A DNA stretch of 64,000 nucleotides from an uncultured Candidatus Binatia bacterium. Lineage in GTDB: Bacteria; Desulfobacterota; Binatia; Bin18. Numbering within the stretch: position 1 is the stretch's first letter; every line of letters starts with the position of its first letter. The notes under the pieces are model-generated. The model was not told the DNA's origin, did not search any database, and saw nothing but the letters and a program-made list of their open reading frames with translations. Location: assembly GCA_958296235.1 (NCBI GenBank), contig OY282457.1, positions 1 to 64,000 on the forward strand, in the 5' to 3' direction. Position numbers and translations under genes: made by a program. Below, in pieces: positions 1-64,000 of the stretch.

Positions 1-2
1 CC

Positions 3-380
3 GTACCTGCCGGACGCTACGCCCGGGCCTTCTTGCAGGCGGTCGCAACAGCAGACCGCTCGGTCTGGGAAGCCGTCAAAGACAAAATCGTCCCCACTGC
101 CGATGTCCGGGCGGCGCTCGGCCTGGTGGCGTCCGATCCACACATCATCGGTATTGTGTATCGAACGGATGCCATGAATTCAGACCAGGTGCAGGTTGTG
201 TATAAGATTCCGCCCCAGCTGCACCAACCGATCGTGTATTGTGCTGTGGCCCTCAAAAATCGTCCGCAGCCTGAGATCACGGCCCAATTTCTCAACTTTT
301 TGAGTAGCCCTGAAGCCGTAGCAATTTACAACATGAAGGGATTTGTTGTAGACGAAGGAGGCTCTCGTCCGCTGTCGTGA
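3..380 (+). CDS. modA: Molybdate ABC transporter substrate-binding protein ModA, C-terminal part
   Basis: This is the C-terminal part of a periplasmic molybdate-binding protein; the start lies before the window. The open frame begins with VPAGRYARAFL, the typical ModA segment, and continues with VKDKIVPTADVRAAL and a late HQPIVYCAVALK strand followed by a helix that reads FLNFLSSPEA, as in other ModA/WtpA proteins. The protein captures molybdate (or tungstate) and hands it to ModB. Its stop overlaps the modB start, so the genes are translationally coupled. Signal peptide and any upstream Mo-responsive site are outside the window. Confidence 0.88.
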   Translation, partial: VPAGRYARAFLQAVATADRSVWEAVKDKIVPTADVRAALGLVASDPHIIGIVYRTDAMNSDQVQVVYKIPPQLHQPIVYCAVALKNRPQPEITAQFLNFLSSPEAVAIYNMKGFVVDEGGSRPLS

Positions 381-1069
381 CTGCCATGAGTCCTGAAGTA
401 TTGTCGGTTATTCTCCTGACGCTCCAGGTCGCAACGGTATCAACGCTACTGGTGCTGCTGCCGGCCACGGTCCTGGGCTATGCGCTGGCCCGCTATGAGT
501 TTTATGGCAAGACGGTCCTGTCTGCGCTGGTCGGCTTACCCCTCGTTCTGCCGCCTACCGCGGTCGGCTTTCTGTTCTTGCGGCTGTTTGCGGTCGATGG
601 ACCGTTCGGGCGCGAGACGCTCGGATTTGATTTGCACATTCTGCTGACCTGGAAAGGGGCGGTTATTGCGACGGCGACCATGTCTCTCCCGCTCGTTGCG
701 CGCACGGCAAGAGCCACGTTTGAAGGGATCAATCCTCGGCTCGAATTGATGGCCCACACTTTGGGCCACGGTCGGCTGGCCACTTTTTTTCAGTACAGTT
801 TGCCCATGGCCCGGCGCGGCTTGCTCGGGGCGGTCATTCTCGGTTTTACGCGCGCTATGGGTGAGTTCGGTGCCACAGTCACCATTGCCGGCAACATACC
901 GGGTCGAACGCAAACGATAGCCGCGGCCATTTTCAGCGCCCAGCAGGTCGGCGCGCAGGCGAGAGCCGATTTTCTCATGCTGGTCGCCATCGTGCTGGGC
1001 TTTCTGGCCATTCTGAGCGCTGAACTGCTGGGGCACAGCCGCTCACTGCCCGGTCTGGCCCGGCCATAA
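377..1069 (+). CDS. modB: Molybdate ABC transporter permease ModB
   Basis: Inner-membrane permease of the molybdate importer, about 230 residues, the usual family length. It has about five hydrophobic segments (for example VILLTLQVATVSTLLVLL near the start) and the cytoplasmic EAA-type loop that contacts ModC, seen as EGINPRLELMAHTLG about residues 115-129. GTG at 377 overlaps the modA stop by four bases; an ATG nine bases later (386) is an equally possible start. The stop overlaps the modC start in TAATG, which supports one modABC transcript. Confidence 0.9.
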   Translation: MTAMSPEVLSVILLTLQVATVSTLLVLLPATVLGYALARYEFYGKTVLSALVGLPLVLPPTAVGFLFLRLFAVDGPFGRETLGFDLHILLTWKGAVIATATMSLPLVARTARATFEGINPRLELMAHTLGHGRLATFFQYSLPMARRGLLGAVILGFTRAMGEFGATVTIAGNIPGRTQTIAAAIFSAQQVGAQARADFLMLVAIVLGFLAILSAELLGHSRSLPGLARP

Positions 1070-2244
1070 TGACGCCGCTCTTGCCTTCCCATGACAGCCG
1101 ACAGGCCGGTTCTCTGGATGGCCTGACCGTGCAGGTTCGCCTCCCGCTGGACCGTTTTGAGCTGAATATCGATGTACAGACCGCAAAACACGTGACCGGG
1201 ATTTTTGGTGTCTCCGGGGCGGGTAAAACCAGTCTGCTGGAAACGATTTGTGGCGTCCGGCGTCAGGCGCGAGGCATTATTGCGCTGGGGGCGGAAACAT
1301 GGCTGGATAGCGACCGAGGGGTGTTTGTCAAGCCATCGCAACGCCATATCGGTTATGTCCCCCAGGATGGTTTACTCTTCCCGCACAAGAATGTCCGGCA
1401 CAATCTTCTGGCTGGCAAGAAACGCGGGTTGCAGCGCGGTCATGCTGTCCAGCAGACATTTGAAACCGTGGTCCACATCCTCGAACTCGGCCGGCTCCTT
1501 GAGCGCACGGTGCATACCCTGTCCGGTGGCGAGCGACAGCGCGTCGCCCTCGGACGCGCCCTCTGCTCCGGGCCGCGCCTGCTCCTGCTCGACGAGCCGT
1601 TTGCCTCCCTGGACGTTGCTCTGAGACGCAAGCTCCTACCTTTTCTCCGGCGGGTGCGGGCTGAATTTCAGACTCCCATGCTGTTCGTGTCGCACGACCC
1701 CCTTGAAGTGCAGGCCCTGTGTGACGATTTGATTGTACTCGGAGACGGCAGGATTATCTCGCACGGCGACCCGCGCACGGTGCTGACCGCCTCCCATATT
1801 TTCCCCCTGGCCGAACAGTATGGCTTCGAGAACATTTTGCCCTGCTATAGCGTGGCGGGAAGCGGGAGTACGGGGCAGGTCCGCTTGGGCGAAAGGGAAG
1901 GCGGGGAACGAGCGCCGGTCGAGTTGGTGACGGTCCGGTCCGAGGCGCAACCGGGTGAGGCGCTGCTGGCCGGTATTCCCGCGCACGATATTATGCTGGC
2001 CACCCAGCGGCCAGAAGGGCTGTCTGCCCGCAATGTTCTGCCCGCTCGTATCACGCAACTCCGTTCCGTCGGCCATGTTGGCTTGGCAACAGCCGAACTC
2101 AGCCCTGACCTGCCTCCCCTGACCGTTGAGGTGACTGAAAAATCGTTTGTTGAGCTGGGTCTGCGGGTTGGGAGCAAGGTCTTTCTGGTCATTAAGGCAA
2201 CCTCGTGTCGCTTGTATCGGACAGGAGAAAGTCGCAGGGCATAA
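1069..2244 (+). CDS. modC: Molybdate ABC transporter ATP-binding protein ModC
   Basis: ATPase that powers molybdate import. The 391-residue protein has Walker A (GVSGAGKT, about residue 48), the ABC signature [15 protein letters not shown] (about 152) and Walker [13 protein letters not shown] (about 172) with the switch histidine in VSHDPLEV. The C-terminal third, with [14 protein letters not shown] and [19 protein letters not shown], matches the TOBE/MOP domain that binds oxyanion in ModC. This separates it from sulfate or general ABC ATPases. It starts inside the modB stop codon and is the last gene of modABC. Confidence 0.93.
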
Positions 2245-2289
2245 TCCCCTTCCGAGAGAAAAAATCCTCTCTCAGCTCGACAGCCGGAC

Positions 2290-2318
2290 TTGCGCTTTCA
2301 CAGCCTGCGACATAGGCT
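2290..2318 (+). promoter_or_regulatory. Possible sigma70 promoter of tRNA-Arg
   Basis: TTGCGC at 2290-2295 and TAGGCT at 2313-2318 are 17 bases apart and about 22 bases upstream of the tRNA 5' end. Both hexamers match the consensus only partly, so this is a weak inference from position. Confidence 0.3.
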
Positions 2319-2340
2319 TGTGGCCCGATTTTCACACAAC

Positions 2341-2414
2341 GCGCCCGTAGCTCAATTGGATAGAGCACCGGGCTTCGAACCCGTAGGTTGGGTGTTCGAG
2401 TCACCCCGGGCGCG
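2341..2414 (+). tRNA. tRNA-Arg (anticodon UCG)
   Basis: A full cloverleaf can be folded by eye: 7-bp acceptor GCGCCCG with CGGGCGC, D-stem GCTC/GAGC, anticodon loop CTTCGAA (anticodon TCG, reads CGA), T-stem GGGTG/CACCC around TTCGAGT, discriminator G. CCA is not encoded. It lies between modC and the flippase-like gene; no integrase lies next to it. Confidence 0.95.
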
Positions 2415-2472
2415 CCTTTTGTCAGACACTCGCCTTCTCTGTCAATCCAGTGCCAATCCAGGAGAGTCCGGC

Positions 2473-3423
2473 TTGAAAATTCTGAAAATCGTTCTCGGAT
2501 TCATTCTGAGCCTCGGCTGTGGCTACCTGGCTGTGCGTGGCGTGGAATGGACCGAGGTGGTGCGCGCCTTCGGCGCAGTAGACTTTGGCCTCCTTATCCT
2601 TTCGACAGTCTGGCTCGGCCTTGTTTTTCTCGTGCGGGCGTATCGCTGGCAGTTGCTCCTCGCGCCAGTTGCTTCTGTGCCCGTTTCGGTCTTCTTCTCG
2701 GCGACCCTCATCGGGTTTATGGGTAATAATATTCTCCCGCTGCGGGCCGGAGAGTTGTTGCGGCTGTACGCCTTGGCGCGTTTAGGGCCGGTCTCCATGA
2801 GTCACGCGCTGGCAACCGGAACCTTGGATCGTGTATTTGACTTGTTGATCGTGAGCCTGTTCTTGGGTCTCAGCCTCCCGCTCATCCCTGCCCTGGAGGA
2901 ATATCGTGCAACAAATGCGCTGTTCTTGAGTCTCATTGTTGTTCTGCTCGGAGCGGCGTGGTGGCTGGTTCAGGGAGACAATACCAGGTGGGTGCGGAGA
3001 GTGCCGCAACGCATACAGCCTGGAGTCGAGGAATTCTTGGAGAGTCTCCAGGTTTTGCGTAGTGGTTCACTCTTCTTGAAGACCCTGGCGGTCTCGACGG
3101 TGATATGGGGTGGCCTGACGATCTATTATTGGCTGTTATTGCATGCCAGCGCCTTTTCTCTGCCGATGGAAGCGGCGCTCGTCGTTATGCTACTGCTGGC
3201 TGTGGGTGTTGCGCTGCCGGCTGCGCCGGGTTTTATTGGCGTCTTTCAATATGCCGTGGTGCTCGCCTTGTCTTTTTTCTCTGTGCCCAAGGAAGAGGCG
3301 CTCAGTTTTTCTATTGTCGCCCACCTTGCCCAGTATGTGCCTGTTACGTTGGGCGGTTTGTTTCTCCTGCTGCGCTCCGGCTTATCGCTCTGGCCGTCTC
3401 AAGTCACGCTTGCAAACGACTAG
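2473..3423 (+). CDS. Lysylphosphatidylglycerol synthase-type / UPF0104 flippase-like membrane protein
   Basis: Integral membrane protein of about 316 residues with some eight hydrophobic segments, of the UPF0104/LPG-synthase TM family. Hallmarks are the N-terminal helix [19 protein letters not shown], the [21 protein letters not shown] segment and the late [19 protein letters not shown] segment. Relatives move or modify lipid-linked substrates. I chose TTG 2473 because AGGAGAG lies six bases upstream; longer readings would run through the tRNA gene. It heads a cluster of glycosyltransferases, so a role in lipid-linked sugar handling is the best inference. Confidence 0.82.
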
Positions 3424-3563
3424 GCGGAGGGACCCAGAATTAAAGGGGCGTTCAATACAACCGACTCGGATCGTGTTAATTGTCGATTCAGCCTGGTACG
3501 AGCTGGGGAGGTCGATCTTCTCGCTCACAATAGGCCCAACACAGAAGAATCCTCACTGCTACC

Positions 3564-4958
3564 ATGCCTGACCGCAGCCTTTCCCTCTGGTTGACCATTC
3601 TCGGTGCGCTCTTGCTGATTCTGTATGCTGCCATCGCCTGGTTGAGCCAGTCGTTCAGCTATGGCCACGGGTACCAGGACCGGCCGATCTTGAGCTTTGT
3701 GGGGGTGTACGGTGTGGCGTTTATTGTCTATGTCGTGGCAGTCTGGCGGGTCAAACGACAGGCCACCGAGCCTGCGCCGCTCACGCTGGTGTTGGTCTTT
3801 GCCGCTCTCTTTCGGCTTGTCCTGCTCTTCTCCGAGCCCATTCAGGAGGACGACTTCTATCGCTACCTGTGGGATGGCAAGGTGGTTGCCAGCGGTCTGA
3901 ACCCCTACCGCTTTACTCCGCGAGAGGCGCAAACGGACAACGGAAAAGAAGGGCCGCTCCAACCCTACCGGGACCTCACAGAAACGGATGCGCGCTTTGC
4001 CTTGCTCCTGGCGCGAATAAATCACCCGGACGTGCCGACCCTCTACCCCCCGGTTGCGCAAGCCGTGTTCGGTCTGGCTGCCCTGATTGCACCGGGCAGC
4101 CTGCTCGCCTTACGTCTCGTCTTCTTCTGTTTTGACCTGGCGGTGTGTGGGATCATTGTCCGATTATTATGTCACCTGGGGCGTTCCCCGCTGTGGGTGC
4201 TGATCTACGCGTGGTCACCGCTGGTCATCAAAGAAACGATCAACTCGGCGCATTATGACGTTGTGCCGACCTTTCTGCTGACGCTCGCCTTGCTGGCGTT
4301 TGTCACTGGACGGCTGCCAGTTGGATTTCTGAGCCTGGGCGGAGCCATATTGGGAAAGGTTTTTCCCGTTGTCCTGCTCCCCCCTTTTGCCTACCATGCC
4401 TGGCGGCGTCACGGTCTCGGCAAGGCGTGCGGCGGGCTCGCGCTGAGCGGTCTTGTTATCGCTTGCGGCTATGCCCCGTTTGCGGCTGCCGGGAGCGGGT
4501 TGTGGCAGGGCTTTGTCACCTTTGCCGAACACTGGCAAACCAACAGCCTTGTCTTCCCTCTGGTACAGCAGATGGTCGCCGATCGCTGGCTGGCGAACGG
4601 CATTGTGGCCGGCTGTCTGGCCGGCGCGGTGTGGGTTGCCTTAGGCTGGAACAGTGCGGGGAATGATGACAGGTTCTTGCGTGGCTGTTTCTTTGTGATG
4701 GGGGCAATGCTCTTGCTCAGCCCGGTCGGCAATCCGTGGTATTTTCTGTGGGCGCTGCCGTTTGTTTGCCTCTTTCCGCGTGCGTCCTGGCTGCTCTTGT
4801 CCGGTCTGCTGGGGCTGTACTACACTGCCTTTTACTTTCTCTATCGTGGCGAGCCGGAAACGTTCCGCTGGGTGGTCTGGTTGGAATATCTGCCCTTTTA
4901 TGCCGTATTGGCATGGGAAGCCTGGCGGATGAGGATGGGGAGACCTGTGCTGGTATGA
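3564..4958 (+). CDS. GT-C fold polyprenol-phosphate-sugar mannosyltransferase-like membrane protein
   Basis: Multi-pass membrane protein (464 residues, at least ten hydrophobic stretches). A loop after the third helix carries EPIQEDDFYRYLWDGKVVA and then GLNPYRFTP, the acidic motif seen in GT-C enzymes that use dolichyl/polyprenyl-phosphate sugars (GT87/MptA-like, DUF2029). The later INSAHYDVVPTFLL segment also fits. No strong ribosome-binding site precedes ATG 3564. Its stop overlaps the next start in ATGA. Substrate cannot be told from sequence; neighbouring DPM1-like GT2 could supply the lipid-phosphate sugar. Confidence 0.75.
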   Translation: MPDRSLSLWLTILGALLLILYAAIAWLSQSFSYGHGYQDRPILSFVGVYGVAFIVYVVAVWRVKRQATEPAPLTLVLVFAALFRLVLLFSEPIQEDDFYRYLWDGKVVASGLNPYRFTPREAQTDNGKEGPLQPYRDLTETDARFALLLARINHPDVPTLYPPVAQAVFGLAALIAPGSLLALRLVFFCFDLAVCGIIVRLLCHLGRSPLWVLIYAWSPLVIKETINSAHYDVVPTFLLTLALLAFVTGRLPVGFLSLGGAILGKVFPVVLLPPFAYHAWRRHGLGKACGGLALSGLVIACGYAPFAAAGSGLWQGFVTFAEHWQTNSLVFPLVQQMVADRWLANGIVAGCLAGAVWVALGWNSAGNDDRFLRGCFFVMGAMLLLSPVGNPWYFLWALPFVCLFPRASWLLLSGLLGLYYTAFYFLYRGEPETFRWVVWLEYLPFYAVLAWEAWRMRMGRPVLV

Positions 4959-5680
4959 AGAGCCATACAGGGGTCTGGAAAATTCACGCGGCCGGCCTGA
5001 TTGTCGTGTGCCTCTCAGGAGTCGCTATAGCGCTCGCCGGCGCGCGTCAGGCGTTCACTCCTGAGAGTCCGCTCGTCATTTCTTCAGAGGCAAAACAGGT
5101 CGCAATCTATGGCGTCATCTATCCTGACCGCTTTAATCGGGCCGAGGGAGACGCGGCGCACTACCATCTGTTGACCTGGAAGGGCGGCCACTCCACAAAT
5201 GCGCTCATTGAAACACCGGTTGATGATCTCGCCTTTCACGCTGCCCTGGTCAAAATTGGTGGCCAGCCGGGCAATACGCTGCCGATGCAGGCCTGGACGC
5301 AGCGGACTGACCCGGACAATCCTGCCCCTCGGCAAAAAGCCAGGGGCAGCCGTTTTGCCGTTTTTCTCTCCTGGCCGGGCCAGCCTGAGAATCTGCCCAA
5401 GCGCCTGCCGCTTCACCGTATTTTTCACCCGTCTTCTACTCGCCCTGAGCTCCCGGTCTGGATGTTTGAGGGCAATCGGGACCGGTGGTTTAACCAGGTG
5501 CCGTTTGCTCCGCGGCCGGGTTGCCTGGTGTGTTTATACAGTTGCCCGAGTGGGAAGCTCAGCAACGGCAGATTGAGTATCGCTGACTATATGTCCCATC
5601 CAGGGCGATTCCGGGCAAATACGGAGATATTGCCGCCTGACAGTACTCCGGTGCGTGTGACCTTTGAATTGCTGCGGTAG
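4955..5680 (+). CDS. YdjY-like secreted or anchored protein
   Basis: Protein of 241 residues with an N-terminal hydrophobic segment (HAAGLIVVCLSGVAIALAGA, residues about 10-29) that can serve as signal or anchor. The core reads KQVAIYGVIYPDRFN, then HYHLLTWKGGHSTNALIET and FHAALVKIGGQPG. This order of a beta segment, a backbone asking for nearby hydroxyl contacts and a final LxxIGGxPG is the pattern of YdjY-domain proteins of unknown function. ATG 4955 overlaps the previous stop (ATGA), so translation is coupled. A longer in-frame reading upstream lies inside the GT-C gene and is rejected. Confidence 0.65.
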   Translation: MKSHTGVWKIHAAGLIVVCLSGVAIALAGARQAFTPESPLVISSEAKQVAIYGVIYPDRFNRAEGDAAHYHLLTWKGGHSTNALIETPVDDLAFHAALVKIGGQPGNTLPMQAWTQRTDPDNPAPRQKARGSRFAVFLSWPGQPENLPKRLPLHRIFHPSSTRPELPVWMFEGNRDRWFNQVPFAPRPGCLVCLYSCPSGKLSNGRLSIADYMSHPGRFRANTEILPPDSTPVRVTFELLR

Positions 5681-5683
5681 TGT

Positions 5684-6394
5684 ATGCAGACAGAAAACCC
5701 GCAACCGCCGCGTATTGCTGTGGTTATTCCTGCCCTCAACGAAGAGGCGTCCCTGCCCAAGGTGCTTGGAGACTTGCCGTGGGAGCGGCTTGCAGAAGTC
5801 GTGGTTGTCGACAACGGCTCGTCAGACCATACCGCAACCGTTGCCCAAGCGCAGGGCGCGACCGTTCTCAGTGAGCCGCGTCGGGGCTATGGCTGGGCCT
5901 GTCTGGCCGGCATTGATTATTTGCAGGACAAACCGCCCGATATCCTCGTTTTTCTCGATGGCGATTACAGTGATTATCCCGACGAACTCGGCGATGTGGT
6001 GCGGCCCATTCTTGAAGAGGGCTATGACCTGGTGATCGGCTCCCGGCCGCAGCGCGCCGGAGCCGGCGCACTGCTCCGACATGCCCAGTTGGGCAATGCG
6101 CTGGCAACGTGGCTCATCCACCGCCTGTATGGTTTCAGCTATACCGATCTTGGGCCGTTTCGCGCTATCCGCTTTCCGAAACTCCTGGCCATTGAGATGC
6201 AGGATAAAACCTATGGCTGGACGGTCGAAATGCAGATTAAAGCCATACGCCACAGGCTGCGCATTACTGAGGTGCCGGTCCGCTATCGTCAGCGGATCGG
6301 CGTCTCAAAGGTCAGCGGAACGGTCAAAGGGACGCTATTGGCCGGCTGGAAAATCCTTTGGACGGTCTTTCGCTATGCGAGGCGAGCCGCATGA
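5684..6394 (+). CDS. Family 2 glycosyltransferase, dolichyl-phosphate mannose synthase-like
   Basis: Cytoplasmic GT-A enzyme, 236 residues. The N-terminus has VVIPALNEEASLPKVL, then VVVVDNGSSDHTA for nucleotide-sugar binding and LVFLDGDYSDYP with the DxD-type metal site about residue 90. TYGWTVEMQIKA and the C-terminal VRYRQRIGVSKVSGT match the UgtP/DPM1-like subfamily that loads sugar on a polyprenyl phosphate. There are no C-terminal membrane helices. It ends with a four-base overlap with the next gene. Likely donor-making partner of the GT-C protein (inference). Confidence 0.85.
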   Translation: MQTENPQPPRIAVVIPALNEEASLPKVLGDLPWERLAEVVVVDNGSSDHTATVAQAQGATVLSEPRRGYGWACLAGIDYLQDKPPDILVFLDGDYSDYPDELGDVVRPILEEGYDLVIGSRPQRAGAGALLRHAQLGNALATWLIHRLYGFSYTDLGPFRAIRFPKLLAIEMQDKTYGWTVEMQIKAIRHRLRITEVPVRYRQRIGVSKVSGTVKGTLLAGWKILWTVFRYARRAA

Positions 6395-6708
6395 CAGAGA
6401 CCAGCCTGGAATGGAATGTGGCGTTTCCCCCGGACGAGGTTATCCCGCGCCTCGAAAACCTCTTTCGTCAGCATGACTACACGTACACCCAAGAAGACCG
6501 CGGCGCTGACCGGCATTACCGGACGGCACTCGGCCAGGGGACGCTTGAGTTGGTCATACATCCGCTCGAACCGAAGCGCAGTCCGTTCAGTCGCTCAATC
6601 CTTATCCAGAGGACGCTCTTGCAGATGACATATAAAGGCGTCAGTAGCGCGGACCAGGCCGGCTTTAAGCGCCAACTGACCCTGGCTTTTCTGCGGGTAG
6701 GGGGCTGA
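6391..6708 (+). CDS. Small conserved hypothetical protein in glycosyltransferase cluster
   Basis: A 105-residue soluble protein I do not recognise. ATG 6391 overlaps the stop of the GT2 gene (ATGA) and its own TGA overlaps the start of the next GT2 gene at 6708, so it is translated in the operon. It is rich in Arg and Gln, with an alternating pattern (ALGQGTLELVIHPLEPKR, SILIQRTLLQMTYKG) suggesting a small alpha/beta fold. No signal peptide, metal site or known motif is visible. Confidence 0.6.
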   Translation: MTETSLEWNVAFPPDEVIPRLENLFRQHDYTYTQEDRGADRHYRTALGQGTLELVIHPLEPKRSPFSRSILIQRTLLQMTYKGVSSADQAGFKRQLTLAFLRVGG

Positions 6709-7385
6709 TGCGCGTTAGCGTTGTTATTCCGGCACTGAACGAAGCCGGCGTCATTGCGCGGACGCTCGGCCAGGTTCGCCAGGCGGGCGCCTGCGAGATC
6801 GTTGTTGTGGACGGCGGCAGCGACGATGGCACGGCGGAATGCGCTCGACCCTACGTTGACCAACTTGTTTCAGCGCCGCGTGGCCGCGCTCGTCAGATGA
6901 ATGCCGGAGCCCGAGCGGCAAACGGGGAGACCCTGCTCTTCCTCCATGCGGATACGCTGCCCCCGGCCCGGTTTTCAGCGCTGATCGCGCAGGCTCTGGC
7001 TGACCCTGAGGTTGTGGGCGGCCGGTTTGACGTCTCTGTGGCCGCGCCGGGCTGGCCCTTCCGGCTGATTGGCGGCCTGATGAATATCCGCTCTCGTCTG
7101 ACCGGCATTGCCACTGGCGATCAGGGAATTTTCGTTCGGCGCGCAGTGTTTGAAACGATTGGTGGCTATCCAGAGTGGGACATCATGGAAGACCTGGAGT
7201 TCAGCCATCGACTCAAGCGGGCGGGAAAAATCGCCTGTCTACGGGCGCGGGTAAAAACCTCCGCCCGCCGCTGGCAGAAGCACGGCGTCACAAAGACCAT
7301 TCTGCTCATGTGGGGGCTGCGGCTGTGTCATTTCCTTGGCGTTTCGCCGACTGCCCTCAAGGCGTTTTATGCGGATACGCGGTAG
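6708..7385 (+). CDS. Family 2 glycosyltransferase of the TIGR04283 type
   Basis: GT-A glycosyltransferase of 225 residues: VSVVIPALNEAGVIARTL, EIVVVDGGSDDGTAE, then SAPRGRARQMNAGA and LLFLHADTLPP. The Arg-Gly-Arg-Ala-Arg-Gln-Met-Asn box and HADT metal site mark the TIGR04283 subfamily. GDQGIFVRRAVFETIGG and MEDLEFSHRLKR follow, with the Glu-Asp acid pair near the active site. It is the last gene of the cluster and starts inside the previous stop. Substrate is unknown. Confidence 0.85.
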   Translation: MRVSVVIPALNEAGVIARTLGQVRQAGACEIVVVDGGSDDGTAECARPYVDQLVSAPRGRARQMNAGARAANGETLLFLHADTLPPARFSALIAQALADPEVVGGRFDVSVAAPGWPFRLIGGLMNIRSRLTGIATGDQGIFVRRAVFETIGGYPEWDIMEDLEFSHRLKRAGKIACLRARVKTSARRWQKHGVTKTILLMWGLRLCHFLGVSPTALKAFYADTR

Positions 7386-7610
7386 AGGGTGTTATGCACT
7401 TTTTTACTAAGACTCATTTTCCTCAGAGAAATAGACTATTTACGGGCTCGAACTCAGTGATTGGCCACTGTGTCATCATGCGAAAAACTGAATAAAATCA
7501 ACAAGTTGTCAGAAGTCCCTAACATGCTCTAGGGGGGAATACAAAGGGGCTGGCCTAACCGCGCTTAGCTGCTATGCGCTCTCGCTCTTTTTTTGTTCAG
7601 TCTAGTCGCA
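7386..7610. other. Intergenic stretch between convergent genes
   Basis: About 225 bases, richer in A+T than the flanks, between the glycosyltransferase cluster and a convergent small gene. It holds a T-run (seven T at about 7587-7596, after GCTCTCGCTC) but no clear stem. I see no gene in it. The drop in GC marks the start of an accessory stretch. Confidence 0.5.
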
Positions 7611-7826
7611 TCAAGTGAACTCCGGTTTGACCTTATCGTGAACTTGTTTCGCCTGTCTTTCTGTCAGTTCATCAAGTGCCTTGTTAAATAGCTGTCTTGC
7701 CAACTCGTTCGCTTTACGGTCTGCCTCCTCTCGCTTCTCTCGGGATAGGCTAGAATACCATGCAAGGGTTCCAGTCCCTCCTAAAATCATGGCTATTGCT
7801 AACAAGGGAATAAGTGGAAATGGCAT
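7611..7826 (-). CDS. Small single-pass membrane protein, unknown function
   Basis: Protein of 71 residues: one N-terminal hydrophobic helix (IPLLAIAMILGGTGTLAWY), then a charged helical tail rich in Arg, Glu and Lys (SREKREEADRKANELARQL) likely to form a coiled coil in the cytoplasm. The start is set by a perfect AGGAGG at 7833-7838, six bases before ATG 7826. No family recognised. It stands alone, convergent with the cluster before it. Confidence 0.6.
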   Translation of the reverse strand: MPFPLIPLLAIAMILGGTGTLAWYSSLSREKREEADRKANELARQLFNKALDELTERQAKQVHDKVKPEFT

Positions 7827-8006
7827 CACGGACCTCCTTATCTAGGCTTGAAAAGCTCCTTGGCGTTTCTAGCAAGATCATGGCTTAATGTTACCCTATG
7901 TTCGGTTTAGCCTCAGCTCTTGGCTTCGGCTTTTTCGCGTCTGTGTCCTTACGCTCTCCCCCGCATATCGTATTCAGGCATTCTATTTGTGATTTGGTTA
8001 GTCCGA

Positions 8007-8420
8007 TTAGCCCCACCAGCCCAGGCCGTCTTCTCTTACTGCAAGCAACGTGTAATGCGATATAGCACCTTCAAATGACAGGGATACAGGACCCCGGTGG
8101 TTGAATCCGGTCCGCCATCTTCGACCGTCGTCTTCGTGGCTGCCAAGGGGGTCTTCCGTTAGCTCTAGGACATGTGCAATCAACTCTCCCTCGTTTTCAC
8201 GCTCTTCAATTATGACGCGGTGCTGTGCGCCGGGTCTCCCACAGGTAATGACCGCACGCCGGTCGATATCATGCCCCATTCTGTTTTCCATCTTCTCGCT
8301 TCTTTCACTGTAGGTTAGGAGATGCGGTCTCTTTACCGCTGTTTTTGGGTAGTAGGTCAGTTTGAATCCTGCCTGTCTTGACTCACCCTGTCGAGGGGCT
8401 CCCATACAATCTTTTTCCAA
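8007..8420 (-). CDS. Hypothetical protein
   Basis: Up to 137 residues from TTG 8420; an internal ATG at 8291 would give 94 residues and covers the better-looking part (VITCGRPGAQHRVIIEERE, ALEGAISHYTLLAV-like C-terminal region). AAGGAGG lies about 14 bases before the TTG, rather far, so the start is uncertain. The C-terminal half alternates strands and charged turns and contains two Trp-rich ends (RRWRTGFNHRG, GLGWWG). No known domain seen. Confidence 0.4.
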   Translation of the reverse strand: MEKDCMGAPRQGESRQAGFKLTYYPKTAVKRPHLLTYSERSEKMENRMGHDIDRRAVITCGRPGAQHRVIIEERENEGELIAHVLELTEDPLGSHEDDGRRWRTGFNHRGPVSLSFEGAISHYTLLAVREDGLGWWG

Positions 8421-8643
8421 CCCTTGCGTCCTTACCTCCTTTTTGCCATTTTCAGCCCATCCACATCATCAGGCAATGAGCCCGCTGAGTCGGGTCGCCT
8501 GCTGAATAGAAGAACCATGAGAAAGCAGGGGAGTAGCTACCCGTGCTGTGGTGAATAGGTAGGACCTCACACTCGTTCATTGCTGTGATGTGGATATGGC
8601 CCGGCAATCCTCCGCCGGGACTCTCACGGTGTAAGGAGCGAAT

Positions 8644-9243
8644 ATGTATGTTCGTATCAGTGCAACCATCATCGGGGTGGGCTTGCTCATGTCGCCCCTC
8701 TGGGCCACCACAGTCCTGGAGCAATCGTTTCCATCCCTCGTGCAGGAAGCTGACACCATTGTCTCTGGCACCGTCACTGCGGTGGAAGCCGCATATGATT
8801 TCCAGCGGGCAGCCCCGTTCACTTTCATTACCTTGAGATCTCTCACCGTCCTGAAAGGAGACCCTACACTCACCAAGTTAACGCTTGAATTCTATGGTGG
8901 ACCCACTCCAGACGGGAATCATATCAGCATCGCGGGCCTCCCTACCCTTGCCGTGGGCGACCGGATCGTTGCCTTTGTGGTGGGGAACCGACAGTCTCTC
9001 GCGCCCCTGGTCGGGCTTTGGCAGGGCATTTTTCGGGTGCGCTTTGATCCTGAGATTGGCGCAGATGTGATGACCACAGCAGAGGGTCAACCCCTGACTG
9101 CACTCCCGATGCCGTCGGCTCCTGGACGGCTGCTCCATCCTGGGGAAGGGCAGGCCGCCACAGAGGCCGGGGTGCCAGCCATCCTGCTCGACACATTCTT
9201 GGACTCTATTATTGAGGAGGTGCAACATGGGCTCGCACCATAG
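8644..9243 (+). CDS. Secreted hypothetical protein paired with a matrixin protease
   Basis: A 199-residue protein with a signal peptide (ISATIIGVGLLMSPLWA, cleavage likely after Ala about residue 21). The mature part starts with EADTIVSGTVTAVEA, a beta-rich segment often seen in small secreted proteins with an OB-like fold, and has TVLKGDPTLTKLTLEFYGG and VGDRIVAFVVGN. It overlaps the metalloprotease gene by 17 bases. I infer that it is exported with the protease and acts with it, perhaps as inhibitor, chaperone or substrate; the sequence does not decide. Confidence 0.6.
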   Translation: MYVRISATIIGVGLLMSPLWATTVLEQSFPSLVQEADTIVSGTVTAVEAAYDFQRAAPFTFITLRSLTVLKGDPTLTKLTLEFYGGPTPDGNHISIAGLPTLAVGDRIVAFVVGNRQSLAPLVGLWQGIFRVRFDPEIGADVMTTAEGQPLTALPMPSAPGRLLHPGEGQAATEAGVPAILLDTFLDSIIEEVQHGLAP

Positions 9244-10336
9244 GGTCATCAGTTGGCTGATTGTGCTGACCCTCTGCCTGCTCGCCTCCCCCGGCTGGGC
9301 CTTTGTTCAGGAGGAGTCTGCTCCAGGCCGTGGACACCATTGGCCAGAGCAGGGGGCGACCATGACGCTGGGGTTCGGATGCCCTGAGAATGAGCCACTC
9401 ACCGATTTGGGACCGTGTTGGGATGATGTGGCAGAGCAGGCAGCCGCGGCCTGGAATGCGGTCGGACATTTCCGATTCCAGACCCAGCGTGCTAATCCCC
9501 AGGGCTCCTGTTTTTTCAGTGAGGACTTCAACGAGGCCCGCTGGACCCTGCCAGCCTGTGATGAACAGCTTGGCCGGAGCACGCTGGCCATTACCTTCAA
9601 CTCTACACGGGATGGCGTGATTCAAGGCACGACACTCCTGGTGAATCATGCGATCCGCTGGAGCACCTACCCTGGCCCGCTCCGGAGTCCGCGTGATTTC
9701 TATCGTATTATCCTCCATGAGTTTGGCCATGTGCTCGGACTCGCCCATCCAGACGATCATGGTCAGCGGGTGCGAGCCGTCATGAACACTAAGATCTCAG
9801 ATATTGACTGCCTCCAACCCGACGATATTGCTGGTGTACAGGCTATCTATGGTCACAAGCCAGGGGTGAAGCAAGGGCCGAACTGTGGAAGAGAGGATGA
9901 TGGGGAGAGCGATAAAGGCTTTTTGGAAAATCCGGGACTACATTCCTTCAAGAGCGGGATTGGCGTGATCTCTGGCTGGGTGTGCGCGGCTCGGCAGGTG
10001 GAGGTCCGCATTGGCCGGCTCCGTATGCGGGCGGCCTACGGGACGGAGCGGAGCGATACCCGTGGGGTCTGTGGGGATACCAACAACGGATTTGCCATTC
10101 TGTTTAACTGGAATAATCTCGGTGACGGCACCCATACCGCACGTCTTTTCGTCGATGGAAAGCAGCTTGGCAATCCGGTGACCTTCACCGTCACAACATT
10201 CGGCGAGGAATTTATGCGTGGGGCAGAGGGTGTCTGTCATGCGGCAGATTTTCCCACACAAGGGACGGACACGACGCTCGTGTGGGATCAAAACTCACAA
10301 AACTTTGTGCTGCGGGATGTGAGACGGAGGCGGTGA
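9227..10336 (+). CDS. Secreted matrixin-like zinc metalloprotease
   Basis: Protein of 369 residues. N-terminal signal peptide (ISWLIVLTLCLLASPGWA) is followed by a catalytic domain with HEFGHVLGLAHPDD about residue 168, the HExxHxxGxxHxxD zinc site of matrixins, and a Met-turn VMNTKI. After about residue 230 a Cys-containing beta domain begins (VISGWVCAARQVEVRIG, RGVCGDTNNGFAILFNWN, GDGTHTARLFVDG). ATG 9227 is preceded by GAGGAGG and lies inside the upstream gene. Acts outside the cytoplasm; target unknown. Confidence 0.82.
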   Translation: MGSHHRVISWLIVLTLCLLASPGWAFVQEESAPGRGHHWPEQGATMTLGFGCPENEPLTDLGPCWDDVAEQAAAAWNAVGHFRFQTQRANPQGSCFFSEDFNEARWTLPACDEQLGRSTLAITFNSTRDGVIQGTTLLVNHAIRWSTYPGPLRSPRDFYRIILHEFGHVLGLAHPDDHGQRVRAVMNTKISDIDCLQPDDIAGVQAIYGHKPGVKQGPNCGREDDGESDKGFLENPGLHSFKSGIGVISGWVCAARQVEVRIGRLRMRAAYGTERSDTRGVCGDTNNGFAILFNWNNLGDGTHTARLFVDGKQLGNPVTFTVTTFGEEFMRGAEGVCHAADFPTQGTDTTLVWDQNSQNFVLRDVRRRR

Positions 10337-10514
10337 TGAATGACCCGAACTGTTGACATCGCAGCAAGTGACAGGGTGGAAGGGAGACGGAGGAGACACC
10401 CTATGCCGCGTGCGCCGAACTGACTGCCGCCACGGCGTCAAGTACCCTGTCCCGCAGGTCTGATGAGTGCGCCCTGCTCATACGCCCCTTCCTCGCGTTG
10501 GTTAAGGGCGAGCG

Positions 10515-10753
10515 TTGCGCCTCTACTTACGCTTGTATAGCTCCTCAGACGAATCGGAAATGCTTGAAAACGTACTAGAGAATCTGAAACGAGCAGTGGC
10601 ACAACGCTGCTGCTATCATAACTTCATCCGCATTCATAAAACGCTGCGTGTCTCCTCGCCATGGAGGCTGGAGTGGCACGACAGCTCTGGGATATTGGGG
10701 ATATGGTTGCGTTGCTCTCTCCCAGCATACCAAAAGAAACTTTTTCAGACTGA
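10515..10753 (+). pseudogene. Remnant of an IS transposase (frameshifted 3' end)
   Basis: Reading from 10515 gives CCYHNFIRIHKTLRVS, the end of transposases with a YNFxRIHKTLRVTPAMEAG tail. The frame then breaks near 10660; the next frame carries MEAGVARQLWDIGDMVALL and ends at TGA 10751-10753. No upstream catalytic part or terminal repeats are visible. The rest of 10337-10838 holds no gene I can support. Confidence 0.65.
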
Positions 10754-10838
10754 CCTACTACCCGTTTTCGCAGCCTTAAGATGGATGATCGAATCCAGCT
10801 AAGGGAGACGCAAAGGCGTGTCCCTTTCTACGGCGCGG

Positions 10839-11762
10839 TTACTGGACCGACCCTTCGTAAATCCCCATCACCGTGTCTAAAAATTGATGCGCGTCTTCTC
10901 TAATGCGCTGAAAGGAATTCCGACCAATGATCGATCCGAACCCACCGCCGTCACGAATCGCGCGGACTTCATCGAAGAATTCTTCGTCACCCTTGGCCGC
11001 GCCGCCCGAGAAGATGACGATCCGTTTATTATTGAACGCGCTCTGCACAACGTGGCGGACCCGTTCCGCCTGCGTCTCTATGGGCACGTGATGTTTCTGA
11101 TACGCCTTCTGCGCCTCAGACAATTCAATGTGGCTGCTCGGCAGCTTCACCTTAATGACATGCGCCCCCATCTGGGCGGCGATCTGGGCGGCATAGGCCA
11201 CGACATCAATTGCCGTCTCGCCAGCCTTGCTCAGGTCCGAGCCGCGCGGATACGACCACACCACGACCGCCAGCCCTTTGGACTTGGCTTCTCTGGTGAT
11301 CTCCCGCAGTTGTTCATACATGGTCTGGGCCGCGGATGAGCCCGGATAGATCGTAAACCCGACCGCGGTACAGCCGAGCCGGAGCGCGTCATCAACGCTG
11401 CTGGTGACGGACGAGAGCGGGTCTTTTTCATCGTGCAGCACATCGTGGTTGTTGAGCTTGAGAATGAGGGGAACCCGATCGAGGAAGGTATCGGCTCCAG
11501 CTTCGATAAAGCCGAGCGGCGCGGCATAGGCGTTACAGCCCGTGTCGATGGCGAGCTGGAAGTGGTAGGCCGGGTCATAGCCGGCAGGATTTGGCGCAAA
11601 GCTCCGCGCCGGCCCGTGCTCAAAGCCTTGATCGACCGGCAGGATGACGAGCTTTCCGGTGCCGCCGAGGCGGCCATGATTGAGCAGGCGGGCAATATTC
11701 ATCCGCGTGCCCGGATTGTCGCCATTATACCAACTCAGGATTTCTTGTACGCGCTCTGTCAT
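10839..11762 (-). CDS. fbaB: Class I fructose-bisphosphate aldolase
   Basis: Cytoplasmic Schiff-base aldolase that joins or splits fructose 1,6-bisphosphate, DHAP and G3P. The 307 residues match the DhnA/FbaB family: VILPVDQGFEHGPARSF near residue 38, then NNHDVL, a mid-domain FTIYPGSSAA, the lysine strand AHVIKVKLPSSHIEL (Schiff-base Lys expected here) and the phosphate site IFSGGAAKGDEEF plus GFGSIIGRNSFQR. GAGGAGGG lies just before ATG 11762. It follows fbp by 52 bases on the same strand, so the two form a gluconeogenic pair. Confidence 0.92.
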   Translation of the reverse strand: MTERVQEILSWYNGDNPGTRMNIARLLNHGRLGGTGKLVILPVDQGFEHGPARSFAPNPAGYDPAYHFQLAIDTGCNAYAAPLGFIEAGADTFLDRVPLILKLNNHDVLHDEKDPLSSVTSSVDDALRLGCTAVGFTIYPGSSAAQTMYEQLREITREAKSKGLAVVVWSYPRGSDLSKAGETAIDVVAYAAQIAAQMGAHVIKVKLPSSHIELSEAQKAYQKHHVPIETQAERVRHVVQSAFNNKRIVIFSGGAAKGDEEFFDEVRAIRDGGGFGSIIGRNSFQRIREDAHQFLDTVMGIYEGSVQ

Positions 11763-11814
11763 GCTGTTCCCTCCTCACGGGCGTTCTTGAGATATATATC
11801 CATATCCGTTCAGC

Positions 11815-12810
11815 TCAGGCATAAAAAGACTCTGCCGTGTCCACATCCTCGGCGCTGCCAATGAGGAGGGGGGTGCGTTGGTGCAGGGTCTGAGGAATAA
11901 GGTCCAGAATCGACTGCCGACCATTGCTGGCCCGGCCGCCGGCCTGTTCAATGACCAGGGCCATTGGCGCGGCCTCGTACATCAGCCGGAGTTTGCCGTT
12001 CGCATTCTTCGGGTCGGCTGGATAGAGAAAGACGCCGCCTTTCAGCAGGGTGCGGTGAAAATCCGCGACAAAGGAGCCCACATAGCGCCCGGAGTAGGGC
12101 CGTCCAGAGTCTTTGTCTTTCTTTTGCAGGTAGGCGACGTAGTTGCGCGTTTCGGGAAACCAGTTGTTTCGGCGTCCTTCGTTAATGCTGTACGTCGAGC
12201 CACGGCGCGGAACATGAATATTCTCGTGTGAAAGAAAAAAATCACCAATGCCGGGGTCGAGGGTAAAACCGTGCACGCCCGCGCCCGCGGTGTAGACCAG
12301 CATGGTACTGGGACCGTATAAGGCATAGCCGGCTGCAATCTGGTCTCTGCCTTTGAGGTGCAGCGCCTTTTTTAAGGTGTCGCCGCTGCCGGCCGGACGA
12401 CGATGGATGGAGAAAATGGAGCCGATCGTGACATCGACGTCAATATTGGACGAGCCATCCAGCGGGTCGACAAAGACCACATACTTCCCCTTGTCGGCGT
12501 TCCCCAGGATTTGCGCCGGTTGCTCCATCTCTTCAGACACCATGTCCGATACGAGTTGGCCATAGGCAAAGGATTCGAGGAAGGCGTCATTCGAGATTTC
12601 GTCTAATTTCTGAACGATTTCGCCCTGCACATTGATCTCGTCTTTTGCCCCGAGCGCTCCGGTCAGCCCGGCCACTCGCAGCCGCCGGGAGATTCTCTTG
12701 GCAGCCAGTGCAATCTGGGACAAGAGAATAGAGAATTCTCCGGTTGCGCCTGGATGTTGTTGTTGCTGCATTAAAATATGACGAGTTAAGGTGATCCTCT
12801 CGGCGGACAT
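11815..12810 (-). CDS. fbp: Class I fructose-1,6-bisphosphatase
   Basis: Mg-dependent phosphatase giving fructose 6-phosphate, 331 residues as in the class I family. The metal/substrate site VFVDPLDGSSNIDVDVTIG lies about residue 110-128, AGYALYGPSTMLVYTAG about 165 and RYVGSFVADFHRTLLKGG about 240; GGVFLYPADPKN and the C-terminal EQAGGRASNG complete the fold. AAGGAGGG sits five bases before ATG 12810. First gene of the fbp-fba unit, so the pair can drive carbon toward hexose phosphate. Confidence 0.94.
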   Translation of the reverse strand: MSAERITLTRHILMQQQQHPGATGEFSILLSQIALAAKRISRRLRVAGLTGALGAKDEINVQGEIVQKLDEISNDAFLESFAYGQLVSDMVSEEMEQPAQILGNADKGKYVVFVDPLDGSSNIDVDVTIGSIFSIHRRPAGSGDTLKKALHLKGRDQIAAGYALYGPSTMLVYTAGAGVHGFTLDPGIGDFFLSHENIHVPRRGSTYSINEGRRNNWFPETRNYVAYLQKKDKDSGRPYSGRYVGSFVADFHRTLLKGGVFLYPADPKNANGKLRLMYEAAPMALVIEQAGGRASNGRQSILDLIPQTLHQRTPLLIGSAEDVDTAESFYA

Positions 12811-12898
12811 ACCACCCTCCTTACTGAGCTATGCGCGGCCTGAGACGGCTTGCTTCCTTTCCTATCACAGGAAAGCGGGAAGCGCCAAAGTGGGGGTT

Positions 12899-12983
12899 GT
12901 TCCGGGCGTATCGGAGCGCGCGTTTTAGTGGTGAGTGGTGAGTGGAGAGTGGCAAGGCTGTTCCGGGCGTACAGGAGCGCGCG
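12899..12983. repeat. Direct repeat of 24 bases, two copies
   Basis: Copies at 12899-12922 and 12960-12983 differ at two positions and are 61 bases apart. The spacer has a run of GTGGTGAGT-like units. It lies between fbp and a minus-strand operon in non-coding DNA; role unknown. Confidence 0.6.
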
Positions 12984-12988
12984 GTCGT

Positions 12989-13141
12989 CTAAATCACGGA
13001 TGATTCAAGGACCGCGGTGTTGGGTTCCAGGCGCTCTGTTTCGGGGGTCTTCTCTTGCCAGAACTCCGCCCGCGCCAGACTGAAAAGGAGGGCGACACCC
13101 ACGAGATAGACCAGGGAGATCACGGCATGCCTGGCGCCCAT
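12989..13141 (-). CDS. Small single-pass membrane protein
   Basis: Fifty residues with one membrane helix (AVISLVYLVGVALLFSLA, about residues 6-23) and an acidic C-terminal tail. ATG 13141 follows the stop of the hydrolase gene by one base (TGATATG), which is why I call it a gene and reject a longer reading. No family recognised. Likely coupled to the hydrolase above it. Confidence 0.5.
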   Translation of the reverse strand: MGARHAVISLVYLVGVALLFSLARAEFWQEKTPETERLEPNTAVLESSVI

Positions 13142-13142
13142 A

Positions 13143-13976
13143 TCAGCCTGCGCTGTGCTGCAAAAATCGCGTGACGATTTCAGCCGTGTGTTGCGGGCGT
13201 TCAAGCCAGACGGCATGCGCGGCGTCCGCAACCCGGATAACCTCAGCCTCGGGCAAGCCGGCCTGATACACCTCCGCTATCGCTGTTGGCACCAGCCTGT
13301 CTCCTGTCGCGGAGACCAGAAGCGTCGGAGTTGTGACGCGGAAGAGACGATCTTTCAGCCGGGGGTTGTAGAGCGACGGAGGGGTCCAGCCGATGCGGGC
13401 CGAGACCATTTGCGCCTTATAGAATAAAAGCTGGGACTCGGGCGACATGTTATCCGGGATAGCCCCCAGGGCCAATTCCGAATGTTGATCGGAAAAGATC
13501 AGCTCCCGGACTTCGTGATTGCCACCTTCCGCCTTGGGTGTCACGCTATAGAAAAAATTGCCGATACGGGCTTCCGGCGTGGAGATACCGAGCGGGTTAA
13601 TAAGCGCGAGTTTCTGTAAGCGGCGCGCATGACGGGTTGCCAGTTCGGTTGCGACCCAGCCACCCAGGGAGATCCCGACCAGGTGGACGGTGTCTATTGT
13701 CAGGGCATCCAGCACGTCGAGGCAGAAGAAGACCATGTCCTCAATTGTCTCAAGCTCGTCATAGCCCTCGGTCTCCGCATAACCGGGCAGGGCCGGCGCG
13801 TAGACGGTAAACGACTGGGCGAGCGCTTCGTGAAAAGCCGTCAGCCCACTGTCCGCGGAGAGGCTATGAATGTCGGCGACAAGGCCGTGCAGATAGAGCA
13901 GGGGAGGGCCGGCGCCGCCTTGCAGGAGGTGGACTTTTTGATTGCGGATGGTCAACGTTTCTGAGTGGAATGTCAT
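13143..13976 (-). CDS. Alpha/beta hydrolase
   Basis: Cytoplasmic hydrolase of 277 residues. The oxyanion-hole segment PPLLYLHGLVAD is near residue 27, the nucleophile elbow HLVGISLGGWVATELA near 105 (Ser in GxSxGG), the acid in LLVSATGDRLVPTAI and the His in VADAAHAVWLERP. This is the meta-cleavage hydrolase/haloperoxidase-like type; substrate unknown. ATG 13976 is chosen because conserved sequence begins there; the frame is open upstream without homology. It follows a luciferase-like oxidoreductase gene by 79 bases. Confidence 0.82.
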   Translation of the reverse strand: MTFHSETLTIRNQKVHLLQGGAGPPLLYLHGLVADIHSLSADSGLTAFHEALAQSFTVYAPALPGYAETEGYDELETIEDMVFFCLDVLDALTIDTVHLVGISLGGWVATELATRHARRLQKLALINPLGISTPEARIGNFFYSVTPKAEGGNHEVRELIFSDQHSELALGAIPDNMSPESQLLFYKAQMVSARIGWTPPSLYNPRLKDRLFRVTTPTLLVSATGDRLVPTAIAEVYQAGLPEAEVIRVADAAHAVWLERPQHTAEIVTRFLQHSAG

Positions 13977-14055
13977 ATGGAATATGTCCTGTCGGTCTGA
14001 GTCGTGCGCAGGATAAGCGGGGCCGGCCGGTGCCCAACCGATCTCGCTATCGCGT

Positions 14056-15297
14056 TCAGGCCGAAGCCGGGACGGGTTGGGCTTCCATCGCAGGACTGCT
14101 CTCAAACTCCGCTCCTGTATGTTTGCGCACATAGGGAAAGACTTCGCCGGCCAGCAGTTCCATATTCTTGCGGGTCAAATGATCGGGCAGACTGCCGAAC
14201 TGCGGCAGGGCAAGAATATGTCCGACCTTGAACTCCGCCACATATTTGAGCAGTTTTTCCCGCACCGTCTGCGGACTGCCAATGAGGACCGAGCCGCCCG
14301 CTTCGATATCGTCCCAGTTGGTGGCATGGCCGAGCTGCCACTTGCTCGCCGCGGCATGACCGCTGCCCGGATCGTTGAGTTCCTGGAGGCGCTGAAGCGA
14401 CTGGAGCGAGGTATAGCCGGGGGGCATCCAGGTGAGACCCTTGCCGGCAAAACCCTTGAGCAGCTTATCAATGAAGTACCAGATATGTTCTTCGGCCTCT
14501 TCTCGCGCCTTCTGGTCGGTCTCCGCCACATACATGGGCACCAGCCAACCCAGCATTTCCGGGTGATACGGTTCCGTGCCAACTCGCGCGACCGTCTCTT
14601 GAAAGAAGGCGGCATTCCGACGAAAGGCCTCAACGTGCGAATAGGTCAGGGCAGCGTAAATAAGCCCTTTCCGGGCGACGAACTCCATGGTTTCAATACT
14701 GCCCACACCGGGGATCCACACGGGCGGGTGCGGGGACTGCACGGGCCGGGGCCAAGTGTTGACGTATTGGAGCGGAAAATGTTTTCCTTCCCATGAGAAC
14801 GGCCCAGGGTCGGTCCAGGCCTTGAGAATGAGTTCGGTGGCTTCGCGGAAGCGTTCTCGGGCATGGGTCGGATTCTTGCTGTACGAGTAGTATTCCGGGC
14901 CGCCGCCAACGACAAAGCCACAGTCGAATTTGCCGCGGAACATATTGTCGAGCATGGCAAATTCTTCGGCGACTTTGAGCGGGACATCGTAGAGCGGCAG
15001 GCCGTTGCCCAGCACCATGACGCGCGCCTGTGTGATCCGCTGCGACAGCGCGGCGGCTATCAAATTGGGAGCCGGCATAATGCCGTAGGCATTCTGGTGA
15101 TGCTCATTGATGACCACCCCGTCGAAGCCCAGTGTATCGGCATAGACGAGCTGATCGATATACTGATGATAGACCTCCGGGCCGCGCTCGGGGTCAAACA
15201 GACTGTTGGAACACGTGACCCAGGCCGTGTCGTATTGCTCGGTAAAATTCTCGGGCAGATGGGGCCACGGCATGAGATGAAACATCCAGAATTTCAT
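14056..15297 (-). CDS. Luciferase-like (LLM class) flavin-dependent oxidoreductase
   Basis: TIM-barrel oxidoreductase of 413 residues. Seen: GFDGVVINEHHQNAYGIMP about residue 57 (EHH motif typical of LuxA-like monooxygenases), LIAAALSQRITQARVMVLGN, then FDCGFVVGGGPEYYSY and PPVWIPGVGSIETMEFV. Uses FMNH2 or F420H2; F420 genes lie 19 kb away so F420 is possible, but the protein does not show which. Probably the first gene of an operon with the hydrolase and the small membrane protein; a pathway for ring or ester breakdown is only a guess. Confidence 0.85.
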   Translation of the reverse strand: MKFWMFHLMPWPHLPENFTEQYDTAWVTCSNSLFDPERGPEVYHQYIDQLVYADTLGFDGVVINEHHQNAYGIMPAPNLIAAALSQRITQARVMVLGNGLPLYDVPLKVAEEFAMLDNMFRGKFDCGFVVGGGPEYYSYSKNPTHARERFREATELILKAWTDPGPFSWEGKHFPLQYVNTWPRPVQSPHPPVWIPGVGSIETMEFVARKGLIYAALTYSHVEAFRRNAAFFQETVARVGTEPYHPEMLGWLVPMYVAETDQKAREEAEEHIWYFIDKLLKGFAGKGLTWMPPGYTSLQSLQRLQELNDPGSGHAAASKWQLGHATNWDDIEAGGSVLIGSPQTVREKLLKYVAEFKVGHILALPQFGSLPDHLTRKNMELLAGEVFPYVRKHTGAEFESSPAMEAQPVPASA

Positions 15298-15422
15298 ATA
15301 TTTTCCCCTTGAGAGCGGAGTATCTGCTTTTGACTAGCATAGACAGCCGCAGGAGCGCAAAGGCGGGCACAGGTCGGCGCGGCGGCGGGAAGAGGCGGTC
15401 AGCCGGCCGGGGCGGGTGTTTC

Positions 15423-17627
15423 TCAGTCCGTTTCCTGCTGCGGTTCGAGCGGGAGGATAACCCGCATCTCGGTGAAGACGCCCTCCTCGGTGTCGAGATG
15501 GATGGAACCGCCGTGGCGGGTGAGGATGTCTGTAATGAGCGAAAGGCCAAGCCCGGTCCCCTCGCCCGGCTTCTTCGTGGTCACAAAGGGCTCGAAGATC
15601 CGCTCGCGCAGTTCCTCGGGAATACCGGGGCCGTTGTCGCGGATGTCGAACTCGGCGTGATCCTCCAGGCGGCGGCTGGCAATACGCAGTTCCGGCGCAA
15701 AGCCTCCGTCCGATGTATGGCGTTTTTCATCGAGGGCCTGGCAGGCATTTGTAACGAGATTCAGGAACACCCGGCCGATATCCTGGGGAACAACCGTAAG
15801 CATACCCATTGCCGGGTCAAGGTCCTGGGTCAGCGTCATATTGAAGTCTGTATTGCGGGCGCGTACCGCGTGATAGGAAAGGTCCACGTATTGCTTCAAC
15901 AGGGCATTCAGGTCGGTCTCCCGCCAATCGCCCGGCCCCCCGCGGGAATGTTCGAGCATGCTCCGTACAATGCCGTCGGCGCGCAGGCTATGCTCCTTGA
16001 CCTTCTGGAGATTCAACCTGAGGTCTGAGAGGATAGGGGTGATTTCTTCAGACAACTCGACCTCTCCGCTCTTGGCTTCCTCCATTACCTCCTCAATCTC
16101 ATCAACCAGCTCGACAGACACCTCAGAGAAGTTGCTCACAAAGTTCAGCGGATTCTTGATTTCATGGGCCACCCCGGCCGTGAGCTGGCCGAGCGAGGCA
16201 AGTTTTTGCTCGGCGACGATCTGTTCTTGCGCCTGTTCGAGATGTTCCAGGGTCTGCTCAAGGGTCTGATTCTTCGCGTCCAGCTCTTCGGCCAGCTTCT
16301 CGACCAGGTTCAGCCGCTGTACTTCCAGGGCGTAGCGGCGGAACACTTCCAGGGCGTTGGCCATATCCGTCACTTCATCATTGCCCCTGACCTCGACCGG
16401 CACCTCCAGGTCGCCGCCGGCCATAGAGCGCATGGCCGTGGCCAGCCCGACAAGGCGGCGGATCATATAGCGCCCCACAAACAACCAGCCGAGGAGGAGG
16501 GCACCCGAGATGCTCAGCACGTTGAGGACTCCGAGGATCAACCGCCCGGTCTGGGCGGCAGACTGGGCAGCGTTACTGGATTCGACAGCTTCATCGTTGA
16601 TCTCCTCGACCAGGGTGTTCACCTCGGCCAGGAGCAGGGCAGAGGCCTCGCGACCTTTTGCCAGCGCGGCCTGTTCCTGCTCCAGGCGAAGCAGGCGTTC
16701 TTCGCGCAGGGGAAGGATGCCCTCATCGGCTTCCCCCATCTGGGCCAGGCGCTCCAGGTCTGTGCCGAGCAGGCTGTCCAGGGTCCGCGCCGACAGCCGC
16801 TCATAGGCGCGCCGGAAGTTCTGCACGGCGCTGCGAAAGCGCTCGCGCAGGGGCGGAAGCAGGCCCCGGTCGGACAAGGCCAGGGCATTGCCCAGCAGGA
16901 GTACTGCGAGGTTCGCCTGGTGGTTCAGGGTCGTCAGGTCTCGGGAGTAGGTCAGCTCAGCTTCGGAGGCGCGCTCATTGATCGGGCTCGGCTGGTCTTG
17001 CAGGCGGCGCAGCCCCTCCACCAGATAAAATTCCTGGTCGTCAATCAGGGTCACGATGTTTTGCTCGATACGTCGGTTCGTCTCGGCGAGTTCCTGCTTG
17101 AGGCTCTCCAGCGTCTGAGCGATGACCAGACGGCGGGCGGCCGATTCCTGGATGAGTTCCAGGTGGACGCTCAGTTCGGCGAGGTGGTCTTCGATCAGCC
17201 GGGTCTGCTCGCCAAAAGCGGTCTGGGACGCAAGCTCATGGACGAGGGCGCTGAGGGCCGACTGCTCTCTGGCCAACTCTTCGGCCACTGTTCCGTGCTC
17301 CTGGAGCGAGGAGGCAGAGATAAGGCGGAGGGCGCCGTTCACCACCACAGAACTCTGGCGCGCCGCCTCGACTGCACTGCTCAGGTTGGGAATGCTGTAC
17401 TCCGTCAGCCGGGAGCCGTGCTGGATAATCTGGTGAAAGGAGAAATACGCCACCAAGCTGACACTCAGGGTCAGCAGGACGCCACCCAGCAGACCGATAT
17501 AGAGTTGTGGCCCGATCCCGAGCCGGAAGCCGCGTTCCTTTTCCGGTTCCCCCCCTTCTGAAGAAGTGGCAGGACGCAGGGCGAGGGCTTCTCCAGGGTC
17601 GGTGGCGGGGCGGTCGTCGTGGCTCAT
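15423..17627 (-). CDS. Sensor histidine kinase with HAMP domain
   Basis: Membrane sensor of 734 residues. First membrane helix about 40-62 (YIGLLGGVLLTLSVSLVAYF), a long alpha-helical outside region (about 300 residues), second helix about 370-392, HAMP, coiled coil, then DHp box LTAGVAHEIKNPLNFVSNF with the phospho-His and a HATPase domain (N box VFLNLVTNACQALD, G1 IRDNGPGIPEELR, G2 GTGLGLSLI). The start overlaps the binding-protein stop by four bases. Last gene of a seven-gene operon. Ligand may be delivered by the neighbouring periplasmic protein (inference). Confidence 0.88.
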   Translation of the reverse strand: MSHDDRPATDPGEALALRPATSSEGGEPEKERGFRLGIGPQLYIGLLGGVLLTLSVSLVAYFSFHQIIQHGSRLTEYSIPNLSSAVEAARQSSVVVNGALRLISASSLQEHGTVAEELAREQSALSALVHELASQTAFGEQTRLIEDHLAELSVHLELIQESAARRLVIAQTLESLKQELAETNRRIEQNIVTLIDDQEFYLVEGLRRLQDQPSPINERASEAELTYSRDLTTLNHQANLAVLLLGNALALSDRGLLPPLRERFRSAVQNFRRAYERLSARTLDSLLGTDLERLAQMGEADEGILPLREERLLRLEQEQAALAKGREASALLLAEVNTLVEEINDEAVESSNAAQSAAQTGRLILGVLNVLSISGALLLGWLFVGRYMIRRLVGLATAMRSMAGGDLEVPVEVRGNDEVTDMANALEVFRRYALEVQRLNLVEKLAEELDAKNQTLEQTLEHLEQAQEQIVAEQKLASLGQLTAGVAHEIKNPLNFVSNFSEVSVELVDEIEEVMEEAKSGEVELSEEITPILSDLRLNLQKVKEHSLRADGIVRSMLEHSRGGPGDWRETDLNALLKQYVDLSYHAVRARNTDFNMTLTQDLDPAMGMLTVVPQDIGRVFLNLVTNACQALDEKRHTSDGGFAPELRIASRRLEDHAEFDIRDNGPGIPEELRERIFEPFVTTKKPGEGTGLGLSLITDILTRHGGSIHLDTEEGVFTEMRVILPLEPQQETD

Positions 17628-18793
17628 TGTGGCACCATGCTCTGCACCGGTTGGAAACGGCCCTGACTGTCGATGATGGTCAGATAGACCTGGTCGGAAC
17701 CCTGATTATCGGCCGGACCATAGCGCAGCAGGAAGCCGTCGAGGTTGACGGTCTCAGCCTTTTGCAGCGCGTTCAAAAATCCCTCTCGGGTCGGGTTGGG
17801 GCCGGCCAGACGGAGACCCTCCGCCACCAGACGCCCGGCCAGATAGCCTTCGAGTGACACGAAACCCGGTGTACTCTCAGGGGCCACCGCGGCGAGGGCT
17901 TGCTGATAGTGGGCGACAACGGGGAGGCTGAGGTCGGTGGGGAAGGGCACGACCTGGGTGACGTATACCCCGGCCCCGTCAGAACCGAGTTCTCTCGCCA
18001 GGGCGGAACTTCCGACAAAGGAGATATTGATGAAATACGGGTTGAAGTCGAGCCGCCTCGCCCAGCGGATCAGGGCGGCCGCGGGCTTGTAGGCGCCGAT
18101 AATGACAATCGCCTCGGGACGGGAGCGGCGCAGGTCGAGCAGCGCGACTTTGACCGCCTCGGTATTGCGCGGGTAGTCCGCTTCCGCGACGAGGGGCAGA
18201 TTGTGACGAGCAACAGCCCGCCGGACGCCTGTTAGCCCGGCGCGTCCGTAGGAATCGTTCTGGTAGAGAATCCCGATGCGCTCAACGCCCAGGTCGGCAG
18301 TCAGACGGGTCACCATCTCTTCGGTTTCCTGATAGTACGAAGCCCGCATATTGAGCACATTGGGCCGGAGCTGGGCGTCGCGCAGGAACTCCGCCCCGGT
18401 AAAGGGCGCGATATAGGGAACACCGGCCTCGGTGGCAATTGGCTGGGCGGCCAGAGATGTCGGGGTCCCCACCGCGCCGACCAGGGCGAAGACGTTCCGC
18501 TGTATGAGTTCTCGGGTGTTGGCAATCGCCGCCTCGGGCTCATAGGCATCGTCCAGGGAATCCAGGACGAGACGCTGGCCGTGTATCCCACCTTGCTGGT
18601 TGATCGCCTCGAAAGCGGCAAGCAGGCCGACACGCATCCCCTGGCCCAGGGCGCGAGCCGGTCCGCTCAGGGCTGCGGACTGGCCGAAGACAAGCTCTTC
18701 GGCGCCGACCGTCTGTATGGCCGGCAACAGCACGCCGACCCAGGCAACGAGACCCAGGGCAGCGCGAAAAAGCGTTGAGGGAGCGCGCGTCAT
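17624..18793 (-). CDS. Periplasmic binding protein, branched-chain amino acid / LivJ type
   Basis: Type I periplasmic binding protein, 389 residues. A signal peptide (LVAWVGVLLPAIQTVGA) precedes LVFGQSAALSGPARALGQG, the usual start of LivJ-like proteins, with GIHGQRLVLDSLDDAYEPE, FALVGAVGTPTSLA and VERIGILYQNDSYGRAGL. No transporter genes lie nearby; instead it is sandwiched, with four-base overlaps on both sides, between a phosphatase and a histidine kinase. That context suggests a sensing role rather than import. Confidence 0.82.
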   Translation of the reverse strand: MTRAPSTLFRAALGLVAWVGVLLPAIQTVGAEELVFGQSAALSGPARALGQGMRVGLLAAFEAINQQGGIHGQRLVLDSLDDAYEPEAAIANTRELIQRNVFALVGAVGTPTSLAAQPIATEAGVPYIAPFTGAEFLRDAQLRPNVLNMRASYYQETEEMVTRLTADLGVERIGILYQNDSYGRAGLTGVRRAVARHNLPLVAEADYPRNTEAVKVALLDLRRSRPEAIVIIGAYKPAAALIRWARRLDFNPYFINISFVGSSALARELGSDGAGVYVTQVVPFPTDLSLPVVAHYQQALAAVAPESTPGFVSLEGYLAGRLVAEGLRLAGPNPTREGFLNALQKAETVNLDGFLLRYGPADNQGSDQVYLTIIDSQGRFQPVQSMVPQ

Positions 18794-19980
18794 GTGCTGC
18801 CAACAGTTGGGGCAGAAAGAGGGGCGGCGAAGCGCATCGCGACGCAGGTAATGTCATCCGATTGCGGCGCGTCTCCAGCAAAAGCGCGCACCGCATCGAC
18901 GACCGTGGTCACGATTTCATGGGTGGATACTTGCCCAAGGCTGGCAAGTTTCGCATCGAGCCGTTCTTCGCCAAACTCCTCATCGTTGGAGTTCTGGGCC
19001 TCGGTAATGCCGTCTGTGTACAGGAAAAGCGCGTCCCCAGGGGCCAGCCGGACCTCGCCGTTACGATATTCGTGCCCGGGAGCGATTCCGAGAACCAGAT
19101 TCTGCGTGGCTGGCAGCTCCTCAACCTGGGAATCGCTCCGCACCAAACGGGGCGGGTTATGACCGCCGTTGCTGTAACGGAAGACGCCGTCCCGCAGATC
19201 AAACACCCCATAGAAAAGGGTGATGAAAATACAGGTCTCATTGTCCTCGGCCAGCAGGTCGTTCACTCTGCTCAGGCAGTCGGCGGGTGACGGGGAATCT
19301 CTGGCCGTCCCTTTGAGGAGGGTGCGCGTCATGAGTGTAAACAGGGCCGCGGGAATCCCCTTGCCGGAGACATCAGCGATGACCAGGCCGATCAGTTCAT
19401 CGCCCAGGGGAAAAAAGTCGTAGAAGTCCCCGCCGACCTCTCGGGCCGGAATCATCAGCGCCTGGACATCATGGGTCTCGCTGCTCGGGAGGTCCTTGGG
19501 CAGGGCCGACATTTGCACCTGCTGGGCCACATCGAGTTCCCGCTTGAGGACGACGAGCCGGTCCCGCGTTTCCTGGGCGGCTTCCAGGGCGCGGATATGG
19601 TTGAGCGTCTTTTCAATGGTGATTTCGAGGTCGTCGAAGTTGATCGGTTTGGTCACAAAATCGAAAGCGCCCCGGTTCATGGCGGTGCGAATGTTCTCCA
19701 TGTCGCCGTAGGCGGAAACGATGACCGCCTGGACGTCAGGGTTGGTGTTTTCCAGGTTGCTCAGCAGGGCGAGCCCGTCCATGACGGGCATGTTGATGTC
19801 CGAGAGGACCAGGTGAATGTCCGGGTTCTCGGCGAGCTTTTCGAGCGCTTCCTGGCCATTATGGGCAAAAACGAAATCGAATTCACCCTTGCGGATACGA
19901 CGGCGGAATTTCTGGCGGATAAGCAGTTCAAGGTCTTCTTCGTCGTCTACCACGAGGAGTCGGACGGGTGATTTTGTCAA
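18790..19980 (-). CDS. Response regulator receiver fused to PP2C-type (RsbU/SpoIIE-like) phosphatase
   Basis: Protein of 396 residues. Residues 1-125 form a receiver: LLVVDDEEDLE, phospho-acceptor Asp in LVLSDINMPVMDGLALL, FVTKPINFDDLE. A short coiled coil leads to a PPM phosphatase: VGGDFYDFFPLG, VIADVSGKGIPAAL, LFLYTDGITEAQN and SDDITCVAMRF carry the metal-binding Asp residues. It should dephosphorylate the STAS protein encoded just upstream. Overlaps the binding-protein gene by four bases. Confidence 0.9.
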   Translation of the reverse strand: MTKSPVRLLVVDDEEDLELLIRQKFRRRIRKGEFDFVFAHNGQEALEKLAENPDIHLVLSDINMPVMDGLALLSNLENTNPDVQAVIVSAYGDMENIRTAMNRGAFDFVTKPINFDDLEITIEKTLNHIRALEAAQETRDRLVVLKRELDVAQQVQMSALPKDLPSSETHDVQALMIPAREVGGDFYDFFPLGDELIGLVIADVSGKGIPAALFTLMTRTLLKGTARDSPSPADCLSRVNDLLAEDNETCIFITLFYGVFDLRDGVFRYSNGGHNPPRLVRSDSQVEELPATQNLVLGIAPGHEYRNGEVRLAPGDALFLYTDGITEAQNSNDEEFGEERLDAKLASLGQVSTHEIVTTVVDAVRAFAGDAPQSDDITCVAMRFAAPLSAPTVGST

Positions 19981-20009
19981 GGTCTGCTTCCTCTCTTCGG
20001 AATCGGTGT

Positions 20010-20360
20010 CTACAAGGCAGCCAGGGCCTCGCTGCGGCTCTGGCAGATCGTCAGGAGGTTCGTAAACCCGCTGATCTCAAAGACATGGGCGATGTGTTCG
20101 GCCAGTCCGCAGAACAGGGTTTTCCCCCCTTCGGCCTGTATTCGTCGGGCCGTCACCAGCAACACCCGCAAGCCGGCGCTGCTGATGTAGCTCAGGCCCG
20201 CAAAATCGAAGACGAGCGTCTTCTCTCCTGCAGCGAGTTGCTCCTGAATGGCGCTTTCCAGGGCCCCGACATTGCTTCCGTCCACTCGCCCCACCGGACA
20301 GACGATCACGGCTCTTTCCGCTCGCTCGGTTTGTAAGGACAGCGTATTTTCATTCGTCAC
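20010..20360 (-). CDS. STAS-domain anti-sigma factor antagonist
   Basis: A 116-residue single-domain STAS protein (RsbV/SpoIIAA type). The phosphorylation loop is LSYISSAGLRVLLVTAR with the conserved Ser, and VDGSNVGALESAIQEQLA precedes it. GTG 20360 is chosen because GGAGGG lies seven bases upstream; a TTG inside that site is less likely. Its start overlaps the end of the HATPase gene. Acts as the switch bound by the kinase in unphosphorylated-partner exchange. Confidence 0.88.
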   Translation of the reverse strand: MTNENTLSLQTERAERAVIVCPVGRVDGSNVGALESAIQEQLAAGEKTLVFDFAGLSYISSAGLRVLLVTARRIQAEGGKTLFCGLAEHIAHVFEISGFTNLLTICQSRSEALAAL

Positions 20361-20850
20361 TGGCTTGCCCTCCAATCCCGTTTTTCAGGGTAATGCGATT
20401 ACGCTCGTCAATGCGCTCATAGATGCTGCTGTCGGTCAGCTTCCTGACAAAAAAGATGCCGAGACCACCGACGGGACGCTCAGCGAGTCCCAGACTGGTA
20501 TCCGGCTCCGGGGCCTCCTCAAACGGGTTATACGCCGCGCCGTTGTCCTCAAGCTGAGCCACGACGCTGCCCTGGTCAACGAAGAGGCGCAACCGCAGCT
20601 CGGGTTCGGGAATATCCGGCAAGGCATAGCACACGCTGTTCGTTACCAGTTCGTCCAGGACGAGGTTCAGGCGACTCTGAAGGTCCAGGCTGAGCGCGTG
20701 GGCAGTCCCGAATTCCTGGATAGCCTGGGCGAGCATAGGCAGGGCGGACAGGTCGGAAGCGAGGGAGACCTCGATTATCTTACCGCTCGGTTGGGGTTCG
20801 CGGGGTGGCATCAGTTTCACTATGATAGGCGTGGTCCATCCGCCGGACAT
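20350..20850 (-). CDS. RsbW-like ATP-binding anti-sigma/serine kinase
   Basis: A 166-residue GHKL (HATPase_c_2) protein of the RsbW/SpoIIAB type: N box LDELVTNSVCYALPD, then LEDNGAAYNPFEEAP and the glycine box VGGLGIFFVRKLTD. It would phosphorylate the STAS protein and may hold a sigma factor or other target. ATG 20850 sits directly after the upstream stop (TGAATG); a shorter start at 20811 is possible. No sigma factor lies in the operon, so the controlled target is not known. Confidence 0.87.
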   Translation of the reverse strand: MSGGWTTPIIVKLMPPREPQPSGKIIEVSLASDLSALPMLAQAIQEFGTAHALSLDLQSRLNLVLDELVTNSVCYALPDIPEPELRLRLFVDQGSVVAQLEDNGAAYNPFEEAPEPDTSLGLAERPVGGLGIFFVRKLTDSSIYERIDERNRITLKNGIGGQASDE

Positions 20851-21831
20851 TCAGGAAGCCGCCTGCGCTTCAGTTGGATAGATATAGGTCCGCTCCAGAG
20901 CCTCATGAAAATTCCGACATAATATAACGAGATCGGCAAGGTCATACCAGCCTCCTCCGCCAACCGTCAGATTGACCCTATGCTGGGAGAAGGCCGAATC
21001 CAGACGCCCGACGATTTCATAGGGCTCTACCGGCGGGCGGCCGCGGACTGGCGGGTCAATCGCCTCCAGGCTGCTCCGAATCTGGTTGACTGCGAAACGC
21101 AAGGAAGAGGACAACTCGGCATCGTACACCAGAAAGCCCAGAGCCTTTTCTCTCCCGACCTGGGCACCGTGGAGCTGACAATAGGCTTCAAAGGCATTAC
21201 AGACCCGAAGGAGGCCCGCCCAGTCACCATCCTCCTCGGCCGTGTCCTTGACGTTCGTACAATGCGCCTCCAGGAGAGAGCTGACGAGCTGCGCCCGCTC
21301 GATGAATCGTCCGATACGCATAAAATGCCAGCCCGCGTCCCGGCGCATGGAACTCGCACAGACGCCGTCAAAGAGCTGCACCGCCTCGACAATGCCGCGG
21401 TACAGCATAACGGGTTCCTTGGGCCAGATATCCACCAGGTCAGTGTCCCGCAATTGCAGATAGGGGCGATTGAGGCTGGACCAAATCCCGTTGCTGATGG
21501 CGTCGCGTACCTGACGGGCGTTTTCCCGCGCCGCGGTCAGGCAGAACACGATGGAGGTCGGATTGGTGGTATCGAAGGTGAGGTAGTCGGTCAGAGTATA
21601 GCCGTCGGCAAAGAAAAAATCGTCCTCGTCCTCCGGGCCGCCATAGATATCCGCGCCTGGGGGGTGGGTATCCAGACTGCCGAAGAGCCGTCGCCAGCCA
21701 TTGGCGATTTCCTGGACCGGGCTGGAGGGGAGGCGTTCGAGCTGCAACCCCAGGAGCCGCGCGGTGTGTTCCACCCGCTCCAGGTAGCGGTTCATCCAGT
21801 AGAAAGAATCTGCGACCCGGGCAAGTATCAC
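20851..21831 (-). CDS. Alpha-E domain protein (DUF403)
   Basis: All-helical protein of 326 residues. The N-terminal ARVADSFYWMNRYLERVEHT is the family signature, and the middle FMRIGRFIERAQLVSSLLEA and C-terminal CRNFHEALERTYIY conserve the Arg/Glu positions. Alpha-E proteins are almost always paired with permuted ATP-grasp proteins in predicted peptide-ligation systems; here the ATP-grasp gene overlaps it by four bases. Biochemical role is not established. Confidence 0.9.
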   Translation of the reverse strand: MILARVADSFYWMNRYLERVEHTARLLGLQLERLPSSPVQEIANGWRRLFGSLDTHPPGADIYGGPEDEDDFFFADGYTLTDYLTFDTTNPTSIVFCLTAARENARQVRDAISNGIWSSLNRPYLQLRDTDLVDIWPKEPVMLYRGIVEAVQLFDGVCASSMRRDAGWHFMRIGRFIERAQLVSSLLEAHCTNVKDTAEEDGDWAGLLRVCNAFEAYCQLHGAQVGREKALGFLVYDAELSSSLRFAVNQIRSSLEAIDPPVRGRPPVEPYEIVGRLDSAFSQHRVNLTVGGGGWYDLADLVILCRNFHEALERTYIYPTEAQAAS

Positions 21832-23327
21832 GGCGCATCCTCCTCAATGATCCAGGCGTCTTTGGAGCCGCCGCCCTGGCTCGAATTCACCACCAGGCTG
21901 CCCTTACGCAGCGCAACCCGGCACAGCCCGCCGGGTACCACGCTGGTCTCCTGCCCGTGCAGCACGAAGGGTCTGAGGTCGACGTGGCGCGCCTCAAGCC
22001 GCCCGTCAATGAGGCACGGGGCGCGCGATAAGGCCAGGACGGGCTGCGAGATATAATTCTCGGGCTGGGCGCGGAGTTTGGCGGCAAACGTTTCCCGCTC
22101 CTCCCGGCTGGCGTGGGACCCGACCAACATGCCGTACCCGCCCGACTCGCCCACCGCCTTGACCACCAGGTTTTCAAGATGCTCAAGCGTGTAGGCCAGC
22201 CCCTCGGGTTCCCGGCACAGAAAGGTTTCGACGTTGTCGAGAATCGGTTCCTGGTCGAGGTAATAGCGGATCATGCGCGGCACATACGAATACACCGCCT
22301 TATCGTCCGCAACCCCTGTGCCGGGCGCATTGGCCAGCGCCAGGTTGCCGGCCCGATAGACCTCAAAAAGCCCGGCAACGCCCAGGCGGGAATCCGGGCG
22401 GAAGGCCTGGGGGTCGATAAAATCATCGTCGAGCCGGCGATAGAGGACGTCTACCGGGCGCAAGCCTTGGACGGTGCGCATATACAGCCGGGTCTCCCGC
22501 ACGAGCAGGTCGTCGCCTGTGACGAGTTCAATGCCCATTTCCCGCGCCAGAAAGGCGTGTTCGTAGTAGGCCGAGTTATAGACTCCAGGGGTGATCAGGG
22601 CGATGCTGGGCTCTTCTCCCTGCCGGGGCGAGAGGGAACGCAGGACGCGCAGGAGTTCCTGGCCGTAGTGATCGACCGACCGGACGTGGTAGTGACGAAA
22701 AACACGCGGGAAGGAGCGCCGGATCGCCTCCCGGCTGGCAAGCATATACGACACCCCCGAGGGCACCCGAAGGTTGTCCTCCAGCACCATGAAGCCGTCT
22801 GCGGTTCGCACAATGTCGCTCCCGCACACCGACACATAGGCGCCGAGCGGCACCCGGACCCCTTCCATCTCGGGGCGGTAGTTCGGGCAGCCCTGCACAA
22901 GCGCTCGCGGTACAGTGCCGTCGCCAAGGATATGCCCCTTGCCATAGACATCGGCGAGAAAGAGGTTCAGCGCCTGGACGCGCTGAATGAGCCCCCGCTC
23001 GATATGCTCCCACTCCCGGGCGAGCAGGAGGCGGGGGACGCAATCGATGGGGATGACCCGCTCGGTAGACTCCTCGTCCCCATACACAGTGAAGGTGATG
23101 CCTTCGTGGAGAAATGAGCGGGTCACGCGCTCTTGAAGTCGCGTGACCTCCTCTTGGGACATCCGCTCCATTTCGTCGATAAGGAGCCGGTAGTGGGGGC
23201 GGGGTTGCCCTTCGGACTCAAGGGTCTCGTCAAAAAACCGAGCGTCAAGCTCGTAATGCTCAAAGAGCGAGGGTGCCGGGGCGGCGTCTCGACTATGCCG
23301 CGCTTCAGACAAATCACGCGAAGCCAT
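21828..23327 (-). CDS. Circularly permuted ATP-grasp type 2 protein (DUF404/DUF407)
   Basis: Protein of 499 residues of the permuted ATP-grasp family: FLADVYGKGHILGDG about residue 126, VLEDNLRVPSGVSYMLASRE about 180, ITPGVYNSAYYEHAFLAREM about 245 and the C-terminal VVNSSQGGGSKDAWI. The family is predicted to make an amide or peptide bond with ATP. ATG 23327 starts the conserved region; an upstream open stretch with hydrophobic but unrelated sequence is left out. First gene of the operon; the usual transglutaminase neighbour is absent here. Confidence 0.88.
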   Translation of the reverse strand: MASRDLSEARHSRDAAPAPSLFEHYELDARFFDETLESEGQPRPHYRLLIDEMERMSQEEVTRLQERVTRSFLHEGITFTVYGDEESTERVIPIDCVPRLLLAREWEHIERGLIQRVQALNLFLADVYGKGHILGDGTVPRALVQGCPNYRPEMEGVRVPLGAYVSVCGSDIVRTADGFMVLEDNLRVPSGVSYMLASREAIRRSFPRVFRHYHVRSVDHYGQELLRVLRSLSPRQGEEPSIALITPGVYNSAYYEHAFLAREMGIELVTGDDLLVRETRLYMRTVQGLRPVDVLYRRLDDDFIDPQAFRPDSRLGVAGLFEVYRAGNLALANAPGTGVADDKAVYSYVPRMIRYYLDQEPILDNVETFLCREPEGLAYTLEHLENLVVKAVGESGGYGMLVGSHASREERETFAAKLRAQPENYISQPVLALSRAPCLIDGRLEARHVDLRPFVLHGQETSVVPGGLCRVALRKGSLVVNSSQGGGSKDAWIIEEDAP

Positions 23328-23591
23328 TGTGATAATGCCACCCTTTCCGCCGGACTCGGCAAGTACAGTCGGAATTATCGTCACGTTCGACCGAGCGAGC
23401 AGGGGCAATACTAACACCGGACTGCTCACGCCACAACTTTTTCTCAGATGTCCCTGACCGCTCTCTATTCGGGGGCAGGGAACCACGCCGGGCGAATTAT
23501 CAGACTGCTGGAGTGTCTTGAATGCTGCTGTTCTATGGTAAACCGTAGGATGTTGACGACGTTCTGGATGTTTTCAATAAAACGGGAGCCT
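23328..23591. other. Intergenic gap between ATP-grasp operon and defence island
   Basis: About 264 bases with no supported gene. It should contain the promoter of the ATP-grasp operon on the minus strand, but I see no convincing hexamer pair. Confidence 0.4.
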
Positions 23592-24326
23592 TCAGTACCG
23601 CCACGCTGCGTGAGCAAGCGGTGCCTGATTCAGCATATCCCTGTGCAAGCGCCATTGCGGCAGCAACTGATCCATCAAGGTGCGAAACCGTTCATTGTGA
23701 GCCCGCTCTTTGAGGTGGACCATCTCGTGCACCATAATATACTCCAGGCAGGACCCCGGCTTCTTCGCCAACTCAAGATTCAGCCAGATGCGGCGGGCGT
23801 CTCTATTGCACGAACCCCAACGGGTCTTCATCTTCCTGATCCGCAAGTCCTTGACCGTTACGCCAGCTTTCCGCTCCCATTTGGCGAGGAGGGGCGGCAA
23901 CTGGTCGCGTAGCTGGCCTCGGTACCAGTGCCACATGACAGCCTCCCGCGCCTCTCGATTATCGCCCGGACGAGTGCGCAACTCTATTGTCCTGTTGTTA
24001 AGCAGACGAACAGTCGGTCGGCCGTCGTATTCAACCACTTTGAGGCGGTAGCGCCGGCCCTGAAAGTAATGGCTTTCGCCGGTCACGAACTCCCGTTGCG
24101 ATTGGCGCTCCTGTCGCTCAAATTCAGCCTGCTTCCGACGAATCCATCCCAGACGTGAGACGACAGCCAGTCGCACAGCCTCATTATCAAGGCGCAGCGG
24201 CGCGGCTACCCGGACCCGACCGCTCGGCGGGTGGACCCCTATGTGGAGATTCTTGATGGCCTTGTGGACGACCTCAACCGGTATCCCCCGGATTTCGAGG
24301 TTGTCGCTTTTAACGTGCGTAGTCAC
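23592..24326 (-). CDS. YgjP/SprT-like zinc metallopeptidase
   Basis: A 244-residue YgjP-family protein (M48-like, UTP pyrophosphatase-related family). The zinc motif is YIMVHEMVHLKERAHNERF near residue 200, and KMKTRWGSCNRDARRIWLNL just before it is the family signature. Its start overlaps the hsdR stop by four bases, so it is part of the restriction operon. YgjP-like genes often sit next to type I restriction genes; the role there is unclear. Confidence 0.88.
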   Translation of the reverse strand: MTTHVKSDNLEIRGIPVEVVHKAIKNLHIGVHPPSGRVRVAAPLRLDNEAVRLAVVSRLGWIRRKQAEFERQERQSQREFVTGESHYFQGRRYRLKVVEYDGRPTVRLLNNRTIELRTRPGDNREAREAVMWHWYRGQLRDQLPPLLAKWERKAGVTVKDLRIRKMKTRWGSCNRDARRIWLNLELAKKPGSCLEYIMVHEMVHLKERAHNERFRTLMDQLLPQWRLHRDMLNQAPLAHAAWRY

Positions 24327-27300
24327 GAGTAATCAGGTTGGGCCTGCGCGATTTCAAAGATCGTATCAACGAGGTCCTTATTGTCGCCGAGTATGGACAC
24401 GATGGCGTTACGGACTTCCTTTTCCTTGAACTTGTGCCCTTTCCAGTCCGCTTTCTTCACCTTGCGGATGGCCGCATCCAGAGCTATGGCGGCGGCTTCA
24501 GCCACGTTGGCGGTACGCTCGGCTACGACATATTGACTCACCGGTCGTTCCAGACCCGGTATGTCCTTCAAGTTGTCGTACAACGCGCGCAGAGCGCCGC
24601 TGTTAATGGTGAGGGGGTACTGCCGGCTCTCCTGTCGGCTCACTTGCTTCGTCAACTCGACAATCTTGGCAAGGTATGCCTGGTAGTCCAGAGCCTCCTG
24701 CTTGCGCTGAAGAATCAGGGCATCCAGCAACTCTGACATCTTCTCGTAGTACTTGGGGTTAACCGCCCTCTCGTCGATGATGAGGCGACGGACGTTGTTT
24801 TCAATCGTCTCGGCCATCGCGCTATCGTTCTCACGCAGCCCTTTGGGCAGCGCATCGACCGCGGCCTCGCCGCGCTCGACAATCAGTTGCACGAGGGTCA
24901 GATCGTCGAATGTCGAGAGCTGTTCACTGTCCTCGGCCCGGATATACGTGTCGAGCAGATGGCGCATGGCCGGCTCGTACATTTTCATGTCGATATAATC
25001 GCCGCTGGCGAGCTTGACTTCCTGGCGTACCTTCTCATAGTGGTCCACCTCGGCTTTGATCTCCTGTGCCTCGACAGCGGAGCAGCCGGCGGCGCCTATC
25101 TCGTTGGCCAGGTTGGCGTAGGCGCGCAGGAACGCCGCGGTCAGCTTGTAGAGTGCCACCCGCTTCTGCTCGTTGTCTTTGAGTTGCCGGCCATTACCGC
25201 TCTCAGCGGCGCAAAAGAAGCGCAGATACGCCGCGGTGTCGCGTGGCGGCTCAACCGGATCACACAGCGCTTTGACCGCCTCGCGGGTCTCCTCTAGCCG
25301 CTCCCGACCTTGCAGGAGCCGATCCTTCAGTAAGCCCTCTACGTCAGCCTTGTCGTAGCCGTCAAAAGCCTCACCGGTATAGTCCTTGATAGACTGCTCC
25401 AAGGACCGGAACAGGTCCTTATAATCGATGATATAGCCGTATTCCTTGTCCTCACCGTCAAGGCGGTTGACCCGGCAGATGGCCTGGAACAGGCCATGGT
25501 CCTGCATCTGCTTGTCGATGTACAGATAGGTTGCTGGCGGCGCGTCAAAGCCGGTTAGCAGCTTGTCCACCACGATCAGCAGCTTCATCTGGCCCGGCTC
25601 GTTGACAAAGCGCTTCTTTACCTCCTGCTCGAACTGCTCGACCTTGTGCATCGCCGTGTCCTCGGACTCGTTGAAGTATTCCGCCAGCATCTTGCGGTAG
25701 ATACCGTACTGGCGCAGCTTCTCGGTGAGCCCCTCGCCACTCTCTTCACCCTTGATGTCCGCCGGGGCCGGTTTGTAGGAAGTCACGATGGCACATTTGC
25801 CGGCTAGATCGGTCTGCTGAAACAGCTCAAAGAAGCGGCAGGCCGAGTAGATGCTATCCGAGACAAGCAGCGCATTGCCGTGGCCGCTCTTCAGGCGGTC
25901 GCGCGTCTCCATATCGAACTGCATATCGGCGACGATCGTCGCCAGTCGGTCCTGCGCACTCAACACCTTCTGCATCGTGCCCCAGCGCTGCTTGAGCTGG
26001 GCCTTGGCGACATCGGTCAGCCCTTGGGTCTTGCTCTCGAACCACCGGTCGATCCTGGCCTGCGAGGTAATGTGCTGGTCAATATCACGCGCCTCGTAGC
26101 GCAGATCGAGCACCACGCCGTCGCGTGCCGCCTCGTCGTATTTGTAAGTGTCGATGTACGGTCCGAATATCTCAATGCTCCGCTGTTTGTCGGCCTTGAG
26201 CAGCGGCGTTCCGGTGAAGCCGATCAAGGTCGCCTCTGGCAGGAGCGCTTTCATTGCCTGGTGGAGCTTGCCGGATTGGGTACGGTGGCACTCGTCCACA
26301 AAGACAAAGATGGCGCCCTTGGCGCGGAAGTCTGTGGGTAGACTCTGCCTGATGTCCTCGACGTAGGTGTCGATATCCTGTTCGCTCATTCCCTCTGAGG
26401 TGCCGAATTTGTGGATCAGCGAGCCGACCAACCACTCGTCGCCGGCGTTGAGCACCTGCACCAGGTCGGTGCCGCTCTTCGTGCGATAAATATTCTCGCC
26501 AACGCCCTTGAAGACTCTTTCAATCTGTTCGTCCAGTTCGGTGCGGTCGGTGATGAGCAGGACACGGGCGTCGGTGACGTGCTCACGAATCCACTTCGCC
26601 AGCCAGACCATGGTCAGGCTCTTGCCGCTGCCCTGGGTGTGCCAGATGATACCGCCCTCCCGGCGCTGCACGAAGGCTTGGGCCTTCCGCACGCCGAAGT
26701 ACTGGTTATGGCGACAAGTCTTCTTGACACCGGCATCGAAGGCGATGAAGTCGTGGACGATCTCAAGCAGGCGCTCCCTGCCACAGAGTTGGCTCAGCTC
26801 CCGGTGCAGCGGGTTGTCGCCCGCGACCGGGTGCGCGTCGGTTTCTTTCCAGCGCAGCCAGTATTTCTCTGGCGTCTCGCTCATGCCGTAGCGCAGCCCT
26901 TCCGTGTCGTTGCCGGCCATCAGGAGTTGGACGGTGGTGAAGAACGGCTGGATGAACTCCGGCTTCTGGTTGTCAAGGTTCTGGCGGATGCCCTCGGTCA
27001 CAGAGACGGTCGAGCGTTTCAACTCCAGCACGCCCAGGGCGATACCGTTGACGTACAGCACGAGGTCAGGTCGCTTTGTGTTCTGGGCGACAACCGTTAC
27101 CTCTTCGGCGATACCGAAGTCGTTGTTACCGGGATTCGCCCAATCAATCAGCCAGACAGTAACGTGCTGCTCGCCAATATCCGGCTGGACCTTCACCCCG
27201 TAGCGGAGCAGGCCATAGACCGCACGGTTAGCGTCGTAGAGAGTCTTGCTGCCGCCGAGTGCAGCGGCCTGGTGCAGTTCACGTAGGACTTTGGTGATGA

Positions 27301-27472
27301 TGCCGTCGTCGTGCCCCTGGCGCTTGAGCCAGTCGGTCAGCAAATCCGATTCGATGTTGCAGTTGTCGGGACGATCCTGCCAGTCGCCGAGGTAGGTGTA
27401 GCCCAGGGAATCACGGAAGAACGCGAGCACGCGCTGCTGAGTGAGGATTTCTCGCTGGCCGACGGGGTTCAT
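24323..27472 (-). CDS. hsdR: Type I restriction endonuclease subunit R
   Basis: Motor and nuclease subunit, 1049 residues, normal for HsdR. The nuclease site reads RPDLVLYVNGIALGVLELKR (about 136-155, D and ExK). The SF2 helicase motor has Walker A HTQGSGKSLTMVW (about 280), DEAD-like VFVDECHRTQSGK (about 392), TGTPLL, and a C-terminal motif VI-like ICRVNRLDGEDKEY. ATG 27472 begins MNPVGQRE; the same start region is copied elsewhere in this locus. All domains look intact. Confidence 0.93.
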   Translation of the reverse strand: MNPVGQREILTQQRVLAFFRDSLGYTYLGDWQDRPDNCNIESDLLTDWLKRQGHDDGIITKVLRELHQAAALGGSKTLYDANRAVYGLLRYGVKVQPDIGEQHVTVWLIDWANPGNNDFGIAEEVTVVAQNTKRPDLVLYVNGIALGVLELKRSTVSVTEGIRQNLDNQKPEFIQPFFTTVQLLMAGNDTEGLRYGMSETPEKYWLRWKETDAHPVAGDNPLHRELSQLCGRERLLEIVHDFIAFDAGVKKTCRHNQYFGVRKAQAFVQRREGGIIWHTQGSGKSLTMVWLAKWIREHVTDARVLLITDRTELDEQIERVFKGVGENIYRTKSGTDLVQVLNAGDEWLVGSLIHKFGTSEGMSEQDIDTYVEDIRQSLPTDFRAKGAIFVFVDECHRTQSGKLHQAMKALLPEATLIGFTGTPLLKADKQRSIEIFGPYIDTYKYDEAARDGVVLDLRYEARDIDQHITSQARIDRWFESKTQGLTDVAKAQLKQRWGTMQKVLSAQDRLATIVADMQFDMETRDRLKSGHGNALLVSDSIYSACRFFELFQQTDLAGKCAIVTSYKPAPADIKGEESGEGLTEKLRQYGIYRKMLAEYFNESEDTAMHKVEQFEQEVKKRFVNEPGQMKLLIVVDKLLTGFDAPPATYLYIDKQMQDHGLFQAICRVNRLDGEDKEYGYIIDYKDLFRSLEQSIKDYTGEAFDGYDKADVEGLLKDRLLQGRERLEETREAVKALCDPVEPPRDTAAYLRFFCAAESGNGRQLKDNEQKRVALYKLTAAFLRAYANLANEIGAAGCSAVEAQEIKAEVDHYEKVRQEVKLASGDYIDMKMYEPAMRHLLDTYIRAEDSEQLSTFDDLTLVQLIVERGEAAVDALPKGLRENDSAMAETIENNVRRLIIDERAVNPKYYEKMSELLDALILQRKQEALDYQAYLAKIVELTKQVSRQESRQYPLTINSGALRALYDNLKDIPGLERPVSQYVVAERTANVAEAAAIALDAAIRKVKKADWKGHKFKEKEVRNAIVSILGDNKDLVDTIFEIAQAQPDYS

Positions 27473-27665
27473 GAGGCTGGTCCCAAAGTCGGAATAATCT
27501 GACGCCCGTTCTTTCGGTAGAGCGAAAAATTGGTGTCCAGAGTGAAAACAACCCCTTGCGCCCGCCGTTCAGCCATCCGCACAATATACCCGGCTGCGAG
27601 GGACAGGGGAACATCTCGGTATTTCTTCAGCCGCCGCAAGATGGCATCAATTTCTTCGATTAAAC
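27456..27665. repeat. Long direct repeat, copy 1
   Basis: About 210 bases that repeat at 28053-28262 (offset 597) with roughly 14 differences by eye. It covers the first codons of hsdR and the 3' third of the PIN toxin gene. Confidence 0.85.
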
Positions 27666-27733
27666 GCTATATCTTTGGGGGAGTGCTCAGGGGGCATGGT
27701 CATTGCCTTCCCGAGCGCTGACCAGCCGTAATC
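27473..27733 (-). pseudogene. Fused remnants of hsdS 3' end and PIN toxin 3' end
   Basis: On the minus strand, 27728-27667 matches the end of hsdS (28879-28818, one mismatch in 62 bases) and runs straight into 27665-27473, which matches the last third of the PIN gene. The antitoxin, the operator palindrome and the first two thirds of the PIN gene are missing. This is a deleted duplicate of the segment hsdS end - antitoxin - PIN that lies upstream. Confidence 0.8.
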
Positions 27734-27739
27734 CGCCGC

Positions 27740-28039
27740 TTAATCCGCCGCTGGTCGTGGCTCGTAGCGCTTGACCTCGATTTCATCCTCACGCGCTTGC
27801 GCCTGCGCAACATCGTAGGCAGCCTGCAAGCGTATCCATGTCTCCGTTGTAGAGCCAAAAGCTTTCGCCAGCCGGACCGCCATATCAGCAGACATACGGG
27901 CGCGGCAATTCACCAAGTTCGAGAGGGCTTGACGGCTGATGCCAAGCACCTTTGCGCCTTCGGTGACATTCAATCCGAGCGGTTCCAGACAGGATACCCG
28001 TACAACCTTGCCGGGGTGTGGTGGACTCTTCATCGACAC
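27740..28039 (-). CDS. HigA-family addiction module antitoxin (XRE regulator)
   Basis: About 99 residues. PPHPGKVVRVSCLEPLGLNVTEGAK leads into the HTH core VLGISRQALSNLVNCRARM and SADMAVRLAKAFGSTTETW, the HigA/VapI signature. GTG 28039 has AGGAGGG five bases upstream; ATG 28033 is also possible. A still longer reading starts MNTVGQ, which is a copy of the hsdR start and not part of the protein family. No higB toxin lies next to it, so it may be an orphan. Confidence 0.82.
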   Translation of the reverse strand: MSMKSPPHPGKVVRVSCLEPLGLNVTEGAKVLGISRQALSNLVNCRARMSADMAVRLAKAFGSTTETWIRLQAAYDVAQAQAREDEIEVKRYEPRPAAD

Positions 28040-28052
28040 GGCGGCCCTCCTT

Positions 28053-28262
28053 TGGCCGACGGTGTTCATGAGGCCGGCCCCAAAGTCGGAATAATCTGAC
28101 GCCCGTTCTTTCGGTAGATCGAAAAATCGTTGTCCAGAGTGAAAACAACCCCTTGCGCCCGCCGTTCAGCCATCCGCACAATGCAACCGTCCGCGAGGGA
28201 CATGGGAACATCTCGGTATTTCTTCAGCAGCCGCAAGATGGCATCAGTTTCTTCGATTAAAT
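28053..28262. repeat. Long direct repeat, copy 2
   Basis: Partner of 27456-27665. It covers the 3' third of the intact PIN gene and a stretch just beyond its stop that resembles the hsdR start. Confidence 0.85.
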
Positions 28263-28485
28263 GAAACGACACATCCAGGACACCGCGCTGGACGAGGTCA
28301 AGCACGGCCGCCTGTCCTCCGGGAAATCGTCGGACCAGAAAGCAGGCTTCGGCTAAGACCGCTTCGCAGGTGAACAGTGGCGGCGCAATTTGCGCCCACT
28401 GCTCCCTCGCCCAGCGATGATGCCGGTCGCCTCGATTCAGCAGGGCGACCAGTGGACCGGTATCGAGAATGACGAGGTTTTTCAC
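28066..28485 (-). CDS. PIN-domain toxin, VapC-like ribonuclease
   Basis: A 139-residue PIN protein. Acidic residues expected for metal binding are in VILDTGPLVALLNRGD (Asp 8), CEAVLAEACFLVRR (Glu), SLADGCIVRMAE (Asp) and VFTLDNDFSIYR (Asp). It likely cleaves RNA and is neutralised by the RHH protein encoded just upstream, with which it overlaps by four bases. Its 3' end is duplicated at 27473-27665. Confidence 0.86.
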   Translation of the reverse strand: MKNLVILDTGPLVALLNRGDRHHRWAREQWAQIAPPLFTCEAVLAEACFLVRRFPGGQAAVLDLVQRGVLDVSFHLIEETDAILRLLKKYRDVPMSLADGCIVRMAERRAQGVVFTLDNDFSIYRKNGRQIIPTLGPAS

Positions 28486-28742
28486 CGACCGAAATTCCGC
28501 AGGTAGTCCTTGTTCACGGACAGGTCTTCGGGGCCGGACAGGATGCCTGCGAGGTCGGCCACCTGTGACAGCGCAGACTCGGGTCGTTCGGTCCCGTACG
28601 TTTGCAGGTATGCCTCATACGTTTGCAGGTATGCCTCAAGAGCGTCGAGAATCAACACAGACTTGCTCACGCCTTTTTGCTGCGCTGTATCCTTGAGCCT
28701 GATGGCCAGCGATGCGGGCACCTTCAGCGAGATCGTATTCAT
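28482..28742 (-). CDS. Ribbon-helix-helix antitoxin
   Basis: An 86-residue protein starting MNTISLKVPASLAIRLKD, the RHH DNA-binding strand and helix, then QQKGVSKSVLILDALEAYL. A seven-residue unit (EAYLQTY) is present twice in tandem because of a perfect 21-bp DNA repeat. The C-terminal part should wrap the PIN toxin. A large palindrome 33 bases upstream is the likely operator. Confidence 0.78.
   Translation of the reverse strand: MNTISLKVPASLAIRLKDTAQQKGVSKSVLILDALEAYLQTYEAYLQTYGTERPESALSQVADLAGILSGPEDLSVNKDYLRNFGR
28597..28638. repeat. Perfect 21-bp tandem duplication inside the antitoxin gene
   Basis: 28597-28617 and 28618-28638 are identical. Length is a multiple of three, so the frame is kept and seven residues are doubled. 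Confidence 0.9.
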
Positions 28743-28774
28743 TGTATCTACGGGTATTATTGCATTGAGCGGCC

Positions 28775-28819
28775 AGTAATACCAATGCTTGACCGCCCAG
28801 GTCAAGCATTGGTATTACT
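28775..28819 (-). promoter_or_regulatory. Perfect 20-bp inverted repeat, probable antitoxin operator/promoter
   Basis: Arms 28775-28794 and 28800-28819 are perfect inverted copies with a 5-base spacer. On the minus strand TTGACC at 28805-28800 lies 18 bases before TATTAC, so a promoter may sit inside the palindrome, which fits autoregulation by the RHH antitoxin. It could also act as a terminator hairpin for hsdS, but no T-run follows. Confidence 0.55.
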
Positions 28820-28837
28820 ATATCTTTGGGGGAGCGC

Positions 28838-30187
28838 TCAGGGGGCATGGTCATTGCCTTCCCGAGCGCTGACCAGCCGCACCCGTCCCGTAAGAAGCTG
28901 CTGCATCATGCCCTGCTTGATGGCACGGGTCTTGTCTCGGCGTTGTTCCAGTGCGGTGATCTCGGTGTTCATATCCAAGAGGATGGCAGCAACGGCGGTT
29001 TGTTCCTCAACCGGTGGGAGACTTATTTGTACCTGAGCCAAGTTACTCGCGCTGATGTGGACAACCGCATCGCCTTGACCCATACGAGCTTTTTGTATCG
29101 CCACCGTTCGATAGTTCATCAGATGGCCGAGATAGATTGATTCCTGTCCGACCGGTGTCAATACTACAATATCACCGCCTGCATAGGCTTGTTCTTCCCC
29201 AACATAGGCTGCACAACGCCCGATCTCCTCCGGCGTCTCGCCTGAACCCGCGAAGAGCAGGTCACCTGTCTTAATCGGTAGCGCTGTCGAGGCAACAGCC
29301 GAAGGTATTCGCGTTGCTAGGTTGAATACGTAGGCCTCGTATCGCGTGTATAGCTCCCCGTATCGGACACACGGGAGGCCAGAGTCAGAGATATCCTCCC
29401 GTGTTATCCCCCGGCCCTTTGAGAAGGCTCCTAATTGACCTAACCTCTTCATCTCCCATGCCCCACTGAATTCCGGCAGACGGGTCTTTCCAGTAAGGAG
29501 TTGCTGCATGGCGGCCTGCTTGATGGCCTGCTTCTTGACGATCAGTTTCTCCAACGCCTCAAGCAATTCATCCACGTCCGACAACGCCTCGGCGATGGCG
29601 CGTTGTTCGGAGAGCGTGGGCGGGAGAGGGAGGGGTAATCGCTTTAGGTTGTTTTGGTTTATGTTCGTATTGGCGCTTACGGAACTTGTAGCAAGTATTC
29701 TTTTTCTAAAGCCCCCCTCATGAAAGCAGTATCGCTTAAAGCCGTTGTCAAGTTCTCCGCTGTCTCGAAATCTGATTAGGAATCCTGAATACACGGTCTT
29801 CGGAAGATATTCCTCGACAACCGCCGATAATCCGACCCCAGAAGGCTTGACAGACGATCTTATGAAGATGACATCCCCTTTTTGAATATCGTAAGTTTGT
29901 TGTTCCTCACCATTAGTTTCTACAAGGCCGAATTCGTCGCTCGCCTTTATGCTGGAGACGCCAAAAACATCCATGAGGTTCACAAACGGAGATCCATGAC
30001 CAAATTCTGCACTGCTCTTGTTGATTCCGTTCTTAAGTTTGCCTAACTCACTAAGGCGGACGACTTCCCAATCCTCCGGGATCACGCCTACCTCAGTCTG
30101 CTTGTAGCCTGGGGGAATGGCGGTCGCTTCATTCGCACTAGGTGTTGTTCCCAGTCGCGTTGTGACCGTTTGCGGTGCAGAGGGCAT
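28838..30187 (-). CDS. hsdS: Type I restriction-modification specificity subunit S
   Basis: DNA-recognition subunit, 449 residues, with two target-recognition domains. Each is followed by a helical spacer: LPPTLSEQRAIAEALSDVDE with AIKQAAMQQLLTGKTRLPE after the first, and LPPVEEQTAVAAILLDMN with AIKQGMMQQLLTGRVRL after the second. N-terminal YKQTEVGVIPEDWEVVRLSE starts TRD1. ATG 30187 lies one base after the upstream stop (TGATATG). A longer reading overlaps the gene before it and is not used. Confidence 0.9.
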   Translation of the reverse strand: MPSAPQTVTTRLGTTPSANEATAIPPGYKQTEVGVIPEDWEVVRLSELGKLKNGINKSSAEFGHGSPFVNLMDVFGVSSIKASDEFGLVETNGEEQQTYDIQKGDVIFIRSSVKPSGVGLSAVVEEYLPKTVYSGFLIRFRDSGELDNGFKRYCFHEGGFRKRILATSSVSANTNINQNNLKRLPLPLPPTLSEQRAIAEALSDVDELLEALEKLIVKKQAIKQAAMQQLLTGKTRLPEFSGAWEMKRLGQLGAFSKGRGITREDISDSGLPCVRYGELYTRYEAYVFNLATRIPSAVASTALPIKTGDLLFAGSGETPEEIGRCAAYVGEEQAYAGGDIVVLTPVGQESIYLGHLMNYRTVAIQKARMGQGDAVVHISASNLAQVQISLPPVEEQTAVAAILLDMNTEITALEQRRDKTRAIKQGMMQQLLTGRVRLVSAREGNDHAP

Positions 30188-30188
30188 A

Positions 30189-31139
30189 TCAATTTTCACC
30201 CTGGCCACTGGTGTCCTTGTAGGCCAAGAGAACGTAACGACGGCGGGCTGTGCCGACTCGCCTCGAACGGACTTTGATACTGACGGGGCGATTGAGGGTG
30301 TCATTTATTGCGTCTACATCTTCGATGGCGAAAGCGATCTTACCGGAGATGACCTCTCCGGTATCCTCGTTCAGAAACTCGAACGTGCGAAGGGTAGGTA
30401 ACACTCCTCGAAAGTAGCCTGAAAATTCCTGCTCTTCTTCGTAAATGTGATCCTGACTCAAGTGCCTTTCGCTTTGACGGACTTGGCCTACGTCGGAAAA
30501 ACGAAAAACAGCGTCCTTGAATTCAAGGGTGCAGACCGCCTCTTGAGCCGCCATCTTTTTCAGGAACGCGCGTAGCAGTCCAAGCGCGCGCGGGTCAGTA
30601 TCGGATACGGCATCGGTCAACATCTCATCCGTTCCAACCGTTGCCTCAAGGATCGATATCGTTTGCTTGATAGCCGACTCGACGGGAGACACTCCGCGAA
30701 AAAAGTCAGCGTGAGGAGCTTCGGAGAAAGATTTATCATGAAGCGCTTCTTCCAGTTCAAAACCAAACGATCCCAGCGCGGTATCGGTTATCAGCAACCG
30801 GTAGTCCTCACGGTTGGGGAGTCTTCCATGACCTTTGAGCGGCGTCTTTTGGCTGACCCCAATAGCTGCGACTGCATCCGTAAATGCCTTGACGACAGCC
30901 GATCCAAAGTCAGCAAATATCCCATGAGCATCTACGACAGGCTTGCCGCGGAACGTCAGGCAAGCACGAGCGGGCTCTTGGGGAGGCGGCGTCCATGACG
31001 CGAGCATTCGTTCTATTTTTTCTTTTCGAGCTTCCAAACTCATCCGCTCGATTACGCTTTCTTCTGGAAGCTCGGCGAGGAAGCTTACCAGCGTATCCCG
31101 CTCAGCTTGGAGATGACGGTACTCATGCTGGTTCATCAT
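30189..31139 (-). CDS. Hypothetical protein, partner of nucleotidyltransferase-like gene
   Basis: A 316-residue soluble protein I do not recognise. The N-terminal 50 residues are helical and charged (YRHLQAERDTLVSFLAEL, RKEKIERMLASW), which suggests a coiled coil; the middle has HADFFRGVSPVESAIKQTI and the C-terminus FSGYFRGVLPTLRTFEFL, a small beta domain. ATG 31139 overlaps the stop of the NTase-like gene (ATGA), so the two make a bicistronic module lodged between hsdM and hsdS. Confidence 0.6.
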   Translation of the reverse strand: MMNQHEYRHLQAERDTLVSFLAELPEESVIERMSLEARKEKIERMLASWTPPPQEPARACLTFRGKPVVDAHGIFADFGSAVVKAFTDAVAAIGVSQKTPLKGHGRLPNREDYRLLITDTALGSFGFELEEALHDKSFSEAPHADFFRGVSPVESAIKQTISILEATVGTDEMLTDAVSDTDPRALGLLRAFLKKMAAQEAVCTLEFKDAVFRFSDVGQVRQSERHLSQDHIYEEEQEFSGYFRGVLPTLRTFEFLNEDTGEVISGKIAFAIEDVDAINDTLNRPVSIKVRSRRVGTARRRYVLLAYKDTSGQGEN

Positions 31140-31720
31140 CGTGCTCCTTCGTCTATTGGGAGAGCAATATTCGCACGCGCTGTTTCGTCATCGGTATTCG
31201 AGAGGTCCAATTGCAGATATCCTTTCCAGTATCCATTCCGTCTATGGGACCAGACACTATACCAATATGCAGACTGAGCGACGAGAGATTCCAGCAATCT
31301 AATGTTCAATGGTTGAAAATAAGCATCGACACAAAAGTTCTCCTTACAATATGCGTTGTTGAATATATCCGGATTGGCATCCAGTAGCGTCTGTTGGGTT
31401 TGCCCCTCTGGAAGACGAAAGAAGGTGACCAAGTCAAGGTCACGGGGCGACCGATTTTCAACCCTCTCGATGTCCTCAAGAAAACTGCCGTCTACCCACT
31501 GAAAACCGCTGTCCACACCAATTCCGTGCAGAGCGGAACGGAAGTCGAGAAATCCTGCCACAATCCTCCGACGTGGGTCCGTATTTCCAAACCGCAACAC
31601 AAAATCGGTAAGCGAAACACGGTACGGAGAGCGGTATGGCGATGTCGGATCCGCTGAATTGATCGGAGGCAGAACACCCCGAGAACTCCAGTTCGGGATG
31701 GGATCAGTATACACGCTCAT
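31136..31720 (-). CDS. Nucleotidyltransferase-like protein (DUF6932-like)
   Basis: A 194-residue protein. The segment FQWVDGSFLEDIERVE followed by RSPRDLDLVTFFRLP has the GS...DxD spacing of the pol-beta type nucleotidyltransferase fold, as in DUF6932 and MNT/AbiEii-like toxins. A Trp/Tyr-rich end follows (SAYWYSVWSHRRNGYWKGY). It is coupled to the downstream 316-residue protein. I infer a toxin or defence role from the fold and the restriction context; this is not proven. Confidence 0.62.
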   Translation of the reverse strand: MSVYTDPIPNWSSRGVLPPINSADPTSPYRSPYRVSLTDFVLRFGNTDPRRRIVAGFLDFRSALHGIGVDSGFQWVDGSFLEDIERVENRSPRDLDLVTFFRLPEGQTQQTLLDANPDIFNNAYCKENFCVDAYFQPLNIRLLESLVAQSAYWYSVWSHRRNGYWKGYLQLDLSNTDDETARANIALPIDEGAR

Positions 31721-31871
31721 ACTCGCATGACCCTCATCATTTTCAAGTGTCCCTCGGCCTTGCCATTCAGCCGTTTATCCTGATTTCTCTCGCATGGGTG
31801 ATGTCCGTGCAGGCTACCGGGCGCGCCTGTGACGGCAAAGCTGTGGCGAGCGCTATCCCGGCTCGCTCAGC

Positions 31872-32265
31872 TTAGAGCGCCAGCCCCATCTTCTTCAGGT
31901 GGCCTTCGACTTTCGCGCCGAACTCCTCCACCTCCCGCTCCAACTCCGGTAGCGGGCTGGCATAGCGTTCTTCCAACTCTTTTACGCGCCCAGCGAGCTG
32001 CTGGGTCAACCGTTGCACCTCGCTCTCAAGGGCGGCCCGGATGCTGGCGAACCACTTGTCTTCGACCACCAGCGTCTTGACTTCGGCTTTGGTAAGCGCA
32101 GCGTAGTGGTCCAACACCTTTTGGTCTAACTCTTCCTGGGCGTCCTTGACCGCCTTGCCGGCGTTGGCCTCGGCCTCAATCAGGGCAAGACAGCGCGTGA
32201 GGGGTTCCTGTTCCTCGTCGCTCTCCGGCGTGTCCTGAATAGTCTTGAGCCGGTCCTTCACACTT
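31872..32265 (-). pseudogene. Frameshifted C-terminal part of hsdM
   Basis: About 130 residues in another frame continue HsdM after residue about 678: SVKDRLKTIQDTPESDEEQE, then a long coiled coil (ALESEVQRLTQQLAGRVKEL) to the end at 31872. The frame breaks near 32262-32268; one extra base (or two lost) restores a single protein. Could be a sequencing error or true damage. Confidence 0.75.
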
Positions 32266-34302
32266 GACCTTGGTGACCTTGCCTTTGTCGTTGGTGGCTT
32301 CCGCCAGCAGGCCGTCCTCAGCGGTATGCTCCTCAACGAACTCTTCCAGTTCACGGGCGGCGGAGTCTTGCCCGGCTTGGAGTGTTTCAAGGGCGGTCTG
32401 CTCCGTGGCAAAGTAACGTGCGACAACTAAGGCCGGGGGAATCAGGTCCACCTTGTATTTCTTGCGCTTGATGGTCAGGTCTGGGGTCTCTTTGATCTTC
32501 TTCTCTTTGTCCTCAACGATACCGCGCGGTTTGGCTGCTTCGGTCCAACCGTCTGTAGCGATAAGATATACATCGTCCTGCATCGTTTCATCCCAATAGT
32601 CCATCAGCCGCTGGTACACATCATACCGGTTGAGTAACGGCAGGTTGGCGAAGCATACCAGCAGGTCTTCCGACAGGGTACGGATGACGTTCTTGGGATT
32701 GGCCCCTGTCTCAAGCCTTATGAGAGCAGGTTCGTGTGCCTCGCGCCAAGCGTTGAAGATGGCTGTGACCCGCTGCTCGTAAGATTTGAACTCGTCGTGG
32801 CCGAGGATAGTGGCTTTCACCTGTTGCGTCTCGAAGCGCGCTTCACTGTAGCCGGCTCGACCGTTGTCCACGAACAGGTCGTGGCGCAGGGATGGAAAGA
32901 CAGACCAGTAAGTGTCGAGCGTGTCAATGTCATGGTTGGGGATGCCGCCGCGTAGATGCGCGTCAAGGTCGTGCAGGTCCTCGGGTTCGCTGGAGTCAAT
33001 GTAGCGCGGGATGTTGAGGTTGTAGTCGTTGGCGGGGCTGGCGATCTCGGCCACTGGCACCATGCGGGAATAGCGTGGCAACTCGGTCTGTTTGGTGAAC
33101 ACATCGACGATTTGGTGTATGTCCTGGGCGCGCAGGCGGTTTTTGTTGCCGTCCTTGAGGAAGCCCCTGCTTGCGTCAACCATGAAGATGCCGGTGCGGG
33201 TGGAGGCGTGCTCCTTATCGATGACCAGGATGCAGGCAGGGATGCCGGTACCGTAGAACAGGTTGGCAGGCAGGCCGATGATGCCCTTAATCAGACTGCG
33301 CTGTATGAGTTTCTTACGGATATCGGCTTCCTTGTTGCCGCGAAACAGCACGCCGTGCGGCAGGATGATCGCGCCCTTGCCATTGCTCTTGAGTGACGTG
33401 ATGAGGTGGAGCAGGAAAGCGTAATCGCCATTCTTGGCCGGAGGAATGCCGTACTCGAAGCGCTTGTATGTGTCGTTGGCCGGATCAAGCCCGCTGGACC
33501 AGGCTTTGGCTGAGAAGTGGGGATTGGCGACGACGAAATCGAAAGTCTTGAGGCTGTCGGCGCTGTTTGTAAAGTACGGGGCGGCCAGGGTGTTGCCCTG
33601 CCATAATTCGGCAGTCTCGTGGCCGTGCAGGATCATGTTCATCCGCGCCAGTGCCCAGGTGGCATTGTCCATCTCCTGGCCGTAGACGCTGATGCCGTGC
33701 AGCGCCTCGTCAGCGGCCTTGAGCAGCAGCGAGCCCGAACCACAGGTGGGATCGTAGATGGTCTGGTCCGGGCGGGTGTCGGCGCTGATACCGACCACCT
33801 GGGCCATGACGCGCGAGACCTCGGCCGGGGTGTAAAACTGCCCCTTGCTCTTGCCGGACTCGGTGGCGAAGTGCCGCATCAGGTATTCGTAGGCGTCGCC
33901 CAGCAGGTCGTCGCCTTCGGCCTGGTTGGCGCGGAAGTCGAGCGCGTCAAAGATGGCGACCAGCTTGGAGAGTCGATCCTGCATCTCTTTGCCAGCGCCC
34001 AGCTTGGTCTCGTCGTTGAAATCAGCCTGGTCAATGACACCCTTGAGGTCGTTGGCCTCGGCGAGCCGGCCGATGATTTTGTTGATCTTGTCACCAATCT
34101 CCTTGTCGCCCTTGAGTTGAACCATGTCGGTAAAACTGCCCCCGGCGGGCACATCAAGGAGCGTATCGGGCTTGTCCGACACATACTTCATGAATAGCAG
34201 GGTCAGGATGTAATCCTTGTATTGTGAGGCATCCATGCCGCCGCGCAACTCGTCGCAGCTTTGCCAGAGTGAGGAGTAGAGTTGGGATTTCTTCAGGGCC
34301 AT
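32176..34302 (-). CDS. hsdM: Type I restriction-modification DNA methyltransferase subunit M, C-terminally frameshifted
   Basis: N6-adenine methyltransferase subunit. The 708-residue frame contains the HsdM_N helical domain (LWQSCDELRGGMDASQYKD), a SAM site DPTCGSGSLLLKAADE about residue 187 and motif IV FDFVVANPHFSAKAW about 260. The usual NPPF is NPHF here. The frame runs out of homology near residue 678; the true C-terminus lies in the other frame. The core is intact, so methylation may persist, but assembly with HsdS could be affected. Confidence 0.85.
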   Translation of the reverse strand: MALKKSQLYSSLWQSCDELRGGMDASQYKDYILTLLFMKYVSDKPDTLLDVPAGGSFTDMVQLKGDKEIGDKINKIIGRLAEANDLKGVIDQADFNDETKLGAGKEMQDRLSKLVAIFDALDFRANQAEGDDLLGDAYEYLMRHFATESGKSKGQFYTPAEVSRVMAQVVGISADTRPDQTIYDPTCGSGSLLLKAADEALHGISVYGQEMDNATWALARMNMILHGHETAELWQGNTLAAPYFTNSADSLKTFDFVVANPHFSAKAWSSGLDPANDTYKRFEYGIPPAKNGDYAFLLHLITSLKSNGKGAIILPHGVLFRGNKEADIRKKLIQRSLIKGIIGLPANLFYGTGIPACILVIDKEHASTRTGIFMVDASRGFLKDGNKNRLRAQDIHQIVDVFTKQTELPRYSRMVPVAEIASPANDYNLNIPRYIDSSEPEDLHDLDAHLRGGIPNHDIDTLDTYWSVFPSLRHDLFVDNGRAGYSEARFETQQVKATILGHDEFKSYEQRVTAIFNAWREAHEPALIRLETGANPKNVIRTLSEDLLVCFANLPLLNRYDVYQRLMDYWDETMQDDVYLIATDGWTEAAKPRGIVEDKEKKIKETPDLTIKRKKYKVDLIPPALVVARYFATEQTALETLQAGQDSAARELEEFVEEHTAEDGLLAEATNDKGKVTKVKCEGPAQDYSGHAGERRGTGTPHALSCPD

Positions 34303-34367
34303 GCGCCAGCGACTCTTCTTTCCGTTCGTGCGAGAACAATCTAGGGAGAGCTGCTGCGTGAAACGCG

Positions 34368-35120
34368 CTAACGAAACAAATCCGCGTCCGCTGGTCGTTT
34401 GAGGGATTCGCTCCCGACGTCGGCTGGTGTGAAGCGATAGCCGCGTATCAGAACGGCGGGCATGGCGGCGCTTTTTTCCATCAGCAGGCCCGCGGCCGCG
34501 GCGAGTTCGTCAGCCACGGCGATGACCGTATGATGCAGTTCACGACCCTGGAGGTCTTCCTCTCCGCGCTGGTCGTCGAGCGGGTCAAGACCGGAAACAC
34601 CGAGCGCGAATTCGACCAGGCCGTCCCGCCACGGCCGGCCAAACGTGTCGGTAATAATCACGCCCATAGAAATATGACGCTGCCGCTCAAAGGCCAGACG
34701 GAGATGCCGGGCGGAAGCGTCCGGGTCTTTGGGCAGGAGAATGACGACGTCGTCGGCAATGGTGTTGGAGGCGTCAACGCCGGAGTTGGCACACACCCAG
34801 CCGTGTTTACTCTCGGTGATGACCACGCCGTTTTTCATGCGGACAATTCGACTGCTCTCGGTCAGTACGACCTCGACCAGGCGCGGGTCTTTCTCCCACA
34901 TGTCCGCAATTTGTGTGGCAAACGGCGACGGGGTGACGGTCCGCAGGTCAACGACGGCGCCCTCGGCTTTGGAGACGATCTTTTGGCAGAGGACCAGAAT
35001 GTCTCCATCCTTGAGGCCGACTTTGGCGTCGTCAATGGCTTTGAGCAAGATGGCGGGCAGGTCATCGCCAGGCTTGATCTGAGGAACACCGGGAATGGGG
35101 ATAATGGCAATCGTACTCAT
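34368..35120 (-). CDS. cofE: Coenzyme F420-0:L-glutamate ligase
   Basis: Adds glutamates to F420-0 with GTP. The 250-residue protein begins IAIIPIPGVPQIKPGDDL, the CofE start, and has LVLCQKIVSKAEGAVVDL about residue 40, the nucleotide-site segment SGVDASNTI and DTFGRPWRDGLVEFALGVSG. ATG 35120 has AAGGA about seven bases upstream; an earlier ATG (35156) overlapping cofD is possible but adds non-family residues. It lacks the C-terminal reductase fused in actinobacterial FbiB. Last gene of the cof cluster. Confidence 0.92.
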   Translation of the reverse strand: MSTIAIIPIPGVPQIKPGDDLPAILLKAIDDAKVGLKDGDILVLCQKIVSKAEGAVVDLRTVTPSPFATQIADMWEKDPRLVEVVLTESSRIVRMKNGVVITESKHGWVCANSGVDASNTIADDVVILLPKDPDASARHLRLAFERQRHISMGVIITDTFGRPWRDGLVEFALGVSGLDPLDDQRGEEDLQGRELHHTVIAVADELAAAAGLLMEKSAAMPAVLIRGYRFTPADVGSESLKRPADADLFR

Positions 35121-35152
35121 GCGAGGTCCTTCAACTACGGGTGACGCTGGAC

Positions 35153-36133
35153 TCATGACTCTGCCTTGGGGCGTTTCTGATGGGCAAACTCAATAACCGC
35201 TCGCGCCAGAGCAACCGACTTGTCCATAGCGCTCATGACGGTATCGGTGACAATAACAGTCATGCCCATTTTTTCCAGGCGTTCGCGTGGTGTTGGATCG
35301 TGTTCGATGTCTTGCCGGTCAAGGACAAAGGTATCCACAAAGTCGTGATACAGCTTGGCGACCCCAACCGACGAGACTTCAATCCCCAAGCCGGCAAGCA
35401 TGCGGTCGGCTGGCCCTTTGATGGGCTTTCCTGCGACCAGGGGACTGATTGCGACTACTGGAGCGGAGGTTGCTCGCAGGGCCTCGCGCACGCCCGGTAA
35501 GGAAAGAATGGGGCCAATACTGACAATGGGGTTGCTCGGCGGGAGAACAATCAGCTCGGCGCTGTAAAGGGCTTCGACGACACCAGGCGCGGCCTGGGCC
35601 GTTTCCATGCCGCTGAATGCAACTTTCGAGACCTGCCCCTCACTGCGCTGTTTCACGAAATATTCCTGAAAGGGCAGAGCGCCTGCCTCGGTATGCACAA
35701 CGGTCCGAACGCGTTCATTACTCATGGGTAGTACGGTGGCCTTAATGCCCCACTGCCGGGCAATGGCGGCGGTCGCCTGGCTGAGCGTCCGCCCCTGGCG
35801 CAGTGCTTGGGTCCGAAACAGATGCGTTGCCAGATCAGCGTCGCCTAAGCCAAACCAGGTATCGGTATAATAGCGCCCGAGCGCCGCAAGGCAGCGATGG
35901 GTTTCCCGAGGTAGGCCCCAGCCTTTCTCAGAGTCAACGGCATTGGCCAGGGTATAGGTCACTGTATCCAGGTCAGGAGAAACTGAGAGACCAAAGAATT
36001 CTTCGTCATCGCCGGTATTGACGATCACGCTCAGATTTGTCTCCGGCACAACCCGCACAACACCGCGTAGAAAGCGCGCAGCGCCCACACCGCCGGCGAG
36101 GGCGGTGATGCGTGAGGAAGTCAGGCTAGACAC
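35153..36133 (-). CDS. cofD: 2-phospho-L-lactate (or phosphoenolpyruvate) transferase CofD
   Basis: Transfers the phospholactyl/PEP group from the GDP donor to Fo. The 326 residues begin ITALAGGVGAARFLRGV, the CofD signature, then VIVNTGDDEEFFGLSVSPD (metal and Fo site), LGDADLATHLFRT and LIVLPPSNPIVSIGPILSL. It overlaps cofE or its alternate start by four bases. The guanylyl donor enzyme CofC is not encoded in the window. Confidence 0.93.
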   Translation of the reverse strand: MSSLTSSRITALAGGVGAARFLRGVVRVVPETNLSVIVNTGDDEEFFGLSVSPDLDTVTYTLANAVDSEKGWGLPRETHRCLAALGRYYTDTWFGLGDADLATHLFRTQALRQGRTLSQATAAIARQWGIKATVLPMSNERVRTVVHTEAGALPFQEYFVKQRSEGQVSKVAFSGMETAQAAPGVVEALYSAELIVLPPSNPIVSIGPILSLPGVREALRATSAPVVAISPLVAGKPIKGPADRMLAGLGIEVSSVGVAKLYHDFVDTFVLDRQDIEHDPTPRERLEKMGMTVIVTDTVMSAMDKSVALARAVIEFAHQKRPKAES

Positions 36134-36169
36134 GGTCGAACGGGCGGAGGGGGCTCCTCCGCCTTCAGG

Positions 36170-37456
36170 TTAGTGTGCGGTTTCGTGTTTGTCCCGCTCG
36201 AATGGATGAACGTACCGGAACTGGTCTGAGGCGGCGAGCCGCCGATAGGAGCCGAATTGCTCGTCGGCATTCTCAACCATATCCAAGGGGCTGAGTTTGT
36301 CGTCGGTTCCGTTAAAGACCGTCCGCAGCTTATAGGTAGTCGAACGTTCGGCCGGGGTGCGACCCACATCGCGGACCAGGCGCCGCAACTCTTTGGGGGG
36401 AACCAACTGGCCGTACTGCGCGCCGGCTGAGGTCGAAATACTCTCGTTGATCAGCGTTCCTCCAAGATCATTCGCTCCCACCGTCAGCAGATATTGCGAC
36501 AGCTTGGGGCCCTCTTTGACCCAGGAGGACTGGATATTGCGGAAGGTGGGACCCAGCATCAGCCGGGCAATCGCGTGCATCTTGATGACCTCCACGCCGG
36601 TCGCTCCCTCGCGGACGCCTTTGACGAGTTTGCGCTGATACATGGGCGCTTCCTGGTGGATGAGCGACAGTGGCACAAATTCGGTAAACCCGCGGGTCTC
36701 CTTTTGAATATCCCGCAACAGGTTCATATGTTTGACCCAATGTTCGGGCGTCTCGATATGGCCATACATAATGGTTGAAGTGGTCGGGATACCGAGGCTA
36801 TGGGCCGAGGTAATGACCTCAATCCATTGTTTGGTCGAAATGCGCCCTGGGGCGATGATATCGCGGATTTCCTGATCCAGAATTTCGGCTGAGGTGCCGG
36901 GCAGGGTATCCAACCCCGCGTTTTTGAGTTCTCGTACATAGTCGAGAATGGAGACCCCCGAGCGGAGCGAGCCGTACAGGACTTCTTCGGGCGAAAAGGC
37001 GTGGATATGGAGGTCTGGAAATGCCTTTTTCACGGCTCGGGTCAGGTCGATATAGAGGCTGCCGTTCATTTTGGGTGGCAGGCCGGCCTGCATGCAGACT
37101 TCGGTTGCGCCCATGTCAACCGCTTCTTGCGCCCGCCGAACGATCTCCTCTTCGGGCAGGAAATAGCCTTCTTCCTCGCGGTACTCCCGGCTGAAGGCGC
37201 AGAACGTACAGTGTTTGATGCACACATTGGTGAAGTTGATATTCCGGTTGACAACATAGGTCACCACCTCACCGACCTGGCGGCGGCGCATTTCGTCGGC
37301 GACCAGACAGACGGCGTGAAAATCGATGCCATTGGCCTGGCAGAGCTGAAGGCCGTCCTGCCAGGAGAGTTCTGCCCCTTCCAATGCGTGATACAGGATG
37401 GCGCGAATCTGCGGGTCAATGTGATCGAGGATGCCGGCAATGTGATTGGTTGCCAC
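36170..37456 (-). CDS. cofH: F420 precursor Fo synthase subunit CofH
   Basis: Radical SAM enzyme that joins the tyrosine side to the flavin-like ring in Fo synthesis. The cluster motif is VCIKHCTFCAFSREY (Cx3Cx2C, about residue 75), with AFSPEEVLYG, GLDTLPGTSAEILDQEIRD and SIMYGHIETPEHW, all typical of CofH/MqnC-related enzymes. Length 428 is somewhat above average. GTG 37456 has AAGGAGA seven bases upstream. It works with CofG, encoded just before it. Confidence 0.93.
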   Translation of the reverse strand: MATNHIAGILDHIDPQIRAILYHALEGAELSWQDGLQLCQANGIDFHAVCLVADEMRRRQVGEVVTYVVNRNINFTNVCIKHCTFCAFSREYREEEGYFLPEEEIVRRAQEAVDMGATEVCMQAGLPPKMNGSLYIDLTRAVKKAFPDLHIHAFSPEEVLYGSLRSGVSILDYVRELKNAGLDTLPGTSAEILDQEIRDIIAPGRISTKQWIEVITSAHSLGIPTTSTIMYGHIETPEHWVKHMNLLRDIQKETRGFTEFVPLSLIHQEAPMYQRKLVKGVREGATGVEVIKMHAIARLMLGPTFRNIQSSWVKEGPKLSQYLLTVGANDLGGTLINESISTSAGAQYGQLVPPKELRRLVRDVGRTPAERSTTYKLRTVFNGTDDKLSPLDMVENADEQFGSYRRLAASDQFRYVHPFERDKHETAH

Positions 37457-37527
37457 GGCTGGGTCTCCTTACGCTCGAAGATTTGAAGGCGTGTGTTTGC
37501 CCTCAGATGCGAAAATAGGCGCGAAAA

Positions 37528-38682
37528 TCATGTTGTCACTTCGGCTTGTAACTCGCGAGTGCGCGGCAGTAAGGCCGGCAAGAGGAAGCCTGGACGGTCT
37601 ATATACTCTTCATAAATGGCCAGCCGCTCCCGTAAGGTAAAGCCGGCGTCCGTGCACGTCTGGGCTAATAAATTGAGATGCGGCCAGGCTGCCTCGGGAT
37701 TGACGTAATCTATCGAAACCGGCGAAATACCGCCCCAGTCGTTAATCCCCGCACGCAACAGCAGCCGGTGGTCGTGCGGGCTGAGATTGGGGGGAGCCTG
37801 CACATTCATGGGTCCTCCCAAGAGCAGCCGTGCAACGGCAACCGTTCGGGCCATTTCATAACTTTCCGGCTCAGGGGCATCGGCCATTCTGGTATGGGGC
37901 TTGGCCCGGAAATTCTGTACGATCACTTCTTGAATATGGCCGTATTCTTCGTGCAGGTCCCGAATCGCAAGCAAACTGTCTACCACTTCTTCACGGGTTT
38001 CTCCGATACCGATGAGAATGCCGGTGGTAAAAGGAATTTCCAGTTCGCCGGCCTCGCGGATCATTTTGACGCGGACTGCCGGCCGCTTGTCGGGTGCGGA
38101 AAAGTGCGCCATGCCGCGCTCGCACAGTCGGGGGCTGATGTTTTCCAACATGAGTCCGAGACTGACGTTGACGTCTTTGAGCGACTTCATTTCGTCATAA
38201 CTCAGCACGCCGGCATTGGTGTGGGGCAGAATGCCGTAGGACAGCGCGATTTCACACGCCTGATAGACGTAGGCGGTTGTCGTGGTGTGGCCAAAGCGAG
38301 CCAGGGTTTCCCGATAGCTCGAAAAGGCGTTCTCGGGCTTATCGCCCAAGCACATGAGGGCCTCTTTGCAGCCCTGTTTTTGGGCGCGCTCCAACCAGTT
38401 CTGAAGGTCCTCCGGGCTCATGGTCCAGGCGTCCGGGTCGCGGGGATCCTTCCGAAAGGTGCAGTACGAGCAGCGGTCTCGACACAGATTGGTGACGGGC
38501 AGAAAGACTTTCCGGGAATAGGTCACCGTCCGGCCTTTGTGGCGGTCGCGTAAGGTCCCCGCCGCCTCCAGGAGGGCTGGAAAGTCCTCCTCTGAGCAGT
38601 TGATGAGCTGGTATCCGTCCTCAGCGGACAAAGCGACATCTGAAAGCGCTTTATCCAATATCACCGAAATGTGAGATTGCAC
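37528..38682 (-). CDS. cofG: Fo synthase subunit CofG
   Basis: Radical SAM partner of CofH, 384 residues. Iron-sulfur motif LCRDRCSYCTFRKDP (about residue 84), then GCKEALMCLGDKPE, HTNAGVLSYDEM and GILIGIGETREEV, and the late ISPVSIDYVNPEAAWPHL match CofG. GTG 38682 is chosen because a strong promoter lies inside the longer open frame, so translation cannot start farther upstream. First gene of cofGHDE. Confidence 0.9.
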   Translation of the reverse strand: MQSHISVILDKALSDVALSAEDGYQLINCSEEDFPALLEAAGTLRDRHKGRTVTYSRKVFLPVTNLCRDRCSYCTFRKDPRDPDAWTMSPEDLQNWLERAQKQGCKEALMCLGDKPENAFSSYRETLARFGHTTTTAYVYQACEIALSYGILPHTNAGVLSYDEMKSLKDVNVSLGLMLENISPRLCERGMAHFSAPDKRPAVRVKMIREAGELEIPFTTGILIGIGETREEVVDSLLAIRDLHEEYGHIQEVIVQNFRAKPHTRMADAPEPESYEMARTVAVARLLLGGPMNVQAPPNLSPHDHRLLLRAGINDWGGISPVSIDYVNPEAAWPHLNLLAQTCTDAGFTLRERLAIYEEYIDRPGFLLPALLPRTRELQAEVTT

Positions 38683-38713
38683 CCGATATCCCCCATGCTG
38701 AAATGCCTTTGCG

Positions 38714-38742
38714 ACACTAGTAGAGCAGGGGGGTAATGTCAA
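38714..38742 (-). promoter_or_regulatory. Sigma70-type promoter of the cofGHDE operon
   Basis: On the minus strand TTGACA (38742-38737), a 17-base spacer and TAGTGT (38719-38714). The expected start of transcription near 38708 is about 26 bases before the cofG GTG. Confidence 0.6.
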
Positions 38743-38758
38743 CTGGGGAATCGGAGGA

Positions 38759-38780
38759 AATATCACTTTTCAGTGATATT
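38759..38780. repeat. Perfect 9-bp inverted repeat upstream of cofG
   Basis: AATATCACT (38759-38767) and AGTGATATT (38772-38780) with a TTTC spacer, about 20 bases upstream of the cofG -35 box. It could bind a regulator or be the end hairpin of the neighbouring gene; there is no T-run. Confidence 0.5.
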
Positions 38781-38813
38781 GAGAGCGGGCTGGGGTGAGG
38801 AGCAGATGAGACG

Positions 38814-39179
38814 CTACCCGTGCTCTGCCGAGGACGACACCCAACGCGGCTGCCGATAGCGCTGCCGACGAATCGCCATGAGCGTACACAGTACGCCGCT
38901 GCACAGCATGAGCCAGCCGACGTTCTGCAGCACGTGATAGAAATCAAGTTTGGCTTGATTGAGGGCGCGCCGGCTCCAGGCTTCACTCGAGAAGTGGCGC
39001 AGCCTGGTATTCTTCCCGAACGTTTGCTCGGCCGCAACCGGAGGGGGTGTACGGGCCAGGGCGCTCTGATACTCCCGGACTTTGAAGTGTGCCACCAGCG
39101 TGTTGCCCAGACCCAGAGCAACCAGGGTGAGGCCGGCAACGAAGAGAGTATTGCGAAACAGCGCGGAGGGAATACGCAT
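38814..39179 (-). CDS. Two-helix membrane protein, unknown function
   Basis: About 121 residues with one helix near the start (NTLFVAGLTLVALGLGNTLV) and one near the end (VGWLMLCSGVLCTLMAIRR). The loop between is basic and helical (RHFSSEAWSRRALNQAKLDF). ATG 39179 is chosen; GTG 39188 adds three residues. No family recognised. It runs divergent from lipB and into the cofG promoter region. Confidence 0.5.
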   Translation of the reverse strand: MRIPSALFRNTLFVAGLTLVALGLGNTLVAHFKVREYQSALARTPPPVAAEQTFGKNTRLRHFSSEAWSRRALNQAKLDFYHVLQNVGWLMLCSGVLCTLMAIRRQRYRQPRWVSSSAEHG

Positions 39180-39305
39180 AGCGAACACAGCTTCACGCTA
39201 CCACCTGGGGAAAAGACGAGCAAGAGAGTGTACGTTGCCAAAAGCGGGCCGCTCCCTCGCGCTGTGCGTTGAAGACAACGAGGAAGACAACGAGAAAGCG
39301 TACAT

Positions 39306-40010
39306 ATGGACACTGATTACGGGAGCAGATCCAAGCCGCGCCGTATCAGCATTCAATGCGTGCAGCTGGGTCTGACCGCCTATGCTCAGGCGCTTCAGGT
39401 CCAGCGCCGTTGGCACGCGCGGTGTGTGGCCCGGCGGACAAACGCTCTCCTGCTGACCCAACACCGACCCGTGATCACGCTCGGTTACCGCCGGCCGTGT
39501 GAGCAGATCAAGCTTGCGCCCGTCCAGCTTCGGGCGAAAGGGCTGAGCGTCGAGTATGCGGAGCGGGGCGGGGGCGCGACCTATCATGCCCCAGGGCAAC
39601 TGGTTGTCTATCCGGTCTTTTCTTCTCTGTTACAGAAATACGGGGCGCGACGTTTCATTACGCAGCTTGAGGAGGTCATGCGACAGACCTGTCTCCGCTT
39701 TGGCATCCGTACGAGCCGCCAGGACGGCTATCCCGGGGTCTGGGTGGGTGAGAAAAAAATGGGCGCTGTCGGCATTGCGGTCCGTCGGCGGACCTCCTTG
39801 CACGGCTTCGCGCTCAATGTTGATCTTGATCTGCGGCCGTTTGCCTATATCGTGCCGTGTGGCCTTGCCGATAGGGGAGTGACCAGTTTAAGACAGGAGT
39901 GCGCCCGGCCTGTCGCTTTCCACGACGTTGAGCGGGCTGTAATTGAGAATGTCGCCTCGATTTTTGAGGCAGATATGGAGGGTGTGCGAGATGGAGAATC
40001 TCCTGAATGA
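39306..40010 (+). CDS. lipB: Lipoyl(octanoyl) transferase
   Basis: Moves octanoyl from acyl carrier protein to lipoyl domains. The 234-residue protein carries the LipB hallmarks ERGGGATYHAPGQLVVYP (about 80-97), KKMGAVGIAVRRRTSLHGFA with the conserved Lys, and IVPCGLADRGVTSL with the catalytic Cys. Overlaps the enoyl-CoA hydratase gene by 20 bases, so both are co-transcribed. No lipA in the window. Confidence 0.93.
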   Translation: MDTDYGSRSKPRRISIQCVQLGLTAYAQALQVQRRWHARCVARRTNALLLTQHRPVITLGYRRPCEQIKLAPVQLRAKGLSVEYAERGGGATYHAPGQLVVYPVFSSLLQKYGARRFITQLEEVMRQTCLRFGIRTSRQDGYPGVWVGEKKMGAVGIAVRRRTSLHGFALNVDLDLRPFAYIVPCGLADRGVTSLRQECARPVAFHDVERAVIENVASIFEADMEGVRDGESPE

Positions 40011-40764
40011 CAAACAAGACGCTGTCCGGTGGCTGACGCTGAATCGGCCCGCGCGTCGCAACGCGCTTGATCGTGATACCATCTATGCCCTGAAGGCTGC
40101 CCTGGCCGAAAGCGCGCGCGACACTGATACCCGCCTGGTCGTGTTGACTGGGGCCGGCGGCGCTTTTTCCTCCGGCGCGGACTTACTGGCCGCTCCCTCA
40201 TCTCCGACGACTCCCGGCGAAGAGCTGACCGAGGACGGCTTTAACGCCGTGATTCGGATGATCTGGAATCTGCCCAAACCGGTGATTGCCGCGGTTGACG
40301 GGGTTGCCACCGGATATGGCTGCTCCTTGGCCTTGGCCGCTGATATCCGTCTGGCTTCATCAGCGGCGCGCTTTTCCCTGATTTTTGTGAAGCGTGGACT
40401 GACGATTGACGGTGGCGCCAGCTATTTTCTCCCTCGCCTGGCCGGCCTGCGCGGTATGGAGATGGCTCTCACCGGAGAGATGGTCAATGCCGCGCAAGCG
40501 GCCAATATGGGCCTGGTCAACCGTATTCTCACCGGAGATAATTTCCGAGAACAGGTTGCAGCGTATGCCTCTCGTTTGGCAAAGAACGCGCCCCTGGCGC
40601 TGGCGACGATCAAAGCATCCATCCATCACGCTTTGGGTGCCGGTCTGGGAGACGTGCTGACCGCTGAAATGGCGGAGCAGCGAAAACTTCTCCAGTCCGA
40701 AGATGTGAAAGAAGGGATTCGTGCGTTTCGTGAGAAACGCGACCCGGTCTACACCGGACGATAA
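39991..40764 (+). CDS. Enoyl-CoA hydratase/isomerase family protein
   Basis: Crotonase-fold protein of 257 residues. The oxyanion-hole segments are GGAFSSGADLLAA (about 57) and ATGYGCSLALAADIRLAS (about 107), with IDGGASYFLPRLAG and the Glu/Asp area of active hydratases. ATG 39991 has GGAGGG eight bases upstream and lies inside lipB. Substrate cannot be assigned; it could serve fatty-acid or aromatic CoA breakdown. Confidence 0.88.
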   Translation: MENLLNDKQDAVRWLTLNRPARRNALDRDTIYALKAALAESARDTDTRLVVLTGAGGAFSSGADLLAAPSSPTTPGEELTEDGFNAVIRMIWNLPKPVIAAVDGVATGYGCSLALAADIRLASSAARFSLIFVKRGLTIDGGASYFLPRLAGLRGMEMALTGEMVNAAQAANMGLVNRILTGDNFREQVAAYASRLAKNAPLALATIKASIHHALGAGLGDVLTAEMAEQRKLLQSEDVKEGIRAFREKRDPVYTGR

Positions 40765-40773
40765 GGAGACACT

Positions 40774-41490
40774 GTGGCAGAGCGACCCGGCCGATTGTGT
40801 ATCATTGGTGATATCCACGCCTGTCCGGCAGAACTTGAGACCCTCCTTGCGGCGCTGGCATTACAGCCGGCCGACCACTTGGTGTGCCTGGGCGACTATA
40901 TTGACCGCGGGCCGGATGCCAAGGCCGTTGTTGATCTGCTCTTGGGGATACAGACGGCCGCGGTCTGTCGCTGTACGTTTCTTAAAGGCAATCACGAGGA
41001 TATGTTCCTCGACTTTCTGGGGTATGACGGTTTGTACGGCCAGTCCTTCCTGATAAACGGCGGACAACAAACCCTTGCCAGCTATCAGTGCGACCCCTGG
41101 ACTCCAGGCCGCGAGGTTGCGGCACTCATGCCCGACACGCATCGAGAGTTTTTTCTGAATCTTCAGCTCTATCTGCCGGCCGATGCCATCCTATGCGTGC
41201 ATGCCGGGATCAATCCAGGGTACAGCCTGGAGGAGCAGGGAGCGGAAGACCTGCTGTGGATTCGCGAGGATTTTTTTGCTCACCCGCACGACCTGCCGTA
41301 TACCGTGGTCTTCGGGCATACCCCCCAACGGGAAGTTGGTTTTGACCTGCCGTATAAAATCGGGATTGATACCGGCCTCGTCTATGGCGGAAAATTGACC
41401 TGTCTGGAAATCACAGAGAAAAAGCTCTTCCAAATCGAACGAGGCCGCCAGCAGGTCGTGATGACCGATGCGAAGGCGTATTGGGAATGA
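40774..41490 (+). CDS. Metallophosphoesterase, serine/threonine phosphatase type
   Basis: A 238-residue PPP-family phosphatase: LCIIGDIHACPAELE, LVCLGDYIDRGPDAK, FLKGNHEDMFLDF, CVHAGINPGY and VFGHTPQREV bind two metal ions. Resembles bacterial PrpA/lambda phosphatases that act on phosphoprotein or small phosphate esters. GTG 40774 follows the hydratase by nine bases and has AAGGAG upstream. Part of the lipB transcript. Confidence 0.88.
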   Translation: MAERPGRLCIIGDIHACPAELETLLAALALQPADHLVCLGDYIDRGPDAKAVVDLLLGIQTAAVCRCTFLKGNHEDMFLDFLGYDGLYGQSFLINGGQQTLASYQCDPWTPGREVAALMPDTHREFFLNLQLYLPADAILCVHAGINPGYSLEEQGAEDLLWIREDFFAHPHDLPYTVVFGHTPQREVGFDLPYKIGIDTGLVYGGKLTCLEITEKKLFQIERGRQQVVMTDAKAYWE

Positions 41491-41553
41491 GCGCTCAGCT
41501 CTGCGGGGCGATGCAGGGCGCGTGCGAGCCTCTTTGTGTGGCGGCGCGAGGCG

Positions 41554-41580
41554 AGAGGAGGAAAGGCCCGGTCCTCCTCT
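41554..41580 (+). terminator. Hairpin at the end of the lipB transcript
   Basis: Arms AGAGGAGGA (41554-41562) and TCCTCCTCT (41572-41580) pair perfectly over nine bases with a nine-base loop, 64 bases after the phosphatase stop. Only a weak T stretch follows, so termination is likely but not certain. Confidence 0.5.
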
Positions 41581-41608
41581 TGACTTTCCCCGAACTGCCG
41601 GATTTAAC
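41580..41608 (+). promoter_or_regulatory. Probable tRNA promoter
   Basis: TTGACT (41580-41585), 17-base spacer, TTTAAC (41603-41608), seven bases before the tRNA 5' end at 41616. Confidence 0.6.
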
Positions 41609-41615
41609 ACCTTGT

Positions 41616-41689
41616 GGCGGCGTAGCTCAGGTGGCTAGAGCGAGGGTCTCATAATCCCTAGGTCGGCGGTTCAAGTCCGCCCGCCGCTA
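41616..41689 (+). tRNA. tRNA with CAU anticodon (Met elongator or Ile2)
   Basis: Cloverleaf by eye: acceptor GGCGGCG with CGCCGCT (one G-U), D-stem GCTC/GAGC, loop CTCATAA (anticodon CAT), T-stem GGCGG/CCGCC around TTCAAGT, discriminator A, no encoded CCA. It lacks the initiator features (C1-A72 mismatch, three G-C pairs below the loop). TilS, which modifies tRNA-Ile2(CAU), is encoded 240 bases downstream, so Ile2 is a real option. Confidence 0.93.
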
Positions 41690-41744
41690 GGCTGGAGCGA
41701 TCCCGCGTGGCAGCCGGAACTGCCGTCTCATGAAGGAGGAGAGT

Positions 41745-41852
41745 ATGGATCCACTCGCGATATTTATGCAGATAGTAGCCGGGATTGGGGTGCTCTGCGC
41801 GCTCGTTTCCACCGTCGCCGTTATGCTGCGGAACGCAAAAGGCGATGGATAA
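41745..41852 (+). CDS. 35-residue single-pass membrane peptide
   Basis: ATG 41745 has a strong GGAGGAG six to ten bases upstream. The peptide is one membrane helix (IFMQIVAGIGVLCALVSTVA) with a short basic tail ending in AKGDG. It lies between the CAU tRNA and a rho-independent terminator, so tRNA and peptide may share one transcript. No family recognised. Confidence 0.55.
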   Translation: MDPLAIFMQIVAGIGVLCALVSTVAVMLRNAKGDG

Positions 41853-41895
41853 AGATCAGCCGCAGAACCTGTGACCCGGAGACGAGCACGGCAAG

Positions 41896-41920
41896 GGCGT
41901 TCCTCAGGAGCGCCTTTTTT
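41896..41920 (+). terminator. Rho-independent terminator
   Basis: Stem GGCGTTCC/GGAGCGCC (41896-41903 with 41907-41914, one G-U), loop TCA, then six T to 41920. It ends the tRNA/small-peptide transcript and lies 11 bases before tilS. Confidence 0.85.
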
Positions 41921-41931
41921 ATTTCAGGCGC

Positions 41932-43326
41932 ATGCTGCCACTTGAGCACAAGCTTTGGGCCGCTCTCCAAAAACTGCTCCCGGACACGTCCGGCCTGCGT
42001 ATTGGCGTGGCCTGCTCAGGTGGCCCCGACTCGGTTGCCCTGCTCTCGGCTCTGTTGACGATAGCGCCGTTACGGCGCTATCGTCTGTCTGCGCTCCACG
42101 TCAATCACGGCCTCCGTCCCGAGTCCGACCAGGAACAGGACATGCTGCAAACCCTGTGTCAGCGGTGGCGAGTGCCGCTCTCGGTCAAAAAACTTCAGCC
42201 GCCCCCCGGTCTGAAAGGAGTCGAGGTCTGGGCGCGAGAAGCGCGCTATGCGTTCTTTCGGAAGCGCGCTGCCGCGGCTCCGCTCGACTATGTTGCCACA
42301 GCCCATACGCAGGATGATCAGGCTGAGACCGTTCTCTTTCACGCCATGCGCGGAAGCGCCCGGCGTGGACTGGCTGGTATTCCGTCCGTGAGAGAGAACT
42401 GGTTGGTTCGGCCCCTCCTGCGCTGCTCACGACGGGAAATCGATACCTACACACAAGAAAAACATCTCCCCTATGTCACAGACCCGAGTAACGCTGACCT
42501 GCGCTTTACCCGGAACAGGATCAGACACATCCTCCTGCCCCTTCTGGAACAGGAATTTTCTCCGCAAATCCGTCGTCATCTGGCTGCCCTGGCGGAAACG
42601 GCCCGAGAAGAGGAGGACTGGCTCGAAGGGCTGGCGACGAATGCCCGCACGCGCATCATAGGGCGTGACAATAGCGTGTCTCTTCCCGCCTTGGACAAGG
42701 AGCCTGTCGCCCTACGGCTGCGCATTCTCCGCCAGTGGGTTGAAGGGCGCGTACAAGATGTCAAAACTGTCCATCTGTTCCGTTTGAGAGACCTCAGTGA
42801 GGGAAAGCTCCGGGGCCGTGTGGAGTTGCCGGGGCGGCAGGCGGTCGTTCGCCGGGGAACGCGGCTGATTCTCCAAGCCCAGCGACCACCTATCACGGAG
42901 CCAGACTACTTCTATGTCTTGCAGGCTGGCCAGAGTCGGCGATTAGCCTCACGCTGGGACCTGAGCGTTTCTTCTGCCCTCGAATGGCACGGCGATTTGA
43001 ATGCAGCGCGGGGTGCGGACCGCTGGTCGGCTCTGTTTGATTGTGACCTGTCCAGCCCTGCGGAGGCCTGTATTGTCCGCAATGCTCGCGCCGGGGATCG
43101 TATTCGTCCTTTCGGCATGCACGGCCATAAGCAGGTTCGGGCTGTCCTGGCTGGCGCAAGAATCCCGCCAGCGCTCCGTCCCGGATTCCCGGTCGTTGAA
43201 ATGAGGGGGGAGGTTGCCTGGGTCCCCGGCTGCGTCAGAGGCCAGAGGGCGCTGGTGACGGCGGCGACCCGGCAGGTCTATCGCATGCAGGTCAACCCGT
43301 TGCCGGTCGATGAAGAACTATGGTAG
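41932..43326 (+). CDS. tilS: tRNA-Ile lysidine synthetase
   Basis: ATP-dependent enzyme that turns C34 of tRNA-Ile(CAU) into lysidine. The PP-loop IGVACSGGPDSVALLSALL is at residues about 24-42, then LSALHVNHGLRPESDQEQD, THTQDDQAETVLFHAMRGS and LVRPLLRCSRREIDTYTQ. The C-terminal substrate-binding domain ends with RIRPFGMHGHKQVRAVLAGA and PGFPVVEMRGEVAWVPG. Length 464 is normal. Ribosome-binding site is weak. A 13-bp perfect hairpin lies inside the gene (42057-42085). Confidence 0.94.
   Translation: MLPLEHKLWAALQKLLPDTSGLRIGVACSGGPDSVALLSALLTIAPLRRYRLSALHVNHGLRPESDQEQDMLQTLCQRWRVPLSVKKLQPPPGLKGVEVWAREARYAFFRKRAAAAPLDYVATAHTQDDQAETVLFHAMRGSARRGLAGIPSVRENWLVRPLLRCSRREIDTYTQEKHLPYVTDPSNADLRFTRNRIRHILLPLLEQEFSPQIRRHLAALAETAREEEDWLEGLATNARTRIIGRDNSVSLPALDKEPVALRLRILRQWVEGRVQDVKTVHLFRLRDLSEGKLRGRVELPGRQAVVRRGTRLILQAQRPPITEPDYFYVLQAGQSRRLASRWDLSVSSALEWHGDLNAARGADRWSALFDCDLSSPAEACIVRNARAGDRIRPFGMHGHKQVRAVLAGARIPPALRPGFPVVEMRGEVAWVPGCVRGQRALVTAATRQVYRMQVNPLPVDEELW
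42057..42085. repeat. Perfect 13-bp hairpin inside tilS
   Basis: GACGATAGCGCCG (42057-42069), loop TTA, then its exact inverse (42073-42085). It encodes the stretch TIAPLRRYR. No T-run follows. Confidence 0.9.
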
Positions 43327-43361
43327 GCTAGGGCCGGACAGGGTACAGGAAAGGTGACGGA

Positions 43362-45185
43362 GTGAATAAGGTTTCTTCTAATCTCGCACTGTGGTTGGTT
43401 CTCGGGGTGATCTTCCTGTTCATGTTTAACCTGTTCAATCGCCAACAACCGAGAGAACCTGAAGTGGTTTTCAGCGATTTTTTTACGGCCGTGGAAAAAG
43501 GTGAAGTCTCCGAGGTCGTCATTCAGGGGCAGATCATTCGTGGGAAATTCCGCAATGACGACCGCTTTAAGACCTACGCTCCCACCGACGACCCCGACCT
43601 CATGCGGACCTTGCGCGACAAGGGGGTGCGGGTGGCTGCACGGCCGGAAGAAGGCGACCCCTGGTATATCACCATCCTGATTCAATGGTTCCCGATGCTC
43701 CTCCTCATCGGCGTCTGGATATTCTTTATGCGCCAGATGCAGATGGGTGGCGGCAAGGCCATGTCTTTTGGCAAGAGCCGGGCCAAACTGCTGACGGAAA
43801 ACCAACAACGCGTGACGTTCAGCGACGTTGCCGGCGTGGAGGAACCCAAACAGGAACTGGAAGAAATTATCGCCTTTCTCAAAGACCCCAAAAAGTTCAC
43901 GCGCTTGGGCGGGCGCATCCCCAAAGGCGTATTGCTGGTTGGGTCTCCCGGAACCGGAAAAACCCTGCTTGCCCGGGCGATTGCCGGGGAAGCTGGGGTG
44001 CCGTTCTTCTCGATCAGCGGCTCCGACTTTGTTGAAATGTTTGTTGGGGTTGGGGCCTCGCGCGTCCGTGACCTTTTTATTCAAGGGAAGAAGCAGGCAC
44101 CGTGTATTATCTTTATCGATGAGATTGACGCGGTCGGTCGCCATCGCGGCGCCGGCCTCGGCGGCGGGCATGATGAACGCGAGCAGACCTTAAATCAACT
44201 CCTGGTGGAGATGGATGGTTTTGAGGCAAACGAGGGCGTCATTCTGATTGCGGCGACCAACCGTCCGGATGTCCTGGACCCGGCACTACTGCGCCCTGGA
44301 CGGTTTGACCGGCGGGTTGTCGTCCCCTCACCGGATGTCCGGGGTCGCGAGGAAATTCTTAATGTCCATACTCGTCGGGTCCCGCTGGATGACAAGGTTG
44401 ACGTCTCCCGACTCGCTCGGGGAACACCCGGGTTTTCCGGGGCTGACCTTGAAAACCTGGTGAACGAGGCCGCGCTCCTGGCAGCGCGCAAAGACAAAGA
44501 CAAAGTCGAAATGGACGATTTCGAGCTGTCCAAAGACAAGGTCCTCATGGGCGCTGAGCGTCGCAGTATGATTCTCAGCCTTGATGAGCGCCGCAACACG
44601 GCCTACCATGAGGCCGGCCACGCCCTGGTTGCCCGACTCACTCCGGGAACGGACCCGGTCCATAAAGTGACCATCATTCCGCGCGGTATGGCTTTGGGCG
44701 TGACGCAGCAGTTGCCCGTTGATGATCGCCACACTTTCTCAAAAGACTATATTCTGAAACGTTTGGCCATCATGTTTGGCGGTCGTGTGGCCGAAGAGCT
44801 GGTCCTTGGCCATACCACAACCGGCGCTGGAGACGATCTTGAAAAAGCGACCGACCTGGCTCGACGCATGGTGTGTGAATGGGGCATGAGCGAGAGCCTT
44901 GGCCCCATGACCTTTGGAAAAAAGGAAGAACAGATATTCTTGGGCCGGGATATTACCCAGACCAAGGACTACTCTGAAAAGACGGCCATTGAGATCGATA
45001 CTGAGGTGCGGCATATCATCAAGGACGCCTTTAATCGGGCGCAGGAACTCCTCCAGACGCATATCGAAATCTTACACAAGATGGCTGAAGTCCTGCTGGA
45101 AAAGGAAGCCTTGGACGGACCTGAGATCGACGGCATACTGAAACAATTCAACGTTGAAGTTGATCCGGAGCCGACAGGCGCGTAG
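43362..45185 (+). CDS. ftsH: ATP-dependent zinc metalloprotease FtsH
   Basis: Membrane AAA+ protease, 607 residues. Two membrane helices ([18 protein letters not shown] near residue 6 and [18 protein letters not shown] near 110) flank a periplasmic part. AAA: Walker [15 protein letters not shown], Walker [13 protein letters not shown], second region of homology [10 protein letters not shown]. Protease: [14 protein letters not shown] with the third zinc ligand in the [13 protein letters not shown] region. GTG 43362 has AAGGTGA upstream; it follows tilS by 35 bases. Confidence 0.96.
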
Positions 45186-45251
45186 TCCCAGGCAGTTGTG
45201 GTCCCTTCCGCATTCCAGTGCGGTCGATGCTCGATGGACAACAGGGTGAAG

Positions 45252-45298
45252 GGCGGGTGTACAAAGGATGCTACTGTTTTGCGCCCGCCTCTTTTTTT
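45252..45298 (+). terminator. Probable terminator after ftsH
   Basis: GGCGGGTGT (45252-45260) pairs with GCGCCCGCC (45281-45289) with two wobble pairs, a 20-base loop, then TCTTTTTTT (45290-45298). Confidence 0.7.
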
Positions 45299-45347
45299 GC
45301 CTGTTGACTATCTGTTTGCCAGCGTACTGGCGAAGAGGATGCTCTGA

Positions 45348-46739
45348 ATGTCGCTTGACGGAGCGCTCAATACAAAATTATTCGGCACGGACGGGATTCG
45401 TGGGGTGGCCAATACTGAGCCCATGACGCCGGAGACCGCCCTGCGCGTTGGCCGCGCCCTGACTGCCGTTTTCCAGAACCGTCCCGGTCAGCACAGCATT
45501 GTTATCGGCACAGATACCCGTGTATCGGGCTCGATGCTGGAGGCCGCCCTCGCGTCCGGCGTATGTTCCATGGGCGGGGAGGCCCTGCTCGTGGGCACCA
45601 TGCCAACACCCGGCATCGCCTTTCTCACCCGTAGCCTGCGCGCGGATGCCGGCGTGGTCATCTCTGCTTCACATAATCCATTCCAGGATAATGGCATCAA
45701 AATATTCTCAGGCGACGGATTCAAACTGCCCGATGCGGTGGAGGATGAGATTGCGGCATTGGTGTTGAGTCACACGCTCGATGACGAGCGTCCTACCGCC
45801 GGGTCGATCGGAAAAGCCGTCCGCCTTGACGATGCCTTGAGCCGCTATCAGGGGTTTGTCAAAGACGCCTTTCCTCGTCAGCTCACGCTGGACGGAATGA
45901 AAGTTGTGATTGACTGCGCCAATGGAGCCGCCCATACCATAGCGCCGGCCGTGTTAGCCGAGCTTGGCGCTGAGGTGATTCCGACCGGGACGACGCCAAA
46001 TGGCAAAAATATCAACCTTGACTGCGGGGCCGTATATCCACAGCGGGTGCAACGGCTTGTCCGCGAGCGCGGTGCCCAGGTCGGCATCACTCTGGACGGA
46101 GATGCCGACCGAGCCCTTCTGGTTGACGAGAGCGGAGAAATCGTTGATGGCGATGCCATGCTGGCCATTGCCGCCCAAGAGCGCCTCCAGAAGGGCACGC
46201 TACCCCACAGGACGATAGTGGCGACCGTGATGAGCAATCTGGGCCTTGAGATGGCGTTGCGTCAGATGGATGGCAGACTGGTTCGGACCCCAGTTGGTGA
46301 TCGGTATGTTGTTGAGGAGATGCTGCGCGGGGGATATCGCATCGGCGGCGAACAATCCGGCCATCTTATCTTCTTGGATGTGAACACCACGGGCGATGGC
46401 CTTGTCACCTGTCTCTCTCTGCTGGCGATTCTCGTCCAGAGACAGCAGCCACTCTCCGCGCTTCGTCAACTCGTGCGACGCTACCCGCAAACGTTGATTA
46501 ACGTGCGCGTCCGAGAACGACAGGATTTGCGGACCATTGCGCCGGTGTCACAAGTCATCCAGCATGTCACCGATAAACTCGGCGAGAAGGGACGGCTCTT
46601 AGTCCGCTATTCCGGGACTGAGCCGCTGCTCCGGGTCATGGTCGAGGGGGAAGACGAAAGCCTGGTCCGCGCCTATGGCGAGGAAGTCGCTGACGCCGTG
46701 CGGACCCACCTTGGGGCGGGAGAAGCAGCCTCAACGTAG
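45348..46739 (+). CDS. glmM: Phosphoglucosamine mutase
   Basis: Interconverts glucosamine 6- and 1-phosphate for UDP-GlcNAc. The 463 residues begin KLFGTDGIRGVANTEPMTPE, with the active Ser in VVISASHNPFQDNGIKIFS (about residue 105), metal loop GITLDGDADRALLVDE, sugar loop GEQSGHL and phosphate site RYSGTEPLLRVMVEG. All catalytic segments are intact. The next gene begins six bases after the stop. Confidence 0.96.
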   Translation: MSLDGALNTKLFGTDGIRGVANTEPMTPETALRVGRALTAVFQNRPGQHSIVIGTDTRVSGSMLEAALASGVCSMGGEALLVGTMPTPGIAFLTRSLRADAGVVISASHNPFQDNGIKIFSGDGFKLPDAVEDEIAALVLSHTLDDERPTAGSIGKAVRLDDALSRYQGFVKDAFPRQLTLDGMKVVIDCANGAAHTIAPAVLAELGAEVIPTGTTPNGKNINLDCGAVYPQRVQRLVRERGAQVGITLDGDADRALLVDESGEIVDGDAMLAIAAQERLQKGTLPHRTIVATVMSNLGLEMALRQMDGRLVRTPVGDRYVVEEMLRGGYRIGGEQSGHLIFLDVNTTGDGLVTCLSLLAILVQRQQPLSALRQLVRRYPQTLINVRVRERQDLRTIAPVSQVIQHVTDKLGEKGRLLVRYSGTEPLLRVMVEGEDESLVRAYGEEVADAVRTHLGAGEAAST

Positions 46740-46745
46740 GGTCCC

Positions 46746-48338
46746 ATGTATCTCGTCTCTGCCGCTCAGATGCGTGAGCTCGATCGGCTCACAATCGAGA
46801 AATATGGCACTCCCGGCCATGTCCTGATGGAGCGGGCCGGCAGTGGCGCGACGCAGGCCCTGCTCGACTTTTTTGAGAAGCGGCCCAAACGAGTGGTGGT
46901 GGTCGCCGGCAGAGGCAATAACGGGGGAGACGGCTTTGTCATGGCGCGCCTGCTGAAAAAGCAGGGCATCGCGTGTGAGGTGATTCTCGCGGCCAAAAAG
47001 CGGGAGGTCGGGGGCGATGCCAGGCGCAACCTGCAGGCCTTCTCGCGCCTCAGGGGTCGTGTCGAAGAAGTCTCTACACTGGATCAGCTACCCGCTGCCG
47101 AGAAACGACTCGAACGGTGCGATGTGATCATTGACGCCCTGCTTGGGACCGGGCTGAATACCGCGGTCAAAGGTATCCAGGCGGCGCTTATCGCCGGCAT
47201 GAACGCCCGCGGCGCGCCCATTGTCGCGGTTGATATGCCGTCCGGTTTGCAGGCCGATTCCGGCCAGCCCGCCGGCTGCGCCGTCGAGGCGACGCTGACG
47301 GTGACATTTGGCTATCCCAAGCTCGGCCAGGCGCTCTATCCTGGGACGGCGCATGTCGGACAACTGGCCTGTGTCGATATCGGGATTGCCCGGCAAGCGC
47401 TGACCGAGGTTGCGCCCCAACTGCACGTCCTGACACGGCGCGAGGTGGGGGGACAGATACGCGCCCGTCACCCCGAATCGCATAAGGGCGATTTTGGCCA
47501 TGCGCTGGTCCTGGCCGGCGCGCGCGGGAAAAGCGGAGCGGCCATATTAAGCGCCTCTGCCGCCCTACGGACCGGGACCGGGCTGGTCACCCTGGCCGGC
47601 CCACAAGGACTCATACCCATATTTTCCTCTGTTTTGCTTGAGGCCATGACTGCTCCTCAGCCCGAGCGCGCAGACGGGAGTCTGAGACTGAATGAGCGCC
47701 TGTTAAGCCAATCCCTGCACGGGAAAAGCGCCCTTGTTTTTGGGCCGGGTATCGGCGTGTCTGCTGAAACGAAGCGTATGGCGCGCTGGCTTCTCAAAAA
47801 CAGCCAGGTCCCCCTTCTCATCGATGCCGACGGGCTGAATTGTGTGGCGTCCCAGGTAGCCATGCTGAAAACGGCCCAGGCGCCGGTCATACTCACCCCC
47901 CACCCCGGAGAAATGTCTCGGCTGACTGCACTGTCAACCGGAGACATTCAAGCCCGGCGGCTGGAGGTCGCTCGTCAGTTTGCCGCTCGATACAGCTGCT
48001 ATCTCGTCCTCAAGGGCGCCCGGAGCATTATCGCCGCCCCTGACGGTCGGGCCTGGATTAACCCGACCGGGAATCCGGGTATGGCCAGCGGTGGCATGGG
48101 CGATGTCTTGGCCGGCATTATCGGTGGTCTGCTCGCCCAGGGCTATGCGCCGGATGTGGCGTGTTGCCTCGGCGTGTTTCTGCACGGCGCTGCCGCGGAT
48201 ACCTTTGCCCGACAGCACGGCCAGGCCGGGATGCTGGCGCGCGACGTGATTGATAATCTTCCCGACACGCTGAGCGCCCTCTCTCGGGCCAGCGAGGTCG
48301 ATGCGCATGCCGCATACCATTCAGACATTCTCGGCTGA
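46746..48338 (+). CDS. nnr: Bifunctional NAD(P)H-hydrate epimerase / ADP-dependent dehydratase
   Basis: Repairs hydrated NAD(P)H. N-terminal epimerase (about 1-215): VSAAQMRELDRLTIEKYG, VVVVAGRGNNGGDGFVMARL and IDALLGTGLNTAVKG. C-terminal dehydratase (about 230-525): HKGDFGHALVLAGARGKSGA, VILTPHPGEMSRL, VLKGARSIIAAPDG and GNPGMASGGMGDVLAGII (ADP site). Length 530 matches the fusion form. The stop lies inside tsaE (38-base overlap). Confidence 0.94.
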   Translation: MYLVSAAQMRELDRLTIEKYGTPGHVLMERAGSGATQALLDFFEKRPKRVVVVAGRGNNGGDGFVMARLLKKQGIACEVILAAKKREVGGDARRNLQAFSRLRGRVEEVSTLDQLPAAEKRLERCDVIIDALLGTGLNTAVKGIQAALIAGMNARGAPIVAVDMPSGLQADSGQPAGCAVEATLTVTFGYPKLGQALYPGTAHVGQLACVDIGIARQALTEVAPQLHVLTRREVGGQIRARHPESHKGDFGHALVLAGARGKSGAAILSASAALRTGTGLVTLAGPQGLIPIFSSVLLEAMTAPQPERADGSLRLNERLLSQSLHGKSALVFGPGIGVSAETKRMARWLLKNSQVPLLIDADGLNCVASQVAMLKTAQAPVILTPHPGEMSRLTALSTGDIQARRLEVARQFAARYSCYLVLKGARSIIAAPDGRAWINPTGNPGMASGGMGDVLAGIIGGLLAQGYAPDVACCLGVFLHGAAADTFARQHGQAGMLARDVIDNLPDTLSALSRASEVDAHAAYHSDILG

Positions 48339-48807
48339 AGAGACCTTATCCCTTGGACGCCAGATTGGGCGACTCCTGGCCCCCGGCATGATCCTCGGGC
48401 TGTGTGGCGACTTGGGCGCGGGCAAGACCTGCCTGGTGAAAGGTATAGCGGAGGGACTTGGCATTGCCCCTGAAACCGTTACCAGCCCCACCTTTACTCT
48501 TGTGGCCGAGCATTATAGGGGAAGGGTGCCACTCTATCATATCGATCTCTACCGGCTTGAAGGGGGAGCCGGCGAAGAATTGGGCCATGAGGAATATCTC
48601 TTTGGGCAGGGTGTGGCCGTTATTGAGTGGTTTCCGTTTTTGCCGGACGATATGCGCGAGGTGATAGAAGAATACCTGCTGATTGCGATTGAGTGTGGGG
48701 CCGGAGACACGCGCACTCTGGCCCTGACCCCCTACGGGAAACGGTACGACCGGCTGCTTGCCCAGCTCGAAACCCTACGCACCGAGAGTCATACGCGTCG
48801 ATGTTGA
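48301..48807 (+). CDS. tsaE: tRNA threonylcarbamoyladenosine biosynthesis ATPase TsaE
   Basis: P-loop ATPase needed for t6A37 in tRNAs. [20 protein letters not shown] is the Walker [16 protein letters not shown] the switch, [12 protein letters not shown] the Walker B-like strand and [11 protein letters not shown] the TsaE signature. 168 residues including a slightly long C-terminal tail. Overlaps nnr and, by seven bases, lysC, so the three are coupled. Confidence 0.93.
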
Positions 48808-50012
48808 TTGTTCAGAAATATGGCGGCACTTCGGTCGGCTCGATTGAGCGCATCCAGGAAGTGGCCGCCCGGGTGGCGGCGACGCGCGACGCCGGCCACC
48901 AGGTCGCCGTGGTGCTGTCCGCGATGCGCGGCGAAACCAACCGCCTGCTTGCCCTGGCGCGCCAGATTGTCGAGCAGCCCGATGCGCGCGAGAGCGATGT
49001 GCTGGTTTCAACTGGAGAACAGGTCTCGATTGCCCTGCTAGCCATGGCCCTCAAAGGTCGAGGTTCGCCGGCGGTGTCTCTGCTTGGCCATCAGGTCCAG
49101 ATTGAGACCGATGCCGCCTATGGTCGGGCGCGGATCAGGCAGGTCCAGACGACACGTCTGTTGAATGCGCTCAAGGACGGCAATATTGTCGTGGTTGCCG
49201 GCTTCCAGGGTGTGAACGCGCAGCAGGATATCACCACTCTGGGGCGGGGCGGGTCGGATACAACTGCAGTGGCCCTTGCCGCGGCGCTACAGGCGGATGT
49301 ATGCGAGATTTACACCGATGTGGACGGCGTGTATAGCGCCGACCCACGCATCTGCCCCCAAGCTCATAAGCTGGAGCGTATCTCGTATGACGAGATGCTC
49401 GAACTCGCCAGTCTGGGCGCAAAAGTGCTCCAAATCCGCTCAGTAGAATTTGCCAAACGCTATCAGGTCCCGGTGCATGTCCGCTCAAGTTTTTCGCCGG
49501 ACGAAGGGACGTGGCTAGTGGCGGAGGATCAACGCATGGAAGAGGTGACGGTCTCGGGTGTCACGTCTGATCTGGATCAGGCGAAAATTACTCTGCTGCG
49601 GGTGCCTGACCGGCCAGGCTTAGCCGCCAAGCTGTTCACGCCCATTGCGCAAGACAATATCGTCGTGGATATGATCATTCAGAACGCCAGTGCGGATGAA
49701 AAGACCGACGTCACGTTTACGCTCCCGCGCGGGGATGTGCAAAAGGCTCTTGAGCGGGTCAAAAATGTGGCGCAGGAGATCGGGGCAGGGGACGTTGTCT
49801 TCGACACCGAAGTTGTCAAGGTCTCGATTGTCGGGCTGGGCATGCGCAGCCACGCTGGTGTTGCCTCCCGCATGTTTGAGGTGTTGGCCGCAGAAGGAAT
49901 CAATATTCAGATGATTTCAACCTCGGAGATTAAAATCTCTATCGTGATTGCCGCCAAGTACGCCGAGTTAGCCGTTCGGGTTCTGCACGATGCCTTTATC
50001 CCCTCGGTCTAG
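48801..50012 (+). CDS. lysC: Aspartate kinase
   Basis: First step of lysine, threonine, methionine synthesis: aspartate plus ATP. The 403-residue protein has [52 protein letters not shown] and [16 protein letters not shown], then two ACT domains ([18 protein letters not shown] and [20 protein letters not shown]) for feedback control. ATG 48801 is used; the open frame upstream is tsaE. Length fits the monofunctional Bacillus-like class. Confidence 0.95.
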
Positions 50013-50059
50013 CCAACGAGGCGGATACCCAAGATGGTCAGGAAATAGGTGAGAGTATT

Positions 50060-51640
50060 ATGAAACAGACGCCTACGATTGCGCTATACGACACAACCTT
50101 ACGGGACGGGTGTCAGTCCGAGGATGTTGCGCTCACGCTGGATGATAAATTACGCATTGCCGAGGAGCTGGACGCCTTTGGCGTACACTACATTGAGGGC
50201 GGCTGGCCGGGCTCGAATCCCCGCGACGAAGAATTTTTTGCCGCGGCCAAAAAACTCAGCCTGAAACAGGCCCGAATTGCTGCCTTTGGTTCCACCCGGC
50301 GGGTCAATAGTGCCGCCGCGGACGACTTGAATATTCGCTTGCTCATACAGGCCGCGACTCCGGTGGTGACCATTGTGGGCAAGACCTGGGACCTCCACGT
50401 GCGGGACGATCTGCGTATCTCAAAAGAAGCCAACGTCGAAGTCATTGGCGATTCGATTGCCTATCTGAAACAGCGGGTCGATGAGGTCATTTTTGATGCC
50501 GAACACTTTTTTGATGGCTTCAAGGCCAACCCAGGCTACGCGCTGGAATGCCTGACCGCCGCGGCTCAAGCCGGAGCGGACGTCCTGGTGTTGTGCGATA
50601 CGCGCGGCGGGAGCATGCCGCCCGACATTCGCCAGGGGATGCAGGCGGCCGCTCAAGCGGTCGAGGCGCAGCTTGGTATCCACTGTCACAACGACTGTGA
50701 ATTGGCCGTGGCCAACTCGCTCGTCGGGGTGGAAAGTGGGGCCGTTCAGGTCCAGGGCACGATCAACGGCTTTGGCGAGCGCTGTGGCAATGCCAATCTG
50801 TGTTCCATCATTCCCAATTTGTATCTCAAGATGGGCTACCGCTGTATCCGTCCTCAGCAGCTCAGACAGTTGCCGCAGTTGTCTCGTCTGGTGTACGAGT
50901 TGGCCAATATCGAGCCGAATAAACGTCAGGCCTATGTCGGCGCGAGCGCCTTTGCCCACAAGGGCGGCCTGCATGTTGCCGCGGTTCAGAAAAACAGTGA
51001 GACTTATGAACACATCGACCCGGAACTCATTGGCAACACCCAGCGCGTTTTGGTTTCCGACCTGTCCGGGCGGAGTAACGTCCTCTACAAAGCCAAAGAG
51101 TTCGGCCTGGACGTCGAGAGCGCCGACCCCGCGGTCAAGAGCATTCTGAATGAGGTCAAGCAGCTTGAGCACTCAGGCTTTCAGTACGAAGGGGCCGAGG
51201 CCTCCTTTGAGCTCCTCATGCGCAAAGCTCTGAAGGGCGCGGTCCGCCATTTTCGGCTCATCGGGTTTCGGGTGATAGACGAAAAACGGAAAGAGAATGA
51301 GCCGCCGCTGTCCGAGGCGACCATCATGCTGGAAGGACCGGACGGCCAGATAGAGCATACCGCGGCGCAGGGCAACGGGCCGGTCAATGCGCTGGACCAG
51401 GCCTTGCGTAAAGCCCTGACCAAATTTTATCCCCAACTCGAATCGGTCGAGCTGCACGACTATAAAGTCCGCGTCCTGGGCGCGGGCGAGGGGACCAGCG
51501 CCACGGTCCGGGTCCTGATTGAATCCGGTGATGAAACCGACCGCTGGGGCACTGTGGGCGTGTCGCATAATGTCATAGAGGCGAGCTGGCAGGCACTGGT
51601 GGACAGTATGGAGTTCAAGCTGCAAAAAGATACTAACTAA
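50060..51640 (+). CDS. cimA: (R)-citramalate synthase
   Basis: Joins pyruvate and acetyl-CoA to citramalate, a threonine-free route to isoleucine. 526 residues: catalytic TIM barrel starting [20 protein letters not shown], metal-binding His in [17 protein letters not shown], and [20 protein letters not shown]; the C-terminal third is a LeuA-like allosteric domain. The combination of [10 protein letters not shown] and FGSTRR after the barrel start is typical of CimA rather than LeuA. Next to lysC. Confidence 0.92.
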
Positions 51641-51641
51641 T

Positions 51642-52631
51642 ATGGCTGAACAATCGAGTCCGCTCGTCCACGCCGTCATTGGCGGAACGCTGATGGGGCT
51701 GGCCAATCTCGTTCCCGGTATCAGTGGCGGCACCATGCTGCTGATCGCTGGTGTCTATCCTGGCTTTATTGGGGCCATAGCTGAAATTACGACCTTGCGC
51801 TGGCGGTGGTCGTCCGTGGTATTGCTGGGAACGATAGTCGGTGCGGCCGTCCTGGCCATCCTTTTCCTTGCCGGACCCACCAAAACACTCGTTATTGAGC
51901 ACCGCTGGATCATGTACAGCCTGTTCATTGGTCTCACGCTGGGGAGTGTGCCGCTCCTCTGGCGTTTGTCCCAGCCGGTGTCACGGCGCTTCTTCATCAG
52001 TGCCGGGGGCACTTTCCTGCTGATGGTCCTGCTTGCTTTCGGGACTCCGCTGCAAACCGGACCGGGGGACGAGTCTCTCGGGTTGCTCTTTGTTGCCGGT
52101 CTGGCCGGGGCCAGTGCGATGGTGCTGCCCGGCGTATCCGGGGGATATCTCCTCCTCCTGCTCGGTCAATACGTGCCCATCCTCAGGAGCATAGAAAAGC
52201 TGCGCCTGGGCCTGTTTGGCGCCGGCGAACAGGCCGGGCTGCATTGGCCCCTTATTCAAGAGGCGTTATGGGTCGTCATACCGGTCGGCCTGGGCGTGGC
52301 GGCGGGTATTATTGGGGTCAGCAACCTCATCCGCTGGTTGTTGGAACACCATAGGACAGCCACCCTGGGTGCCCTCATGGGCCTGGTGCTCGGCGCGATT
52401 ATTGGCCTGTGGCCATTTCAGGCTGGGGTCCCGCCTCAGGTCGGCGATCGGCTACACGGTCAAGTGCTCACCCTGGAAACCCTGGTCCAGATCGATGCCG
52501 AAGACTGGCCAGTCCGGTTGTTTCCGCCCAGCGCCGGGCAGCTCGGCGCTGGGCTGGGGTTGATCGCGCTTGGCGCGGGAATAACCCTCGGCCTGGACCG
52601 GCTCAAGAACCACATCGCTCCAGCGCGTTGA
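51642..52631 (+). CDS. DUF368 family membrane protein
   Basis: Multi-pass protein of 329 residues. The N-terminal GLANLVPGISGGTMLLIAGVY is the family signature and a related motif recurs as GASAMVLPGVSGGYLLLLLG, with SxxPG turns. Members are linked to undecaprenyl-phosphate recycling at the membrane in other bacteria; the role here is inferred from family only. Starts one base after cimA. Confidence 0.88.
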   Translation: MAEQSSPLVHAVIGGTLMGLANLVPGISGGTMLLIAGVYPGFIGAIAEITTLRWRWSSVVLLGTIVGAAVLAILFLAGPTKTLVIEHRWIMYSLFIGLTLGSVPLLWRLSQPVSRRFFISAGGTFLLMVLLAFGTPLQTGPGDESLGLLFVAGLAGASAMVLPGVSGGYLLLLLGQYVPILRSIEKLRLGLFGAGEQAGLHWPLIQEALWVVIPVGLGVAAGIIGVSNLIRWLLEHHRTATLGALMGLVLGAIIGLWPFQAGVPPQVGDRLHGQVLTLETLVQIDAEDWPVRLFPPSAGQLGAGLGLIALGAGITLGLDRLKNHIAPAR

Positions 52632-52645
52632 GCGTGTCTTTCGTT

Positions 52646-53003
52646 GGCCGGTCGTGTCTCAGTTTGAAATTCTCCCTCACCCCAGCCCTCTCCCAGCGGG
52701 AGAGGGGGTCTGATTCCCTCCCCCCTTGAGGGGGAGGGCCAGGGTGGGGGTGTTACGCCGGCAGCGGTGCGGGAAGATGTGCAACTGAGACACGCCCGGC
52801 CGGACCGCCCTTGCCCCTGCTTCTCCGGTAGGGCGCCTCCCGCTCTCCTGGCAGGAAAGGCGTAAACGCGCCGCCTTCATGAGGAGCGCGGCCATCCTGG
52901 CCGCGATTCGTTGCGGGCTGGAAGCCCGCACTCCTTGTTTGAGGGCTGGGGGCGGGTCTGAGCTTCCGGCAGAAAAGAGTCGGGGGATTTCAAACTGATA
53001 CAC
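52646..53003. repeat. MITE-like element with nested inverted repeats
   Basis: GGCCGG[T]CGTGTCTCAGTTT at 52646-52665 is inverted at 52782-52801 (18 of 20 match). The inner unit GTGTCTCAGTTTGAAAT (52654 on) is inverted again at about 52985-53003 (GTGTATCAGTTTGAAATC). Between them are hairpins: GGGAGAGGG-type REP at 52672-52751, GCGGCCA/TGGCCGC and TGCGGGCT/AGCCCGCA at about 52891-52930. No gene in this stretch of about 470 bases (52632-53107). Confidence 0.6.
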
Positions 53004-53107
53004 CACCCGTTAGCCTTCTTTCTTGACAAAGCGGCGCGGGCGTCTGACAATGGTTCATAGCGCGCATGAGCGCGGGTGAATAGTTTTCTCTAGGAGAGGA
53101 AGAAGCA

Positions 53108-53854
53108 GTGTGGCGGTGGGGTGGAGTGGTCCTCGGCGTCTTCCTATGTGTGCTGGTCGGCCTTTCAGCCTGTTCCCGTACCCAGTACAGATATCACGTC
53201 GTTCGGCCCGGAGAGACGCTGTCCGAGATCGGGTATGCGTACCGCATTCCGTATCGGGATCTGGCAGCGCTGAATGGGATTCGCAATCCTGACCGTATAG
53301 CGGCCGGGCAGCGCCTCCGTATGCCGCACGGAGCCAGATACCACAGGTCCAGGGCCGCAACAGCCCGGTCTTCCCGCTCCAGGTCAGAGAAAAGGCATGC
53401 CCGGTCACGCTGGAGATCGAAATCGCCTCCAGTCTCCCCGCCTATTCCCAAGGATACGGAAAAGCTCTTCAGTTGGCCGCTCAACGGCAGGTTGACCTCT
53501 CGTTTCGGGCCGCGCAAGGGGAGCTTCCACGATGGCATCGACATTGCCGCGCCAGTCGGCACCCCGGTCCGGGCGGCCGCCGCGGGGCTGGTCATCTTTA
53601 GCGATGCCTTACGCGGCTATGGCAATGTTGTTATTGTCAAACATGCGAACGGCTTTACCACTGTGTACGCCCACCATCACCGTAATCTGGTGAAAGACGG
53701 TCAAGCGGTCCAGCGGGGCGATATTGTCGGCGAGGTTGGAGAAACCGGCCGGGTGACAGGCCCAAGCTTACACTTTGAGGTCCGCAGTGGTAAAAACGCC
53801 CGCAACCCGCTCCATTATTTGCACCCGGTCCGCCACGCGACGCAGCGGAAATAA
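53108..53854 (+). CDS. LysM and M23 peptidase domain lipoprotein, NlpD/EnvC-like
   Basis: Outer-envelope lipoprotein of 248 residues. A lipobox (VGLSACSRT) ends the signal; LysM follows at about 30-73 (YHVVRPGETLSEIGYAYRIP), a basic linker, then the M23 fold: LTSRFGPRKGSFHDGIDIAA, GNVVIVKHANGFTTVYAHHH and LHFEVRSGK. The first zinc His position (usually HxGxD) is HDGID here, and HxH is YAHHH. Likely amidase activator or peptidoglycan hydrolase. GTG 53108 has GGAAGAAG upstream. Confidence 0.88.
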   Translation: MWRWGGVVLGVFLCVLVGLSACSRTQYRYHVVRPGETLSEIGYAYRIPYRDLAALNGIRNPDRIAAGQRLRMPHGARYHRSRAATARSSRSRSEKRHARSRWRSKSPPVSPPIPKDTEKLFSWPLNGRLTSRFGPRKGSFHDGIDIAAPVGTPVRAAAAGLVIFSDALRGYGNVVIVKHANGFTTVYAHHHRNLVKDGQAVQRGDIVGEVGETGRVTGPSLHFEVRSGKNARNPLHYLHPVRHATQRK

Positions 53855-53896
53855 AACCGGACGAAGACACGCAGGGCAGAGATTGAGGAGAGACGC

Positions 53897-54418
53897 ATGC
53901 TGGACTTGAAACCATTTATTCGTGAGGTCCCGGATTTTCCCCAACCGGGCATCGTCTTTAAGGACATTACGCCCTTACTCAGTAATGGGCCGGCCTGGCA
54001 GCAAGTGATAGATCAACTCGTCGCCCGGTACCGAAATAAAATTGACATCATCCTGGGGATTGAGTCGCGGGGGCTTATTGTTGGTTCGGCGCTGGCCTAT
54101 GCCTTGGGCTGTGGTCATGCCCTGGTGCGAAAACCCGGTAAGCTGCCTGCGGCAACCTTTGCGGCCAGCTATGAACTCGAATACGGAACCGACACACTGG
54201 AGATGCACCAGGATGCGTTTCCGCCGAACAGTCGCGTCTTGCTGATCGATGATCTCCTCGCCACCGGCGGCACGGCCCAGGCCGCCATTTCACTGGCGGA
54301 AAAACTCCAAGCCCACATCGTAGAAGCCGCCTTTCTGATAGAGCTGTCCTTTTTGGGTGGCCGAGAGCGTCTTGCCCCGCAGGCTGTCTTTTCCTTTATC
54401 CAGTATGACGGGGAGTGA
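53897..54418 (+). CDS. apt: Adenine phosphoribosyltransferase
   Basis: Salvages adenine to AMP using PRPP. The 173 residues contain DFPQPGIVFKDITPLLSN, the base site IESRGLIVGSALAYALG, ALVRKPGKLPAATFAASYEL and the PRPP motif VLLIDDLLATGGTAQAAISL. GAGGAGAG lies upstream of ATG 53897. Length and motifs match bacterial Apt. Confidence 0.95.
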   Translation: MLDLKPFIREVPDFPQPGIVFKDITPLLSNGPAWQQVIDQLVARYRNKIDIILGIESRGLIVGSALAYALGCGHALVRKPGKLPAATFAASYELEYGTDTLEMHQDAFPPNSRVLLIDDLLATGGTAQAAISLAEKLQAHIVEAAFLIELSFLGGRERLAPQAVFSFIQYDGE

Positions 54419-54484
54419 GGACGCTGGTCAGCAGTGATAAAAAGGTTGCCGCGCTCCTGACTGTGATTAAAGGATAAGGCATCC

Positions 54485-55351
54485 GTGGCGGCCTATTTTC
54501 TTCTCTTTGGCGTGGTGTGTTTATGGGCAACGAATTTCCCAGCCGGGAAGTTCATGCTGAGCGCGGTTGGACCCCTGACCTTAATCGCCATCCGCACGGT
54601 CGTCGGCGCGGTGCTCCTGACGCTCCTGGGCTGGAAGTCGCAGCCGGATTGGTGGGCTGAACTCCGCAAGGACCTGAGGAGTACGGCTGTGATGACGCTG
54701 ACCGGCGTGATTGGAGCCGGCACGCTTTTTTATCTTGGCCTGAAGACGACGTCTGCCTCGAATGCGGGTATTATCGCCGCCTCTACCCCGATGTGGGTCG
54801 CCCTCTTTTCCTGGGCCTTTTTGAAGGAGCAGCTTTCCCTCATCAATGTCTCGGGCATCCTGCTGTCCTTTACAGGTCTCGTTGCCATTATTTGTCAGGG
54901 CTCATTGGCTACCCTCTTTGCGCTGTCTTTGAATTGGGGAGATTTATACGTGCTGCTCGGCCAACTGAGCTGGTCGTCGTATACCGTCTATAGTCGGGTG
55001 GCCCTGGCGCAGCGTTCGGCGGCCGCGGCAACGGCGAGTTCGTATATCGCCGGGACCTTTATCCTGGTTCCGCTGTGTCTGATTGAAGCGCCATTCAGCG
55101 CTGGCTTTGATTTTTCCCCCCTGGTCCTGGTTGCCCTGGGCTATCTCTCGTTGCTGTCGCCGCTGACGAATCTCCTGTACTACCAGGCCCTGACCAGAGT
55201 GAGTCCCCATCGGGCGGCGGTGTTCATGAACCTCATTCCGATCATCGTGATGATCTCGTCAGCCATTTTTCTGGGCGAACAGATCACCCGGGTGCAGATA
55301 CTGGGGACTGCCGGCGTGATCGGTGGCGTTGTGCTGACGACAAAGCAGTGA
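54485..55351 (+). CDS. EamA/DMT family transporter
   Basis: Ten-helix drug/metabolite transporter of 288 residues with two EamA halves. Half one: LWATNFPAGKFMLSAVGPL and NAGIIAASTPMWVALFSW; half two: LLGQLSWSSYTVYSRVAL and HRAAVFMNLIPIIVMISSA. GTG 54485 has AAGGATAAGG upstream. Substrate unknown. Confidence 0.85.
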   Translation: MAAYFLLFGVVCLWATNFPAGKFMLSAVGPLTLIAIRTVVGAVLLTLLGWKSQPDWWAELRKDLRSTAVMTLTGVIGAGTLFYLGLKTTSASNAGIIAASTPMWVALFSWAFLKEQLSLINVSGILLSFTGLVAIICQGSLATLFALSLNWGDLYVLLGQLSWSSYTVYSRVALAQRSAAAATASSYIAGTFILVPLCLIEAPFSAGFDFSPLVLVALGYLSLLSPLTNLLYYQALTRVSPHRAAVFMNLIPIIVMISSAIFLGEQITRVQILGTAGVIGGVVLTTKQ

Positions 55352-55456
55352 GGCTTCATTGCGTTTCTCACCGTGGAATATGTAGATGCGCTTGCGAGAG
55401 GAGGGGCCTATCAGCTATAGGGCCAGAGGGACACCCTCTTCACGTAGGAGCACACT

Positions 55457-56128
55457 ATGCAAGAGCCTTCTCGTCCAGTTGAGGTGCGAAAGCTGCGCCG
55501 AGCGAAGCGCTCGCGAGACCATCTGATGAAGGGAACGGCGCTTCTCCTGCTGATTATCTTCGGCACGACCACCCTGCTGCGCTACTTTGGGCCGGGTTCC
55601 GTCCTGTGGCTGGCCGGGGGTATTGGGGCCTGGTTGCTCATCAGTGCTTTTACGCGCCGGCGCCCCAATGCGACTGAACGCGCAGACCAAGCTGAAGCCT
55701 CTCTTCTGGTTGGGCCCGAGCAGATGGAGGGGGCGGAATTCCTGGAACAGGCCGTGGGCGTTCTTCAGGCGCAGGGCTATGAAACGCAGCGACAGCACGT
55801 GTCGGATGACTCGGCAACCTGTCTGCTGCTGGTCAGAGGGGACGAACGGGTCTGGTGTCTGGTTGAATATGCGCCAGTGGACGAGGAGATTATTGACGCG
55901 GCCCGTGAGGCGTTGAAAAAGACGGCGTGTAATCAGGTCATGGTCCTGAGTCCGCACAAATCGTCAGCGCAGGTCCAGGTGGTCGCGTTGCAGCAGGGCG
56001 TGGTGTTGATCGACCAGGACGAGTTTCTCAGGCTGCGGTCCTTGCAGGTGAAAGGGCACCGCGTTCATGCGTTTCGCTCCGGGGCGGCGCACGAAACCCC
56101 CACCCGAATACCCCGCCGTAGACGCTGA
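55457..56128 (+). CDS. Membrane-anchored protein with degenerate Mrr-like nuclease domain
   Basis: Two N-terminal helices (about 25-60, GTALLLLIIFGTTTLL and GSVLWLAGGIGAWLLIS) are followed by a 100-residue domain: EFLEQAVGVLQAQGYETQ, WCLVEYAPVDEEIIDAAREA, QVMVLSPHKSSAQVQVVALQ and GVVLIDQDEFLRL. The order matches restriction_endonuc_2/Mrr domains, but the usual D...QxK catalytic run is replaced (LVEYA), so it is probably not a nuclease. Located 22 bases before rdgB. Confidence 0.62.
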   Translation: MQEPSRPVEVRKLRRAKRSRDHLMKGTALLLLIIFGTTTLLRYFGPGSVLWLAGGIGAWLLISAFTRRRPNATERADQAEASLLVGPEQMEGAEFLEQAVGVLQAQGYETQRQHVSDDSATCLLLVRGDERVWCLVEYAPVDEEIIDAAREALKKTACNQVMVLSPHKSSAQVQVVALQQGVVLIDQDEFLRLRSLQVKGHRVHAFRSGAAHETPTRIPRRRR

Positions 56129-56149
56129 CCTTGGCGGTCGTGTGTTGTC

Positions 56150-56692
56150 ATGCTGACTTTTATCTCCGGGAATACCCATAAGGTCCGGGAATGCGAACGT
56201 CTGCTTGGCGCTGCGCTGGCGTATGAGTCGCTGCCGCTCGACGAAATTCAGTCGATCGACGCCCTCCCGGTCGTCGAACACAAGGCCCGGCTGGCCTACG
56301 CCGCCCTCAAGCGTCCCGTCCTGGTTGAAGACACGGGCCTGGCCTTTGCCGCCTGGACTGGATTGCCCGGCGCGTTAATCAAATGGTTCCTCAGCAGTCT
56401 GGGGCCCGAGGGCCTGTGTCGGCTGATGCGGGCGGAGACGAATCGGGCGGCAACAGCCACAACGCTGCTGGGCTATTGCGACGGTGAAAGCGTGCGCACC
56501 TTTGCCGGAACGGTCCGGGGCTCCATCCCCGATTACCCACGCGGCACGGCTGGTTTTGGCTGGGATGCGATTTTTCAGCCAGAGGCGAGCGGCCTTACTT
56601 TTGCCGAAATGAGCGCTGCGGAAAAAGATCGTTTCTCTATGCGGCGCAAGGCGCTTGAGGCATTCCGGGCGTCAGGTTTGCTGGACGGCTGA
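56150..56692 (+). CDS. rdgB: Non-canonical purine NTP pyrophosphatase (RdgB/HAM1)
   Basis: Removes ITP/XTP/dITP from the nucleotide pool. The 180 residues show FISGNTHKVRECERLLG, LVEDTGLAFAAWTGLPGALI (metal site Asp), RGSIPDYPRGTAGFGWDAIF and SAAEKDRFSMRRKAL. All conserved positions are present; the C-terminus overlaps no gene. Next gene starts 13 bases later. Confidence 0.94.
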   Translation: MLTFISGNTHKVRECERLLGAALAYESLPLDEIQSIDALPVVEHKARLAYAALKRPVLVEDTGLAFAAWTGLPGALIKWFLSSLGPEGLCRLMRAETNRAATATTLLGYCDGESVRTFAGTVRGSIPDYPRGTAGFGWDAIFQPEASGLTFAEMSAAEKDRFSMRRKALEAFRASGLLDG

Positions 56693-56705
56693 GCCGTTGA
56701 CCTGC

Positions 56706-57806
56706 ATGAGTCTGACGCGCATGGTGAGCACGCGCTCCGCTGAAAACAGGCTCCTGTTCGACATCCTGCCGCGGGTGAGTCGATCATTCTATTTGAGTGT
56801 CCGTATTCTCCCCGCCGCGCTCCGCGGGTCGATCGGGCTGGCCTATTTGTTCTGCCGGGCGGCAGACACCATCGCGGATACGCGTCTCGTTCCGCGCGCG
56901 GGCCGCTTGGAGCGTCTGCTGGAGTACCGCGCCGCATTTGCAGAGCAGAATCTGGCGATCTGCCAGACTTTGGCGACCGAGCTTGCCCCGCGCCAGGACA
57001 ATCCCGCAGAGCGCGCCTTACTCTCAAGCCTCGGCCAGTGTTTCTCGTGTCTGGACAGGCTCGATCCGCAAGACCAGGCCCACATCCGGACGCTGGTCTT
57101 AACCCTGACGCAGGGGATGCAAATGGATTTGACGCTTTTCCCGGCCGAAGAGGCGGGACGGGTTGGCGCGCTTGAGACGCGGGCTGACCTGGATCGCTAC
57201 ACCTATTTTGTGGCTGGATGTGTCGGCGAATTCTGGACGAAAATATCGCTGGATCATATCGCCTCGCTGCGCCACTGGAATGCCGAGGCCATGCTTGCGC
57301 GGGCGGTGCGGTTTGGCAAAGGCTTACAACTCACCAATATCCTGCGTGACCTGGCGCAAGACCTGCGCATCGGACGCTGCTATCTCCCCCGGACCGACCT
57401 CATTGCCCTGGGGGTGGAACCGGAACAATTATGCGGCGCAGACCGGCTGGAAGCCATGCAGAAAGTCCGGCCGCTGCTGCATGAGTTGCTGGAAGTCACC
57501 CTGAGCCATTATCAAGAGGGCTGGGTCTATACCCAGGCCATCCCAAGACGCGAGTGGCAACTGCGTCTGGCCTGTGCCTGGCCGCTCCTCATCGGGGCCG
57601 CCACCGTCCGTCTCCTGCGTGCTGCGCCTGACTTGTTTGACCCGGCCGTCCGGGTGAAGCTTCCCCGTGCCCACCTTTATCGACTCCTCCTCGGCTCTAT
57701 GGTGACGGTCTGGTCAAATCGGGCGCTGACACGCCAGTACCACGCAGTCCGTTTTTCAGGCCAGGGGCCGGATTGCCCTCTGCCTGTGAAAAAAGGAACC
57801 CGATGA
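56706..57806 (+). CDS. Squalene/phytoene synthase family protein
   Basis: Head-to-head prenyl synthase of 366 residues. First Asp-rich motif FCRAADTIADT (about 61-71) and second GKGLQLTNILRDLAQDLRIG (about 203) bind diphosphate; YTYFVAGCVGEFWTKI lies between. The pattern is nearer to squalene synthase (FDFT1-like) than to HpnC/D. The substrate, likely FPP, and the product are not proven. Overlaps mug by four bases. Confidence 0.85.
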   Translation: MSLTRMVSTRSAENRLLFDILPRVSRSFYLSVRILPAALRGSIGLAYLFCRAADTIADTRLVPRAGRLERLLEYRAAFAEQNLAICQTLATELAPRQDNPAERALLSSLGQCFSCLDRLDPQDQAHIRTLVLTLTQGMQMDLTLFPAEEAGRVGALETRADLDRYTYFVAGCVGEFWTKISLDHIASLRHWNAEAMLARAVRFGKGLQLTNILRDLAQDLRIGRCYLPRTDLIALGVEPEQLCGADRLEAMQKVRPLLHELLEVTLSHYQEGWVYTQAIPRREWQLRLACAWPLLIGAATVRLLRAAPDLFDPAVRVKLPRAHLYRLLLGSMVTVWSNRALTRQYHAVRFSGQGPDCPLPVKKGTR

Positions 57807-58381
57807 AAAAAGGAACACAGAAAACCTCCGGCCGGGGCCGGCGCGGAGACGCCTGGCAGGGGCAGACCTTGCCCGACTATCTACGAAAAAACCTGGATAT
57901 CGTATTTGTGGGTCTGAATCCCGGCCTCTATTCGGCCGAAGTCGGTCATTATTTTGCCAACAAGGTCAATCGTTTCTGGGAGGCGCTGTCTGCTTCCGGT
58001 CTTGTTCCCGATCCGGTCGGGCCGGAAGATGACGCCCGACTCATGAGCTGGGGTATTGGGCTGACCGATATTGTCAAGCGTCCGACCGGGGGCATTCATG
58101 AGGTCTCGCGAGCTGAGTTTCGTCGCGGCGCAAAGGCGCTCCGCGAAAAAATCGTTCACTATGCGCCGCGTATTGTGTGCTTTAACGGTCTGACCGGCTA
58201 CCGCATCTGTTGCGGCAAGGATGCCGGGCTGGGCGACCGGGAGCATCGTTTTGGGGGCGCCCATGTGTTCGCGGCGCCGTCGACGAGCCCGCGGAATGCG
58301 CGCTACTCACTGAGCGATATTGTTGCTGCGTTGCGCGATCTTAAGGAATTCAAAGAGTCGCTCCAGGCCAAGGTTCGCTAG
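57803..58381 (+). CDS. mug: G/U mismatch-specific DNA glycosylase
   Basis: Base-excision enzyme of the MUG family, 192 residues. IVFVGLNPGLYSAEVGHYFA carries the catalytic Asn, with NKVNRFWEALSASGL, GLTDIVKRPTGGIHEVS and the late PSTSPRNARYSLSDIV (substrate wedge). ATG 57803 overlaps the synthase stop (ATGA). Ends the plus-strand run of housekeeping genes. Confidence 0.93.
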   Translation: MKKGTQKTSGRGRRGDAWQGQTLPDYLRKNLDIVFVGLNPGLYSAEVGHYFANKVNRFWEALSASGLVPDPVGPEDDARLMSWGIGLTDIVKRPTGGIHEVSRAEFRRGAKALREKIVHYAPRIVCFNGLTGYRICCGKDAGLGDREHRFGGAHVFAAPSTSPRNARYSLSDIVAALRDLKEFKESLQAKVR

Positions 58382-58401
58382 CGTAGAGTCTCACAACGAA
58401 T

Positions 58402-58737
58402 TCAGACGTCACCCCGATACGGGCGGGTCACCACCCGGGCTCCGTTATGAATAAAGAAGGAGCGGACGATATTCTCCAAATCGTGTCCAACGCGTGGGTT
58501 CGGGGTTTGGGTTTTAACGAATTTCTTGAGACGGCGAATAAAATCGACCTTCTCCCCTCTGTCTGCGAGGGCATCGGAAATAATCGTATCCGGGTCCTTT
58601 TCCTCAGACCGGCAGAAATCGGCCAATGTCTGAAGGCGGCTGTCCCACTCCTCATCGCTGAGATTGTAATAGCGATTGACGTTCTCGATCCACTTTTGGA
58701 CGCTGGGATAAGATTGCAAGTCGTTCATGGCTGCCAT
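58402..58737 (-). CDS. Small integrase SAM-like domain protein, copy B
   Basis: A 111-residue protein: WIENVNRYYNLSDEEWDSR, LADFCRSEEKDPDTIISDAL, then LENIVRSFFIHNGARVV. The helical pattern with DFC...DPDxII and VRSFxIHNG resembles the N-terminal SAM-like core-binding domain of tyrosine recombinases. There is no catalytic domain (no R...HxxR...Y). It lies after a nitroreductase gene on the same strand and is a paralogue of the protein at 59668-60012. Confidence 0.65.
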   Translation of the reverse strand: MAAMNDLQSYPSVQKWIENVNRYYNLSDEEWDSRLQTLADFCRSEEKDPDTIISDALADRGEKVDFIRRLKKFVKTQTPNPRVGHDLENIVRSFFIHNGARVVTRPYRGDV

Positions 58738-58765
58738 GTTTTTTCTCTGTTCGTCTGCCTGCAGC

Positions 58766-58792
58766 CAGCCCCTCCCGCTGGGAGAGGGGCTG
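58766..58792. repeat. REP-like inverted repeat
   Basis: CAGCCCCTCCC and its near inverse GGGAGAGGGGCTG around a short loop, between nitroreductase B and its SAM-like partner. Related to the hairpin near 52680. Confidence 0.65.
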
Positions 58793-58806
58793 GGGGGCTT
58801 GTGCCC

Positions 58807-59640
58807 CTACAGCGGAAAACCCAACATGCGGGCCAGATGCTTGAGTTCTTCAAAACGTCCGGGCTTGGGCATTGCTTCCTGGAGCAGTTTTTCTTCTTCC
58901 AATTTTTCGACCACCTCGGCATCACGCGCAAACGGCTTGCCATAGGCGCCGTCATAATAGAGCGTTTCAAAGGGCAGGCGGGGTCGTTGGCCGCCCCCAT
59001 CCGGGGATTCCGCGGGATAGCCAACTAACTGACACCAGACCGGGACCCAGCCCTCAGGAGCCTGCAGGACGGCGTGGAGGTCTGGAGTTTTCTCGGCCGA
59101 GGCAGCCATGTGCAGGCAGGTGCCGAGTCCCTCGTTGACGGCAGCCAGGACGGCGACCGCGCACGCTCCAACCGTCTCCTGCCGGGCAACCGCTTCTGCC
59201 GCCTCACGCGGGAGGCCGTGGATCAGCGAGTGAATGGCCGGCATGCCTTCGGGTGCGGTCTCGCCTTTGACAATGGCCGCATCAATCGTCTCATGCGTCC
59301 AGCCGTAGAAGGTCGGCAGCGCGCCCAGGTCTACCAGGTCATGAACCCGCGTCCGAAAAGTGTCTGCGGTAGAACCCTCCACATCGGCAAACCAGTAGAT
59401 CCAGACCGGGGCGTTGACGTGCGCCCCCTGATAGTTGTCACACGCCAGCAGGGTTTCCCGGTCTTCTTTTGACAGCTTGTCGCGTTCAACAACAATAGCG
59501 CGCCAGGGCTGGAGGTTGCCCGGACAGGTAGTCAAACGGACCACTTCGAGAATCCGCTGTATCTTCTCCTTTTCGACCTGCTCCCAGGGCTTGAAAATCC
59601 GAATGCTGCGTCGTGAACCAACCACTTCGAGAAAATCCAT
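58807..59640 (-). CDS. Nitroreductase family protein, copy B
   Basis: FMN-binding oxidoreductase of 277 residues: VVGSRRSIRIFKPWEQVEKE (FMN phosphate site), LEVVRLTTCPGNLQPWRAIV, then AAVNEGLGTCLHMAASAE and PVWCQLVGYPAES. Closely parallels the protein at 60064-60852 (copy A). F420 or NAD(P)H may be the electron donor; not shown by sequence. It has an adjacent small SAM-like gene downstream, as in copy A. Confidence 0.83.
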   Translation of the reverse strand: MDFLEVVGSRRSIRIFKPWEQVEKEKIQRILEVVRLTTCPGNLQPWRAIVVERDKLSKEDRETLLACDNYQGAHVNAPVWIYWFADVEGSTADTFRTRVHDLVDLGALPTFYGWTHETIDAAIVKGETAPEGMPAIHSLIHGLPREAAEAVARQETVGACAVAVLAAVNEGLGTCLHMAASAEKTPDLHAVLQAPEGWVPVWCQLVGYPAESPDGGGQRPRLPFETLYYDGAYGKPFARDAEVVEKLEEEKLLQEAMPKPGRFEELKHLARMLGFPL

Positions 59641-59667
59641 CGTCTCCTCCGTATTCCGTGGGCCAGC

Positions 59668-60012
59668 TTATGACAGTGGACTCGTTTGTAACAGGACGCC
59701 GTTATGGATCAAAAAGCTTCGGATATAATTCCCCATTTGCCGCTTTTCGCCCGTACCCCCTCCGATGCGAGATTCAAACTCGGTGATCCTGTCCGCGTAA
59801 AAACGCCGACCCTTGGCCCGAATTTTTTTCCCGCCCTCAACCTCGCGCAAGCACTCAGCAATGATCTGATCCGGCTCTTTGTCTACCAGGGCGCAGAAAT
59901 CCTGTAAGACCGCCACGCGTTGCAATCCCTCGTCGCGGGACACACCGGACTGGTCTTCCAGGCCCTTCAGCCAGGCCTGAACCGTTTTGGCGTTCTCTAT
60001 ATCTGGCGTCAT
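59668..60012 (-). CDS. Small integrase SAM-like domain protein, copy A
   Basis: A 114-residue paralogue of 58402-58737: VQAWLKGLEDQSGVSRDE, VLQDFCALVDKEPDQIIAE, RQMGNYIRSFLIHNGVLL. It keeps the DFC...EPDQII and IRSFLIHNG features. It is in the same frame as nitroreductase A, separated by two TAA codons in a 12-bp tandem repeat (60028-60075). Purine-rich repeat DNA just upstream may supply its ribosome-binding site. Confidence 0.65.
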   Translation of the reverse strand: MTPDIENAKTVQAWLKGLEDQSGVSRDEGLQRVAVLQDFCALVDKEPDQIIAECLREVEGGKKIRAKGRRFYADRITEFESRIGGGTGEKRQMGNYIRSFLIHNGVLLQTSPLS

Positions 60013-60027
60013 CGTGTGCGTGTCCTT

Positions 60028-60075
60028 CTCTTCTTCCGGCTCTTCTTCCGGTTATTCTTCCGGTTATTCTTCCGG
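60028..60075. repeat. 12-bp tandem repeat, four copies
   Basis: Two CTCTTCTTCCGG units then two TTATTCTTCCGG units. On the minus strand the latter two encode PEE-stop, so the repeat ends nitroreductase A and leads into the next gene in the same frame. Confidence 0.85.
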
Positions 60076-60852
60076 TAAGCCCAGCATCCGGCTCACCGCC
60101 CGGACTTCCTCTTTCCGCCACGAGAAGGGCGCCGGGTCCTGAATCATTTTCTCGGCTCGGAGCCGGGCCGCGCCTTCCTCTGTGCCCCGAAACGGCTGGC
60201 CATATTTCCCCTCATGAAACAGTTCACCCAGCGGGGGACGGGGGCGCTGGCCACCGGCTTCCCAGCTCTCTGCCGGGTAGCCGACAAACTGGACCCACAA
60301 CGAGGTCCAGGAGTCCGGCACCCCAAGCACCTGGCGGGCGGGTTCTTCGGGATAGGTACACAGCATGGTCCCGAGCCCTTCATCGACCGCTGCAAGGAGT
60401 GCCTGCGATATGGCCAGACCCGCTTCACAGCCCGTTACCTTGGCGGATAACACCGCGTCAGAACTGAACGCCTGGACGACCTGGGGGTAGGCGACTTCGT
60501 TGATGAAGGTGTGCGTCCAGCCATGACTGATATTGAGGACGCCCATATCGACTTGCTCTGCTGCTCGGGAGGGCATGTCGCGGGCAAAGGCTTTGAGGTC
60601 GCCCCACCAGTAGATATGGATGGGTGCCATTTCGATCATGCCGGCATTCACCGGCAGCGTCAGCGACGCCAGGTCGGCCTTTGAGAGGCCATCCCGCTCG
60701 ACAACGATGGCCCGCGCGAAGTCGGCGTTCCCGGCTCGGCTCGCCAAGCGCGCCGCCTCAAGAATCGTCTGCACTTTGTCCCGTTCCACCGGTCGCCACG
60801 GCAGGAAGTACCGAATTGAGCGTCTCCGACCAACAACTTCTTTGAATTCCAC
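60064..60852 (-). CDS. Nitroreductase family protein, copy A
   Basis: FMN-dependent oxidoreductase of 262 residues: VVGRRRSIRYFLPWRPVERD at the start, LEAARLASRAGNADFARAIV, VDEGLGTMLCTYPEEPARQ and LWVQFVGYPAESWEAGGQ. Sister of copy B; both end in a similar MLG(F/L)P tail. No partner pathway is visible. ATG 60852 is the likely start. Confidence 0.84.
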   Translation of the reverse strand: MEFKEVVGRRRSIRYFLPWRPVERDKVQTILEAARLASRAGNADFARAIVVERDGLSKADLASLTLPVNAGMIEMAPIHIYWWGDLKAFARDMPSRAAEQVDMGVLNISHGWTHTFINEVAYPQVVQAFSSDAVLSAKVTGCEAGLAISQALLAAVDEGLGTMLCTYPEEPARQVLGVPDSWTSLWVQFVGYPAESWEAGGQRPRPPLGELFHEGKYGQPFRGTEEGAARLRAEKMIQDPAPFSWRKEEVRAVSRMLGLPEE

Positions 60853-61024
60853 CGATCTATCCTCCGCAAGACAGGCTGCGCTGTGAGCAGCGCGTGACCG
60901 GCAGGAGTGTATAGATTTTTCTGACCTGCCGGAAGGGTAGGCGCAGGGGCTCTTCTAGTCGATCTCCCCCTGACGCTATGGTAGGATGCCTGCCATCCAG
61001 ACACGACTGCAAGGAGCAAGGTCC

Positions 61025-61804
61025 ATGAAGATGCCCGTCCGTCCCATTCCCCTGATTGCGGCTGCCCTCTCGTTTTGTATCGTCAGTTGTGCCGCCCAAA
61101 AGACGCCGCCTCGGGTGGTGCGAGAAAAGCCCAAGCTGACGGCAGCCTCATGCGAGGAGGCGAATCGGCTGGTCTATAAAGCCGTCCAGACTATGGGCTA
61201 CACCATCGCCGAATACAACCTGGCGCGACCGGGGCAGGCGGGGCGCATCTCCGCAACCAAGGAAAGCGCGACTGACGGCGTGGTGACCATTACGTGTACT
61301 GAGAGCAGTGCCACGATTGATGCCCGGAATGCGGTCAATGTTCCGTTGCTGATTGGCGCGGCTGAGCGTCCGCACCATTTTGTGAACAGCTTTCCCATGA
61401 CGTATCAGATGGTCCAGCGGCGCGAGGCGTATCAAACCGCCAACCCCGAAACCGGCACCCTCCAACTGACCATTGTGCCGCTCAACAGTTTTGAATCGCA
61501 GAATGTCCTGGGCAGCGATATGCAGGCGAGCGGGATTTTGCCGGTGCGGGTGACGGTCCAGAACAACACGCCCCGCCCGTATGCCATAGAGGCCAGCAAG
61601 ATTTTTCTGGTGCCCGAAGGTGGCGGGCGGGTTGCCCCAGTCTCCTCACCCGGCGGGGGCAGCGCGCTCCAGGATATGACGATCGAGCCCGGCCAGAGCG
61701 CGTCCGGCTTTCTCTACTATCCGGCCGGCAGCTATTCTTCTGCCCGCACTTCCGTAATTGACAAGGAGAATGACGAACGCGAGGGGTTTTCGGTGCAGTT
61801 CTGA
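61025..61804 (+). CDS. Hypothetical lipoprotein
   Basis: A 259-residue protein with a lipoprotein signal (IPLIAAALSFCIVSCAAQ; Cys after VSC). The mature part has two beta-rich modules (RLVYKAVQTMGYTIAEYNLA, ASGILPVRVTVQNNTPRPYA), the second with an immunoglobulin-like look. AAGGAG lies upstream of ATG 61025. Not recognised beyond that; expected to be anchored in the outer membrane. Confidence 0.65.
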   Translation: MKMPVRPIPLIAAALSFCIVSCAAQKTPPRVVREKPKLTAASCEEANRLVYKAVQTMGYTIAEYNLARPGQAGRISATKESATDGVVTITCTESSATIDARNAVNVPLLIGAAERPHHFVNSFPMTYQMVQRREAYQTANPETGTLQLTIVPLNSFESQNVLGSDMQASGILPVRVTVQNNTPRPYAIEASKIFLVPEGGGRVAPVSSPGGGSALQDMTIEPGQSASGFLYYPAGSYSSARTSVIDKENDEREGFSVQF

Positions 61805-61809
61805 TTCCC

Positions 61810-62415
61810 TTAATGCCCCACCTGCTCGCGCGCTTTGTCAACATAACGCTGGAGAAGCAGGCGCATGGTTTCCGCGGGCTGAATGCCGATGAGCGGGAAC
61901 TCGCCGAGGAGAAAAGTGGGATAGCCGACTATGCCAAACCTGGCGGCTTCCTGTTCGGTCTCTTGGACCCGCTTGGTCAGCTCGCCGGACTGTAGGGATT
62001 GCGCCAATTCAGCCACGGGCAAACCCACCTGTTCGGCCACGCCAAGCAAAACAGACAGGTCGCCAATATCCCGCTCTGCCTCAAACGCGGCCACAAACAC
62101 CGCCTCGTGATAGGCGGCAAACAGGTCATGGCCTTTGGCGAATTCAGCCGCTTCTAAGGCGTAGGCCGAGTCCAGCCATTTTGCTGGGATGCGGAGCGGG
62201 ACGCCGGTTTCGCGCGAGATACGCACGATTTTGCCTTTGGCATCATCCCCGATCATCTCACCATTTTTCCAGCCCTTGTGCCGGCGGGCGATATTGATGC
62301 CTTTCCACACCAGCTCGATTGCGAGTTGACCGTCGAGCTGTTCCATTACGCGCTTGGCGATATAGCTGAGGGAAGAGGCATAATCGTAGTAGACCGGGAT
62401 TTTAACGTTCGCCAT
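61810..62415 (-). CDS. DsbA-family oxidoreductase / 2-hydroxychromene-2-carboxylate isomerase-like
   Basis: Thioredoxin-fold protein of 201 residues. Starts [19 protein letters not shown], where DsbA proteins have CxxC; here there is no Cys pair, so it is of the FrnE/HCCA isomerase type. Helical insert ([19 protein letters not shown]) and [20 protein letters not shown], with the cis-Pro in GYPT. Possibly a glutathione-linked isomerase; cytoplasmic, no signal. Convergent with the lipoprotein gene. Confidence 0.82.
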
Positions 62416-62493
62416 GAGGATGCACCCTCTTCATTCCTGGTGGCCAAAACTGTACCCGGCGTTCCATTGCACGGGCAAGAGGGTTGGACTAGA

Positions 62494-62661
62494 GTGGCTA
62501 TCAACGCTCGACTCTGTTCACCTCAAGAGAAAGGAATAGCCGTTTTACGATTGATATCGGCCGTAGGCGGTCTACTCGTCACCCTTGGTCTGGCGGTTGC
62601 GGGCTGGAGACAACGCGTTCGGATTCAGCAACTCGTCGAGGAGATTAAGGAGACCGCATGA
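62494..62661 (+). CDS. 55-residue membrane protein
   Basis: One helix (LISAVGGLLVTLGLAVAG) followed by a basic amphipathic segment (WRQRVRIQQLVEEIKETA). GTG 62494 is the best start outside the opposite-strand dsbA gene, though the ribosome-binding site is weak; a longer in-frame reading would run through that gene. Stop overlaps the next small gene (ATGA). Confidence 0.4.
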   Translation: MAINARLCSPQEKGIAVLRLISAVGGLLVTLGLAVAGWRQRVRIQQLVEEIKETA

Positions 62662-62747
62662 CTGGGATAGAGATTTTTGCCGCAGGTGTCGGGCTGGCGA
62701 TCTTGGCGACCATTGGGGTGTTTGTCTGGAGACTGACAAGACCATGA
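62658..62747 (+). CDS. 29-residue membrane peptide
   Basis: MTGIEIFAAGVGLAILATIG with FVWRLTRP at the end: a single membrane helix with a basic tail. ATG 62658 overlaps the previous stop, so it is coupled; the UGSC selenoprotein starts 20 bases later. Confidence 0.45.
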   Translation: MTGIEIFAAGVGLAILATIGVFVWRLTRP

Positions 62748-62767
62748 AATCATTGTAGGAGGTGCGT

Positions 62768-63355
62768 ATGGGACAGATTGAAGTCCTCAGTCCGGTTGGA
62801 GAAGCGCAAGTCGGCGATCTGCCGCTTGCCCGACGAGACCGGAACTTACAAGGGAAAACAATCGGCTTTCTAAATAACCGCAAGGCCAACGCCGGCCTGC
62901 TGCTCGAACAGGTGGAAGCGCTGCTGCACGAACGCTGTGGAGATTTCGCTGTTATTAAAGGTGAAAAGAATGCCTCACTCGGCGCACCCAAAGAGGTCAT
63001 GGCCCGCCTGTCAACCTGTGACGTGGTTGTCGCGGCCATAGGCGATTGAGGCTCATGCACGTCGTGGGGTCTCCACGACACCATTGAACTGGAAAAGCAG
63101 GGAGTTCCGACCGCCATCATTTGCAGCGACGAGTTTGCGCCGCTCGGCCGTGCCGAGTCCCGCACCCTGGGTATGAGCGGTGTGCCCATTGCCGTGATTC
63201 CCCATCCCCTGGCCGGTAATACGCCGCAGGTGGTACAGGCCAAAGCCGCGGCTGTGGTGGATGAAATTCTGGCTATTTTGACCCAGCCCGCGGAGCAGTT
63301 GGCCGACAGGTATCGCGGGCGGTTTCTTAAGCCGATGGGGAAAAAGATCGCATGA
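62768..63355 (+). CDS. UGSC-family selenoprotein (UGA-encoded selenocysteine)
   Basis: A 195-residue protein read through an in-frame UGA at 63047-63049. Around it the sequence reads AIGD-U-GSCTSWGLHDT, the Sec-Gly-Ser-Cys motif of the UGSC family. After the UGA the frame continues without break (VPTAIICSDEFAPLGRAES and HPLAGNTPQVVQAKAA) to TGA 63353. A hairpin 11 bases after the UGA matches a bacterial SECIS. ATG 62768 has GGAGG five bases upstream. It sits just before a long partner gene. Redox role is likely; substrate unknown. Confidence 0.93.
63047..63079 (+). promoter_or_regulatory. Bacterial SECIS element
   Basis: UGA at 63047-63049, then 11 bases, then stem GTCGTGG (63061-63067) with CCACGAC (63073-63079) and loop GGTCT (63068-63072). 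The loop and spacing equal those known for E. coli formate dehydrogenase SECIS, which SelB binds. Confidence 0.85.
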
Positions 63356-63360
63356 ACGCG

Positions 63361-63499
63361 CTTCGACTTCGCCCCTATGGAGCTACGCTCAGCATGAACG
63401 GCAAACAAGTTTGCCTGAACCACTAGCCCCTTACCACTCTGAATAAAGCCGGGTCAGGCGGTCCCGTTTGGCCTGAGCGTAGCGTCAGCGGAGTCGAAG
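63361..63499. repeat. Inverted pair of REP-like repeats
   Basis: Left arm from 63361 (TTCGACT...GCTACGCTCAG...AACGG) and right arm 63464-63499 are roughly inverse copies. A further perfect palindrome GGCAAAC/GTTTGCC is at 63400-63415. Lies between the selenoprotein and partner genes; about 175 bases without a gene. Confidence 0.6.
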
Positions 63500-63529
63500 G
63501 GAGAATGGGGAGGAGGGAGGAATGGCGTA

Positions 63530-64000
63530 ATGGATTGCCAATCAGACAAAATCTCCCTGGACGATTCTCTCGAATCCGTCAATGACTGGTTTTACGACCA
63601 GGGCTGGACGGATGGTCTCCCGATTATTCCACCCACACCCGAGCGGGTAGAAAAGATGCTGGCCTGGACGGACCGCGCTCCCCAAGACGCGCTGGGGCCG
63701 ATACCGCCCGGATACGGCAGTGCCACACTGGAAAAATTAGCCGTAAACGCAGTCATGGCCGGCTGTGTGCCCGAATATTTTCCGGTCATTATTGCCGCGG
63801 TTGAGGCATTGCTCGAAGGCCCGTTCAATCTGTACGGGGTTCAGAGTACAACCCATCCCTGCGCGCCGCTGCTGATTCTCAACGGCCCGATTGCGGCTGA
63901 GCTCGGCGTCAACTCTCGCTACAACGCCTTTGGCCAGGGCTGGCGGCCAAACGCCACAGTCGGTCGAGCGATTCGCCTGGTTTTGCTGAATATCGGTGGG
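63530..64000 (+). CDS. UGSC-associated hypothetical protein, N-terminal part
   Basis: Open from ATG 63530 to the window edge (157 residues seen). It begins SLESVNDWFYDQGWTDGLPI and PPTPERVEKMLAW, then GYGSATLEKLAVNAVMAGCV, LLEGPFNLYGVQSTTHPCAP and a Gly-rich end. I do not recognise a known fold; the Trp/Thr-rich start is common in proteins encoded beside UGSC genes. GGAGGGAGG lies upstream. It is soluble with no signal peptide. Confidence 0.7.
   Translation, partial: MDCQSDKISLDDSLESVNDWFYDQGWTDGLPIIPPTPERVEKMLAWTDRAPQDALGPIPPGYGSATLEKLAVNAVMAGCVPEYFPVIIAAVEALLEGPFNLYGVQSTTHPCAPLLILNGPIAAELGVNSRYNAFGQGWRPNATVGRAIRLVLLNIGG

Follow-up and report, generated by a model that had tools for sequence, protein, structure and literature searches.

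The four genes at positions 58402-60852 of the window (the whole stretch of 64,000 nucleotides that was analysed) lie on the minus strand in the transcription order NR1-S1-NR2-S2, and each nitroreductase-family protein (NR) is followed by a small protein (S) (Table 1). NR and S probably form a functional unit, in which an FMN-dependent oxidoreductase of an acyl-CoA catabolic module would work with a dedicated small protein that binds the enzyme and not DNA. S is best read as such an enzyme partner because it accompanies NR across several phyla, usually among genes of fatty-acid and acyl-CoA breakdown. The pairing, co-occurrence and co-divergence of the two proteins, their operon context and their predicted folds are the observations behind this reading, and from them we infer physical binding, the use of FMN, the reaction and the substrate. 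More tentatively, and with the balance somewhat against so strong a form, the solitary domain with the core-binding fold of tyrosine recombinases might have become an obligate subunit that co-evolves with its enzyme, in a class of FMN acyl-CoA oxidoreductases that has had no name so far. Such a two-component enzyme would be new, and it would be present in Binatia, Chloroflexota and Actinomycetota and probably in Acidobacteriota. Searches of the open literature on nitroreductase and acyl-CoA operons, on Binatota/Binatia and on stand-alone core-binding domains turned up no description of the NR-S pair. A family of unannotated small proteins thereby gains a directly testable assignment of function from its genomic setting, and a nitroreductase subfamily of poorly cultured phyla can be given a likely part in the breakdown of acyl-CoA. 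If the reading is true, an accessory fold of DNA recombinases has been put to metabolic use.

The four reading frames are genuine genes under purifying selection, since dN/dS within the genus is low (0.12 for S1, 0.09 for S2, 0.04 for NR1 and 0.05 for NR2) and both pairs are syntenic in its other genomes. On one side, the flanking genes encode a member of the uracil-DNA glycosylase family and a squalene/phytoene synthase; on the other, they encode a protein that matches nothing in Pfam and one of DsbA type. The palindromic repeat in the gap from NR2 to S2 is probably a later insertion of a dispersed element, because the corresponding gap is only 31 nt in two other loci, L061 and L063. A promoter and terminator scan returned sites at chance level only, and the PADLOC models of anti-phage defence gave no match at E 0.01.

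Table 1. Features of the locus, with positions in the window
Feature	Position	Strand	Remarks
NR1, nitroreductase-family (PF00881) protein, 262 aa	60064..60852	-	GTG start; RRSIR motif; conserved C-terminal extension
S1, small helical protein, putative partner, 114 aa	59668..60012	-	51 nt 3' of NR1; family alignment and AlphaFold model
NR2, second nitroreductase-family protein, 277 aa	58807..59640	-	Pfam 52.6 bits; clade differs from that of NR1
S2, second small putative partner, 111 aa	58402..58737	-	29% identity to S1, family alignment; start may be Met at 58728
Short palindromic dispersed repeat	58765..58800	.	Between NR2 and S2; 27-nt core in ~30 copies in the genome

Pairing of the nitroreductase and the small protein

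Searches from S1 and S2 recovered relatives in Binatia, Chloroflexota and Actinomycetota and in MAGs of Acidobacteriota. The family libraries (Pfam, NCBIfam, PHROGs, PADLOC and PDB sequences) gave nothing reliable for S, the top PDB sequence match being dTale2 at E 2e-6, with no stretch that passes on its own. NR was found directly upstream on the same strand in 67 of the 82 distinct S, a figure that is somewhat biased because the search set started from NR-linked S. The other 15 comprise four at contig ends or beside a truncated NR, one chance match and ten true orphans, and S without an adjacent NR was seen in Binatus, in the loci L076, L084 and L099, and among the variants called S'. The gap between NR and S has a median of 11 nt, with four 4-nt overlaps among 39 non-redundant pairs. 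Short gaps with 4-nt overlaps are typical of coupled translation.

Co-occurrence was tested genome by genome, which is less biased than adjacency, although linked members make up most of the profile and the candidates scored in each genome were limited in number: among 148 Binatia genomes, 30 carry both NR and S, none carries S without NR, one carries NR without S and 117 carry neither (Fisher, 1.5e-30, with NR counted above 300 bits and two marginal S matches near E 1e-3, in G423 and G019, set aside). By genus, the Binatia counts are 17/17 versus 0/55 (p 7e-17). Of 301 Chloroflexota genomes, 6 have S, and it is these 6 that have NR; a seventh, weak match to S (G287) lies within a luciferase-like enzyme and was rejected as due to chance. 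The evolutionary distances of NR and S correlate with r 0.887, whereas permutations reach 0.19 at most; part of this correlation comes from the species history that the two proteins have in common. An NR clade that is more divergent, scoring 230-280 bits, occurs without S. The tie of the small proteins to one nitroreductase subgroup, which had been proposed from the letters of the window, is thus borne out by the adjacency, by the overlap in Binatia and by the correlated distances; the small proteins are found mostly with the nitroreductase, and their predicted fold is core-binding-like, so that neither objection foreseen for the original prediction applies.

No NR-S fusion protein was present among the loci examined. 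AlphaFold was also applied to NR1 and S1 joined into one chain by read-through of the intergenic stop of locus L066, using an alignment of 56 rows; the domains are well folded and the pTM of 0.71 is about that of two unattached domains, in a model without the second NR subunit, which may matter. Among the S sequences collected, that of the contig labelled Aequorivita (L079) is all but identical to the S of bacterium UCB2 (L080), and the contig is probably misbinned.

Acyl-CoA genes around the pair

The neighbours of S and NR were clustered over 57 loci and named by Pfam and NCBIfam, and they comprise AMP-forming acyl-CoA ligases (22), SCP2-type thiolases (21), acyl-CoA dehydrogenases (15), CoA-transferase subunits (11 and 10), PaaK-like ligases (11), SDRs (9), CofD (6) and others. 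This acyl-CoA context is new relative to the original prediction, which had not foreseen it. The order acyl-CoA dehydrogenase - ligase - thiolase - NR - S is found in L090 and L094, both of Actinomycetota, and in L089, from a Binatia-type MAG labelled deltaproteobacterium, and ligase - thiolase - NR - S is found in L092 and L101 with no dehydrogenase in view. Binatus genomes split the set into acyl-CoA dehydrogenase - ligase - NR (L216) and acyl-CoA dehydrogenase - thiolase - S (L223, like L216 from genome G028), and S is therefore tied to the same pathway even when it is unlinked from NR. Around the pairs of the window and of its genus, no acyl-CoA genes of these families occur within about 4-5 kb (L061). 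The loci share the acyl-CoA dehydrogenase, ligase and thiolase neighbours with operons of SCP2-type (lipid-transfer) thiolases; however, they include NR and S, and most of them have no DUF35 OB-fold gene in the stretch examined. The CoA-transferases beside NR-S may resemble IpdAB, a likeness that serves as a lead only. An NR2-type cluster also contains, beside its CoA-transferase genes, a gene for a 501-aa protein without a Pfam match (L170:9255-10760).

In the pathway proposed from these neighbours, an acid would be activated by the AMP-forming acyl-CoA ligase, or moved by the CoA-transferase, and the acyl-CoA dehydrogenase would then oxidise the acyl-CoA. NR would act next, most likely through a hydride transfer like that of CLA-ER, at an activated C=C or C=O, and the thiolase would cleave the product. 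S would use its core-binding-like fold as a protein-protein module that binds NR.

The same neighbourhood could be read with S as the partner of the thiolase or of the acyl-CoA ligase and NR as merely a co-inherited member of the pathway, since an orphan S directly follows a thiolase in Binatus (L082, L083, L086, L223) and in L076, and directly follows a ligase in L084 and L099. This reading is unlikely, however, as NR is by far the commonest immediate neighbour of S, even where neither thiolase nor ligase is nearby (the window's genus, L067, L174), and as NR co-occurs with S genome by genome. Furthermore, the divergent NR clade that lacks S stands in like operons, with the order acyl-CoA dehydrogenase - NR - thiolase (- ligase) in L219, L220 and L222, which argues for S going with the type of NR and not with the thiolase.

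Sequence and predicted fold of the small protein

The S proteins are single domains of about 106-130 aa and have no recombinase catalytic domain. The AlphaFold model of S, built with 52 sequences (pLDDT 93.2, pTM 0.88), has five helices, and a beta-hairpin leads from the third to the fourth; the hairpin stretch of S1 is absent from S2. When the model was compared with known structures by VIA-align, the ten best rows were all core-binding domains of tyrosine recombinases (Z 9.1 to 5.0, with the next row at 3.5), among them XerA (5hxy, Z 9.1), the Brujita integrase (5vfz, 8.4) and the lambda integrase (2oxo, about 6). Foldseek alone gave weak matches, with XerA at a probability of 0.69 and a TM of 0.50. 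The predicted fold of S thus appears core-binding-like, as a resemblance of fold only and with Z scores that are moderate for a helical bundle, which agrees with the earlier reading of a recombinase core-binding-like pattern without a catalytic domain. The small-protein motifs quoted in that reading are present as DFC, (D/E)PDxII and (V/I)RSF(F/L)IHNG.

S was not filed as a member of the core-binding family, because the likeness is at the level of the fold, sequence profiles show no link, S is less basic and it has conserved residues of its own. Against the sequence profiles of recombinase core-binding domains, S reached an hhalign probability of 2.4%, with no detectable homology, and 1 of 52 S members matches PF13495, at E 0.053. 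The core of S has a median net charge of +1, compared with +3 in the core-binding domains of related genomes (p 4e-5), a measure of net charge and not of the surface. The most conserved residues are C40, H103, W14, N104, F39, F100, P47, S99 and G105, and to our knowledge C40, W14, S99, F100, H103, N104 and G105 match no recombinase pattern. In the S of L091, both the Cys and the His are replaced, by Ser and Ala, and in that of L157 the His alone is lost. Although the predicted helical fold resembles those of XerA and of the Brujita and lambda integrases, S therefore differs from tyrosine recombinases in its lack of a catalytic domain and of detectable sequence homology, in its lower charge and its own invariant residues, and in a context that is metabolic rather than that of mobile elements. 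The DNA-binding-like role first suggested for the small proteins is not supported by the profile comparison, the charge and the conserved residues.

The same observations bear on the proposal that S is a DNA-binding regulator of its operon, i.e., a core-binding domain that lost its catalytic domain, still binds DNA and controls the transcription of NR and its neighbours. The fold match to DNA-binding domains and a Lys/Arg stretch that is conserved where helix 4 begins (K67 and R69 in S1) are consistent with this proposal, and regulators are commonly co-transcribed with their targets. However, it is rather improbable, given the low net charge and the lack of detectable sequence kinship to recombinases, the position of S as the downstream and often overlapping gene, and the closeness with which S tracks the phylogeny of NR. 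In addition, the strongest conservation in S falls on the W / C / HNG set and not on a basic face. A dedicated enzyme partner is the role that we continue to favour for S.

A link of S to present-day phages was considered and is unsupported: the phage and plasmid collections contained no convincing S, and a Foldseek search of S against viral models gave nothing significant. A second, shorter S-like family (S'), which ends in VxSFLIHNGVNV(F/Y)G, was observed in L091 (6069-6419), L102, L103, L157 and L167, both near NR-S-CofD clusters and alone.

The nitroreductases and the origin of the two pairs

NR1 and NR2 match PF00881 with 48.9 and 52.6 bits, respectively, against a gathering cut-off of 23.5. 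Neither reaches the cut-off of any of the NCBIfam nitroreductase equivalogs BluB, NfsA, NfsB and the FbiB C-terminal domain, the best scores being 37.7 bits for BluB (cut-off 150) and 27.9 for FbiB (cut-off 249.55). The fold of the L066 protein, which is near-identical to NR1, matches FMN nitroreductases with Z 17-21 in VIA-align, and among the best matches is 4qlx (Z 20.0), which we take to be CLA-ER, a fatty-acid enone reductase of nitroreductase fold. The RRSxR motif at the N-terminus is nearly invariant in the alignment of the subfamily. NR thus shares the fold, the motif and a Pfam score above the cut-off with PF00881 enzymes such as NfsB, YdfN and CLA-ER, and differs from them in a conserved C-terminal extension of ~60 residues and in its linkage to S and to acyl-CoA genes. 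By analogy with these enzymes, NR would be an FMN oxidoreductase that acts on an intermediate of an acyl-CoA pathway. Two different NR genes followed by a single S (NR-NR-S) were observed in L080, L088, L098 and L159, a layout that is suggestive of an NR heterodimer.

A role in F420 chemistry, in which NR would reduce dehydro-F420 or use F420 and S would be an accessory, was weighed because CofD adjoins or lies near NR-S in L091/L165, L101, L167 and L172 and adjoins S in L093, CofH/MqnC-like genes lie near NR-S in other loci, and NR2 has a match to the FbiB C-terminal domain (E 1.8e-6) that is weak and far under the cut-off. However, CofD occurs in 143 of the 148 Binatia genomes, with or without NR-S, so that F420 does not track the pair, and F420 genes are missing from the vicinity of most NR-S loci, which makes such a role quite improbable. 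The window itself contains a CofD gene at 35192-36109. In genome G432, the CofD frame beside NR-S is broken in two (L165:8437-9138), and another, full-length CofD is present.

The window contains two anciently diverged NR-S units that were brought side by side, as judged from sequence comparison. S1 and S2 share 29% identity over 112 aa (E 8e-16), and NR1 and NR2 share 41% (E 7e-61). The closest relative of NR1-S1 is a single pair in G009, of another genus of the same family (NR 87%, S 60%), whereas NR2-S2 is closest to the single pairs of G062 and G017 (about 63% for NR and about 54% for S). In a maximum-likelihood tree, which is a quick tree with some long branches, NR1 and NR2 fall in different clades, and their union in one clade was rejected (AU test, p 7e-68). 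The separate clades and the single pairs among the nearest relatives are the grounds for two old lineages having been brought together. A recent tandem duplication was accordingly rejected, the copies not being sisters and each clade occurring singly in other genera. Of the original prediction of tandem copies of one gene pair, the head-to-tail arrangement and the likeness in kind hold; the duplication falls, as the pairs are old paralogues. That the cassettes were simply duplicated in tandem with S as an unrelated passenger, as two like pairs lying head to tail might suggest, can hardly be right in view of the single pairs elsewhere, the AU test and the co-occurrence statistics of NR and S. 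A third NR of the subfamily is encoded in the genome of the window (G000:C1:4425289-4426071; L215:7287-8072); it has no adjacent S, and its neighbours are a chloride-channel-like gene on one side and a DnaG-like gene on the other.
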